Source: Alphaproteobacteria bacterium (GTDB taxonomy: Bacteria; Pseudomonadota; Alphaproteobacteria; Sphingomonadales; Emcibacteraceae). Taken from it: a stretch of 48,055 nucleotides of DNA. This document shows, in pieces, positions 1-48,055 of this stretch. The translations under genes were made by a program, and so were the position numbers. The notes beneath the pieces are model-generated. The model searched no databases. It was not told where the DNA came from and saw only the letters and a program-made list of their open reading frames with translations. The stretch's first letter is position 1. Every line of letters begins with the position of its first letter. The stretch is taken from positions 1 through 48,055 of the forward strand of contig JAADFR010000003.1 in assembly GCA_013152755.1 (NCBI GenBank), written 5' to 3'.

Positions 1-717
1 ATCTTCGATCAGGCCGCAACTTTAAAAAAGGCACAGGATTGGTCAAAAGAATTTGCCCCGGACCTGTTGCCCCGTATGGCCCTTCATCAGGATAACGCGC
101 CCTTATTTGAATATTACGGCGTTGAAGAAGAAATTGACCGTTTGTTTGACAAGAAAATCCCCATTCCCGCCGGGGCCTGGATCACCTTGGAACAGACCGA
201 GGCGCTGACCGCCGTTGATGTCAATATGGCCGATGCCAGCCTGAGCAATGACCCGGCAAAGCAACGGTTTGGCGTTAATGTGGCAGCGGCGCGGGAAATT
301 TTCCGCCAAATCCGCTTGCGGGGAATCAGCGGCCTGATCGTCATTGATTTCATTAATATGCAAGGCAAGTCTGATGTCAGTAATCTATTGACCGTCATCG
401 ACAATCTGATCCAGAATGACCCTGTGCAGCTACAGCGCAGCAACCTGTCGGCCTTTGGTCTGTTGGAACTGGCCCGAAAGGGAAGCCACAAACCCCTGAG
501 CCGGCAAATTCTGGCGCCGACCCGGCTTGCGGCAACCGTTGAAACAGCGGCGCTGGCCCTGCTCCGCAAATCTGCTCTGGATGCCGCTGCAAAGCCCGGT
601 ATTCCCCTTGCCATTAAGGTAGGCGCAGACGTTAAACGCTGGCTGGAGGATCGCCCGGAATTGCTTGAGGCCTTTATGCGACGCACGGGCAGCAGGATTG
701 ATTTTAAAGAGGAATGA
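1..717 (+). CDS. RNase E/G-family ribonuclease, 3' part (5' end outside window)
   Basis: The frame is open from base 1 to the TGA at 715-717, so the N-terminus lies upstream. The visible part matches the catalytic core of RNase E/G, single-strand endonucleases of RNA maturation and decay. It contains WITLEQTEALTAVDVN, with the first metal-binding Asp, and GLIVIDFINM, with the second. The CPxC zinc-link expected shortly after FGLLEL is absent, and the protein ends soon after, without the long scaffold domain of RNase E. This fits the short alphaproteobacterial RNase E/G homologue that commonly precedes yacG. The stop is 3 bases before yacG, so the two are probably co-transcribed. Family membership is secure; the exact substrate is not known. 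Confidence 0.85.
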   Translation: MFDQAATLKKAQDWSKEFAPDLLPRMALHQDNAPLFEYYGVEEEIDRLFDKKIPIPAGAWITLEQTEALTAVDVNMADASLSNDPAKQRFGVNVAAAREIFRQIRLRGISGLIVIDFINMQGKSDVSNLLTVIDNLIQNDPVQLQRSNLSAFGLLELARKGSHKPLSRQILAPTRLAATVETAALALLRKSALDAAAKPGIPLAIKVGADVKRWLEDRPELLEAFMRRTGSRIDFKEE

Positions 718-720
718 GCC

Positions 721-906
721 ATGAAAGCGGCCAACAATAATAACCTTTGTCCCATATGCGAAACGAATCCGGCCCTGCCTGATCATCATCCTTTTTGCTC
801 AGCCCGATGCGCCGATGTGGACCTCGGCCGCTGGCTAAAGGGCAACTATGTTATCCCGGGCGACAAGGCTGAAGTTCCGGAATCCGACCCCGATGATGCA
901 TTTTAA
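721..906 (+). CDS. yacG: DNA gyrase inhibitor YacG (zinc-binding)
   Basis: This 61-residue protein has the YacG zinc knuckle: CPIC near residue 12, followed by [14 protein letters not shown]. This is the CxxC...CxxxC arrangement with the family's conserved D-L-G-R/x-W segment. The acidic C-terminus (SDPDDAF) is also typical. In E. coli YacG binds GyrB and inhibits gyrase. It starts 3 bases after the RNase E/G stop, with GAGGAATGAGCC as an overlapping ribosome-binding site. It is probably the last gene of that operon. Confidence 0.9.
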
Positions 907-1027
907 ATAGTTTATTGATAGGGGGTAGTTGGAAGGTCCATTTTTTTCAAACGAGTGCTGGACAGACCCCGTCTTTTTTTCTATAACCCACCCACCCACG
1001 CAAGTGGTCCCCTCTTATACCCTCTAT

Positions 1028-1102
<75 letters not shown>

Positions 1103-1177
1103 CTTGTTTTTCGATCCAGCCCGAACTTTTCTATCTTACAAAATTACAAACGGCAGAACGCATACCCTCCAACTGAT

Positions 1178-2080
1178 TTACTCAACCCAGTCTAGGCCCA
1201 TATTGGTGTAGCGTTCTTTATCATCGGACCAGTTTTTACGGACTTTTACGAAAATAAACAGGTGAACCCGGCGGTCCAGCATGTCTTCCAGATCCTCACG
1301 GGCCATTTTGCCGATTTCTTTCAGGCTGCGGCCCCCCTTGCCGATGACAATGGCTTTTTGAGTTTCGCGTTCCACATAGATCACCTGTTCAATGCGCACA
1401 CTGCCGTCTTTCTTCTCCTGCCAGCTTTCGGTTTCCACCGTCGCGGCATAGGGCAATTCCTCATGAAGGCGCAGAAAGAATTTCTCGCGAGTGACCTCGG
1501 CGGCCAACATCCGTTCGGTAATATCGGTCATCTGATCATCGGGATAGAGCCACGGACCCTTGGGCAGGATTCGGCACATGGCATCTTTTAAATCTTCAAG
1601 TCCGTCACCTTTCAAGGCGGATATGAGCAAGACCTCGGTAAAATCGCCCATATCATCTAATTCCTGTACCAGACTGAGCAGGCTGTCCCGGCGGATGGCG
1701 TCGATTTTATTGATGGCAAGGATTGCTTTTTTACCGCCCTCTTTCAGACCGTCTAGAATCCGGCGGGTATTGTCATCTATGCGCCGCTGGGCATCCACAA
1801 GCAGGACAATAACATCCGCGTCCCCGGCCCCGGCCCAAGCGGCGGATACCATCGCCCGTTCCAGCCGCTTTTTAGGCTCGAAAATGCCAGGGGTATCCAC
1901 AAAGATCATCTGGCTGTTTTTATGTATGGCAATGCCAATAAAGCGGGTGCGGGTGGTTTGTACCTTGTGGGTCACAATGGAAATTTTGCTGCCCACCAGC
2001 GCGTTCATCAGGGTTGACTTGCCCGCATTTGGGGCGCCCAGCAGGGCCACAAACCCGCATTTGTCTTTCTTGTCACTCAT
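1178..2080 (-). CDS. era: GTPase Era
   Basis: This 300-residue protein is a ribosome-assembly GTPase that binds 16S rRNA during 30S maturation. The GTPase motifs are G1 GAPNAGKSTL, G3 VDTPGIF and G4 NKID. The C-terminal KH domain carries VIGKGGRSLKEIG. The length is normal for Era. It is the last gene of the minus-strand run and starts 1 base after the rnc stop. That lepB-rnc-era order is widely conserved and implies translational coupling. Confidence 0.97.
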   Translation of the reverse strand: MSDKKDKCGFVALLGAPNAGKSTLMNALVGSKISIVTHKVQTTRTRFIGIAIHKNSQMIFVDTPGIFEPKKRLERAMVSAAWAGAGDADVIVLLVDAQRRIDDNTRRILDGLKEGGKKAILAINKIDAIRRDSLLSLVQELDDMGDFTEVLLISALKGDGLEDLKDAMCRILPKGPWLYPDDQMTDITERMLAAEVTREKFFLRLHEELPYAATVETESWQEKKDGSVRIEQVIYVERETQKAIVIGKGGRSLKEIGKMAREDLEDMLDRRVHLFIFVKVRKNWSDDKERYTNMGLDWVE

Positions 2081-2081
2081 A

Positions 2082-2768
2082 TTATCTAACTTTATCTTTC
2101 TCTATTCGGCTTAACAATTTCGCTGCCGCGTCCTGTTCTGCTTCCCGTTTGGACCGTCCCTTGCCTGTCGCGGGGGACATATCATCTATACGGGCCTCAA
2201 TGGTAAAAAATGGGTCATGGGCCGGACCGGTACGGTCAACGACCACATATTTTGGCGTTGGAATATGACGGGCCTGTACCCATTCCTGAAGCCGGGTCTT
2301 GGCATCCCTCTGGGCAATGGTTTCCCGGGAAATATAGCCTTTCCAGAATTTACGCACCAGCTTTTGCGCCGCCAGATAACCGCCGTCCTGATTAACCGCC
2401 CCGATTACCGCTTCGCATACATCGGCAAGGATGGTTGGCTTATTGCGGCCCCCATTATCCTCTGTGCTTTTTGCCATATGGATAAAGCCGGATAATTTCA
2501 TGGCCACTGCCACCTCAGCTAGGGTTTCCTTGCGCACCATATTGGTATGACGACTGGCCAGACCGCCCTCGTCAATGGTCTGATAATAGTCAAACAACCA
2601 TTCGGCAATCACCAGCCCTACAACCCGGTCACCGACAAATTCCAGCCGTTGATATTGTTTGCCGCCCTCAAGACTTGGGTGGGTCAACGCTTCACGCAAC
2701 AGGGCCTCATCCGTAAAGACATAGCCCAGAATGTCATAGAGATCGCTATATTGCCCCGTACCTGACAT
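2082..2768 (-). CDS. rnc: Ribonuclease III
   Basis: This 228-residue double-strand-specific endonuclease processes rRNA precursors and structured mRNAs. The RNase III signature is YQRLEFVGDRVVGLVIAEWL near residue 40, where most homologues have LGDxVL. The second acidic cluster is DVCEAVIGAV. A C-terminal dsRNA-binding domain (residues about 155-225) contains TGKGRSKREAEQDAA. It sits between lepB and era with 1-base gaps on both sides, so it is an operon member. Confidence 0.96.
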   Translation of the reverse strand: MSGTGQYSDLYDILGYVFTDEALLREALTHPSLEGGKQYQRLEFVGDRVVGLVIAEWLFDYYQTIDEGGLASRHTNMVRKETLAEVAVAMKLSGFIHMAKSTEDNGGRNKPTILADVCEAVIGAVNQDGGYLAAQKLVRKFWKGYISRETIAQRDAKTRLQEWVQARHIPTPKYVVVDRTGPAHDPFFTIEARIDDMSPATGKGRSKREAEQDAAAKLLSRIEKDKVR

Positions 2769-2769
2769 A

Positions 2770-3567
2770 TCAGTTTATGCTGGTGAACATGCGTTCACGG
2801 CGTTGTTTCGGAAACCATTTCCAGAATTCCCACAGGCGAGCATTATCATCAAAGGAAACCCAGATTACCTCTGCCCGGCCAACGATATTTTCCAGCGGCA
2901 CATAGCCCACCCCGTCGCTTTTCTTCCAACGGCTGTCCTTGGAATGATCCCGGTTATCACCCATGGCAAAATAATTGCCCTTTGGCACCCGAAAAACATC
3001 CGTATCATCAGCATGACCGCCCGGAAACCAGCCATCATCAAGGGTCATATAGGACTTGCCATTGGGCATAGTCTCACGGTATTTGGGATAGACTTCTTCC
3101 CGGCCATATTCATTCATGATCTTGAAGTCCGCCACCCGTTCGCGCGGAATGATCTCGCCATTGATGTAAAGGCGGCTTTTTTTCATCTGTATGGTATCAC
3201 CGGGCAAGCCGACAATGCGTTTGATGTAATATATATCAGGTTCACGCGGGAGCCGGAAAACCACCACATCGCCGCGCTTTACCGGACTTTCAAAGACCCG
3301 GCCTGAAAAGAAATTGGGGCTGAAGGGAAAAGAGTGATGACTATAACCATAGGACATTTTGGATACCAACAGGTAATCCCCCACCAACAGGTTGTCCATC
3401 ATGGATTTTGACGGGATTTTGAAGGGTTGAAAAAAGAATGTCCTGAACACCAGCGCAATAAGCAACGCCCAGATCAAAACACTGAACCAGCTTTCTTCTT
3501 TCTTTTTTTCGGCTTGCAACTCTGAGGCACCCTCTTCGGCTTTTATGTCAGACATATGTTCATTCAC
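2770..3567 (-). CDS. lepB: Signal peptidase I
   Basis: This 265-residue inner-membrane serine protease removes signal peptides from exported proteins. One N-terminal membrane segment (residues about 27-46) is followed by IPSKSMMDNLLVGD with catalytic Ser55. The general-base Lys116 is in YYIKRIVGLPGD, and box E is GDNRDHSKDSR. The periplasmic domain is complete. The N-terminus is charged (EEGASELQAEKKKEE) before the anchor. It lies upstream of rnc in the same operon. MSDIKAEEG (residue 5) is an equally possible start. Confidence 0.96.
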   Translation of the reverse strand: MNEHMSDIKAEEGASELQAEKKKEESWFSVLIWALLIALVFRTFFFQPFKIPSKSMMDNLLVGDYLLVSKMSYGYSHHSFPFSPNFFSGRVFESPVKRGDVVVFRLPREPDIYYIKRIVGLPGDTIQMKKSRLYINGEIIPRERVADFKIMNEYGREEVYPKYRETMPNGKSYMTLDDGWFPGGHADDTDVFRVPKGNYFAMGDNRDHSKDSRWKKSDGVGYVPLENIVGRAEVIWVSFDDNARLWEFWKWFPKQRRERMFTSIN

Positions 3568-3610
3568 AATTTTATCTATTTACGATCCAAAGCCATAAAT
3601 AAGGCAATTT

Positions 3611-4030
3611 TCATGTGTTATCAACCAAATGTGGTGTAATTGCGGTAATTAATACAATGGCCTGCGCCCAAGGATGGTCATCAGTCAGGGTCAGGTCAAG
3701 CTGTGACTGCATGCCATCTGGTGTGATCTTGCGCAAGCGAATGAGCGCCCCGCCAGTCAGGCAAAGGCGCGGTTTGCCGTGTTCATCCCGCTCTACCCCC
3801 ACATCACGCCAGAACACGCCCTTGGCAAAGCCGGTACCAAGGGCCTTGGCACAGGCTTCCTTGGCGGCAAAGCGTTTGGCGTAATTTGACACCCGCGCCG
3901 CCTTGCCATCGCAGTAAGCCTGCTCTACATCGGTAAAAATCCGGTCGATAAACCGCTGTCCGTATTTGGTGATGGACCTCTCAATGCGATCAATATTCAC
4001 CAGATCATTACCCAATCCGATCACGCGCAT
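3611..4030 (-). CDS. acpS: Holo-[acyl-carrier-protein] synthase
   Basis: This 139-residue enzyme transfers 4'-phosphopantetheine from CoA to apo-ACP, activating fatty-acid synthesis. It opens with the family signature IGLGNDLVNIDRIE, with the metal-binding Asp. RFAAKEACAKALGTGF holds the second metal ligand Glu and the catalytic region. The length is typical. It overlaps the end of pdxJ by 10 bases, and the pdxJ-acpS pair is conserved across proteobacteria. Confidence 0.96.
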   Translation of the reverse strand: MRVIGLGNDLVNIDRIERSITKYGQRFIDRIFTDVEQAYCDGKAARVSNYAKRFAAKEACAKALGTGFAKGVFWRDVGVERDEHGKPRLCLTGGALIRLRKITPDGMQSQLDLTLTDDHPWAQAIVLITAITPHLVDNT

Positions 4031-4764
4031 CTTGCCCGTCCCTCATCCATATATCGCCGCATTTGATATAGGCTTTCCTTAAGCCCGATAAAGATGGCCT
4101 CCCCCACCAGAAAATGACCGATGTTAAATTCGGTGAATTGGGGAACGGCGGCAATGTCGGCAACGGTATCATAATTCAGGCCATGCCCCGCATGGACCTC
4201 CATATTCAGGCTTTCACACAGGGCCGCGCCGCGCCGCAACCTGTCAAGCTCCGCGCCTCGCTCCGTGCCCATTCTGTCCACATAGGTTCCCGTATGCAAT
4301 TCCACCTTGTCAGCCCCGATTTTTTTTGACGCCCTGATCTGATCCTCATCCGGATCAATAAAAAGACTGACACTGATCTTTGCATCCCGCAACCTTTGGA
4401 CAAAGGGCACCAGATGATCATAGGCCCCCACCACATCCAGCCCGCCTTCGGTGGTCAGTTCCTCGCGCTTTTCCGGCACAATACAGGCCGAGGCCGGTTT
4501 ATGGTTCAGAGCAATGCCAAGCATTTCCTCCGTGGCAGCCATTTCAAGGTTAAGGGGCACTGTCAGTTCGGCCATAAGCCGGTCAATATCCCGGTCGGAA
4601 ATATGACGCCGATCCTCCCGCAGGTGGGCCGTGATGCCATCCGCCCCGGCCTGAACCGCAAGAAGCGCCGCCTTTACCGGGTCCGGATGAACGCCACCCC
4701 GTGCGTTCCGAATGGTGGCTACATGGTCAATATTAACCCCAAGGCGTATCTTATGCTCAGTCAT
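4021..4764 (-). CDS. pdxJ: Pyridoxine 5'-phosphate synthase
   Basis: PdxJ condenses 1-deoxyxylulose 5-phosphate with 3-amino-2-oxopropyl phosphate in the DXP-dependent vitamin B6 pathway. I chose the start at 4764 (247 residues, MTEHKIRLGVN). The family begins right at LGVNIDHVATIRNARGG, and the upstream in-frame extension to 4860 does not look like protein. Other conserved blocks are GADGITAHLREDRRHI, LNLEMAATEEM and VHAGHGLNYDT. The start overlaps the end of the DUF2062 gene by 8 bases, consistent with one transcript. Confidence 0.96.
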   Translation of the reverse strand: MTEHKIRLGVNIDHVATIRNARGGVHPDPVKAALLAVQAGADGITAHLREDRRHISDRDIDRLMAELTVPLNLEMAATEEMLGIALNHKPASACIVPEKREELTTEGGLDVVGAYDHLVPFVQRLRDAKISVSLFIDPDEDQIRASKKIGADKVELHTGTYVDRMGTERGAELDRLRRGAALCESLNMEVHAGHGLNYDTVADIAAVPQFTEFNIGHFLVGEAIFIGLKESLYQMRRYMDEGRARCA

Positions 4765-5371
4765 GGGCCACGTCTCCCGTCCGTTTTTCGCGCCTTTTCC
4801 GGGCGGCATTCGCCCGTCTTGCAAAACGCTTATGCTTATATTCCCGCACCAGTTTTTCAATCAACCAATAGGTGATAATCCACACGACCGACCCCATAAG
4901 CAACCCACCGACAAACATGGGCAATATGGTGGACTGAAGGAACGGGCCGAGGGTTGCCAGAGGCGAACTTAATATATCCATCAGGCTGTAACGACCAAGG
5001 GTATCATTGATCTGACCCAGAAAATCTTCGGTGCCCGGCATGCCCAGAAGCCAGCACCCAAGATAATAAGTCGCCGGTAAAATAAGCGGGAATGTCCAGG
5101 GATTTCCCACCGCTGTCCCCATGGCTGAGGTCAATATATTGGCCCCAATCAACCACGCCAGCAAGGCGGCAAGCAGAAAATGGAACCCCAGAAACGGCGT
5201 AAAAGATACCGCTGCCCCGCTGGCAAAACCCGCCGCAATGGCATAGGGCGTCCCCGGTATTCGAGCCAGCCTGTGACGAAAATAGCTGAACGCCCGGCCC
5301 CACCCGGCGGAGGGCCAGAAATATTCCCGGATAGCGGCAACAGCATGCTTCTTTTTACGTCGTTTGAACAG
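4757..5371 (-). CDS. DUF2062 membrane protein, probable CTG start
   Basis: This is a DUF2062 protein of about 204 residues with several membrane helices and the family core GFASGAAVSFTPFLGFHFLL, then GTAVGNPWTFP. The core's first half lies upstream of the first in-frame ATG (5164) and TTG, so those starts would cut the domain. Between the pyrE stop (5405-5407, same frame) and 5164, the best start is CTG at 5369-5371. It is preceded by AAGGA seven bases away and gives MFKRRKKKH..., a basic N-terminus like that of relatives. The C-terminus is also basic (RRANAARKRREKR). Its function is unknown. It is co-directional with pyrE and pdxJ. The domain call is strong; the CTG start is inference. Confidence 0.8.
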   Translation of the reverse strand: MFKRRKKKHAVAAIREYFWPSAGWGRAFSYFRHRLARIPGTPYAIAAGFASGAAVSFTPFLGFHFLLAALLAWLIGANILTSAMGTAVGNPWTFPLILPATYYLGCWLLGMPGTEDFLGQINDTLGRYSLMDILSSPLATLGPFLQSTILPMFVGGLLMGSVVWIITYWLIEKLVREYKHKRFARRANAARKRREKRTGDVAHD

Positions 5372-5404
5372 TTCTACATCCTTTATGGGGCCCTCATACG
5401 ACCC

Positions 5405-5989
5405 TTATTTCAAGCCCCGGCTCCCCGGTTTCATGGGCGCAATGGCCGCAAGCTCAGGCGGCAGGTTATCGGCGTCATAAGCCGGAATCTCAAGCCCCGC
5501 CAGAGACACCAATGGAACCCCCACATCAGCCGTACCATTACTACGGTCAATCAGGCAGCTCGCGGCCACCACATTGCCGCCGTAAGCGCCAATAACCTCA
5601 ATACATTCCCGCGAAGATAATCCGGTGGTCACAATATCCTCTGCCATCAACACACGCGCGCCGTCCGGTATCTCAAACCCCCGGCGCAGGGTCAGCTTGC
5701 CGTCCACTCTTTCGGTAAAGATAGCCTTGACGCCCAGTTGCCGGCCCATCTCATAGCCAACCACAACGCCGCCCATGGCCGGCGAGACAACCAGATCAAT
5801 CTTCACATCCAATATTGTCATAATTTTGTCGGCGAGGCTTTTACACAGCTTTGCCGCAACGACCGGGTCCATCAATACGCGGGCACATTGAAGGTAACGG
5901 GCGGCATGAAGGCCGGAGGAAAGAATGAAATGCCCTTCCAGCAGGGCATCTGCCTGCCTGAAATAATCCAAAACTTCTTCACGATCCAT
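5405..5989 (-). CDS. pyrE: Orotate phosphoribosyltransferase
   Basis: PyrE makes orotidine 5'-phosphate from orotate and PRPP in UMP synthesis. The PRPP-binding loop is RVLMAEDIVTTGLSS, and the N-terminal block EGHFILSSGLHAARYLQC is typical of the type found in alphaproteobacteria. I chose the ATG at 5989 (MDREEVL, 194 residues). It has GGGA about 10 bases upstream and lies just after the rel stop at 6006. ATGs at 5998 and 6043 are also in frame, but the latter would overlap rel. It is part of the rel-to-era run. Confidence 0.93.
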   Translation of the reverse strand: MDREEVLDYFRQADALLEGHFILSSGLHAARYLQCARVLMDPVVAAKLCKSLADKIMTILDVKIDLVVSPAMGGVVVGYEMGRQLGVKAIFTERVDGKLTLRRGFEIPDGARVLMAEDIVTTGLSSRECIEVIGAYGGNVVAASCLIDRSNGTADVGVPLVSLAGLEIPAYDADNLPPELAAIAPMKPGSRGLK

Positions 5990-6005
5990 TATATTCATCC
6001 CAAAT

Positions 6006-8153
6006 TTATCTAAAGGCCCGCTCCACAGAGCTGACCCGTTCATTCACCCGCAAGGCAGCAATTATACTGGTCAGATGTTTAACATCTCTTACCTCAATAT
6101 CAAGCGTTATCCGGAACAATTCCGGCGCACGTTCGATAAATTTAATATTGCTGATATTGCCCTTTTCCCTGGCCACCACATTCAGCACCGCCGCCAGCGC
6201 ACCCGGCATATGTTCCAGCAGAATTTCCAGCCGACTGACAAATACCGTATTTTCATCTTCAAGCGCCAGCCACGATAAATCCCGCCACGACTCCGGAGTG
6301 TTGCTGTAGACATCCAGAGCCTCGCAATCAATGGTATGAACCATGATCCCCTTGCCCGTAGTCACAATGCCCACAATCCGGTCCCCCAGGATCGGATGAC
6401 AGCAATCAGACATATGAACCGCCAGCCCGGGGGTAAGCCCTCGGATCGGAATGGAATGATCCCCGCCTTTGCTCCCCCTGTCCAGGTCAAGCAATTTTGC
6501 CGGTGATTGGGGAAGATGATCATTAAGCTTAATGCCGGGATAGACCGTTTCCAGAATTTTCCGGTCAGGCAATTCACCCTTGCCGACCAGTTCATATATT
6601 TCCTCAATAGACTCAAGTTGCAGTTTTTTGGCGCAAAGTTTCAGTGCCTTGTTGTTAATATCGCGTTCTGCCAGCTTGAAAGCGCGTTCCAGCAGGGTTT
6701 TCCCCAATGCCTGATATTCATCTTTCTTCTTGTGGCTGATAAAGCGGCGTATGGCGGCCTTGGCCTTGCCCGTTATGACAAAGCTCAGCCAGTTTGGCGA
6801 CGGTTGCTGGGCAGTTGAGCGCAGGATTTCCACCTGATCACCATTCACCAGACGGGTACGCAACTGTACCGGATTACCGTTTACCTTGCCCCCGACACAA
6901 CTGTCGCCCACATCCGTATGAACCGCATAGGCAAAATCAACCACCGTGGCCCCCTGAGGCAGATTGACCAGCTTGCCCTTTGGCGTAAAACAAAAGACCT
7001 GATTCTGATACATGGCCAGTTTGGTATGCTCAAGAAATTCATCGGGGCTGTCCGCATGCTCCATGATCTCCAGCAAATCCTTGAGCCACTTATATTGCGC
7101 GCCCTCCTTTTCGGAAGAATGTTGTTTATAGAGCCAATGGGCTGCGACCCCCTGCTCCGCCACCGCGTCCATTTCCGAGGATCTGATCTGTATCTCAATA
7201 CGCTTTTTCTGAGGGCCGAGAACAGCCGTATGGAGGGACTGATAGCCGTTCGGTTTCGGCATGGAAATATAATCTTTGATCAAGCCCGGAATGGCCTGCC
7301 ACTTGCCGTGAACCATGCCCAACACCCGGTAACAGGTTTCCGCATCATCCACAATGATCCGAAAAGCCAGTATATCCGCCTGATCGTCCAAACTCACATG
7401 GCGGTAGGTCATTTTCCGCCAGATCGAATAAAGTCTTTTTTCGCGCCCGAATACCTCGGCCTCAATACCGGCCTCCGTCATAAGAAGTTCAAGCTCCTCA
7501 ACGACAAAGTCCTTAATGCCCCCCGTATTGACATGTATCTGCTCAAGGCGTTTCAGGATAGAGACATAGGCATCCGGATAAACATGAGGGAACGCCAAGG
7601 CTTCCAGCTCCTCCTTGACTTCCTGCATCCCGATACGCTCCGCAAGCGGGGCATAAATATCAAGGGTTTCCCGCGCAATGCGCAGACGCTTTTCCGGCTT
7701 TTTAATATACTTGAGTGTACGCATGTTATGGAGCCGGTCCGCGAGTTTCACCAGAAGTACCCTGATATCATGGGACATAGCCAACAGGAATTTACGGAAA
7801 TTCTCCGCCTGCTTGGCACTTTCCGATGAATAGGTAATCTCGGACATTTTGGTGACACCATCAACCATTTTGGCGATGTCTTCCCCGAACAGCTCCTCTA
7901 TCTGATCATGGGTGGCAATAGTATCTTCGATCGTATCATGAAGCAACGCCGTGACAATGGTATCACAGTCCATCTTCATATTGGTCAGGATGCCGGCAAC
8001 TTCCAGAGGATGTGAGAAATAGGGATCACCGCTGGCCCGCTTTTGCGTTCCATGTACTTTCATGGAAAAGACATAAGCCCGGTTCAGCATATTTTCATCG
8101 GTATCCGGGTCATACTCCTTAACCCGTTCCACTAATTCATATTGCCTGATCAC
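6006..8153 (-). CDS. rel: Bifunctional (p)ppGpp synthetase/hydrolase (Rel/SpoT)
   Basis: This 715-residue enzyme makes and degrades the alarmone (p)ppGpp. The N-terminal HD hydrolase domain is intact (YFSHPLEVA, LLHDTIEDT at about 71-78, KLADRLHNMRTL). The synthetase domain follows (KDYISMPKPNGYQSLHTAV and EIQIRS...AAHW). Then come a TGS domain (VFCFTPKGKLVNLPQGATVV, about 390-450), a helical/zinc-finger region with SDCCHPILGD, and a C-terminal ACT domain from about 640. It is the single long Rel of most alphaproteobacteria. It is separated from rpoZ by a strong terminator, so it probably has its own promoter at about 8160-8210. Confidence 0.96.
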   Translation of the reverse strand: MIRQYELVERVKEYDPDTDENMLNRAYVFSMKVHGTQKRASGDPYFSHPLEVAGILTNMKMDCDTIVTALLHDTIEDTIATHDQIEELFGEDIAKMVDGVTKMSEITYSSESAKQAENFRKFLLAMSHDIRVLLVKLADRLHNMRTLKYIKKPEKRLRIARETLDIYAPLAERIGMQEVKEELEALAFPHVYPDAYVSILKRLEQIHVNTGGIKDFVVEELELLMTEAGIEAEVFGREKRLYSIWRKMTYRHVSLDDQADILAFRIIVDDAETCYRVLGMVHGKWQAIPGLIKDYISMPKPNGYQSLHTAVLGPQKKRIEIQIRSSEMDAVAEQGVAAHWLYKQHSSEKEGAQYKWLKDLLEIMEHADSPDEFLEHTKLAMYQNQVFCFTPKGKLVNLPQGATVVDFAYAVHTDVGDSCVGGKVNGNPVQLRTRLVNGDQVEILRSTAQQPSPNWLSFVITGKAKAAIRRFISHKKKDEYQALGKTLLERAFKLAERDINNKALKLCAKKLQLESIEEIYELVGKGELPDRKILETVYPGIKLNDHLPQSPAKLLDLDRGSKGGDHSIPIRGLTPGLAVHMSDCCHPILGDRIVGIVTTGKGIMVHTIDCEALDVYSNTPESWRDLSWLALEDENTVFVSRLEILLEHMPGALAAVLNVVAREKGNISNIKFIERAPELFRITLDIEVRDVKHLTSIIAALRVNERVSSVERAFR

Positions 8154-8216
8154 CCTGTAAAATCCATTTCAAAAGAAAGCCGCTCTGTTCACACTCATAT
8201 ATAGCCAGAATATGGT

Positions 8217-8252
8217 AAAAAAAAAGACCTGCAATGTTTTTCATTACAGGTC
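8217..8252 (-). terminator. Rho-independent terminator of rpoZ
   Basis: Read on the minus strand, an 11-bp stem GACCTGTAATG/CATTGCAGGTC (one mismatched pair) with an AAAAA loop is followed by nine T residues. It lies 28 bases after the rpoZ stop and upstream of rel, so it should separate the two transcription units. Confidence 0.9.
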
Positions 8253-8279
8253 CCGATCTTTTATCATGCTAGAAAAATT

Positions 8280-8681
8280 TTAGGATGTCTTGTCATCCTC
8301 TGATCCCTGCTCTGTGATCTTGGAGAACATGGCCTCCGCCTTCATTTCCGCAGATACCTTGGCCAGACTTTCCGTCGTGACTTCCTGCTGATTTTCTTCC
8401 AGCTTCTTACCGGCCAGCAACAATGAAATATCGTCTTCTTCCGGCTCGTCAATTTCCACATTTTTCTGCAGGCCGTGAATCAGTGACTCTTGCAGTGAAT
8501 CAGCCGTCAGTTTCTCTTCGGCCAATTCGCGCAGGGCAATCACCGGGTTTTTGTCGTTATCCCGCTCTACCAGAGCCGGGGCGCCGGAGGAAATCTGCCG
8601 GGCTCTTTGGGCTGCCAACAAAACCAGTTCAAACCGGTTTGGGACTTTATCAACGCAATCTTCAACGGTAACACGTGCCAT
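8280..8681 (-). CDS. rpoZ: RNA polymerase omega subunit
   Basis: Omega helps assemble the RNA polymerase beta' subunit and mediates ppGpp effects in proteobacteria. The N-terminus [20 protein letters not shown] and [11 protein letters not shown] are diagnostic, and [15 protein letters not shown] follows. At 133 residues it has the usual alphaproteobacterial acidic extension ([14 protein letters not shown] and a Lys/Glu-rich tail). It is followed by a strong terminator and then rel, the normal rpoZ-rel pairing. Confidence 0.96.
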
Positions 8682-8803
8682 GCCACTCTTTCTCCACTAC
8701 AAAAAGGTCCGCAAATGCAGACATAAATTCCAAAAGCGGCTTATACAACCCAATTACTTGTCTGTAAAGGCCTATAGCTCTATGCAAGGGGACAATATTT
8801 GGG

Positions 8804-9235
8804 TTAACCCAATTTCTGGTTCCGGCGGCGGTGCATGTTAATGGCCACCTCATCCAGTTCCGTTTGGGTGCGCCGGTCACGTTCAGCAAGCTCTCTCTGC
8901 CGTTCGCGCTGTTCGACAACCTCATATTTCTTCAATTCCTTGAAGGCATCCGCAAGCTGATCCTTCATTTCCTCAATAGAGGCCTCAATTTCCAATATTG
9001 AATTGACGATATTCATCCGCCGCACCATAACCTGTTGGGCATATCCCGCATAGGCGATGCTGACCACGGGTGATTCTGCTACTTTCTTCTGTTCCGCAAT
9101 CAGTTCAGTCTGAAGGTCGGTTAGATTCTGTTGCAGGTCGGCTTTCATTTTTTCAAGCTCAACCATATCCCGGCGTTTTTCATCCAATTGCCACTTATGT
9201 AACCGGATCATTCCTGTCATGCCATTACGACTCAT
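8804..9235 (-). CDS. fliJ: Flagellar export chaperone FliJ
   Basis: This 143-residue, almost entirely helical and charged protein is predicted to form a long coiled coil, as FliJ does. FliJ is the gamma-like stalk of the FliH-FliI-FliJ export ATPase and an escort for flagellar export chaperones. The start IRLHKWQLDEKRR is typical of alphaproteobacterial FliJ. It begins 29 bases after the fliI stop in the same direction, with AGGAAA upstream. Sequence conservation of FliJ is low, so the call leans partly on position. Confidence 0.88.
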   Translation of the reverse strand: MSRNGMTGMIRLHKWQLDEKRRDMVELEKMKADLQQNLTDLQTELIAEQKKVAESPVVSIAYAGYAQQVMVRRMNIVNSILEIEASIEEMKDQLADAFKELKKYEVVEQRERQRELAERDRRTQTELDEVAINMHRRRNQKLG

Positions 9236-9264
9236 TTTATAAACATTTCCTGTTTCTTGTATTT

Positions 9265-10614
9265 TTAACTATTTTCATTGACCGGGTTCTCACCAAAAGG
9301 GCCATTCTGCAATATCTGCTCAAGTTGTGCATAACCTTCTGTCAGCGTACTGCGTTCTGTTTTCTTCTGGGCCATGAATTCTTCAAGCGCAGGGTGATAA
9401 TGAATTGCCGCGTCAACCTCCTGGTTTGCACCGGGGCGATAGGCGCCAAGACGAATCATTTCTTCCATGTCATTATAGTCTGCCAAATATTTACGAATAG
9501 TAACCAATAGATCATTTTGTTCCTTACTATTACAACCCGGCATTGTCCGGGAAATAGACCTGAGCACATTAATAGCCGGAAATCTGCCCCGCTCTGCGAT
9601 CGCCCTGTCCAGCATGATATGGCCGTCCAATATGCCGCGCACCGCATCCGATATGGGTTCATTATGATCATCGCCCTCAACAAGTACCGTGAATAATCCG
9701 GTGATTGTCCCCTTTTCAATGCCCGGCCCGGCCCGCTCCAACAGCCTTGGCAGTTCGGTGAATACGGTCGGCGTATAGCCCTTGCTGGCCGGAGGTTCGC
9801 CGCCCGCAAGACCGATTTCCCGCTGGGCCATGGCAAAACGTGTCACGCTATCCATCAGGCACAGAACATCATTGCCCTGATCCCGGAAATACTCGCTGAT
9901 CGTCAGGGTCATATAGGCCGCCTGCCGCCGCATGAGCGCCGTTTCATCGGAGGTTGCCACAACCAGAACGCTCCGCGCCAGACCTTCTTCGCCCAGATCG
10001 TCTTCAATAAATTCCTGCACTTCCCGGCCCCGCTCGCCAATCAGGCCAATGACCGATACATCCGAGCGCGCATAACGGGCGAACATGGACAGTAGAATTG
10101 ATTTACCCACCCCGGAACCGGCAAATATCCCCATCCGCTGTCCCTTGCAGCAGGTAACAAAGGTATTCAGGCAACGCACACCAAGGTCAATTTTCTCCCC
10201 AACCCGCTGACGCAGATGAGCCGCCGGCGGTTGCGCACGAAGCGGATAGGCCTCAGCCCCGGATTTTATCGGACCTTTACCATCAATGGGCTCCCCCATG
10301 GCATTGACCACCCGGCCCAGCCATTGAGCCGAAGGATGAACAACCGGGGTTTCACCGATAACAAAAGCCCGGCACCCAACCCCGACCCCTTCCAGCATGG
10401 AATATGACATAAGAAGCGCGCTATCACTCTTGAAGCCAACCACCTCACAGGGGATGACCTTATCCTGACGGGATAAAAGGTTAACGCGGGAGCCGATACT
10501 TAGTGACCGCTGAGCACCGGAAACTTCGACCAGAAGCCCCTGCACGCCAACAACACGGCCATAATAGCGCCAGCCCTGCATCCGCTCAATTTCAGCCTGT
10601 AACGTATATACCAT
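9265..10614 (-). CDS. fliI: Flagellar export ATPase FliI
   Basis: This 449-residue ATPase powers the type III export of flagellar subunits. Walker A is [14 protein letters not shown], with the switch sequence [13 protein letters not shown]. Walker B is [13 protein letters not shown], and [15 protein letters not shown] is the FliI/F1-beta signature. The N-terminal beta-barrel and C-terminal helical domain are both present. It is transcribed divergently from ctrA across a 326-base AT-rich region, then fliJ follows. Confidence 0.97.
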
Positions 10615-10940
10615 ATTTCATTTCAATTGATCATAATTGAGGTCATGTTACGCTAAAAACACTTTGGATCACAGAAAAACTTACTAAAAAATAATATTTT
10701 TTCTCTAATTTATTATTAACTTAAACCTTAAGTAATAATCATTAATATCTTTATTTTTCAATGAGTTATAACGATATTCCTATAATAATTCCAGATAATA
10801 CCATTAATATTTGTCCAAAAAACCCCTCAAAATCTATCTTTGGTTACCAATTGTTAACCAATTGTATTAATAATAGTTAACAGAAATTAGTTAACGGTAT
10901 AAATTTAGTATTAAACAATTGCAAAATAGAGGGAATTATA
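10615..10940. promoter_or_regulatory. AT-rich fliI/ctrA intergenic regulatory region with TTAA half-sites
   Basis: This 326-base gene-free stretch is distinctly AT-rich. It carries many TTAA/TTAAC half-sites: 10716, 10721, 10728, 10742, 10804, 10854, 10867, 10877, 10891 and 10911. It also holds a near-palindrome GGTTACCAATTGTTAACC at 10842-10859. CtrA boxes are TTAA-N7-TTAA. The spacings here are 6, 8, 9 and 10, so no perfect box is present. It must hold promoters for fliI and ctrA, and autoregulation is plausible. GAGGGA lies 6 bases before the ctrA ATG. Confidence 0.55.
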
Positions 10941-11642
10941 ATGCGCGTGTTGCTCATAGAAGATGATCCATCCACATCTAAAAGTATTGAATTAATGTTA
11001 TCAGCAGAAGGCTTTAACATATACTGCACTGATCTGGGCGAAGAAGGTATAGATTTAGGGAAATTATATGATTATGACATCATCCTGCTTGATTTGAACT
11101 TGCCGGATATGCATGGATATGACGTGTTGAAAAAACTACGTCTGTCAAAGGTCACCACCCCTATCCTCATCCTGTCTGGCATGGGCGAACTGGAAAATAA
11201 GGTTAAAGGACTTGGTTTCGGGGCCGATGATTATCTGACAAAACCCTTTTACAAAGAAGAGCTGGTTGCCCGAATACAGGCCATCATCCGCCGGTCCAAA
11301 GGCCATGCGGAATCCATTATCCGCACAGGTAAACTGGCGGTTAACCTGGATACCAAAACAGTTGATGTCAATAATCAGCGTGTTCACCTTACCGGCAAGG
11401 AATATGCCATGCTTGAACTGCTGTCCCTGCGCAAAAGCACGACGCTGACCAAAGAAATGTTCCTCAACCATCTATATGGCGGAATGGATGAGCCGGAACT
11501 GAAAATCATTGATGTATTTATCTGTAAATTACGTAAGAAACTGATGACAATCTGCGGCGAAAATTACATTGAGACCGTTTGGGGACGCGGGTATGTCCTG
11601 CGCGATCCAGAACAAAAAGAAGACGTCGCTGTCGCCAGCTAA
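10941..11642 (+). CDS. ctrA: Cell-cycle master response regulator CtrA
   Basis: This 233-residue OmpR-type regulator is highly similar throughout to CtrA. The receiver domain has acidic pair E7/D8/D9, phospho-acceptor Asp51 ([13 protein letters not shown]) and Lys in DDYLTKPF. The winged helix includes [29 protein letters not shown] and [10 protein letters not shown]. CtrA controls flagellar, chemotaxis and division genes. In relatives it is phosphorylated through CckA-ChpT, and ChpT is encoded 6 kb away. A Rho-independent terminator follows. The C-terminus VAVAS does not end in two alanines. Confidence 0.97.
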
Positions 11643-11691
11643 GAAATGCCAAGTAATCTCCGGTAAATATTAAAATTTACCAAAACTTAAA

Positions 11692-11725
11692 AGGCCACTT
11701 CCCTACACAGGAGTGGCCTTTTTTT
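11692..11725 (+). terminator. Terminator between convergent ctrA and cheR
   Basis: AGGCCACT (11692-11699) pairs with AGTGGCCT (11712-11719) and is followed by a T run on the plus strand. On the minus strand the stem is followed by only four T residues. It should end ctrA and may also act weakly on the opposing che operon. Confidence 0.9.
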
Positions 11726-11745
11726 ATGTCATATGGTCAATGTTT

Positions 11746-12585
11746 TTAACCGGCTTTACGTACTTGGTCCGCATGATCAGCTGTAACATACATGCCGCGT
11801 TTTCCTGGCACGGGTTTGAATTTATCACTTAATCCCAGCACTGTTTCCGCCGCCCCGAGAAACAATGTCCCGTCAGCGGGTAATTGCCGCCGCAATCTGT
11901 CCAGAACCTGCGCCTTCGTATCCTGATGGAAATAAATCAACACATTACGGCAGAAAATCACATCAAATGTCCCAAGGGCCGCAAAACTATCCAAAAGATT
12001 AAACGGTTTATAAGTGACCATTTTTCGGATTTTTTCAGATATTTGCCACATCTCACCCGCCTGGGTAAAATATTTCATCAACAGCTTAATGGGTAATCCT
12101 CTTTGAACCTCAAATTGGGAATATATTCCGGCTCTGGCCTTATCCAAAACAGATCGAGACAGATCTGTGCCGACAATATCAATTTTCCACCCACTTAATT
12201 TAGCTTCCAACTCACTAAGAATAATCGCCAGAGAATAGGGCTCCTGTCCCGTCGATGCCGCCGCGCACCAAATGCGCAACCGCTTGGATGACGCGCGGGA
12301 CTGCAAAAGACCCGGCAATACATCTTCCCGAAACAAATCAAAAGGCGTATTATCCCGAAAAAAGAAAGACTCATTGGTCGTCATCGCATCGGTAATTTCA
12401 GACAAAAGATCTTCTTTGCGCCGTAACCTGACCTCATTGATCAAATCATCCAGCGTCTCCATGCCTTTTTTACGGGCAATTGGCGTCAATCGACTTTCCA
12501 GAAGATAGATTTTATCCTCTGATAATACCAGTCCTGACCTTTCTTTCAAGATCTTGCTGAGCAGCTCAAAATCTTCTTTTCTCAT
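11746..12585 (-). CDS. cheR: Chemotaxis methyltransferase CheR
   Basis: This 279-residue SAM-dependent enzyme methylates glutamates of chemoreceptors for adaptation. The N-terminal helical domain precedes a methyltransferase fold with WCAAASTGQEPYSLAI (SAM loop, about 106-121), GTDLSRSVLDKARAGIY (139-155) and FDVIFCRNVLIYF (207-219). TTNESFFFRD near 69-78 is also a CheR hallmark. It overlaps cheB by 4 bases and is the last gene of the che operon. Confidence 0.96.
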   Translation of the reverse strand: MRKEDFELLSKILKERSGLVLSEDKIYLLESRLTPIARKKGMETLDDLINEVRLRRKEDLLSEITDAMTTNESFFFRDNTPFDLFREDVLPGLLQSRASSKRLRIWCAAASTGQEPYSLAIILSELEAKLSGWKIDIVGTDLSRSVLDKARAGIYSQFEVQRGLPIKLLMKYFTQAGEMWQISEKIRKMVTYKPFNLLDSFAALGTFDVIFCRNVLIYFHQDTKAQVLDRLRRQLPADGTLFLGAAETVLGLSDKFKPVPGKRGMYVTADHADQVRKAG

Positions 12586-13733
12586 TGTGGCAGTCCCATC
12601 AATTTCTCTTTAATTTTTGATCCTATTTGATCCAAAGGATATATACCGCTGCATAGCCCCGCATTACTGACGGCCCCCGGCATCCCCCATACAACACTTG
12701 TTTCCTCATCCTGCGCGATCAATTTACCCCCCGCTTCCACCAATTCCCGGCTGGCATTCAGACCGTCATGGCCCATGCCCGTCAATATTACAGCAAAGAC
12801 TTCTGGTCCATATACCTTGGTCAGGCTCCTGAACATTGGTTCCACAGACGGACGACAAAAATTCTCGGGCGGCTCCTGATTAAGCGCAATGACTTTCCCG
12901 CCGCCTTTTTCCACGACGGTCAGATGAAAATCACCCGGCGCAATATAAACCTTGCCATTTTCAAGCCTGTCACCGTCTTCGGCTTCCTTACAGTCAAAAC
13001 CGGTTGATTGTGTCAAATGCTTCGCCAGAATACTGGTGAAAGTCGCTGGCATATGTTGCGTAATGACAACCGGAACATTCACAGAACCCAGATTTTTAAG
13101 GACAGTCAGCAAAGCCTGCGGCCCACCAGTGGAACTGCCTATAGCCAGAATGGAAGACTTGCCTCTGGAGAATTTACGCTTTTCAACAACTGGATTTGCC
13201 TTTGATAAGGGCGTAAATTGCTTGTCTATCAGGCTCTTTGCACCGTGAAAGACTTTACCACCATTTCTCAGGCGACTTGCTGCCGCAATGCTGATCACCT
13301 TGCTTATGAGTTCTTCCTGAAAACTCATGGAAGTTGCAACTTCACGATTACTGGTCGGCTTGGCGACATAATCAGAAGCTCCCATGGACAGGGCACGCAT
13401 ACTGATTTCTGCATTACGCCCCGTCAATGTCGAGGCCATAATAACCTTAACCTTTGGATCAATTTCAAAAAATTTCGGCAACGCGGTAAGCCCGTCCATT
13501 ACCGGCATTTCAATGTCGAGTATGATAATTTCCGGGTCAAACCTGGGCATACTCGTCAGTGCCATTTCGCCATTCCCGGCCGTACCGACGATCTGAATAG
13601 CAGGGTCTTCCGACAACCATTTGGACATAAGGCCCCGGATAACCGCTGAATCATCAACGATCATGACCCGATATTGCCCACTTCTAGCCACACGCCCCGT
13701 GTCCTCTTTATTTTTTAGATAATTTGACTGCAC
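12582..13733 (-). CDS. cheB: Chemotaxis methylesterase CheB
   Basis: This 383-residue protein has an N-terminal receiver (MIVDDSAVIRG, phospho-Asp73 in IIILDIEMPVMDG, Lys in YVAKP) joined by a linker of about 45 residues to the methylesterase. The catalytic triad is visible: Ser201 in IGSSTGGPQ, His227 in TQHMP and Asp323 in LTGMGHDG. It removes methyl groups from, or deamidates, chemoreceptors. It lies directly after the cheY stop and overlaps cheR by 4 bases. Confidence 0.96.
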   Translation of the reverse strand: MQSNYLKNKEDTGRVARSGQYRVMIVDDSAVIRGLMSKWLSEDPAIQIVGTAGNGEMALTSMPRFDPEIIILDIEMPVMDGLTALPKFFEIDPKVKVIMASTLTGRNAEISMRALSMGASDYVAKPTSNREVATSMSFQEELISKVISIAAASRLRNGGKVFHGAKSLIDKQFTPLSKANPVVEKRKFSRGKSSILAIGSSTGGPQALLTVLKNLGSVNVPVVITQHMPATFTSILAKHLTQSTGFDCKEAEDGDRLENGKVYIAPGDFHLTVVEKGGGKVIALNQEPPENFCRPSVEPMFRSLTKVYGPEVFAVILTGMGHDGLNASRELVEAGGKLIAQDEETSVVWGMPGAVSNAGLCSGIYPLDQIGSKIKEKLMGLPQ

Positions 13734-14099
13734 CTAGATTATTCCTACCTGAGAGAATTTTGATTCAATGATTTCACGGTCGAAGGGCTTCATAATATAT
13801 TCATCCGCCCCGGCGGATATGGCGGCGCTGATATGGCTCATATCATTTTCCGTGGTGCAGAAAACAACCACTGGCTTATCACCCCCCTCAGATGCCCGAA
13901 GGGCTTTAAGAAAATCTAATCCGTTCATTACCGGCATATTCCAATCCAGCAGAACAACATCCGGCAAGTCATTAAGACAGGAATCAAGAGCATCCTGGCC
14001 ATCAACTGCCTCTCTAATATCAAAATCAAGCTCCTCCAGAATACGGCGGGCCACTTTTCTGATTACTTTTGAATCATCTACGACAAGGCAGGATTTCAT
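13734..14099 (-). CDS. cheY: Single-domain response regulator, CheY-like
   Basis: This 121-residue receiver has no output domain. It contains Asp8-Asp9, phospho-acceptor Asp52 in VVLLDWNMPVMNG, Thr82/Thr83 and Lys104 in YIMKPF. Its place between cheW and cheB makes it the likely flagellar-motor output of CheA. Its stop directly abuts the cheB start. Alphaproteobacteria often have several CheY proteins, so which one binds FliM cannot be told from this window. Confidence 0.9.
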   Translation of the reverse strand: MKSCLVVDDSKVIRKVARRILEELDFDIREAVDGQDALDSCLNDLPDVVLLDWNMPVMNGLDFLKALRASEGGDKPVVVFCTTENDMSHISAAISAGADEYIMKPFDREIIESKFSQVGII

Positions 14100-14148
14100 T
14101 TTACTTCTCTCCAGATTTTACAGGACATCACATTCTAATGACCAAATA

Positions 14149-14601
14149 TCAAGCAGCTTCTGCCTGCGTTTTTCCAAAATTCAATAATTTTTCCACATCA
14201 AGGATAACCATCAGTTCACCTTCCATGCGAAAAATACCGCTGGATACGTCTTGCCAGCATGGGTCCAATGTTACTGGATTACGCTCAAAAGAATCCTCGG
14301 AAAAGGACAGAACATCACCGACACCATCAATCAGAAGACTATAGGGTTCACCCTCATATTCGACAACGATGCTCATGTTTTCGCCGCCAGATTCCTTATC
14401 TTTCAGCCCTAATCGTTTTCTGAGGTTTATCGCAGTAACAATTCGGCCCCGAAGATTGAGCACGCCAGCAACGGCAGGCGGTGCAAGGGGAACTGACGTA
14501 ATAGTTTGTTCTGACAAGACGTCATGCACTTCCAGTACCGGAATACCGCACAGTTGGCCCGCTAGCCGTATTGTCACATAATCTTTATTATCATTTTCCA
14601 T
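14149..14601 (-). CDS. cheW: Chemotaxis coupling protein CheW
   Basis: This 150-residue protein is a single CheW domain that links chemoreceptors to CheA. Visible features are the early strand DYVTIRLAGQLCGIPVLEVHD, shown here as YVTIRLAGQLCGIPV, and VAGVLNLRGRIVTAINLRKR, the classical CheW core. The late strands PYSLLIDGVGDVLSF and ELMVILDVEKLL follow. It is 21 bases downstream of cheA in the same operon. Confidence 0.95.
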   Translation of the reverse strand: MENDNKDYVTIRLAGQLCGIPVLEVHDVLSEQTITSVPLAPPAVAGVLNLRGRIVTAINLRKRLGLKDKESGGENMSIVVEYEGEPYSLLIDGVGDVLSFSEDSFERNPVTLDPCWQDVSSGIFRMEGELMVILDVEKLLNFGKTQAEAA

Positions 14602-14622
14602 GTTACTTTATCCTGTTTAATA

Positions 14623-17600
14623 TTACGCCGCGTTCTTTTTCTTGCCAATCTGCTCGGTGATTGCACCCATCAGGTTATCCCGGTCCAGCTTAACCACATA
14701 ATCGTCAAATCCGACCTCTCGGCCCCGGGCAAAGTCTTTAGGTGTTTGATGAGAGGACAAGGCAATCAAAGGCGTTCTCTGCCAGATACCATTCTCGCGA
14801 ACCTGTTCGGCAAAGGTAAAGCCATCCATATCCGGCATTTCAATATCACTGATAATAATATCAAAATCTTCGCCCTGCTCACGCAATTCCAAGGCCGCAG
14901 CACCGCTATCCACAGCGGTAATCTTATAGCCCGCAGCAGATAGTAGCGGCTTGATCATATTCAGGAAGAACTTGCTGTCATCAACCAGTAGAATATTAGA
15001 TTGACTATGCAGTCCCGTATGGCCCGACGTGCTGGAAGACCCCAAGCTACCAAAGGCCTTTTCAATATAATAAGCCACATCAATGATTTCTGTAGCCTCA
15101 CCGTCTATCACGGCTGTACCGACCTGTCCGGCTATAGTGGATGACAATTCAATATCAATTTTATCCTCCATAATGTCGATAATCTCATCCACAGCAACGC
15201 CCATCGTCTTGTCGCCGTCCGTAAAGACAAGAACCGGCTGGCGGCCTTCCTGTTTCAACTCATATGAGGCGCTTACAGTCAGCAATGGCATGAGCTGTCC
15301 GCGATATTGAACAACAGGCTGACCATCGGCCTCCTCAATAGTGCTCACCTCAATTTCTTCCAAACGTGCTACCAAAGACAGAGGCACAGCCCGGCGACTG
15401 TCTTTACCAGCCCGGAACAGGAGAATAGCCTCATTGTCATTACGGGCTGCCGTCTGTTTTACGTCTTCTTCCATACCAAGACCGGAGGAATCAGTCACTT
15501 TATCGCTGATCTGGTTAACAATTCCATTAGGGTCAAGGATCATAATGACCTTGCCATCACCCAGAATGGTATTGCCAGAGAAAGTATGCAAATCTTTCAG
15601 GATTGGTGCAACGGGCTTGACCACAATTTCTTCCGTATCGAATACCTGATCAACCACAATGCCAAAGGTGAAAGTACCCACCTGACTAATGACAATATAA
15701 TCTTCTTTACGAGCTTCCTCGTCTTCCTCGGATTTATCCCCGGCCATACCGAGAATTTCGTCCAGTCGAACCAACGGCAGCAAACGGTCCCGCAGACGTA
15801 AAACAGGCGTATCATTGATATGCTCAATACTATGTTCGGAATCCTTGGAGGCCCGAACCAACTCCAGAACACTGATCTGGGGAATAGCGAATCTGTCATC
15901 ACCGCACTTAACGATCAGGGCAGATACAATGGCCAAGGTCAGTGGAATCTTGATGCTGAAACTTGTCCCCTTACCTTCAATTGATTTCAGGTCAACAGTA
16001 CCACCGATTTTTTCGATGTTACTACGCACCACATCCATACCAACGCCGCGACCGGACACAGCGGTAACTTTTTCTGCTGTTGAAAAACCCGCATGGAAAA
16101 TAAACCGCTGAATCTGATTGTCGGACATTGCGTCCAGCTCTTCCTGGGTCGCCAAATCGTTTTTCAGTGCTTTGGCTTTCAGCTTCTCAACCGGCAGGCC
16201 AGCGCCATCATCGGTAATTTCAATGATAATATGGCCGCCTTCATGGAACGCATTCAGGCGCACCGTGCCGGTTTCTTTCTTTCCTGCGGCAAGCCGGGCA
16301 TCCGGCATTTCGATACCGTGGTCTGCGGAGTTGCGCACCATATGGGTCAGCGGATCTTTAATCATTTCCAGAACCTGACGGTCAAGTTCCGTATCCGCCC
16401 CAAGCATCTGAAGGTCTATTTTCTTGCCAAGTTCCAGTTGCAAATCCCGGATGATCCGTGGCAGTTTTGCCCAGGCATTGCCCACCGGCTGCATACGGGT
16501 TTTCATAACCCCTTCCTGCAGTTCCGTTGTACATTGGCTAAGGCGTTGTAAGGGAATAGAAAATTCACTGTCATCGCTGTTGCGCAAAAGCTGCATGAGC
16601 TGATTTCTGGTCAGCACCAATTCGCTGACCATTGTCATCAGATCTTCCAGAACCTGTACATTCACCCGAATACTCTGGTTAGCAATACTTGGTTCCCCGG
16701 ATTTGGCATTAGCGGCCACTTTGTCTTTTTCGACCTTTTTACTCTGAGCTTTTTTGCTTACTTCCTCAAGGAACTGGTCGGAAATATCGTCATATTCCGC
16801 CAATACGGCGTCTGCCAGTAAAGGGGATAAATCCACCTCTTCCAACACAGACTCGAGCAATTTACGGACAGTTTTATTTTGTTCAACCGTGATGTTATGG
16901 GAAATAAATGGCGCAAAGGCGGCCTCTATGCTGGGGCCACTATTTTTATTATCTCCAAGATATGAAGTGAAGAAATCCCCCATTTTGGCCTTGCTGTCTC
17001 TTGTATTGACACCATCCATCAGGTTTTTTACAGAAGCATCGCCAAGAATCCGGTTATGGAAAAGATGAGTTATGACTTTTACCGCATCGGCACCACCAAT
17101 ACATTTGAACAGACTGTCACCTTCATCCTGAACGGCTGTCGCATCGTCATCGTCTTCATCATCCGGACCGGGGGCAGCAGCAAAAGCAGCCTCCAATTCC
17201 TCCAAGGACACCTGACCGGGCAAAATATTTTTCGATTGGGTAATTTCAGGCATCTCGATCACATCAGTTTCTGGTTCAGGCGCCGCAACAACGGCCTCTA
17301 CCGAACCGCCGCTGGCGACCACATTCAACTTTTGAATGATTTCGCTGTCATCACCCTGCGGCTCTTCCTGTGTTGCTTCAAGTCCGGCGAGGATTTCCTT
17401 GATCCGGTCAAGGGCAGACAGAATAAGTGTCACAGAATCAGACGTAACAACCAATTCACCGTCGCGGTATTTTCCCAAAACATTTTCACCGGCATGAGCC
17501 ACTGATTCCAGACGCGGCAATCCCAGAAATCCGCAAGTTCCTTTAATCGTATGAACAAGCCTGAAAATATTATCCAGAATAGGTTTGTTGGTTGGATCCT

Positions 17601-17682
17601 GTTCAAGGACCACCATCTCGGCATCAACTTCGTCGATGCTCTCCGCCGTTTCTGTGAGAAATTCGTTTAGCAAATCATCCAT
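14623..17682 (-). CDS. cheA: Hybrid chemotaxis kinase CheA with globin-like insert, two CheW modules and a receiver
   Basis: This 1019-residue kinase is far longer than the roughly 650-residue E. coli CheA. In order: an Hpt/P1 domain (1-105) with phospho-His44 in RLVHTIKGTCGFLG; an acidic linker; a segment at 188-308 with a truncated-hemoglobin pattern (LFKCIGG, LFHNRILGD, MDGVN, ISHNIT) in place of P2; dimerisation helices (335-400); and HATPase. The ATPase has the N box at Asn451, DDGAGL at 491 and GRGVGMD at 544. A P5/CheW-like module (580-730), a second CheW-like module (748-880) and a receiver (896-1012) with Asp946 and Lys998 complete it. The globin-like part lacks His at the proximal position (Phe256 or Phe259) and has His209 where TyrB10 is expected. 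The kinase core is intact. It begins the cheAWYBR series. Confidence 0.93.
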   Translation of the reverse strand: MDDLLNEFLTETAESIDEVDAEMVVLEQDPTNKPILDNIFRLVHTIKGTCGFLGLPRLESVAHAGENVLGKYRDGELVVTSDSVTLILSALDRIKEILAGLEATQEEPQGDDSEIIQKLNVVASGGSVEAVVAAPEPETDVIEMPEITQSKNILPGQVSLEELEAAFAAAPGPDDEDDDDATAVQDEGDSLFKCIGGADAVKVITHLFHNRILGDASVKNLMDGVNTRDSKAKMGDFFTSYLGDNKNSGPSIEAAFAPFISHNITVEQNKTVRKLLESVLEEVDLSPLLADAVLAEYDDISDQFLEEVSKKAQSKKVEKDKVAANAKSGEPSIANQSIRVNVQVLEDLMTMVSELVLTRNQLMQLLRNSDDSEFSIPLQRLSQCTTELQEGVMKTRMQPVGNAWAKLPRIIRDLQLELGKKIDLQMLGADTELDRQVLEMIKDPLTHMVRNSADHGIEMPDARLAAGKKETGTVRLNAFHEGGHIIIEITDDGAGLPVEKLKAKALKNDLATQEELDAMSDNQIQRFIFHAGFSTAEKVTAVSGRGVGMDVVRSNIEKIGGTVDLKSIEGKGTSFSIKIPLTLAIVSALIVKCGDDRFAIPQISVLELVRASKDSEHSIEHINDTPVLRLRDRLLPLVRLDEILGMAGDKSEEDEEARKEDYIVISQVGTFTFGIVVDQVFDTEEIVVKPVAPILKDLHTFSGNTILGDGKVIMILDPNGIVNQISDKVTDSSGLGMEEDVKQTAARNDNEAILLFRAGKDSRRAVPLSLVARLEEIEVSTIEEADGQPVVQYRGQLMPLLTVSASYELKQEGRQPVLVFTDGDKTMGVAVDEIIDIMEDKIDIELSSTIAGQVGTAVIDGEATEIIDVAYYIEKAFGSLGSSSTSGHTGLHSQSNILLVDDSKFFLNMIKPLLSAAGYKITAVDSGAAALELREQGEDFDIIISDIEMPDMDGFTFAEQVRENGIWQRTPLIALSSHQTPKDFARGREVGFDDYVVKLDRDNLMGAITEQIGKKKNAA

Positions 17683-17843
17683 TTTTTACTACCTTTTCTA
17701 TGCGATAAGAAGAACCGCAAACCTTCACTAATCACCAAGATCAGCGAAATAGGTTAAAAAGGGGTAAAATGATGACAATTTTAAATTAAAAAAATTCAGG
17801 CCGCCTGTTCAATCTTTCCCGAAAACTATGGGCCGAACAATAT

Positions 17844-18479
17844 TCATCGTTCCTCATAGGTCAGGGAAAGTGAAAAGCTTTGTTCATTATGCAATGAATA
17901 TTCTACTTTACTGCCAATTTTATTTGCCGCATTGGCCGCAAGAAATGCCGGAGCGGATTTTGCTTCGATATTATCCGCTGTAGTTTTTCCCAAGAGGGCC
18001 ATACGGATAGCTTCCTGAAAAATTACCTTGTCTCCAAGCACGGTCACCAAAACCGAAATAGAGGGTGATTGTTCTTTGATTTCCACCCGCAGGCTGCCTC
18101 CCCTGAACAGGCTTTCCCCGGCCAGCAATACCATATTCAGCATCACTTTCATGGCATTTTTATCCATGCCGCCCACATCAGAATGCCAGGAAAGTTCTAT
18201 ATTTCCAGCATCATACAGGCCTTTAATGGCATCTTCGGCTTCTCTGAGGGGGACTTTCTCGCCAAAACCGCCCGCTGCACCGAAAGACAGGCGGAAAAAT
18301 TTTAACTTGGCCGAAGTGACCTCTGCACTGTGATTAAGGAGCTTCATAACCTCCCCGCGCATATCCTCATCTTCTTCATCCACCAGAATTTCAAGGCCGT
18401 TGGCTATGGCCCCCACCGGGCTAATCAAATCATGGCAGAGCCTGGAACATAACAGGGCCGAAAAATCTACATCATTCAT
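17844..18479 (-). CDS. chpT: Histidine phosphotransferase ChpT
   Basis: ChpT is the dimeric phosphotransferase that passes phosphate from CckA to CtrA and CpdR. The start at 18479 gives 211 residues, MNDVDFSALLCSRLCHDL, with phospho-His16 in the helix LCHDLISPVGAIANGLEIL. This is the ChpT family signature (a DHp helix plus a degenerate ATPase fold). The longer in-frame ORF to 18578 has a non-conserved N-terminus and would run into the cysQ start. It precedes cheA by about 160 bases and is only 6 kb from ctrA. Confidence 0.9.
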   Translation of the reverse strand: MNDVDFSALLCSRLCHDLISPVGAIANGLEILVDEEDEDMRGEVMKLLNHSAEVTSAKLKFFRLSFGAAGGFGEKVPLREAEDAIKGLYDAGNIELSWHSDVGGMDKNAMKVMLNMVLLAGESLFRGGSLRVEIKEQSPSISVLVTVLGDKVIFQEAIRMALLGKTTADNIEAKSAPAFLAANAANKIGSKVEYSLHNEQSFSLSLTYEER

Positions 18480-18576
18480 GGGGACAGCTACTTTCTTTTC
18501 TATAATCTCAAAAAACCAGATTGAACATATAATAGCAAACTGATAATAACAAGGCCAACAACACAGGAAATTCAAC

Positions 18577-19374
18577 ATGACAAAATCGGCCAGCCCTTAC
18601 ACGCTTTTTTCCGAAAAATTATATGAAACCACATTGGAAGCAGGTCGAAAAATCATGGAGATATTTGCTCTTGATTTCGAGGTCAATTACAAGGGCGACA
18701 AATCGCCGGTAACTGCCGCCGATGAGGCCGCTGAAAAGATTATCCTGCGTGACCTTGCGGACATCGCCCCCCATATCCCGGTCATCGCCGAGGAACAGGC
18801 CAGTGCCGGGAATATTCCCGATGTCACCGATAAATTCTGGTTGGTGGACCCCCTCGACGGCACCAAGGAATTTGTCAAGAAGGGCACAGACTTTACCGTT
18901 AATATCGCCTTGATAGAAGATGGTCAGCCCAGCTTTGGCATTGTCTATGCCCCTGCCCTTGGCCGGATGTTTGTGGCCAAAGACCCCCAAACCGCCGTTC
19001 AAATGGATATTCGCGAAGGCCGTTTCATGGGCGCAGAAAGCCCCATCACCGTCCGCGATGTGCCGGAAAGCGGCATTGTCGCCGTGGCCAGCAAATCCCA
19101 CCGGGATGATCAGACCAATGCCTTTCTGGAAAAACTTGGCGTTACAAACATCGTCAGCGCCGGAAGTTCCCTGAAATTCTGCCTTGTTGCCGCCGGGGAA
19201 GCGGATATTTACCCGCGCTTTGGCCCGACTATGGAATGGGATACCGGAGCCGGACATGCGGTGCTGAATGCTGCCGGGGGCACCGTCGTCAACCCGGATG
19301 GAACGCCTTTCCGTTATCAGAAACCGGATTTCCGCAACGGCTTTTTCATCGCCAATGGCAAGGTAAAATATTAA
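18577..19374 (+). CDS. cysQ: 3'(2'),5'-bisphosphate nucleotidase CysQ
   Basis: This 265-residue inositol-monophosphatase-fold enzyme removes the 3' phosphate from PAP/PAPS, protecting sulfate assimilation. Metal-binding motifs are KSPVTAADEAAE, PVIAEEQA and WLVDPLDGTKEF (the DPxDGT motif), and GPTMEWDTGAGHAVL is the C-terminal metal motif. It is divergent from chpT. Its stop overlaps the stop of the LysE-type gene. Confidence 0.94.
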   Translation: MTKSASPYTLFSEKLYETTLEAGRKIMEIFALDFEVNYKGDKSPVTAADEAAEKIILRDLADIAPHIPVIAEEQASAGNIPDVTDKFWLVDPLDGTKEFVKKGTDFTVNIALIEDGQPSFGIVYAPALGRMFVAKDPQTAVQMDIREGRFMGAESPITVRDVPESGIVAVASKSHRDDQTNAFLEKLGVTNIVSAGSSLKFCLVAAGEADIYPRFGPTMEWDTGAGHAVLNAAGGTVVNPDGTPFRYQKPDFRNGFFIANGKVKY

Positions 19375-19994
19375 AGGATATTTTTACCCAAAGCCCAGAT
19401 GCCGCACAGGGCGACGATGGCTGCTGATATTCGGTTAATATTCAACAGATGATCATCAGACAGGCGGCCCCGCATATAACCGGCGCACCGGGTAATGGTA
19501 AACCACCACAGACTGGACCCCAGGAATATGCCAAGGGTAATGGCCGCCGCATTCATCGGTGTCTGCCCCATATCCTGTAAGCCCAACGCCACGAACAGAG
19601 CCACGAAGCCCACAACCGTCATGGGATTCAGTATGGTCAGCATAAAGGCCCCGATGGCCCCCTTAACCCGGTCCCGAACCGTGTCTTCCGTATCGGCAAG
19701 ATGAGGATGTTTGGTCCAGAGGTTAATACTGACAATGATCAGGATGATACCGCCAATGATTTCAAACCAATTGTTCACCTGATGCACCATACCCATCACA
19801 GACGACAGGCCAAAGGCGGCAACGGCCCCGAATATGGTATCAGCCACAGCGGCCCCGAGGCCGACCGTAAAGCCGTTACGTTTGCTATAGGCCAGCGTGC
19901 GCCGGATACAGATTAAATTCACTGGTCCCAAAGGTGCCGCCATCACAACACCAATCAAAACCCCCCAGACAATATTAATCAATGGCAATCCCAT
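19371..19994 (-). CDS. LysE/RhtB-family amino-acid exporter
   Basis: This membrane protein of about 207 residues has six hydrophobic segments and the LysE-family opening GVLIGVVMAAPLGPVNLICI followed by RRTLAYSKRNGF. The mid-protein NPMTVVGFVALF block is also typical. Relatives export amino acids or similar small metabolites; the substrate cannot be read from sequence. I chose the ATG at 19994 because homologues begin just before this hydrophobic start. The ATG at 20063 is possible (23 more residues). It converges on cysQ with overlapping stops. Confidence 0.85.
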   Translation of the reverse strand: MGLPLINIVWGVLIGVVMAAPLGPVNLICIRRTLAYSKRNGFTVGLGAAVADTIFGAVAAFGLSSVMGMVHQVNNWFEIIGGIILIIVSINLWTKHPHLADTEDTVRDRVKGAIGAFMLTILNPMTVVGFVALFVALGLQDMGQTPMNAAAITLGIFLGSSLWWFTITRCAGYMRGRLSDDHLLNINRISAAIVALCGIWALGKNIL

Positions 19995-20090
19995 CCCTAT
20001 ATTCAGAACATTGATCCTAATATAGGGACTGAAAACAGAATATAAAGTTTTTATCTGGCCCATTTGACTTTTTCATGTTAGATGCGAGCC

Positions 20091-20399
20091 ATGACACAGG
20101 ATATTGAAACCACCGAAAAAGAAGAAGACCCGATCATTCTTTACATCATGCGAGCCGTGGAGCGCGGCTCTGCGGTTGCGCCGCGCGATATTGCTATTGA
20201 AATTGCCGATGACCGGGCAAAAGAAAACAGCCCCAAGGACGCCTGGCGCAAATATCTGCTGGCCGTCAAGCAACAGGCCAAACATCTTGCCCGAGAGGGC
20301 CGGATCAGCATCCTGCGCCGGGGCAAGCCCATTGACCCAAATAAGATGAAGGGGCTTATTAAATTGTCCCTGCCCGTGGCGGACAATTCAGAGGAATAG
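20091..20399 (+). CDS. DUF3253 small protein
   Basis: This soluble protein of about 102 residues matches DUF3253: a helical start ILYIMRAVERGSAVAPRDIA, then DAWRKYLLAVKQQAKHLA and GRISILRRGKPIDP. The pattern resembles a small winged helix-turn-helix, so DNA binding is possible but not shown. The start at MTQDIETT (20091) is preferred over 20082. Its 3' end overlaps the convergent JAMM peptidase gene by 41 bases. Confidence 0.75.
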   Translation: MTQDIETTEKEEDPIILYIMRAVERGSAVAPRDIAIEIADDRAKENSPKDAWRKYLLAVKQQAKHLAREGRISILRRGKPIDPNKMKGLIKLSLPVADNSEE

Positions 20400-20790
20400 G
20401 CGCCAAAGATCCGCCCTCGACGTTTGACGCAAAAGCATTCATATCCTGCGGGCTATCGGCTGTCACACGGACAATCAGCCAAATCAGATCACTATCGTAA
20501 TTTTGTGCCTGATCACGGACGGATGGCTGCGCCGCCCCGTCCGGGTGACTGTGGTAATGGCCGATGATGCTGTCACTGCCAGCCCGGGCTTTTCTTTGAT
20601 GGTGGATGATCAAAGCCGGATCAATCTCAAAATTCTTTTCCGGGCTGTCTGATAAATTTGGCGATGGGATAACATCCCTCACCTGCCCCCCCTGCCCGAT
20701 AAGCAATCCGCAGGCCTCATGGGGATAGCTATCCACTGCATGGCGAAGGATTTTATCCCTCAAGTCAGTTGGCAGATTCAGGGTCTTCAT
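20359..20790 (-). CDS. JAMM/MPN (M67-family) metallopeptidase
   Basis: This 143-residue protein is a minimal JAB/MPN domain. The zinc motif GHYHSHPDGAAQPSVRD (HxHxnSxxD) and the upstream glutamate in PHEACGLLIG are all present, so it should be catalytic. Bacterial stand-alone JAMM proteins cleave isopeptide or thiocarboxylate-precursor tails (for example CysO-like or ThiS-like substrates). No ubiquitin-like or E1-like partner is seen nearby, so the substrate is unknown. Its start overlaps the DUF6476 gene end by 26 bases, implying coupling. Confidence 0.88.
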   Translation of the reverse strand: MKTLNLPTDLRDKILRHAVDSYPHEACGLLIGQGGQVRDVIPSPNLSDSPEKNFEIDPALIIHHQRKARAGSDSIIGHYHSHPDGAAQPSVRDQAQNYDSDLIWLIVRVTADSPQDMNAFASNVEGGSLAPIPLNCPPRAGTI

Positions 20791-21136
20791 GGATTACCTT
20801 TATCCGGCCAAGGGTCTTGCCTGCGTAATCCATAAATATCATCCGGCTGGTTTTATCGTCCCGGCCAATACGCAGCCACAGACCGCCGGGGGCCGCCGTG
20901 CTTTCAAGAATCACTTCACCGGCAGCCAATGTTACATCAAATGCAAAGGGTTGTTCAGGCAATTGTGATGCGGGCTGGACAAGTTCAGCCGCCTCGCGTT
21001 TTTCCCGCGCGGCCTTTTGTTGAGCCAGATCTATGACTTTCCAGACCACCACGGCGAGGCCCACCGCAATTAATATTCCCATAAAAATCACAATAAACTT
21101 GAGAAAGGGGCTGTTTTTTGGCACTTCTTCTGTCAT
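20765..21136 (-). CDS. DUF6476-like single-pass membrane protein
   Basis: This 123-residue protein begins MTEEVPKNSPFLKF. One transmembrane helix (residues about 13-34, VIFMGILIAVGLAVVVWKVI) is followed by a basic stretch. A periplasmic or cytosolic beta-rich part follows, with VTLAAGEVILESTAAPGGL and LGRIKVI. I place it in DUF6476 from memory. The longer ORF to 21352 is antisense to rluD and rejected. Its start codon overlaps the divergent rluD start codon. Its function is unknown. Confidence 0.7.
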   Translation of the reverse strand: MTEEVPKNSPFLKFIVIFMGILIAVGLAVVVWKVIDLAQQKAAREKREAAELVQPASQLPEQPFAFDVTLAAGEVILESTAAPGGLWLRIGRDDKTSRMIFMDYAGKTLGRIKVIHEDPESAN

Positions 21137-22202
21137 GACGTTACAAAATTCCAATAGTGAAGATACAAATATCCATTTAACCGTGGAAGAAGAGGCTGAG
21201 GGCCTGCGCCTTGACAAGTATCTTGCCGGGGCCGTGGATGACCTGAGCCGGTCACGGTTAAAGCAGATCATCACGGATGGCCTGATGAAAATCACCCGCG
21301 CCAAATCTTCCCATGTGACCGAGACCATAAACGACCCGTCATACCGGGTCAAATGCCAAGATCAGATATTTTTCACTCTGCCTGATATGACCGAACCGGA
21401 ACCGGAGGGACAGGATATTCCCCTCAATGTGGTCTATGAGGATGATCAGGTGATCGTCATCAATAAGGCCGCCGGCATGGTGGTCCATCCTGCGCCCGGA
21501 AACCCGGACGGCACGCTGGTCAATGCCCTGATCTATCATTGCGGCGACAGTCTGTCGGGCATTAACGGGGTCAAAAGGCCGGGCATTGTCCACCGTATTG
21601 ACAAAGACACCAGCGGCCTGATGATCGCTGCGAAGACCGACCGCGCCCATAACAAGCTGGCCAAACAATTTGCCAAACATAGCCTTGAGCGCGCCTATCA
21701 GGCCGTAGTCTGGGGAGTTCCCAATCCGGCCTCGGGCATTATTCATGAGAAAATTGGCCGTGACACGCGCAATCGCCTTAAAATGGCGGTCGTTCCCTAT
21801 GAAAGCAACCGGGGGCGCGATGCCATCACCCATTATCAGGTGATCCGGCGGCTGGAACCAAAGCGCAAAACTTTTGACAGGGGCAGCGCCCTGAAACGTC
21901 TGGCGCCCAGCCTGAGCCTTGTAGAATGCCGCCTTGAAACTGGACGGACCCATCAGGTGCGCGTGCATATGTCCCACATTCGCCATCCGCTGGTCGGCGA
22001 CCCCTTTTACGGCAAATCCGGCCCTATACAGTCAAAAAACTTCTCGGCTCCGGCCCAGCAGGCGATCAATGATTTTAAGCGCCAAGCCCTTCACGCATAT
22101 GTGATCGGATTTCGTCATCCAACCACCGGGGAAGACTTGACATTTGAGGCGGAGACCCCAAATGATATGAAACGCCTTATTTCGGCCTTGGAAAATGGTT
22201 AA
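21135..22202 (+). CDS. rluD: 23S rRNA pseudouridine synthase, RluD/RluA family
   Basis: This 355-residue enzyme isomerises uridines in 23S rRNA. The N-terminal S4 domain (LRLDKYLAGAVDDLSRSRLK) is followed by the catalytic domain with GIVHRIDKDTSGLM, whose Asp is the nucleophile. LETGRTHQVRVHMSH and HPLVGDPFYG also follow. The length and S4 domain favour RluD over RluA. The start at 21135 is chosen because the upstream extension to 21033 is antisense to DUF6476 and not conserved-looking. rpoH follows 46 bases later, as in many alphaproteobacteria. Confidence 0.93.
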   Translation: MTLQNSNSEDTNIHLTVEEEAEGLRLDKYLAGAVDDLSRSRLKQIITDGLMKITRAKSSHVTETINDPSYRVKCQDQIFFTLPDMTEPEPEGQDIPLNVVYEDDQVIVINKAAGMVVHPAPGNPDGTLVNALIYHCGDSLSGINGVKRPGIVHRIDKDTSGLMIAAKTDRAHNKLAKQFAKHSLERAYQAVVWGVPNPASGIIHEKIGRDTRNRLKMAVVPYESNRGRDAITHYQVIRRLEPKRKTFDRGSALKRLAPSLSLVECRLETGRTHQVRVHMSHIRHPLVGDPFYGKSGPIQSKNFSAPAQQAINDFKRQALHAYVIGFRHPTTGEDLTFEAETPNDMKRLISALENG

Positions 22203-22248
22203 AATACAGGCGAATATGTGATATAATACCGAAAGGTGGAGAGATTAT

Positions 22249-23121
22249 ATGGCCAGACAAATAACACCGGCAATTACCCCGGAGGGTAGCCTTACCCGAT
22301 ATCTTCAGGAAATTCGCAAATTCCCCATGCTGAAACCTGAGGAAGAATTTATGCTGGCCAAAGCATGGACCGAACATGAGGATAGCGAAGCCGCCCATAA
22401 ACTTGTGACCTCCCACCTGCGTCTTGTGGCTAAAATCGCCATGGGTTACCGGGGCTACGGCCTGCCGGTGGGTGAGCTTATTTCCGAAGGCAATGTGGGC
22501 ATGATGCAGGCGGTGAAACGCTTTGACCCGGACCGGGGTTTCCGTCTGGCCACCTATGCCATGTGGTGGATCAAGGCCTCAATTCAGGAATATATCCTGC
22601 GCTCATGGTCGCTGGTCAAGATCGGCACCACCGCCGCCCAGAAAAAACTTTTTTTCAACCTGCGCCGCATCAAAGGCCAGATTCAGGCCATTGACGAAGG
22701 CGACCTGCATCCTGATGATGTGACCGAAATTGCCACCCGCCTGAATGTAAGCGAAAATGATGTAGTTCAGATGAACCGCCGTATGGCCGGGGCCGACCAT
22801 TCCCTCAACGCGCCCATGCGCGCCGATGCCGAGGGTGAATGGATGGACTGGCTGCAAGATGAGAATGCCATTGATCAGGAAACCGCCTATGCCAATGATG
22901 AGGAACTGACCAACCGCCGCGCCCTCATGGCCGATGCCATGAAGGAACTGAACGAGCGGGAACAGCATATCCTGACCGAACGGCGCCTGAAAGATAGTCC
23001 CTCCACTCTGGAAGATCTGAGCAAGATATATAATATCAGCCGTGAAAGGGTGCGTCAGATCGAAGTCCGCGCCTTTGAAAAACTGCAAAAATCCATGCAA
23101 ACCGCCGCCATGGAAAAGTAA
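22249..23121 (+). CDS. rpoH: Heat-shock sigma factor sigma-32
   Basis: This 290-residue sigma factor directs heat-shock transcription. Region 2 is ELISEGNVGMMQAVKRFDP with LATYAMWWIKASIQEYIL. The RpoH box QKKLFFNLRR follows, and region 4 ends with YNISRERVRQIEVRAFEKL. A strong ribosome-binding site, GGTGGAGAG, lies just upstream. It follows rluD and ends in a hairpin. Confidence 0.97.
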   Translation: MARQITPAITPEGSLTRYLQEIRKFPMLKPEEEFMLAKAWTEHEDSEAAHKLVTSHLRLVAKIAMGYRGYGLPVGELISEGNVGMMQAVKRFDPDRGFRLATYAMWWIKASIQEYILRSWSLVKIGTTAAQKKLFFNLRRIKGQIQAIDEGDLHPDDVTEIATRLNVSENDVVQMNRRMAGADHSLNAPMRADAEGEWMDWLQDENAIDQETAYANDEELTNRRALMADAMKELNEREQHILTERRLKDSPSTLEDLSKIYNISRERVRQIEVRAFEKLQKSMQTAAMEK

Positions 23122-23127
23122 TATTTA

Positions 23128-23154
23128 CAGGCAGGGCCGATTATGCCTTGCCTG
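23128..23154 (+). terminator. Probable rpoH terminator hairpin
   Basis: CAGGCAGGGC (23128-23137) pairs with GCCTTGCCTG (23145-23154), 10 bp with one G-T pair and a 7-base loop, 6 bases after the rpoH stop. The following AATATTTTATAAAT is AT-rich but not a clean T run, so termination strength is uncertain. Confidence 0.6.
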
Positions 23155-23297
23155 AATATTTTATAAATATCGAAATAATTCAATTTTCCAGCGTTCAAAT
23201 TACCAGATTTTTAATAACCCGGTGATATTAACTTGCCGTTATACTGTTTTTTGTTATTAAATAAGATAAATGACATTACACGATATTAAGGAACTGG

Positions 23298-24830
23298 ATG
23301 TCTGAGGAACCAACCAATAATATGGGAACTTTGTGCCGGTCTATCATGATAGGGGCAAAAAAAACATTCAGGAATCCCCTGACCTATATTGGTGCCGCTA
23401 CCGTGGGCGGCTTGTCGTTACTGACCAGAGACTATGGATGGGGCGTTCTGACGCCATTTTTTATTCCGCTTATTGTTCAGGCCGCCATTCGGATATTGGC
23501 AGAATATGAATATCGCGCCATGTTGTCCGTAAACACAAACTTTGTCCCGGATGATAATCCTGAAATTGCCAATATCTATGACATTTCATCTTTTTCCACC
23601 CTTTTCCATAGGTTACGGGAAACCGGTGACCCACATTTGTTAATTAAAATTCAGATAAACCCGGCGTCCGAGGTAATCCGTTTAAATGAACCAAATGGTC
23701 TGACAGCGGAAAGTATTATGATCCGGCGCATAGAAACGGTCGTTCAGCAGAATTTCGAGGACGCGATCATTGTAAAGGTTTCCTTCAATGCCTTCATGGT
23801 TGTTCTCACCGGCGATTATGAAACCCATGAAAGCCGGTTGCATGATTTCATTGATCAAAATTCACCCTGTAAAATAGATATAAAGGGCAAAATATATCTG
23901 CCCAAATTACTGATTGGTATCACCCCGCTGGGAAGCCATGCTGGTGAAAGTTTCTCACGTCTTGAATTTTCCATTCAAAAAGCCTTTCTCTCGGCTGGGC
24001 GTGCCTATTGGTATGTGTCGGAGGACAGCAGAAAATTCAATGAGTATCGCCAGAAACGATTGGGACTACAGGAGGTACGTCAGGCTCTGGATAATTCTGA
24101 ACTTGGCCTTTTTGCCCAGCCAATCATTGCGCTTGGCGATACGCCCAAAGAAAATAAATACGAAATACTGTTGCGTCATTATCGAACGGATACGACCGTC
24201 GAGCCACCTGTTGAAATTCTAAAACATGCCAATTTCAATAAAATGTCTCAGGAGATTGACCTCTATGTCATCAATCTTCTGTGTCAGAATTACCATCAGT
24301 TACATAAGGCAGATCAAAACGCCATATATAGCATATCCATTAATTTAACCAGTTCATCCTTTACCAGCCCGCGCTTTGCCGGAATTTTGCGTGATCTGGT
24401 CTCTACCTATAATGTACCAAAGGGCAAAATTATACTGGAAATAACCGAGACTATTGCCAACCAGAATATATCCACAGCCATCAAAACTATGGAAAAACTA
24501 AAAAATTCCGGTTTTAAATTAGCCCTTGATGACATTGGGATCGGATCAAGCAATTTTCATAACCTGAGCCATTTTCCCGTTGATTATTATAAAATTGACC
24601 GTATTTATTCCGAAGAAATACTGAACAGCCCAGAGACCCGCCGCTTCATTCAGCTCGTCATTGATATTGGAAAATCAAAAGGCAAGAAAATCATCGCAGA
24701 AGGTATTCCGGACGAAGAAACCCTGAAAATACTGACTGAAATGGGCATTGATTATTCTCAGAGCTTTCTGACCGGCATCCCCAAAGAGCTTATTAAAGCC
24801 CCAAAGTTTGATACAAACGCCAGCCTTTAA
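23298..24830 (+). CDS. Membrane-bound EAL phosphodiesterase with degenerate GGDEF
   Basis: This 510-residue protein has two hydrophobic segments (about 27-43 and 48-66), a degenerate GGDEF-like domain (about 90-250) and a C-terminal EAL domain (about 260-495). The GGDEF position reads VSFNAFMVVL, so cyclase activity is lost. In the EAL domain the metal and catalytic residues are present: Glu289 (YEILLRH), Asn349, Glu381 (EITET), Asp411-Asp412, Lys432, Glu468 and Gln488. Hydrolysis of cyclic-di-GMP is therefore likely. It stands alone after rpoH and lies 4 bases from the convergent LysR gene. Confidence 0.88.
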   Translation: MSEEPTNNMGTLCRSIMIGAKKTFRNPLTYIGAATVGGLSLLTRDYGWGVLTPFFIPLIVQAAIRILAEYEYRAMLSVNTNFVPDDNPEIANIYDISSFSTLFHRLRETGDPHLLIKIQINPASEVIRLNEPNGLTAESIMIRRIETVVQQNFEDAIIVKVSFNAFMVVLTGDYETHESRLHDFIDQNSPCKIDIKGKIYLPKLLIGITPLGSHAGESFSRLEFSIQKAFLSAGRAYWYVSEDSRKFNEYRQKRLGLQEVRQALDNSELGLFAQPIIALGDTPKENKYEILLRHYRTDTTVEPPVEILKHANFNKMSQEIDLYVINLLCQNYHQLHKADQNAIYSISINLTSSSFTSPRFAGILRDLVSTYNVPKGKIILEITETIANQNISTAIKTMEKLKNSGFKLALDDIGIGSSNFHNLSHFPVDYYKIDRIYSEEILNSPETRRFIQLVIDIGKSKGKKIIAEGIPDEETLKILTEMGIDYSQSFLTGIPKELIKAPKFDTNASL

Positions 24831-24833
24831 TTC

Positions 24834-25733
24834 TCACACATCCGAACATACCACAGTCTCACCCGCCTTGCCTTCCAGCCGGGCTTTTATATCTGAGCCA
24901 TGGCCAATGATAAATTGCCGGAAGGCCCGCATACGCGCCGCCGCCCGAAGGTCACGGTGTGACAGCAACCAAACATCCAGAGACGGCAACGGGTCGCTCA
25001 AGCGCACCAGTTCGGGGCTATGATCCCCGATAAAACACGGGAAGCGTCCGATACCCGCGCCCCGCTTGGTTACCTCAACCTGAATAAGGATATTATTGAA
25101 GTGCCCCATCACCTCCAGATGGGGGAAAGGTGACTTGTCCAGCCAGTCAGGGCGTTTTTCCGGCATCCCCCAGCCAACCCACCGGGCCGTAGACCCCGGC
25201 AAATCAGGGCGATGCTCCCGAACATAGGCCCGTGTGCCATAAACCGCCTGATGCGTATTGCCCAGAAACCGCCCGATCAAATGTTCCGGCGGTGCGTTGG
25301 TCATCCGAATGGCCACGTCAGCCTCCCGCCGGGATAAATCAAACATTTCTGTGGAATCACTCACCTTTATCTGTATGCCCGGATTTTCCACCATAAAATC
25401 AAGAAAATACGGGACGAATAGATTTATCGCCACCACATCAGGAATTGTGACACATACCTGGCCCTCAAGGACATTGTCCCGGCCACGGACACTGCGGCCG
25501 AAGGCATGCAGGCTGTCGTCCGTCTGAAGCGCCACAGGCAAAAGCTCCTCACCTGATTTCGTCAGGCGGTAACCATCGGGCATCCGGTCAAATAACTTAA
25601 CCCCCATATTTGCTTCCAGCGATTCTATCCGTCGTGAAACTTTAGAATGACTTACCTTTAACTGTTTGGCCGCCGCCCGCATGGAGGTGGCCTCGGCAAC
25701 CGCCAGAAATATTTTTAAATCATCCCAATTCAT
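24834..25733 (-). CDS. LysR-family transcriptional regulator
   Basis: This 299-residue protein has an N-terminal winged helix-turn-helix (MNWDDLKIFLAVAEATSMRA, then KVSHSKVSRRIESLE) and a LysR effector domain (from about 90). This architecture belongs to the subgroup that often acts on a divergent neighbour. The divergent gene is a MAPEG protein, and an 8-bp inverted repeat lies in the intergenic region. The inducer is unknown. Confidence 0.92.
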   Translation of the reverse strand: MNWDDLKIFLAVAEATSMRAAAKQLKVSHSKVSRRIESLEANMGVKLFDRMPDGYRLTKSGEELLPVALQTDDSLHAFGRSVRGRDNVLEGQVCVTIPDVVAINLFVPYFLDFMVENPGIQIKVSDSTEMFDLSRREADVAIRMTNAPPEHLIGRFLGNTHQAVYGTRAYVREHRPDLPGSTARWVGWGMPEKRPDWLDKSPFPHLEVMGHFNNILIQVEVTKRGAGIGRFPCFIGDHSPELVRLSDPLPSLDVWLLSHRDLRAAARMRAFRQFIIGHGSDIKARLEGKAGETVVCSDV

Positions 25734-25819
25734 GACAAGTAACGCCTATTAGTGGTTCATTTATGCACCATGCTGTCAGTTTTTCATCGACTTGTCAATG
25801 ACGCTATAGATGCTAAATA
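25733..25819. promoter_or_regulatory. LysR/MAPEG divergent promoter region with inverted repeat
   Basis: TGACAAGT at 25733-25740 (overlapping the LysR start) and ACTTGTCA at 25790-25797 are perfect inverted copies. A possible plus-strand promoter is TTGTCA (25792-25797) with TAAATA (25814-25819), 16 bases apart. The right arm overlaps this -35. This is consistent with LysR control of the MAPEG gene, but it is inference. Confidence 0.45.
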
Positions 25820-25862
25820 TACAAGCAAGATAACAATGATAATCCACAACAAAGGAAATAAA

Positions 25863-26270
25863 ATGGATCATATTGCCCTACCCGTTATCAGTGGTTACAC
25901 AGCCGCATTTCTTGGTACAATGCAGGTTGCTCTGATGATGACAGTTGGTTTTGCCCGCAGAACATCTGAAGTATCCCTTGGTGATGGCGGGAATGATATT
26001 TTGCGTCACAAAATTCGCCGCCATGGAAATCTGGCTGAAAATGCGTCCATCTTTCTTATTCTGCTTGGCTTTCTGGAAATTTCGGGGGCGGCACAAAATA
26101 CCGTATTTGGGCTGGCCTTACTTTTTGTCCTCGCCCGTCTATCACATGCCTATGCCCTGTCTGGCCCCAACAAGCCCTTGGTAGCACGCGGCTTGGGAGC
26201 CATGGGAACGCTCATGGGCATTGTGGGTACGGCGGGCGCGCTCGTTTGGCAACTCTATGTGGTGCAATAA
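25863..26270 (+). CDS. MAPEG-family membrane protein
   Basis: This 135-residue protein has four predicted membrane helices. The MAPEG pattern is RHKIRRHGNLAENASIFLIL after the first helix, then VLARLSHAYAL. MAPEG proteins include glutathione transferases and related membrane enzymes; the bacterial substrate is unknown. The start at 25863 has AAAGGAAA just upstream, and the longer ORF to 25752 adds sequence lying in the promoter region. It may be regulated by the divergent LysR. Confidence 0.85.
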   Translation: MDHIALPVISGYTAAFLGTMQVALMMTVGFARRTSEVSLGDGGNDILRHKIRRHGNLAENASIFLILLGFLEISGAAQNTVFGLALLFVLARLSHAYALSGPNKPLVARGLGAMGTLMGIVGTAGALVWQLYVVQ

Positions 26271-26293
26271 CGATACACGGTCTGTGATATAAA

Positions 26294-27286
26294 ATGAAAA
26301 TCAAACCTGATCTCCCCCTGTTGGATGGCGAATTTCCGGTTGAGAATGCGCCGTCCGTTCAGTTAAGAAATGGCGAGCTATGTATTCCGCAACATTATTT
26401 GCGCTATCACCATAGCCGCTATTCCGTCGAGAAAATTATACTGGATATTGACTATAATGACCGGTATCTCATTTTTGTTAGCGCGGATGATACAGGGGTA
26501 TATATCCAGATCGGGATCATCGGCTTTGATAATTACCGCACGCAGAAGTCTCAAAAAACGTTAAAGGTTGTTTATGGGCGCAAATGGCGTGTTGAATCGC
26601 AATTGCCAACTTCCGAGGTCATTCAAACCACCTTTTTGGCTCTGAAGAAGGCCCGGGAGCATGAAGTCCGTGAAGTTTTCCGGCTCACCTGTGATCACGG
26701 CTTTACCACACCTTTTAACAACCACCATGACCTGCCCCTGATCTCTCAAAATTCTGATCTGGTCCGTCCACACAAAGATGAAACCGGGGTTATTAGCCTT
26801 GAACAGCACCTTAAATGCATTCGGTATGATCAAGCGGAATTATATTTGAAAGACGTTACGCAGCTCGCCAATGAAAAATGGCTGATCGACATTGAAATTA
26901 AATCAGACCCCAAAGGTCAATTGCCGGAAATCAGAGATATGGATATATCATTTCTGATGACCTCCCTGAATGTCAATGAGCTATATTATCAGCTCATGGA
27001 TGAATTCCTGTCCTTAAGTGACCGTCATGTGGATGAAAATTTTCTGTATAAGGGCTTTGCGCGCTTCAGCCGCAATAACAGCATCACAGCCATTGCCGAA
27101 TTATCATCCCTGTTACGGCAAAGGTCTTTGCATGAGGAACATCATGGCTTTGCCGATGCCTTTGAAACGGCCATTTATGAAACCGACAAAGCCCGAGTTC
27201 CAAAACTTGGCGAGGGCCCCCTATCCGAAAAGATAAGAGGAAACCTCGCCCGTTTTGGTCAGTTGGAGGGTATCCTTCCTGAATGA
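26294..27286 (+). CDS. Hypothetical protein, 330 residues
   Basis: I do not recognise this family. The protein appears soluble and mixed alpha/beta, without signal peptide or membrane segment. The N-terminal 110 residues look beta-rich (VEKIILDIDYNDRYLIFVSA, GVYIQIGIIGF). The middle has EVFRLTCDHGFTTPFNNHHD, and the C-terminal third is helical (LNVNELYYQLMDEFLSLSD). It begins 23 bases after the MAPEG stop on the same strand, so co-transcription is likely. Codon use looks like that of its neighbours. Confidence 0.75.
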   Translation: MKIKPDLPLLDGEFPVENAPSVQLRNGELCIPQHYLRYHHSRYSVEKIILDIDYNDRYLIFVSADDTGVYIQIGIIGFDNYRTQKSQKTLKVVYGRKWRVESQLPTSEVIQTTFLALKKAREHEVREVFRLTCDHGFTTPFNNHHDLPLISQNSDLVRPHKDETGVISLEQHLKCIRYDQAELYLKDVTQLANEKWLIDIEIKSDPKGQLPEIRDMDISFLMTSLNVNELYYQLMDEFLSLSDRHVDENFLYKGFARFSRNNSITAIAELSSLLRQRSLHEEHHGFADAFETAIYETDKARVPKLGEGPLSEKIRGNLARFGQLEGILPE

Positions 27287-27290
27287 ATAA

Positions 27291-27839
27291 TCAGGCCGGA
27301 GTCCATTCAAATTTCTTGAAAGCATCATCTACAGGGGTTTTGGCCACATGATTTACATAATTGCTCATGACTTTCTGCGACAATCCCAGAATAACCTCAA
27401 GAATATTTTGCGACGTATAACCGGCATCCAGAAAGATGCTAATATCTTCCTCGCTCACCTGCCCGCGCTGAAGTAGCATTTGGCGGGTGAATGTCCTCAA
27501 GGCTTCCAGCTTTTCCGGTAGGGGTGTGTTATCCCGCAACGCATTGGAAATATCATCGCTAACCCCCATCATCTGAGCAACCACCGTATGGGCCGGTACG
27601 CAATAGTGACATTCATGCTCAACATTAATGGTCTGCCAGACAACAGTCTGCTCATCTGCCGACAGGGATGTCTTCATAAACAGCCCATGGACACGCTGAT
27701 AGGCCTCCAGCAAACTTGGTGAAGTCCCCATTACCGCGTGAAGGTTGGGAATACGGCCAAAGGCCTTTTTTGAGTTTTCAAAAAGGGGCAGCGTATCTTC
27801 AGGAGCCGTTTCGGGGGTATGTACAGCAAATTCAGTCAT
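27291..27839 (-). CDS. Carboxymuconolactone decarboxylase/AhpD-like protein
   Basis: This 182-residue protein has the AhpD-type redox motif EHECHYCVPAH (E-x3-CxxC-x3-H order), which in relatives gives alkylhydroperoxidase or disulfide reductase activity. The segment FGRIPNLHAVMGTSPSLL is typical of the peroxidase-related CMD subfamily. I chose the ATG at 27839, with GGAAA about 9 bases upstream; the ATG at 27845 is too close to that site. It is divergent from a TetR regulator across two operator-like repeats. Confidence 0.87.
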   Translation of the reverse strand: MTEFAVHTPETAPEDTLPLFENSKKAFGRIPNLHAVMGTSPSLLEAYQRVHGLFMKTSLSADEQTVVWQTINVEHECHYCVPAHTVVAQMMGVSDDISNALRDNTPLPEKLEALRTFTRQMLLQRGQVSEEDISIFLDAGYTSQNILEVILGLSQKVMSNYVNHVAKTPVDDAFKKFEWTPA

Positions 27840-27864
27840 TATCATTTTCCAGTCAGGTTTATAT

Positions 27865-27911
27865 TTGAGTGATCGTTCAAAAAAACTACTTTATTTTGAG
27901 CGACCGTTCAA
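27865..27911. promoter_or_regulatory. Paired operator-like repeats for the TetR regulator
   Basis: TTGAGTGATCGTTCAA (27865-27880) and TTGAGCGACCGTTCAA (27896-27911) are near-identical, each an imperfect palindrome with TTGA/TCAA ends. They lie 31 bases apart, about three helical turns, in the intergenic region between the AhpD-like and TetR genes. The form matches TetR-family operators and suggests repression of both genes. Confidence 0.75.
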
Positions 27912-27946
27912 GTATAAATATTATAAAAATAACCAAGGTGAGATTT

Positions 27947-28534
27947 ATGGGTAGATTACAGCGTTATGACAAGGTAGAAACTTTGGAAAAAGCGATGAAT
28001 ATTTTTTGGCGGAACGGTTTTTCCGGAACGTCACTGCGCGACCTTGAAAGCTGCCTTGATATGCGCCCCGGCAGTATCTATGCCAGTTTTGGCAATAAAG
28101 AGAGTTTTTATCAGCAGGCAATGGACTTTTATGCCGCCCGGAATTTTGACAATTTCAAGAAACATATGGAAAGCGCGGAAAGTTTTATGGCGGGACTTGG
28201 TCAATTCATAAGACAGATACTTCTGGATGACCAAAGTCCTAGATGCTGTATGTTAGCCAAAACAATATCTGATGTCAGCCCCGGCTCAGACAAATTACAC
28301 GCCAAAGCCACTATGATGATCTCCTCCTTTGAGGATATTATCGTAACCGAGCTGACCCGCGCCAGAAAAAACGGCGAAGTCAGCCGGAACTGCAACCTGC
28401 AATCCCTCGCCCGTTATATTCAGGTACAGATATTGGGGTTGAGGTCTTACGCTGAAATGCAAAAGCCCTCTGCGGAAATTCTGGACTTACTGGATGATGC
28501 CCTTACAGCAATCAAGGCTAAAGCGGCCAGTTAA
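27947..28534 (+). CDS. TetR-family transcriptional repressor
   Basis: This 195-residue protein opens with a TetR DNA-binding domain: ETLEKAMNIFWRNGFSGTSL, then GSIYASFGNKESFYQQAMDF. The C-terminal ligand domain includes CCMLAKTISDVS, like the TetR C-terminal family of the YcdC/NemR type. The start at 27947 has AAGGTGAG upstream; the longer ORF would run through the operators. The divergent AhpD-like gene is the likely target, and a reactive or electrophilic ligand is possible but unproven. Confidence 0.92.
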   Translation: MGRLQRYDKVETLEKAMNIFWRNGFSGTSLRDLESCLDMRPGSIYASFGNKESFYQQAMDFYAARNFDNFKKHMESAESFMAGLGQFIRQILLDDQSPRCCMLAKTISDVSPGSDKLHAKATMMISSFEDIIVTELTRARKNGEVSRNCNLQSLARYIQVQILGLRSYAEMQKPSAEILDLLDDALTAIKAKAAS

Positions 28535-28539
28535 GAAAC

Positions 28540-29169
28540 TTACAGAATATGAATATGGTTGGCGATACTGACTGCCTGGGTTCTGTTTTTTGCTTTCAAG
28601 GCCTTCAATATCCCGGCAATATGTACTTTTACCGTACCTGTCGCAATATTAAGCTCCCGCGCAATAATTTTATTGGGTTTCCCCTCTGATAACAGATGCA
28701 GAACCTCAAGTTGCCGTTTAGACAGAATGGACCTGTCAGCACCATTGGTCAAACCATAAGTTTCTCTATTCGGTGTCCCCCCGATCACTTCCGGCGTAAA
28801 ATATCTGCCGCCTGCCAAGACAATATTTAAAATGGACATGGTGATTTCTTTTTTAGGTTGCTTTCTGATGAAAGCATGAATGCCCATTTCATATGCTCTG
28901 CGCATTATGGAATATTCTTCCGCTACAGAAAAAATCACAATATTAGTTTTAAAATCAGCCTTCTCAATCTTGGCCAGCATATCTGAGCTACTGATATCAG
29001 GTACATCAATATCAATAATAACCATATCCGGTAATACATCTTTTACCAGATCAACAGCTTCTTCTATTGTGCCCGCTTCCAAAAAAGCACAATCCTTGTC
29101 CATCTGTCCGAGGATGACCTTCATACCCTCTCGACAAATATCAAATTGGTCAATTAATAATATACGCAT
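28540..29169 (-). CDS. LuxR/NarL-type response regulator
   Basis: This 209-residue protein has a receiver domain and a C-terminal LuxR helix-turn-helix (LSKRQLEVLHLLSEG, ARELNIATGTVKVHIAGIL). The phospho-acceptor is Asp53 in VIIDIDVP, with Ser82 and Lys104. The usual acidic pair is reduced to Asp7-Gln8. It lies 85 bases downstream of the three-PAS histidine kinase on the same strand, so it is the likely partner. The targets are unknown. Confidence 0.88.
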   Translation of the reverse strand: MRILLIDQFDICREGMKVILGQMDKDCAFLEAGTIEEAVDLVKDVLPDMVIIDIDVPDISSSDMLAKIEKADFKTNIVIFSVAEEYSIMRRAYEMGIHAFIRKQPKKEITMSILNIVLAGGRYFTPEVIGGTPNRETYGLTNGADRSILSKRQLEVLHLLSEGKPNKIIARELNIATGTVKVHIAGILKALKAKNRTQAVSIANHIHIL

Positions 29170-29254
29170 CCTGCCTTGCCCTTTTTACGCTAACGTAAAT
29201 TAGAACTCTCAATAAAGTTGGTCAACCTAACATATGGCCTAGCCTGAGCCTCAA

Positions 29255-31189
29255 CTAAGCCATTCGGCCTATTTTTACATCAGCCTCAGCCGTGACCTCA
29301 TTTTTGGAGAAATGAACAGAAAAACAACTTCCCTGCCCTACTTTACTTTCCACCTGAACCCGGCCGCCTTGAAGCTCCACCAGATCCTTTACGATCGTTA
29401 ACCCCAAGCCGATCCCCCCATATATTCTATTTAAATCCATATTTTCCTGAACGAAAAGATCAAAGATAATATTTGAATCCTCCAGGCCAACCCCGTGATC
29501 GGTAATATCAATGATAATTTCATTGCCCTCTGAATATAAATCAACCTTGACAGTCTCACCCTCTCCGGAAAATTTAATAGCATTTTCAATAAGGTGAACC
29601 AGTATCTGTTGCATAAGAACGGGATCCAGATATAGTTCCCCCATATCATCAGTTACAGAAGTCTCAATATCTATATTCTTCTCCGCTGCCCGGTTAGAAA
29701 CAAGAGATTTTGTTGTATCCAAAAATTCCTGTACAGAAAAATTCTGAGGATTGCTTTTAAGTGAACCAAGTTGATGGCTCGTAATATGTAAAATATTCTG
29801 AACCAGTTTTAAAAGATCCTCACCGCTGTTTTTAATATCAACAGCATAGTCACGGTAAGCATCAATATTAATTTCCCCCAACACCTCATCTGCAATCAAA
29901 GTCCCAAAACCAATAATAGCGTTGAGCGGCGTTCTAAGTTCGTGACTTACAGTAGATAAGAATTGAGCCTTGGCCACATCGGCGTCCTCTGCCCGTCTTT
30001 TGGCAAGACGTAGTTCCTGTTCCCGGTTCCAATGTTCGGTAATATCCTGAATTGTCCCGTCCATCCGTACAGCCACCCCATCATCCGTACGCAATATTTT
30101 ACCTATTTGCCTGACAACCTTCTCCGCGCCATCAGCAAGAACGATACGGTGGGTAATATTATAGGGACACAAGCCTTTCAAAGCGTCAAAAATGGCCTTT
30201 CTCACATACTCCCTGTCTTCAACATGAACCATTTCCATAAAGGCATCATATTTTGGTGCATGGAAGCTGAGTTCAAGATCAAAAATATTATAAACTTCGT
30301 CTGACCATGTCACCTCATTGGACACCAAAGTCCACTCCCAATTTCCAAGGCGGGCAATTCTTTGCGCCCCCGCCAATCGAGCCTGGCTTGCCACCAAAGC
30401 TTTATTAGCTGTCACGAGCTTGGTAATATTTTTACCTTCAAGAACAATCAAAGTTGATTGCCCATCATCAAGGCATATTTTTTTCAACGAGATATCCAGA
30501 ATAATTTTCTGATTATTCTCACCCCGCACATTAACAATAAGAGAAGCATCCTCCCCGGATTTAAGATTTAACACAGCCTCTTTTATCAGGAGAAAATCTG
30601 TTTCACTGGCCCAGAATTCACAATCCCATATTTTCTTGCCCACATCCTTCTGTGGTTTTACCTTTAGCATATGAATTATGGTGTCATTATATTCCACCAC
30701 GTCTCCATCCCCATTCATCTCAATAATTACGTGATGTGATGTATTAAAAAGCATCCTGAATTTTTCTTCATTTTCACGGATTACTTTTTCCTGATCCAGC
30801 CTGTAACTAATATCCCGGCAAATTGCCGTAAAGCGACAAGAGCTTCCCTCCGGGTGTTTCTGTATTGAAATATCAAGCGGAACCTTATCCCCTGATTTCG
30901 TCACGCCATAGAGATCAATTCGCTGGCCCATCCGGCGCGATTTTTCTCCTGTCTTGTCATAGGATATGACAAGATCCTTATGCATGGAATGCATGGATTC
31001 AGGCAAAATAATATTTAATGATTTTCCAATAACCTCTTCGGCGCTATAACCGAAAATCTTTTCAGCAGCATCGTTATATCGAGCAATATTCTGATCTTGA
31101 TCAAGTGATATGATTGCATCAGCCGAGAAATTAATGATCTCAGCCAGAATATCTGTATCTTGCCCATCTGCAACAAATTTATTGCCCAT
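29255..31189 (-). CDS. PAS-PAS-PAS sensor histidine kinase
   Basis: This 644-residue kinase appears cytosolic, with no clear membrane segment. Three PAS domains lie at about 10-130 (FSADAIISLDQDQNIARYND), 140-260 and 270-390 (GNWEWTLVSNEVTWSDEVYN). HisKA carries His416 in FLSTVSHELRTPLNAIIGF. The ATPase has Asn536 in HLIENAIKF, DHGVGL at about 564 and GGIGLGLTIVK at 591. No LOV cysteine motif or heme motif is evident, so the signal is unknown. It is probably co-transcribed with the following LuxR-type regulator. Confidence 0.92.
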   Translation of the reverse strand: MGNKFVADGQDTDILAEIINFSADAIISLDQDQNIARYNDAAEKIFGYSAEEVIGKSLNIILPESMHSMHKDLVISYDKTGEKSRRMGQRIDLYGVTKSGDKVPLDISIQKHPEGSSCRFTAICRDISYRLDQEKVIRENEEKFRMLFNTSHHVIIEMNGDGDVVEYNDTIIHMLKVKPQKDVGKKIWDCEFWASETDFLLIKEAVLNLKSGEDASLIVNVRGENNQKIILDISLKKICLDDGQSTLIVLEGKNITKLVTANKALVASQARLAGAQRIARLGNWEWTLVSNEVTWSDEVYNIFDLELSFHAPKYDAFMEMVHVEDREYVRKAIFDALKGLCPYNITHRIVLADGAEKVVRQIGKILRTDDGVAVRMDGTIQDITEHWNREQELRLAKRRAEDADVAKAQFLSTVSHELRTPLNAIIGFGTLIADEVLGEINIDAYRDYAVDIKNSGEDLLKLVQNILHITSHQLGSLKSNPQNFSVQEFLDTTKSLVSNRAAEKNIDIETSVTDDMGELYLDPVLMQQILVHLIENAIKFSGEGETVKVDLYSEGNEIIIDITDHGVGLEDSNIIFDLFVQENMDLNRIYGGIGLGLTIVKDLVELQGGRVQVESKVGQGSCFSVHFSKNEVTAEADVKIGRMA

Positions 31190-31684
31190 TACTTACCCTA
31201 TATTCACTCGGGATTCAGGCGCTCGCATTTTAGCTTTACGCATGAACCCCACCCTTGGATACACTAAAAAAGCTATACGTAAGCCTTATAGTACATCATT
31301 AATTTTTTTTATCCTTGACCTGCAACAATTCATTTTTTTGTATTTTATGCTATGTAAACTGCGGCCTGTAAGTGATAATAAGAAGCAAAAACTTATGGAA
31401 TGGTTAATTTTACCCTGCCGTAGGCCATTATTTCACATATAAAACATAAGCATAGGCCAAATGGGTTAGAAGAATACATGATATTACATCTTATAATGGA
31501 ATAGCACGTTCAGATGCCGCCTTATTAGAGGCCAATTTCCATTTTTATCCCCCGCAGAATGTATGAAAATATTTATGTAATTCCTACAAAATGCCAAAAT
31601 TTCACCCGATTTGTACTATTTAATCCGGCATATATGAAAGCTACAATCAAGTATATTTGAAGCATAATCATATTCTGGAAAGAC
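31190..31684. other. Gene-free AT-rich region (495 bases)
   Basis: No convincing gene lies between the PAS kinase and the saccharopine dehydrogenase. The weak plus-strand frame at 31110-31442 is mostly antisense to the kinase and has no coding character. The region must hold both divergent promoters. GGAAAG lies 4 bases before the ATG at 31685 and is its ribosome-binding site. I see no clear operator or RNA. Confidence 0.6.
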
Positions 31685-32797
31685 ATGACAAAAAATATAA
31701 TCTGGTTACGCCATGAATTTCGCGCCACGGAACGCCGTACTCCGCTCCTGCCCTCTGGGGCAAAAGCCCTTATCAATGAAGGTTACGATGTCGTCGTTGA
31801 ACGCTCTGACAAACGCATTATAGAAGACGCCCAATTCGCCGCGATAGGTTGCCGTATGGTGGGTGCCGGATCATGGGCAAAGGCACCGAAAAATGCCGTC
31901 ATTCTGGGATTGAAGGAGTTGCCAGACAAGCCAGAACACTTGAAAAACACCCATATCTATTTTGCCCATGCCTATAAAGAACAAAGTGGCTGGCAGGACT
32001 TGCTGACCCGCTTCACGACGGGCGGCGGCGATCTTCTGGATATTGAATATATGGTCAAGGACGGCAAAAGAGTTGTTGCTTTTGGTTATTGGGCCGGATA
32101 TATGGGCGCCGCCCTTGCCCTTACCCACTGGAACAACCAGCAATCAGGCGGGAAACGCTATCTGGATAGCAGCCTGCATCCTTTTGATAATGCCGCCCTT
32201 TTAGACAAAACCATTCAGAAGTCAGCTGTATCAGGCAAAAAACCGCGGGTTCTTATCATCGGTGCCGGGGGACGTTGCGGCAAGGGTGCCAAGGAAATCC
32301 TGACCCAGCATGGGGCCAACATCACCTGCTGGGGCCGGGACAAAACCCGACAGATCGACCGGACCGCCCTGCTGGACCATGACATCCTGATTAACTGTGC
32401 TTTTATCATGGATGACGTCCCCACATTCCTGCGCCGCAAAGACCTGACCGAGAAAGCCCGCCTGTCTGTGGTGGCCGATATTTCCTGTGATCCTTTCAGT
32501 GCCTTTAATCCGATCCCGCTGTATCATGACACAACAAGCTGGGATAAGCCCTATATCACCATTGATGGGCCCAGTGGCCGCAAAACCGTGGATATTATTG
32601 CCATTGATAACCTGCCGTCCCTTTTGCCGCGGGAGGCCAGTATGGAATTTTCAGAGCTACTGTTGCCCCATCTGATGACCCTGAAAGACCGTGACAGTGA
32701 CCCCGTATGGGCCTCTGCCCGTCACAGCTTTGACAAGGCCGTCTGCTTGATGGACACAGAATATGGTAAAACGGATAAAATTCACGCTGTAAAATAA
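31685..32797 (+). CDS. Saccharopine dehydrogenase (L-lysine forming), LYS1-like
   Basis: This 370-residue enzyme interconverts saccharopine with lysine and 2-oxoglutarate using NAD. It resembles yeast Lys1: GLKELPDKPEHLKNTHIYFA with Lys77 and His95 (FAHAYKEQSGW) at the catalytic positions, then the NAD loop VLIIGAGGRCGKGA near 190 and DISCDPFSAFNPIPLYH. The LYS9-like gene follows 12 bases later. In bacteria this pair more likely supports lysine breakdown or osmoprotection than lysine synthesis; that is inference. Confidence 0.9.
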   Translation: MTKNIIWLRHEFRATERRTPLLPSGAKALINEGYDVVVERSDKRIIEDAQFAAIGCRMVGAGSWAKAPKNAVILGLKELPDKPEHLKNTHIYFAHAYKEQSGWQDLLTRFTTGGGDLLDIEYMVKDGKRVVAFGYWAGYMGAALALTHWNNQQSGGKRYLDSSLHPFDNAALLDKTIQKSAVSGKKPRVLIIGAGGRCGKGAKEILTQHGANITCWGRDKTRQIDRTALLDHDILINCAFIMDDVPTFLRRKDLTEKARLSVVADISCDPFSAFNPIPLYHDTTSWDKPYITIDGPSGRKTVDIIAIDNLPSLLPREASMEFSELLLPHLMTLKDRDSDPVWASARHSFDKAVCLMDTEYGKTDKIHAVK

Positions 32798-32809
32798 AAA
32801 GGATAATAT

Positions 32810-33988
32810 ATGCCATCACAGTCTTCTATCTCATGGCCCGCTATACATTGGGTCGGCGTTGGATTGGCATCAGGTCCGGGCATTGTTGCTCTGGCCAAAA
32901 AATGGGGTGAGATAAGCGTCTGGGACATGTCTCTTGACCGGGCAAAGGCTTTGAAAGACCATATCGCCAAAGATAATAAACTGAACATCCGTCCGTTAAA
33001 CCTGACTGACAAGGCATCATTAGCTGACTTCCACAATACCCTCAATCCGGGCGACATCATTGTCTCCATGCTGCCTGCGGCCTTTCATGTGCAAATGGCA
33101 AAGATAGCCTTGAGCGCAAATTGCCATATGGCAACCTCAAGCTATCTAAGTGATGACATGCTTGCCCTTAATGATGAGGCAACGACAAAGGGTCTGTCTC
33201 TCGTCAATGAGGTGGGGCTCGATCCGGGCATTGACCATCTGTTGACCCATATTCTGGTGGATGAGGCGCGTAAAGCCGACGTATTGGGCAAAGGGCGCAC
33301 CATTGATTTTGTCTCCTATTGCGGCGGGGTTCCCGCCCGGCCAACAGCCTTTACCTATAAATTCAGTTGGACACCGCTGGGCGTGTTGACCGCCCTGACC
33401 AATCCGGCCCGTATGATCCGGGATGGCAAAGAACGCACCGTAGAAAAAGCCTGGCAGGATGTTAGCGACCTTCCTCTCAATGGTGAGGTCTTTGAAGTCT
33501 ATGCCAACCGCGACAGCCTGCCTTACATTGCCGAATATGGTCTTGACGGTGAAAGCAACCTGCGCACATTCATCCGGGGAACATTGCGGCTGTCCGGCTG
33601 GAAAACCGCATGGCAGGATATTTTCAAAACCCTTGAAACCGCAAGCCCCGCTGAGCTGAAATCACTCTCCGATCAATTATGGCATGACCATCAATATGAT
33701 GACGGTGAAGAAGACCGGGTCGTGCTTTATGTGGCGCTGACATCTACCGATGACAACGGCGGTATATGGCAGGGTACTCTGTCCCTTGACTGTTCCGGCA
33801 AAGGGTGGCAATCCGCCATGGCAAGGACGGTATCTCTCACTGTGGCAGAAGCCGTCAATGCCCTTATGGAGGCCCGCCTGAGCCCCGGCGTTCAGGCCGC
33901 GCCCCATGACGTAGCCGAAGCCCGCAAATGGCTGGACGGTTTGAAAGACAACGGCATTGATATTCACATGGATATTTTAAAACCCTGA
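32810..33988 (+). CDS. Saccharopine dehydrogenase family protein (glutamate-forming type), LYS9-like
   Basis: This 392-residue oxidoreductase interconverts saccharopine with aminoadipate semialdehyde and glutamate in related proteins. The N-terminal Rossmann part has HWVGVGLASGPGIVALAKK and DIIVSMLPAAFHVQMA. The catalytic part has LVNEVGLDPGIDHLL and SYCGGVPARPTAFTYKFSW, both characteristic. The glycine motif at the N-terminus is unusual (GVGLASGPG rather than GxGxxG). It lies 12 bases after the LYS1-like gene. Its end overlaps the convergent LysR gene by 12 bases. Confidence 0.88.
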   Translation: MPSQSSISWPAIHWVGVGLASGPGIVALAKKWGEISVWDMSLDRAKALKDHIAKDNKLNIRPLNLTDKASLADFHNTLNPGDIIVSMLPAAFHVQMAKIALSANCHMATSSYLSDDMLALNDEATTKGLSLVNEVGLDPGIDHLLTHILVDEARKADVLGKGRTIDFVSYCGGVPARPTAFTYKFSWTPLGVLTALTNPARMIRDGKERTVEKAWQDVSDLPLNGEVFEVYANRDSLPYIAEYGLDGESNLRTFIRGTLRLSGWKTAWQDIFKTLETASPAELKSLSDQLWHDHQYDDGEEDRVVLYVALTSTDDNGGIWQGTLSLDCSGKGWQSAMARTVSLTVAEAVNALMEARLSPGVQAAPHDVAEARKWLDGLKDNGIDIHMDILKP

Positions 33989-34876
33989 AAAGGTTACTTT
34001 GATCATTTGTGACAAGGTTTTTATCAATGGCGTATGAATAGCCTCTGGCCGCATGACAATATAAGCCTCCCATAGAGGAAAGTTGTGCAAAGGAATGACT
34101 TTAAGCTGCCCACTCTTTATATCTTCGGAAAATAATATATCCGGGCCAGCAACCACATGGTGGGTCGATTTGGCAACAGCAACAAGCAACCTGTAATTCT
34201 CCGATAACAGATATTTTTCCTTATCCAGAGGGCCATCATGTTCGTCCTCAAACCATGTTTCAATCGCCGGAGGAATGCTCGGAACCGCCAGCGGGTATTT
34301 AAACACCGCCGCCATATCTATTTTTGAGGCCTCAAGAGAAAACAAGGGGTGCGATGGACAAGCCACAAAAATAACATTGCGCTGGCCAAGGCTTTCCACA
34401 TGATAGTCCCTGAATTTCTCCACATTGGAGAAAGCCCCAACCGCAATATCAATCTCCCCCTCCTCAAGCATCACCATCAGCTTTGCCGCATTATCAACCT
34501 TGATATGAAAACCAACATGTGGAAAGTTCTTAAGAAAGTCCCCAAGGGTTTTTGGCAGAATCTCTTCCTCTATTACCGGCCCGACACCAAGGCGTAACGT
34601 CCCGACCTCCTGCCCCGCCATCATAACCAGCTCACGTTCCAGAATAGTCATTTGCTTTGATATGGCAGCCCCGTCAGCAATAATTTTTTTGCCAAAATCC
34701 GTCGGAATTACCCCTTTAGTGGATCGGTGAAATAATATCATGCCCAATATATCCTCAAGGCGGGCAATTCTTTTCGTCAGGGCCGGTTGTGACATGGATA
34801 GTTTGGGTGCCGCCTTGTTAAAACTGCCCTCCGCCGCCAGTACCGTAATCCTGTTGATATCTGAAATATCCAGCAT
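33977..34876 (-). CDS. LysR-family transcriptional regulator
   Basis: This 299-residue LysR protein has an N-terminal helix-turn-helix (GSFNKAAPKLSMSQPALTKR, RLEDILG) and an effector-binding domain. It is divergent from the alkylsulfatase-like gene with about 100 bases between starts, so that gene and the following oxidoreductase are the likely targets. A perfect 10-bp palindrome lies just upstream of its start. Confidence 0.92.
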   Translation of the reverse strand: MLDISDINRITVLAAEGSFNKAAPKLSMSQPALTKRIARLEDILGMILFHRSTKGVIPTDFGKKIIADGAAISKQMTILERELVMMAGQEVGTLRLGVGPVIEEEILPKTLGDFLKNFPHVGFHIKVDNAAKLMVMLEEGEIDIAVGAFSNVEKFRDYHVESLGQRNVIFVACPSHPLFSLEASKIDMAAVFKYPLAVPSIPPAIETWFEDEHDGPLDKEKYLLSENYRLLVAVAKSTHHVVAGPDILFSEDIKSGQLKVIPLHNFPLWEAYIVMRPEAIHTPLIKTLSQMIKVTFSGF

Positions 34877-34889
34877 AGCTATTCCTTTA

Positions 34890-34944
34890 AGTTATAACTA
34901 TTAGGATAAACTAGAAGTATCAAGAATTACAGAAGTTAGTTATA
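34890..34944. promoter_or_regulatory. Candidate LysR operator
   Basis: AGTTATAACT (34890-34899) is a perfect palindrome 14 bases upstream of the LysR start. AGTTAGTTATA (34934-34944) repeats its half-site closer to the divergent metallo-hydrolase. This arrangement is typical of LysR autoregulation plus activation, but it is inferred from sequence only. Confidence 0.45.
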
Positions 34945-34977
34945 TTTATTCCGAATGATATTAAAAGGGATATTCTC

Positions 34978-36741
34978 ATGACGCTTCGACTGATCACAAT
35001 CACCCTCTTATTACTGTGGGGACTTTCACCCGCCCATGCGGAAAAGCAAGCTGCCCCCATTAACCCTGAATTAAAAAAACACACCGAACATTTCCAGAAA
35101 AAAGTCTATAAGGTCGGCAACCGGGTCTATTCTGCGGTCGGCTATAGTCTGGCAAATATCATCATGATCGTCGGCGATGACGGGGTTATCGTGGTGGATA
35201 CCGGCACCCATCCCGGTGAAACCGCCGAGGCATGGGCCGCCCTTAGGAAAATGAGCGATAAGCCGGTAAAGGCTGTCGTCTATACCCATTTCCATCCGGA
35301 CCATTGGGGCGGCGTCAAGGCCATCATCACACAGGCACAGGTGGACAGCGGCGAGGTGAAAATCATCGCCCACCGCACCATGCTGAATAATGTTATTCAT
35401 CAGGGCGGCGCGGTCGGCCCTATCCTTGCCATGCGCACAGCCTATTCCTTTGGTCTGTTTTTATCGCCAGAGGATTCGGCAGGCATGAACCACGGAATAG
35501 GCCCGGTTGTCACCCCCGGCACATCCACCTTCATCCGCCCGAACATTTTTGTCGATGATCAGTTAAAGCTGAACATAGCAGGCGTTAAAATGACCTTTAA
35601 ACATGTACCAAGCGAAGCCCCGGACGAAATCGCGGTTTACCTTGAGGATGATAATATCCTGCTGTCCGCTGAGGCTATTCAGGGGCCGACCCTGCCCAAT
35701 ATCCACACCCTGCGCGGCACCAAGTTTCGCGACCCCTATCAATGGTATAAAAGCCTGGATATATTGCGGCAGTTCAAAGCCGAAAATCTGGTGCCCGCCC
35801 ACGGACAGCCCATCTACGGCGCCGCAAAGGTGGAAGAGGTCATCCGTATGACCCGCGACGGTATTCAGTTCATCCATGATCAGACTTTGCGTTATATGAA
35901 TAAGGGGGCAACCCCGGATGAGCTGGTGAATCTGGTTAAATTGCCGCCTTACCTCGCCAATTACACCCCCTACCTGCGGGAATATTACGGCACCGTAAAA
36001 CATGCTGTACGTCAGATATATAACGGTTATCTGGGCTGGTTTGCCGGTGACCCGGTTGACCTGAACCCGCTCCCAGTCGCAGAGGCCGCGCGGCGGACTA
36101 TTGACCTTATGGGCGGTCGAGACAAGGTTATGGACCATGCCAGACAAGCCATTAAGGCGCAGGACTATCAATGGGCCGCACAACTCGCCACATATCTGAT
36201 CCGCATCAATAACGACGATCAGGACGCCAGAACCCTCAAAGCCCGCGCCTTCCGGCAACTGGGCTATGCCTCCATGAATATCAACTGGCGGAGCTGGTAC
36301 CTGACGGCGGCCTATGAGCTGGAAGGCAAGATTGATCCCCGCCAAGACTTGATGCGGGCCGTTGGTTTCTTTTCCTCACCCGATATAATTGCCCAGTGGC
36401 CCCTGTCCAAAATACTGGAAGGCCTGTCCGTACGCCTGAATGTAGCGGCCTCTGAGAACAGCCATCTGAAAGTGAATTTCACCGCCATTGATACCAAAGA
36501 AAGTCACGGGCTGGAGATCCGCCGGGCTGTCCTGCAATTTCATCCCACAATCATATCTGATGCGCGCTTAACTATTCAGGCCCCGCGTCAGGCGATCATC
36601 GGGCTGCTGATGGGTAAATTATCGGTTGCGCAATTCACCGCCTTACCTGTAGTCTCTGTCACCGGGAATGTGGAGGAATTAAAGACCTTTATGGCTATGT
36701 TCGACCCCCTTCTGTCACCCATCCAACTTACCAATCACTAA
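34978..36741 (+). CDS. Secreted alkyl sulfatase-like metallo-hydrolase (SdsA1 type)
   Basis: This 587-residue protein has a signal peptide (cleavage after SPAHA) and a metallo-beta-lactamase domain with THFHPDHWGGVKAI. The further metal ligands of SdsA1-type alkylsulfatases are all recognisable: the Glu in SEAPDEIAVY, the Glu in LLSAEAIQGPTLPN and the His in VPAHGQPIYG. A helical dimerisation domain follows, and an SCP2-like C-terminal domain (about 470-585). The predicted role is hydrolysis of long-chain alkyl sulfates to alcohols in the periplasm. A GMC oxidoreductase follows 12 bases later. Confidence 0.88.
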   Translation: MTLRLITITLLLLWGLSPAHAEKQAAPINPELKKHTEHFQKKVYKVGNRVYSAVGYSLANIIMIVGDDGVIVVDTGTHPGETAEAWAALRKMSDKPVKAVVYTHFHPDHWGGVKAIITQAQVDSGEVKIIAHRTMLNNVIHQGGAVGPILAMRTAYSFGLFLSPEDSAGMNHGIGPVVTPGTSTFIRPNIFVDDQLKLNIAGVKMTFKHVPSEAPDEIAVYLEDDNILLSAEAIQGPTLPNIHTLRGTKFRDPYQWYKSLDILRQFKAENLVPAHGQPIYGAAKVEEVIRMTRDGIQFIHDQTLRYMNKGATPDELVNLVKLPPYLANYTPYLREYYGTVKHAVRQIYNGYLGWFAGDPVDLNPLPVAEAARRTIDLMGGRDKVMDHARQAIKAQDYQWAAQLATYLIRINNDDQDARTLKARAFRQLGYASMNINWRSWYLTAAYELEGKIDPRQDLMRAVGFFSSPDIIAQWPLSKILEGLSVRLNVAASENSHLKVNFTAIDTKESHGLEIRRAVLQFHPTIISDARLTIQAPRQAIIGLLMGKLSVAQFTALPVVSVTGNVEELKTFMAMFDPLLSPIQLTNH

Positions 36742-36753
36742 GGAACGCCCGTT

Positions 36754-38349
36754 ATGGAAGAATATGATTACATCATTATTGGCGGCGGGTCTGCCGGGTG
36801 CGTATTGGCGCGAAGGCTGGTGGAGGCGGGGCATCATGTTTGCCTGCTGGAGGCCGGAAAGAAAGACAAAAGCCCCCTGATCCATATCCCGCTGGGTGTG
36901 GCTGCCATTCTGCCAACCAAACATGTGAATTGGGCCTTTGAGACGGAACCACAGCCGGGCCTTAACGGGCGGCGCGGCTATCAACCACGGGGCAAAACCC
37001 TCGGCGGGTCCAGCAGCATCAACGCCATGCTTTACGTACGCGGGCACCGCAGTGACTATGATGACTGGGCGGCATTGGGCAATGCGGGTTGGGGCTATGA
37101 TGATATTCTGCCCTATTTCAAAAAGGCGGAAAATAACGAACGCGGAGCCGATGATTTTCACGGCACCAGCGGCCCGTTGAATGTGGCCGATCAACGAAGC
37201 CCTATCCCCTTTAATGAGAATTTCATCGAAGATGCCAAGGAGCTGCAACATAGCTTTAACCCGGATTTTAACGGAGAGCGGCAGGAAGGCATCGGCCCCT
37301 ATCAGGTCACCCAGATCAACGGTCAGAGATGCAGTGCGGCCGTGGCCTACCTTAAACCGATCCGAAACCATCCGAAGCTGAATATCATTACCCAAGCCCA
37401 TACATCTAAACTGGTCTTTGACGGGGCGCGCTGTGTCGGTGTGAATTATATACATCACGGCAATAAGAAAACCGTACGCGCCCGCGCGGAAGTCATTCTG
37501 TCCGCCGGGGCCTTTGGGACGCCGCAAATTCTTATGCTGTCCGGCATTGGCCCGGCAGAGAAAATTAAAAAACACGGTATTGAAGTTCGCAACGACCTAC
37601 CGGGCGTGGGCGCGAATTTTCAGGATCACATAGATTATGTGGCCGGATATAAGGCCCGGTCGCTGGACCTGATCGGCTTTTCCCTGCCCGGTTTCGTTAA
37701 AATGACTGCTGAGGCCATTCGCTATGCCTTCACACGGCGCGGGATTTTGGCCTCAAGCGTGGCCGAAACGGGCGGTTTTTTAAAAACCGACCCTGCCCTT
37801 GACCGCCCGGACATCCAACTGCATTTCGTGAACGGGCTTGTGGACGACCATAACCGTACCCTCCATTGGGGCCATGGGTTCAGTTGCCATGTCTGCCTCC
37901 TGCGGCCAAAGAGCAGAGGCACCGTTGATCTCCATAATGCTGACCCTCTGGCACCGCCCAGAATAGACCCGGCCTTTTTCAAGGAACGGGCGGATATGGA
38001 TGTGATGATCAAGGGCTATAAAATCATGGATAAGATCATGAATGGCCCGCGATTAAGTTCTCAGGTAACCGAAAATCTATTCAGCCCCGATAGCCACAGT
38101 GATACGGACATAGAACAGATGATCCGAAATCGGGCGGACACCGTATATCACCCGGTTGGCACCGCAAAAATGGGCCATGACAGCATGGCCGTGGTCGCCC
38201 CGGACAGCCTGAAGGTTCATGGTATTGATGGCCTGCGGGTGGTGGATGCCTCTATCATGCCAACCCTGATCGGCGGCAACACCAACGCCCCGACCATTAT
38301 GATCGCCGAAAAGGCCAGTGATATGATTTTGGGGAACAGTCAGGGGTAA
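36754..38349 (+). CDS. GMC-family FAD-dependent alcohol/choline dehydrogenase
   Basis: This 531-residue flavoenzyme has the FAD motif YIIIGGGSAGCVLARRL with LLEAG at residues about 5-33. GMC signatures are GGSSSINAMLYVRGHRSDYD and GAFGTPQILMLSGIGP. The C-terminal catalytic His is in VYHPVGTAKMG, with GGNTNAPTIMIAEKA. Relatives oxidise alcohols to aldehydes. Directly after the alkylsulfatase gene, it could oxidise the alcohol released there; that link is inferred, and the enzyme has no signal peptide. Confidence 0.92.
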   Translation: MEEYDYIIIGGGSAGCVLARRLVEAGHHVCLLEAGKKDKSPLIHIPLGVAAILPTKHVNWAFETEPQPGLNGRRGYQPRGKTLGGSSSINAMLYVRGHRSDYDDWAALGNAGWGYDDILPYFKKAENNERGADDFHGTSGPLNVADQRSPIPFNENFIEDAKELQHSFNPDFNGERQEGIGPYQVTQINGQRCSAAVAYLKPIRNHPKLNIITQAHTSKLVFDGARCVGVNYIHHGNKKTVRARAEVILSAGAFGTPQILMLSGIGPAEKIKKHGIEVRNDLPGVGANFQDHIDYVAGYKARSLDLIGFSLPGFVKMTAEAIRYAFTRRGILASSVAETGGFLKTDPALDRPDIQLHFVNGLVDDHNRTLHWGHGFSCHVCLLRPKSRGTVDLHNADPLAPPRIDPAFFKERADMDVMIKGYKIMDKIMNGPRLSSQVTENLFSPDSHSDTDIEQMIRNRADTVYHPVGTAKMGHDSMAVVAPDSLKVHGIDGLRVVDASIMPTLIGGNTNAPTIMIAEKASDMILGNSQG

Positions 38350-38355
38350 AAATAA

Positions 38356-38445
38356 TGGTAGAGAGGAAGGGATTCGAACCCTCGATACCCGTGAAGGTAT
38401 ACTCCCTTAGCAGGGGAGCGCTTTCGACCACTCAGCCACCTCTCA
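38356..38445 (-). tRNA. tRNA-Ser(GCU), CCA encoded, altered first acceptor pair
   Basis: Read on the minus strand, the anticodon stem CTCCC/GGGAG encloses CTGCTAA with anticodon GCT (38409-38411). A long variable arm ATACC/GGTAT, as in serine tRNAs, and T arm GAGGG-TTCGAAT-CCCTT follow. The acceptor pairs GAGAGG/CCTCTC (6 bp), then T, A and CCA at the 3' end (38356-38358). With the nearest 5' copy, base pair 1:72 would be T:T and the discriminator A instead of the usual G. An 11-bp duplication covers the 5' end. Confidence 0.9.
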
Positions 38446-38455
38446 GCCACCTCTC
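38434..38455 (-). repeat. 11-bp tandem duplication at the tRNA-Ser 5' end
   Basis: On the minus strand GAGAGGTGGCT occurs twice in tandem (38445-38455 and 38434-38444), preceded by G. The unit covers six acceptor-stem bases and the start of the D arm. The outer copy, GGAGAGG, would restore a standard first base, but it is 11 bases too far from the D loop. Confidence 0.9.
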
Positions 38456-38620
38456 CGCCGCCGTTTTTAGTGAGGAAAACCAATGAAGTCAAAGGGTTTT
38501 TATATTAAAATGCAAAAACGGCTGAATTGCACCAATATGCACCAGATTGCGCCTTTTAAGCCGCAATAGATTTATATTTTGTTCCGTAACATTATATTGA
38601 GAAATGGAAAAACCTATGAT

Positions 38621-38760
38621 AAAAAAAAGGCCACTCAAAACGAGTGGCCCAAGTCTAGGGAGGAAACTGTCTTTTGCCTATAGTCAACCGATTGGGTATT
38701 TTGAAAGTGTAAAACTTTCCCATTATCTACCGGGTTATAGGCCAAAAGTGTAAAATGTTA
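38621..38760 (-). ncRNA. Candidate small RNA ending in an orphan terminator
   Basis: On the minus strand the stem GGCCACTC/GAGTGGCC (38629-38649, loop GTTTT) is followed by eight T residues, a clean Rho-independent terminator with no gene upstream on that strand. About 15 bases before the stem lies TTTCCTCCC, an anti-Shine-Dalgarno stretch that in alphaproteobacterial small RNAs is often the target-binding loop. Two copies of TTTTACACTTT (38745-38755, 38704-38714) lie further upstream. The 5' end is unknown and the limits are approximate. Confidence 0.45.
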
Positions 38761-38837
38761 TGCTACTATATATGACGCCGCCCCGGACAACGGACCCCCA
38801 TAGCTTTCCTGAAAATAATTTCAAGTAGCCCTGAAAC

Positions 38838-39377
38838 ATGACCATATCCCATAAAACCGACCGGCTGTATTTTGCCATGATGACCAAAGATGACGGAGAT
38901 TTGATGCTTAATCTGGACAGCGATCCAGAAGTCATGCGCCATATCACCCATGGTAAAACCACCACTGCGGCGGAAATGCGGGATTTTTATATTCCCCGCA
39001 TGCTCAGCTATTACAATCCCGCCAAAGGCTGGGGGTTATGGAAGGCATTTCGCCGGACGGATGATGAATTTATCGGCTGGTTTCTGCTGCGCCCCATGGC
39101 CGATGACCCTCAGGCGGTCGAGATTGGCTGGCGGTTCAAGCAGGAGTTCTGGGGGATGGGATATGGCACCGAAGGGGCGCGCCTGTTCCGGGATCATGCC
39201 TTTGGTCAGGATAATGTCCGAAAGCTGGTGGCAATAGCCTTGCCGGAAAATAAAGGCTCACGCCGGATTATGGAAAAAATCGGCATGAGCTATATTAAAA
39301 CCTATAGTCACAAAGACCCACAATTTCCGGCGGAAACCGTCGTCTTATATGAAATGGTCAATGTTCTTAGTGAGTAG
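38838..39377 (+). CDS. GNAT-family N-acetyltransferase (RimJ/RimL-like)
   Basis: This 179-residue protein has the N-terminal TDRLYFAMMTKDDGDLMLNL of RimJ/RimL-type acetyltransferases. The acetyl-CoA loop region is WGMGYGTEGARLFRDHAF, and ENKGSRRIMEKIGMSY is motif B. Substrates in this group include protein N-termini and small amines; none can be inferred here. Its 3' end overlaps the convergent Sel1-repeat gene by 11 bases. Confidence 0.9.
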   Translation: MTISHKTDRLYFAMMTKDDGDLMLNLDSDPEVMRHITHGKTTTAAEMRDFYIPRMLSYYNPAKGWGLWKAFRRTDDEFIGWFLLRPMADDPQAVEIGWRFKQEFWGMGYGTEGARLFRDHAFGQDNVRKLVAIALPENKGSRRIMEKIGMSYIKTYSHKDPQFPAETVVLYEMVNVLSE

Positions 39378-39636
39378 CCAGCCATTCGCGCGCCATGCGC
39401 TGGGCGGCGGAAATTTCCTGATGAGACATATCTTCAGCAATTTCAGCCCGGTCGATCTGAGCACTTTTCATGCCACGAATGGCCGCCAGATTAAACCATT
39501 TATGGGCTTCGATATAATCCTGATCAACACCCTGCCCGATTGAATATAGCAATCCTAGGTCATACAGGGCTTCCCTGGTGCCGGCCTCCGCCTGTTCAAT
39601 ACAGTTTTCAACATATGAAAAATCTACTTGTCCCAT
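39367..39636 (-). CDS. Small Sel1-repeat protein
   Basis: This 89-residue protein contains one Sel1/TPR-type helical repeat: EALYDLGLLYSIGQGVDQDY, then IEAHKWFNLAAIRGMKSAQ. Such repeats mediate protein contacts, and the function here is unknown. The start at 39636 is preferred for AAGG/GGAG just upstream; 39651 is possible. It ends convergent with the GNAT gene. Confidence 0.8.
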   Translation of the reverse strand: MGQVDFSYVENCIEQAEAGTREALYDLGLLYSIGQGVDQDYIEAHKWFNLAAIRGMKSAQIDRAEIAEDMSHQEISAAQRMAREWLATH

Positions 39637-39787
39637 TACCTTACACTCCATTTTTTTATCATTTAAACTGTTGCCTTATTCGGCTTTTCCAGTTTCCCTG
39701 ATAAGCAGGGTGCATCAATTTAGGTAAACATAAAGTTAACGATGGAAAAAATATTATAAGTTATTGTTTTTAAAGTAATTTTAAAAT

Positions 39788-39819
39788 AAAAAAAGCGAAC
39801 CTTAACGCGGTTCGCTTTT
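39788..39819 (-). terminator. Terminator of the lipoprotein gene
   Basis: AAAAGCGAACC (39791-39801) pairs with GGTTCGCTTTT (39809-39819). On the minus strand the stem continues into a T-rich run of seven T, A and four T. It lies about 25 bases after the lipoprotein stop. It may work in both directions. Confidence 0.85.
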
Positions 39820-39843
39820 TAATATTAACTATATTGAGCAGAA

Positions 39844-40182
39844 TTATTGAGGAAGATTTTTCTTTAATTCTTCCTCTGCCTTCTTCTTGGCTTCGTCAAT
39901 GGCGCTTTGTTTGGCATCTGCGGCAGCAGCCTCTGCTTTGGCCTTGCCCTCGTCCATCATTTCGCCCGCTTTTTCTTTGACTTCATCAACCATTACTGCG
40001 GCTTTCTCTTTCGCCACATCCATAGAAGATTGCTCGGAGGCAGCCGCATCGCTGGCGGCTTCCGTGGCCGCAGCGGGTGCCGCAGCCTTGTCATCATTGT
40101 CACCGCAGCCTGATAAGCCAAAGGCCGCTACGGCGGATATTGTGGATACAGCTAAGATTTTCTTCAGGTCATATTTCGTCAT
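39844..40182 (-). CDS. Small Ala/Lys/Glu-rich lipoprotein
   Basis: This 112-residue protein has a lipoprotein signal peptide with lipobox FGLSGC, then GDNDDK. After an Ala/Ser-rich spacer the rest is a continuous amphipathic helix of Ala, Lys and Glu, with 11-residue-like repeats (VDEVKEKAGEMMDEGKAKAE). It looks like an envelope lipoprotein with an apolipoprotein/LEA-like helix. The aspartate at mature position 3 (CGD) needs care in predicting the target membrane. The start at 40182 has AGGGGAA upstream; the extension to 40239 is rejected. Confidence 0.85.
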   Translation of the reverse strand: MTKYDLKKILAVSTISAVAAFGLSGCGDNDDKAAAPAAATEAASDAAASEQSSMDVAKEKAAVMVDEVKEKAGEMMDEGKAKAEAAAADAKQSAIDEAKKKAEEELKKNLPQ

Positions 40183-40282
40183 GGTTCTTCCCCTACCATT
40201 TGTGTTGCACGAAAAAGGACACCGACGGCATCCTTTCACGAAGACAGTATAGTATATGGTTAATTATGGCAAATTTATGATC

Positions 40283-41764
40283 TTAACCGTCAAGTTTAGG
40301 ACGGAGGAGCTGGTTTACCACCTGCGGATTGGCCTTGCCCTGCGTTTTCTTCATGACCTGACCGACAAAGAAACCAAACAGCTTGTCCTTACCGCCGCGA
40401 TATTGTTCTACCTTATCCTGATTTTCAGCCAGAATTTCATCTATCATCGCCTCAATGGCCCCGGTATCGGAAACCTGTTTCAGGCCTTTTTCCTCAACAA
40501 TCTGTTCCGGTGCCTGCCCGGTTTCAATCATGATTTCAAACACATCCTTGGCAATACGGCCCGAGATCGTACCGTCCACCTGCAAGGCCAGAAGCTCCGC
40601 CCCGTGGGCCGTTGAAATAGGGCTGTCGATGATGGGCTTGCCCGCCTTCTTCAAGGCTCCAAACAGATCAACAATGACCCAGTTGGCGGCCTGTGTCGCG
40701 ATCTTTGCCTTATCCTGCCCGCACTTCGCGGACAGTTCCACCAGCAGATCCTCAAAATAATCGGCATTTTCCTTTTCCGCCACCAGAACGGCGGCGTTAT
40801 AATCGGAAATACCGAGGTCTTCCACGAAACGCGCCTTCTTGGCGTCCGGCAATTCAGGCATATTTTTAGCCAGCTCATCCACGTAATCCTGGCTGAATTC
40901 CAAAGGCAACAGGTCCGGGTCCGGGAAATAGCGGTAATCATGGGCCTCTTCCTTGGACCGCAGGCTGCTTGTGGTGCCGGTGGCCGGGTCGAACTGGCGG
41001 GTTTCCTGCGCCACCTCACCGCCGTCTTCCAGAATATCAATCTGTCGGCGGGTTTCAAAGTCGATCACCTGCATCATAAAGCGGATAGAATTTACATTCT
41101 TGGTTTCACTGCGGGTGCCAAGTTCAGCCCCCGGGCGGCGAACGGACACATTCACATCGGCGCGCATGGACCCCTGATCCATATTACCGTCACAAGTCCC
41201 GGCATAGCGCACCAACGTCCTGATTTTGCGGAAATAAGCCCCGGCTTCCTCGGCACTACGCATATCAGGCTTGGAGACAATCTCCATAAGCGCAACCCCG
41301 CAGCGATTCAAATCCACATAGGTCTGGCTAGGGTGCTGGTCATGCATGGATTTTCCCGCATCCTGTTCCAAGTGCAACCGTTCCACACCAATGGACTTGG
41401 TCGAGCCATCATCCAGCGTGATCTCCATAACCCCCTCGCCCACGATGGGGTCTTTAAACTGAGAAATCTGATAACCTTGCGGCAGATCCGCGTAAAAATA
41501 GTTTTTCCGGTCAAAGACGGACCGCAGGTTAATCTCGCATCCCATGGCCAGCCCGGTACGGATGGCCTGTCGGATACATTCCTCATTGATCACCGGCAAC
41601 ATGCCGGGCATGGCGCTACAGACAAAACTCACCTGTGTGTTTGGCTCCGCGCCGAATTTTGTTGAGGAACCGGAAAACAGTTTGGCCTCTGACAAGACCT
41701 GTGCATGTATTTCCAGCCCAATAACAACTTCCCATTCGCCGGTGGCACCCTGAATATATTTCGC
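40283..41764 (-). CDS. gatB: Aspartyl/glutamyl-tRNA(Asn/Gln) amidotransferase subunit B
   Basis: This 493-residue GatB kinase subunit phosphorylates and amidates mischarged Glu-tRNA(Gln) (and Asp-tRNA(Asn)). The start at 41764, [20 protein letters not shown], is typical; the extension to 41785 overlaps gatA. Core motifs are [33 protein letters not shown] and [17 protein letters not shown], with a C-terminal YqeY-like tail domain (about 340-493). It begins 2 bases after the gatA stop, in the operon gatC-gatA-gatB. Confidence 0.97.
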
Positions 41765-41766
41765 CA

Positions 41767-43263
41767 TTATTTCTCTCCCCACCATACTTTGGGTGTTGCA
41801 GTAAATCCGGCGGCATGTTCCAGAACATGGGCCGCCCGGAACATGGTTTCCTCATCAAATGCCCGTCCGATCAATTGCAGACCCAATGGCATGGCATCCG
41901 CGCTCAGACCCGCCGGAACCGAAATGGCCGGAAGCCCCGCAAGGCTCGCCGGAACCGTGAAAACATCATTCAGATACATGGCAATGGGATCATCGCTTTT
42001 CTCCCCCATGGCAAAGGCCGCACTGGGCGCCGTAGGGGTCAGAATGACATCCACCTGTTCATAGGCTTTGGCAAAATCCTGTGCAATCAGGGTGCGGATT
42101 TTCTGGGCTTTCAGATAATAGGCGTCATAATAACCCGCTGATAACACATAGGTGCCGATCAGAATCCGGCGTTTGACCTCATCGCCAAAGCCCTCGGCAC
42201 GGGTGTTCTTATACATGCCCGGCAAGCCATCACCCTCAACTCGCAAGCCATATTTCACCCCGTCATAACGGGCCAGATTGGACGAGGCCTCGGCTGGGGC
42301 CACAATATAATAGGTCGGCAAAGCATATTTGGTATGGGGCAGGCTGATGTCGATGATCTCGGCCCCCGCATCCTTCAGCCACGCAATGCCCTGTTGCCAG
42401 AGCTTTTCAATCTCATCCGGCATACCATCCATGCGGTATTCTTTGGGAATGCCGATCTTCATGCCGCGAATATCCCCGGTCAGGGCATGTTCGTAATTGG
42501 GTACGGTGCGTTCAACAGATGTGCTGTCTTTCACATCATAGCTGGCCATGCTTTCCATCATGATCGCCGCATCGCGGACCGTCCTGGTGATCGGTCCCGC
42601 CTGATCCAGAGATGATGCAAAAGCAATCATACCCCAGCGGGAACAACGCCCGTAAGTCGGCTTCATCCCAACAAGGCCGGTAAAGGCCGCAGGCTGACGA
42701 ATAGAACCACCGGTATCCGTACCTGTCGCCGCAATGGCCATATGACCCGCCACGGCGGCAACGGAGCCACCGGAGGAACCACCGGGCACATAGTCTCTCG
42801 AATCCAGCGTACCGTCCGCCTTTGTCGCCCGCCACGGGTTTTTCACCGGGCCGTAAAAGCTGGTTTCATTGGATGAGCCCATGGCGAACTCATCCATATT
42901 GGTCTTGCCCAGCATCACCGCCCCGTCCTGCCACAGGTTTGCAGTAACGGTGGATTCATACTTTGGTTTAAAGCCATTCAGAATATGGCTGGCCGAACAG
43001 CTATGAACATCTTTGGTACAATAAAGGTCTTTCACCGCCACCGGAATTCCGGTCATACCTGTGGCATTGCCGCCCCGGATCATATGATCCGCCTTGTCCG
43101 CCATATCCAGCGCCATATCGGCGGTTTCCACGATATAGCTGTTCAGCTCCCGTCCCTGTTCCATGGCCTTCAAATGCTGCGCGGTCATTTCGCGGGCGGT
43201 AAAGTCCCCCTTGGCCAGCCCGTCACGGGCCTCGGCGAGGGTTAATCTGGTTAATTCGCTCAT
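41767..43263 (-). CDS. gatA: Aspartyl/glutamyl-tRNA(Asn/Gln) amidotransferase subunit A
   Basis: This 498-residue amidase releases ammonia from glutamine for the GatCAB complex. The amidase triad is visible: Lys in [12 protein letters not shown], cis-Ser in [16 protein letters not shown] and nucleophile Ser in [14 protein letters not shown]. The protein is full length. It lies 10 bases after gatC, and gatB follows 2 bases later. Confidence 0.97.
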
Positions 43264-43273
43264 ATCTCTGCCC

Positions 43274-43561
43274 CTACTCGATTACTTTTGGCACGCTGAA
43301 AAAGCCATGCTCTGTACTTGGCGCATTGGCCAGAATATCGTCCCGGTAGCCCCCATCCGTGACCTTGTCAGCCCGCCACGGCAGGTCAACCTCAACCACA
43401 CTGGTCATAGGGGCCACGCCATCGGTATTGACTTCTGACAGTTGTTCAATCCAGTCAAGGATATTATTCAGCTCCCCCGCCAGAGGGGCAAGCTCCTCTT
43501 CCCGAACCGCAATACGGGCCAAATCCGCGATTTTCGCCACGGTTTTTATATCTACAGACAT
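43274..43561 (-). CDS. gatC: Aspartyl/glutamyl-tRNA(Asn/Gln) amidotransferase subunit C
   Basis: This 95-residue subunit stabilises GatA-GatB. The start [19 protein letters not shown] and [19 protein letters not shown] are family-typical, as is the C-terminal [15 protein letters not shown]...FFSVPKVIE. It is the first gene of the gatCAB operon. The 275 bases upstream to modA contain no visible gene; promoters for both units must lie there. Confidence 0.95.
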
Positions 43562-43836
43562 TTTTTCCGGTCTTTCCTGATCTTAGAAGATTCCTGAGTA
43601 TTCTCGTGGCGGAAATTAACACCGGGCATCGGCTTCTGCAAGCACAATGACCAAGATTACGGTTCAAGCCGGTTAATTTTATTTGATTATGTTGACTCCC
43701 ACTGGAAGATATACGAAAAATACAGCTGTGATTTGAACATTGCCCGCCCGTCAGACTGTTAAATTGTCGCGGCAGGCACTTGAAAAACAACCCTTTTATG
43801 GCGCACCTGTTTTATATATGCGCAGAATGGACATGA

Positions 43837-44637
43837 ATGATGGGCCTTGCCCCGAGGTACCTGTATATTTTCTTTCAGGCCGTTATTTTGCTGTTATTTG
43901 CCATGCCGGTCCCCTCATCTGCGGGACAGGGGAGTGTGCTTCATGTGGCGGTGGCCAGCAATTTCCTGTTTCCCCTTAAACAGCTGGCCAAAGACTTTCA
44001 GACCGAAACCGGGATCCAGCTGGTCATCAGCGGTGGCTCTACCGGCATGCTTTATGCCCAGATTTCACATGGGGCCCCCTATGATATATTTCTCGCCGCA
44101 GATGAAAGGCGGCCCCGGCTCCTTGTGGAAAAGGGCTTTGCGGTAAAATTAAGCCGGACAGACTATGCCTACGGCCATATTATTTTGTGGGGCAATGACC
44201 GGCAAATGACGCCTGAGAAAGAGTCCATTCTCTGTCTGAACAAGATGAAACAATCGGGACGGCTGGCCATTGCCAATCCCAAAACGGCCCCTTACGGCAT
44301 GGCGGCCCGGGAAAGCCTGCGGGCCCTTGACCTGTGGGATAGGGTTAAATCCCGGCTTGTCTATGGCAATAATATTGCCCATACATTTCAGTTTGTGGAT
44401 ACCGGAAACGTGGATTTCGGCATTGTTGCCCTGTCAGAATATCTGCGCATGGGCCAAAACAGGCCGGGATGCATATGGACCATTCCGAGCACATTTTACA
44501 CGCCCATCGCCCAACAGGCCGTTATCCTGAAAAGGTCAAAAGAAAAAAATAACGCAAAGAAATTTATCGCCTTTTTAACCAGTGATAAAATCCAAAAATC
44601 CCTTGAAAGCCTTGGATATGGAAAACCTGATGCCTGA
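43837..44637 (+). CDS. modA: Molybdate ABC transporter, substrate-binding protein
   Basis: This 266-residue periplasmic binding protein has a signal peptide (hydrophobic core IFFQAVILLLFAMPV, cleavage near SSAG). VLHVAVASNFLFPLKQLAKD, ISGGSTGMLYAQISHGAPYD and AADERRPRLL match ModA, with the oxyanion-binding serines. NPKTAPYGMAARESLRAL is also typical. It overlaps modB by 8 bases. No ModE-type site was recognised upstream. Confidence 0.93.
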   Translation: MMGLAPRYLYIFFQAVILLLFAMPVPSSAGQGSVLHVAVASNFLFPLKQLAKDFQTETGIQLVISGGSTGMLYAQISHGAPYDIFLAADERRPRLLVEKGFAVKLSRTDYAYGHIILWGNDRQMTPEKESILCLNKMKQSGRLAIANPKTAPYGMAARESLRALDLWDRVKSRLVYGNNIAHTFQFVDTGNVDFGIVALSEYLRMGQNRPGCIWTIPSTFYTPIAQQAVILKRSKEKNNAKKFIAFLTSDKIQKSLESLGYGKPDA

Positions 44638-45313
44638 TTTTTCCTTTCCCGGCCTCACCCCCTTGATCCTCAGCATTAAACTGGCCGGGGTCACAACCCT
44701 GTTGCTGATCATCCTCGCCACCCCCCTTGCCTGGTGGCTGTCCCAGACAAAGAACAGCCTGAAACCGCTGTTTGAAGCCATCGTTGCCCTGCCGCTGGTG
44801 CTGCCGCCGACGGTGATCGGCTTTTACATGCTGATCCTGCTTGGCCCGGAAGGTTTTATCGGCAGGAGCTGGATCGGCATGGGCGGGGACAGCCTGACCT
44901 TTTCCTTTTCTGGTCTGGTAATCGCCTCTATGATCTATTCCCTGCCCTTTGTGGTACAGCCCATCCAGAATGCTTTTGAGGGGCTGGGCCGCAATGCCCT
45001 GGAAACTGCATGGACCCTTGGCGCACGGCCGCTGGAGGCTTTCTTCAGTGTGGTTCTGCCCCTGTCCACCAAAGGTTACCTGACCGCGCTGGTGCTTGGT
45101 TTTGCCCATACGCTGGGTGAATTTGGTATCGTGCTAATGGTCGGCGGTAATATCCCCGGGAAAACGCGAGTGATCTCCATCGCCATCTATGATCATGTGG
45201 AGATGCTGGAATATGGCGATGCTCACGCCTTATCAGCCGGGTTATTGATTTTCTCCCTGATTTTGTTGCTGAGCGTTTATCTGATTAACCATCGCTGGCG
45301 GATCAGAACATGA
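44630..45313 (+). CDS. modB: Molybdate ABC transporter, permease
   Basis: This 227-residue permease has five or six membrane helices. The permease EAA loop is ALETAWTLGARPLEAFFSVV, and LPPTVIGFYMLILLG and FAHTLGEFGIVLMVGGNIPG are ModB-specific. The start at 44630 (MPDFSFPG) overlaps the modA end; 44618 is possible. Its stop overlaps the modC start (ATGA), showing translational coupling. Confidence 0.94.
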   Translation: MPDFSFPGLTPLILSIKLAGVTTLLLIILATPLAWWLSQTKNSLKPLFEAIVALPLVLPPTVIGFYMLILLGPEGFIGRSWIGMGGDSLTFSFSGLVIASMIYSLPFVVQPIQNAFEGLGRNALETAWTLGARPLEAFFSVVLPLSTKGYLTALVLGFAHTLGEFGIVLMVGGNIPGKTRVISIAIYDHVEMLEYGDAHALSAGLLIFSLILLLSVYLINHRWRIRT

Positions 45314-46353
45314 CAGCATCAGACATCACCATAGAATTCAGCTATCCCGGGTTTGACCTTGAAGCCAGCTTTCCCCTGCCCGCCAAGGGTATATCCGGCC
45401 TGTTCGGGCCATCGGGTGCGGGAAAAACAACCCTGATCCGCTGTCTTGCCGGGTTGGAAAGGCCTGCCCGCGCCCATATCAATGTGGGCGGCAGAATATG
45501 GCAATCTGATGATATTTTCCTTGCCCCGCATGAGCGGCGGCTGGGTCTCGTTTTTCAGGATGTTCGGCTGTTTAACCATCTGAGCGTCAGGAAAAACCTT
45601 CTCTATGGCTATGACAGAACGGCCCCTGAGGACCGCAAAATCAGGATGGAGGATGTGCTGAACATGCTGGATCTGGCCCCCCTTCTGGACAAGCGGCCTG
45701 AAAAACTTTCCGGCGGCGAAGGCCAACGGGTCGCCATTGGCCGGGCCCTGTTGACCAGTCCGGCCCTGTTGCTGATGGATGAACCGCTCGCGGCCTTGGG
45801 CGAACAGCATAAGAAAGACATCCTGCCCTATTTGAAGAAACTGCCCCGGGAATTTGGCATCCCCCTGCTCTATGTCAGTCATAATTTTGAAGAAATGGCC
45901 AGCCTTGCCGACTATATGGTCTGCCTGAACCGGGGAAGAATTCAGGCACAGGGTAACTGGCAGGACGTGGCGACACAGCTTCCCGATATTCTGGACCGCT
46001 GGGCACCGGATAATGTCATCTACGGCGAGATAAGCGCCCCCGGCCGGTTCAAGCTGTCCGATGGTCAGGTCATCACCATTCCCGCCGCCGTAACCTCGCC
46101 CCGCCTTGTCCTGAATGCCCGCGACATCAGTCTGCTGCACAGCCCGCCGGGAAATTATGCCGGGGACGCCTTGCTCACGGGAACAATCATGGATATTACC
46201 CAGTTGGACAGGGATAAAAATATCGTTAGAATTTCTCTGGCCGGGCAGGATATTCATGTGGTTCTCGGCCCACGGGGCGTGGATCAGCCCTGGATCTCTG
46301 TAGGGCAGGATATTCATATGATGATCAACCGCATAAGGGGAGAAGTGGAATGA
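45310..46353 (+). CDS. modC: Molybdate ABC transporter, ATPase
   Basis: This 347-residue ATPase energises molybdate import. Walker A is GPSGAGKTTLIR, the signature SGGEGQRVAIGRALL (Gly replaces the usual Arg/Lys) and Walker B LLLMDEPLAALG. YVSHNFEEMASLAD is the H loop. The C-terminal TOBE domain (about 280-345) binds oxyanion and occurs in ModC. It follows modB with a 4-base overlap and is the last mod gene. Confidence 0.95.
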   Translation: MTASDITIEFSYPGFDLEASFPLPAKGISGLFGPSGAGKTTLIRCLAGLERPARAHINVGGRIWQSDDIFLAPHERRLGLVFQDVRLFNHLSVRKNLLYGYDRTAPEDRKIRMEDVLNMLDLAPLLDKRPEKLSGGEGQRVAIGRALLTSPALLLMDEPLAALGEQHKKDILPYLKKLPREFGIPLLYVSHNFEEMASLADYMVCLNRGRIQAQGNWQDVATQLPDILDRWAPDNVIYGEISAPGRFKLSDGQVITIPAAVTSPRLVLNARDISLLHSPPGNYAGDALLTGTIMDITQLDRDKNIVRISLAGQDIHVVLGPRGVDQPWISVGQDIHMMINRIRGEVE

Positions 46354-46359
46354 AGGCTG

Positions 46360-47256
46360 ATGCTTGAATTTAACAAAGATTTCTCGCCGGATTATGGCAA
46401 GGTCACCGTGGTATCACCCCTGATCCGCCGTCTGGTGGCTCATAATCCCTCACCCTTTACCTTTTATGGTACGGGGACTTACTTTGTTGGAAAACAAGGA
46501 AAAATCGCAATCATTGATCCGGGGCCGACTGTTGCGTCCCATATGCATGCGCTGGAGAAATTTCTGGAAAAGGTGACGGTCAGCCATATTCTGGTGACCC
46601 ATAATCATGTGGACCATTCCCCGGCGGCCCATCCGTTAAAGGTGATCACCGGGGCGGAGGTATATGCCTTTGACGTGCGCGGTCAGGCGGATATTGACAA
46701 TCATGCGGAGGAAGGCCGGGACCGGAATTTCACCCCCGATCATATCCTGAAAGACGGTGATGTGATTGAAGGGGACGATTGGACATTGGACGTGGTTCAT
46801 ACCCCCGGTCATCTGTCCAATCATCTGTGTTTTGGCCTGCGGGAAGAGCGCGCCCTGTTCACCGGCGATCATGTGATGGGCTGGTCAACCTCTGTCGTGT
46901 CCCAGCCGGACGGCGACATGAAGGATTACCTCGCCAGCCTCGAAAAGCTGTTGCACAGGGATGAGGACATCTATTACCCCACCCACGGTGCGCCCATTGA
47001 AAATCCGAAACCCTATGTCAAAGCCTTGATCGACCACCGCCATCAACGGGAAGAGCAGATTCTGGCGACCATCGCAGGCGGCGCCACAACCATTCCGCAG
47101 ATGGTGGAGGCGATCTATTGCGACATCCCCACCTATCTGCATCCCGCCGCCGCAAGCTCCGTCCTGTCCCACTTGATTCATATGGTGGATAGCGGACGGG
47201 TTACTTGCAACGACACCCCGAATAAAGACGGCATTTACACAATCACCGCGCAATAA
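46360..47256 (+). CDS. MBL-fold metallo-hydrolase, LACTB2-like
   Basis: This 298-residue hydrolase has the metal motif THNHVDHSPAAHPL and further ligands in HTPGHLSNHL, FTGDHVMGW and YPTHGAPI. A C-terminal winged-helix part (AGGATTIPQMVEAIYCDIP, then AAASSVLSHLIHMVDSGRV) is characteristic of LACTB2-type proteins, which include RNA or thioester hydrolases. The substrate is unknown. It follows modC by 6 bases, so it may be on the mod transcript, though no functional link is evident. Confidence 0.85.
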   Translation: MLEFNKDFSPDYGKVTVVSPLIRRLVAHNPSPFTFYGTGTYFVGKQGKIAIIDPGPTVASHMHALEKFLEKVTVSHILVTHNHVDHSPAAHPLKVITGAEVYAFDVRGQADIDNHAEEGRDRNFTPDHILKDGDVIEGDDWTLDVVHTPGHLSNHLCFGLREERALFTGDHVMGWSTSVVSQPDGDMKDYLASLEKLLHRDEDIYYPTHGAPIENPKPYVKALIDHRHQREEQILATIAGGATTIPQMVEAIYCDIPTYLHPAAASSVLSHLIHMVDSGRVTCNDTPNKDGIYTITAQ

Positions 47257-47277
47257 CCAAGCGACGACCCCAAATTC

Positions 47278-47306
47278 GTCATCCTCGTGCTTGACACGGG
47301 GATCCA
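47278..47306. repeat. Intergenic palindromic repeat
   Basis: The sequence around ATCCTCGTG-CTTGA-CACGGGGAT (47281-47303) forms a hairpin with G-T pairs. It matches, as I recall it, a widespread alphaproteobacterial intergenic repeat whose usual core is CATCC-C-GGGCTTGACCC-GGATC. It lies after the LACTB2-like stop and may stabilise or end that transcript. No T run follows. Confidence 0.6.
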
Positions 47307-47351
47307 GAAGATAAGTGCCGTGACAACATGTTTTAAACTATTATCAATTTT

Positions 47352-47366
47352 GTTCTTGTTTTGTTC
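47352..47366 (+). promoter_or_regulatory. LexA box (SOS operator)
   Basis: GTTC at 47352-47355, seven bases, then GTTC at 47363-47366 exactly fits the alphaproteobacterial LexA consensus GTTC-N7-GTTC. It lies 57 bases upstream of the Y-family polymerase start and should make it damage-inducible. Confidence 0.85.
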
Positions 47367-47422
47367 TTTATTTAGAGTCTATACTGTTGCCCTTTTTGCA
47401 TTTACAGACTCCAAGGAACAGC

Positions 47423-48055
47423 ATGCTGAACATCCCCACATCCCTGCGGTGGCTTTATATTGATCTGAACAGCTATTTCGCCAGTGTGGAACAGCAATTG
47501 CAACCCCGCCTGCGCAATAAGCCCATGGTGGTCGTGCCCACCGCTGGCACCGACAGCACCTGTGCCATTGCCGCCAGCTATGAGGCCAAGGCCTTGGGCA
47601 TTAAAACCGGCACCATGATCTATGAGGCCCGGCGGCTATGCCCGGCCTTAATGATCGTGCCAGCGCGCCACGATAAATATGTGGATTTCCACCACCAGAT
47701 CATGGCCGAGGTGGACCGCCATATTCCGGTGACCAAAGTCTGTTCCATTGATGAGGCCGCCTGCCGCCTGATCGGTACGGAACAGATTAAAGAGAATGCC
47801 GTTGCCCTCGCCCGGCGCATCAAACAGGGCATCATCGATAATGTAGGGCAATGCCTGCGCAGTTCCATCGGCATCGCCCCCAACCGTTTTTTATCCAAGG
47901 TAGCCAGCAACCTGCAAAAACCCGATGGCCTGACGGTTGTGGAGGGGCATGAGCTGCCCGAACGTCTGTTACATCTGTCCCTGCGGGATTTGCCGGGCAT
48001 TGGCCGCAAGATGGAACAGCGTTTAAAGGCGGCGGGCATTACTAGTTTGCAGGCT
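47423..48055 (+). CDS. Y-family DNA polymerase, 5' part (3' end outside window)
   Basis: The frame is open from ATG 47423 to the end (211 residues). AAGGA lies 7 bases before the start. Palm motifs are LYIDLNSYFASVEQQ with metal Asp14, and CSIDEAACRL with Asp110-Glu111. SIGIAPNRFLSKVAS follows, then a helix-hairpin-helix DLPGIGRKMEQRL. It is the alphaproteobacterial subgroup with IDLNSYFASVEQQ and TDSTCAIAASYEAKALG, distinct from classical DinB (which has SLDEAYLD). Error-prone translesion synthesis is expected. An upstream LexA box supports SOS control. Confidence 0.92.
   Translation, partial: MLNIPTSLRWLYIDLNSYFASVEQQLQPRLRNKPMVVVPTAGTDSTCAIAASYEAKALGIKTGTMIYEARRLCPALMIVPARHDKYVDFHHQIMAEVDRHIPVTKVCSIDEAACRLIGTEQIKENAVALARRIKQGIIDNVGQCLRSSIGIAPNRFLSKVASNLQKPDGLTVVEGHELPERLLHLSLRDLPGIGRKMEQRLKAAGITSLQA

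Follow-up and report, generated by a model that had tools for sequence, protein, structure and literature searches.

Background

Globin-coupled sensors such as HemAT and AfGcHK carry a sensor-family globin N-terminal to their receptor or kinase part, and RsbR stressosome proteins contain non-heme globin domains. The main text of a genome-wide survey from 2023 describes the chemotaxis kinase CheA as lacking a sensor domain, lists P2/CheY-binding, CheY-like and CheC/CheX domains as its auxiliary domains, and states that P2 is absent from over half of all CheAs, the P1–P3 region then being unstructured in models (Berry, Andrianova & Zhulin 2023, PMC10782961). Neither "globin" nor "heme" occurs in that main text, and our search of the open-access literature returned no description of a globin inside CheA.

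Here we analysed a 48,055-nt stretch of an alphaproteobacterial genome of the family Emcibacteraceae (the window), in which profile matches and structural models identify a group-I truncated-hemoglobin (trHb1) domain at CheA residues 186–312, located between the P1 (Hpt) and P3 domains.

An F5-class CheA with a predicted truncated globin

The window encodes a complete set of F5 class features in its CheA, namely Hpt, H-kinase_dim, HATPase_c, two CheW domains and a receiver, as matched by Pfam and following the class features given in the main text of PMC10782961 (Table 1). The chpT-cheA-cheW-cheY-cheB order is unchanged in nearly all loci of the window's order, whether the globin insert is present or absent. 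A chpT-like gene adjoins cheA in nearly all relatives inspected.

Table 1. Features of the cheA locus, with positions in the window
Feature	Position	Strand	Basis
cheR	11746..12585	(-)	
cheB	12582..13733	(-)	
cheY	13734..14099	(-)	
cheW	14149..14601	(-)	
cheA, 1019 aa, F5-type, P1-linker-globin-P3-P4-CheW-CheW-REC	14623..17682	(-)	ORF, Pfam
C-terminal receiver domain, residues 897-1008	14659..14994	(-)	PF00072
First CheW-like domain, residues 588-724, matched in two stretches	15511..15921	(-)	PF01584
P4 HATPase_c, residues 443-582	15937..16356	(-)	PF02518
P3 dimerization domain (H-kinase_dim), residues 335-395	16498..16680	(-)	PF02895
Predicted group-I truncated-hemoglobin (trHb1) domain, residues 186-312	16747..17127	(-)	PF01152, AF2, Foldseek (1dlw/HbN TM 0.71-0.84)
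Phe256, proximal position F8 (heme trHb1: His)	16915..16917	(-)	HbN alignment
His209, globin position B10 (heme trHb1: Tyr)	17056..17058	(-)	HbN alignment
His206, globin position B7	17065..17067	(-)	HbN alignment
Linker motif PGQVSLEELEAAFAAAPGPDDE, residues 155-176, between P1 and globin	17155..17220	(-)	near-invariant in A2
P1/Hpt domain, residues 3-95	17398..17676	(-)	PF01627 E=3.8e-15
ChpT-like histidine phosphotransferase gene, upstream of cheA	17844..18578	(-)	PF10090 E=2.8e-21

A preliminary description of this DNA had proposed a trHb1-like domain at 16759–17121 (CheA residues 188–308), and all of the motifs that it quoted are present there. Profile searches bore the proposal out. Bac_globin (PF01152) matched residues 190–294 in a scan of the whole protein (E=2.7e-5) and exceeded its curated cut-off of 21 when the segment was searched alone (30.1 bits, E=5.9e-7); domains from 25 of 38 relatives matched it independently. 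Against PDB sequences, phmmer placed the cyanoglobin 2ksc at the top (E=2e-4), with M. tuberculosis HbN also first-ranked, and hhalign comparison with standalone alphaproteobacterial trHb1s gave a probability of 99.1% (E=1e-18) for window-type domains and 98.8% for the Kordiimonas-type set. NCBIfam yielded no relevant match to the globin domain.

The structure prediction and profile comparison suggested in that description gave a concordant picture. An AF2 model of residues 186–322, built from 38 order-level sequences, was all-helical (mean pLDDT 89.4, pTM 0.82), and its best Foldseek matches in the PDB were group-I truncated hemoglobins, including 1dlw, HbN and 3aq5 (E 1e-4 to 8e-4, TM about 0.7–0.84), with no P2 or Hpt domain at the top; residues 186–312 are thus predicted to adopt a 2-over-2 globin fold. 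A second model, of a diverged Kordiimonas-type domain, was similarly confident (pLDDT 91.4) and again best matched truncated hemoglobins, mostly at higher rmsd.

We considered whether the region is instead a P2, CheY-binding or second Hpt domain and rejected this, as Pfam gave no match to any of the three between P1 and P3. The suggestion that the globin lies where P2 normally does was not upheld: 0 of 10 globin-less orthologs had a P2/CheY-binding Pfam match, in line with the P2 statement in the main text of PMC10782961, and because P2 is undetectable at this place in F5 CheAs that lack the insert, the globin replaces none. An assembly or gene-fusion artefact was likewise rejected, since the same architecture recurs across dozens of independent assemblies, named type strains among them.

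Loss of the canonical heme ligands

Heme positions were assigned by alignment with a partly reconstructed sequence of M. tuberculosis HbN. On this alignment the reading of TyrB10 as His209 was confirmed, and of the two residues initially offered for the proximal histidine, Phe256 and Phe259, only the former falls at F8. The window domain therefore lacks both the proximal His and Tyr B10 of heme trHb1s, and it has Ser230 and Met234 at E7 and E11, where Gln/Leu is the heme trHb1 signature. Phe occupies F8 throughout the window's family; other members of the order have a shortened F region, and no sampled order member has an F8 His. The window CheA globin is therefore probably heme-free as judged from sequence. 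The earlier proposal of a heme-free docking or dimer module stands in its heme-free part, which fits the His-to-Phe change at F8 and the Tyr-to-His change at B10.

Heme might still be held by changed ligands, His206 (B7) and/or His209 (B10), making the domain a gas or redox sensor. His at B7 is near-invariant (31 of 32 aligned order sequences), at a position that is acidic in most tabulated heme trHb1s, and B10 is His in the window's family. However, the window residues at F8, E7 and E11 speak against heme binding, and outside that family, order members mostly have Ala or Ser at B10 and a shortened F region that offers no conserved replacement ligand, so that we regard this reading as very unlikely. 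His262 varies even inside the genus.

A rather unlikely alternative is that the heme-free pocket binds another small molecule, with CheA sensing a cytoplasmic metabolite. The fold is confidently predicted despite the lost heme ligands, and the globin domain of HemAT is reported to bind ethanol independently of its heme (PMC7542364); against this, Phe at F8 may fill the heme site.

Distribution and repeated loss within the order

A search of homologues for co-occurrence with CheA, as proposed at the outset, found the globin insert in 36 of 44 readable CheAs of the order (L001–L030 and L039–L044), with L031–L038 lacking it and L045, which runs into a contig edge, left out of the count. Named carriers include Emcibacter, Kordiimonas, Pseudokordiimonas, Rhodothalassium salexigens and Eilatimonas milleporae. 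One of the eight CheAs lacking the globin, L038, contains an insert about as long that shows no resemblance to globins. With the insert excluded, a tree of the CheA core puts losses at L031, L032, L033/L034 and L036, which would imply at least four losses in the order; it is a quick tree with SH-aLRT support only and is poorly resolved at depth. Because it has been lost repeatedly, the globin domain is dispensable, an accessory to the kinase.

The linker between P1 and the globin holds a motif, PGQVSLEELEAAFAAAPGPDD, found in 43 of 43 order CheA frames (one gene counted twice). Outside the order it occurs in 27 of 78 globin-less and 0 of 16 globin-bearing CheAs; all three counts use a loose pattern and ignore kinship. 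It is possibly a docking motif. Separately, the window's own genome has a globin gene elsewhere (L177, G000:C165:28116-28463), a 136-aa frame matching PF01152 at 39.9 bits.

Globins in CheAs of other alphaproteobacterial families

We asked whether the fusion is confined to the order, and a profile search of a class sample of 385 genomes ruled this out: trHb1s lie in the P1–P3 linker of orthologous CheAs from ten further alphaproteobacterial families. The preliminary statement that no CheA with such an insert is described holds for the open papers searched, and the insert is no one-off, being order-wide and present in other families. Bac_globin scored above its cut-off in nine of ten non-order CheAs tested with Pfam, L168 falling just below, and chpT and cheW adjoin most non-order globin-cheA genes where flanks permit. 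Two proteins carry a second trHb1 inside the first CheW (P5) domain (L157, residues 709–829; L164, residues 656–776).

Heme ligands differ among these CheAs. His at F8 is kept in L157, L158, L163, L164, L166, L170 and L174, and is joined by Tyr B10 in L158, L163, L166, L170, L174, both globins of L157 and the second globin of L164; F8 is Phe in two other lineages, L160/161 and L167–169. The L158 globin domain shares 53% identity with a protein of Methylocystis whose annotation is group 1 truncated hemoglobin. By sequence, the CheAs that keep both Tyr B10 and His F8 are candidates for chemotaxis kinases that sense O2/NO directly.

In a phylum sample of 398 genomes, every match in a CheA-length open frame came from Alphaproteobacteria; outside the class nearly all matches lay in short frames, with a few longer ones of up to 616 aa. 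Weak globin matches in the P1–P3 linker of L232 (residues 211–308) and L258 (residues 159–262) are possibly decayed globins. A different architecture was seen in L165 (G343:C127), a 955-aa open frame with an N-terminal trHb1 whose heme residues are intact, followed, by eye, by a run of four PAS-like repeats and the signalling domain of a chemoreceptor (MCP); L136 (G251:C18) resembles a fragment of an L165-like protein, its domains beyond the globin likewise assigned by eye.

Origin and selection

In a globin tree, the order's CheA domains form one clade (support 99/99), and CheA globins as a whole mostly cluster, but with open forks. Constraining all of them to one clade was not rejected (p-AU 0.49), and either a single ancient capture that was lost many times or recurrent capture at the same site is possible.

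Among relative pairs with domain dS < 1.5 (n=8), domain dN/dS was 0.04–0.14 for seven; the eighth, L168/L169, gave 0.45 and shows raised dN/dS in most CheA regions. Values for the globin were similar to those of the first linker and higher than those of P1 and P3–P5. The globin domain is thus under purifying selection, weaker than that on P1 or P3–P5, and given these comparisons and the L168/L169 value the constraint is not especially strong.

A reading of the insert as a relic in decay, or as nothing more than a spacer, would fit its loss at several places in the order and its faster evolution than P1 and P3–P5. Yet dN/dS is well below 1 in all measured pairs, the GG, His B7, Arg B12 and Glu282 positions are kept across the order, and two diverged members give confident globin models; we consider this explanation unlikely.

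Discussion

We lean towards reading residues 186–312 as a trHb1 that was captured by an F5 CheA, lost its heme and was kept as a heme-free, partner-binding regulatory module. On this reading, an ancestral F5 CheA would have acquired a heme-binding trHb1 in the flexible linker that joins P1, the phosphorylated domain, to the dimerization domain. After heme binding was lost in the window's lineage, the retained fold, tethered beside P1, would bind a partner protein, be it CheY/CheB, P1 or the second protomer, and thereby tune phosphotransfer from P1. From sequence and models together, the most likely role is that of a regulatory or docking module that holds no heme but descends from a heme sensor.

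Where Tyr B10 and His F8 persist, the domain probably binds heme, and CheA would answer O2 or NO directly. We tentatively extend this, at a little under an even chance, to a broader proposal: F5 CheAs captured a heme-binding trHb1 that made the kinase itself a direct O2/NO sensor bypassing chemoreceptors, and the window's order turned that domain into a heme-free regulatory module. With heme competence indicated by sequence in several lineages and heme ligands lost in others, a truncated globin in CheA would give the chemotaxis kinase an additional, direct input; CheA globins also offer a case of repeated heme-ligand loss within one protein family, and one conserved gene cluster provides natural with/without comparisons for finding the domain's job.

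Several known systems share parts of this arrangement. RsbR likewise keeps a globin fold without heme in a signalling protein, but belongs to another globin family and another system. Globin-coupled sensors (HemAT, AfGcHK) also couple a globin-family domain to chemotaxis or kinase output; theirs is an N-terminal sensor-globin or protoglobin, whereas the window has a truncated globin, matched by Pfam as Bac_globin, internal and in CheA itself. The F5-class CheA, as the main text of PMC10782961 presents it, has Hpt, H-kinase_dim, HATPase_c, two CheW and receiver domains in common with the window CheA, which has an extra predicted trHb1 between P1 and P3. The closest likeness is to the group-I truncated hemoglobins (PF01152; M. 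tuberculosis HbN, Paramecium Hb 1dlw, Synechococcus GlbN), with the same predicted fold, helix order, GG turn, length of ~120 aa and profile match; unlike them, the CheA domain is part of a 1019-aa chemotaxis kinase and, in the window CheA and its order, has lost the proximal His and Tyr B10.
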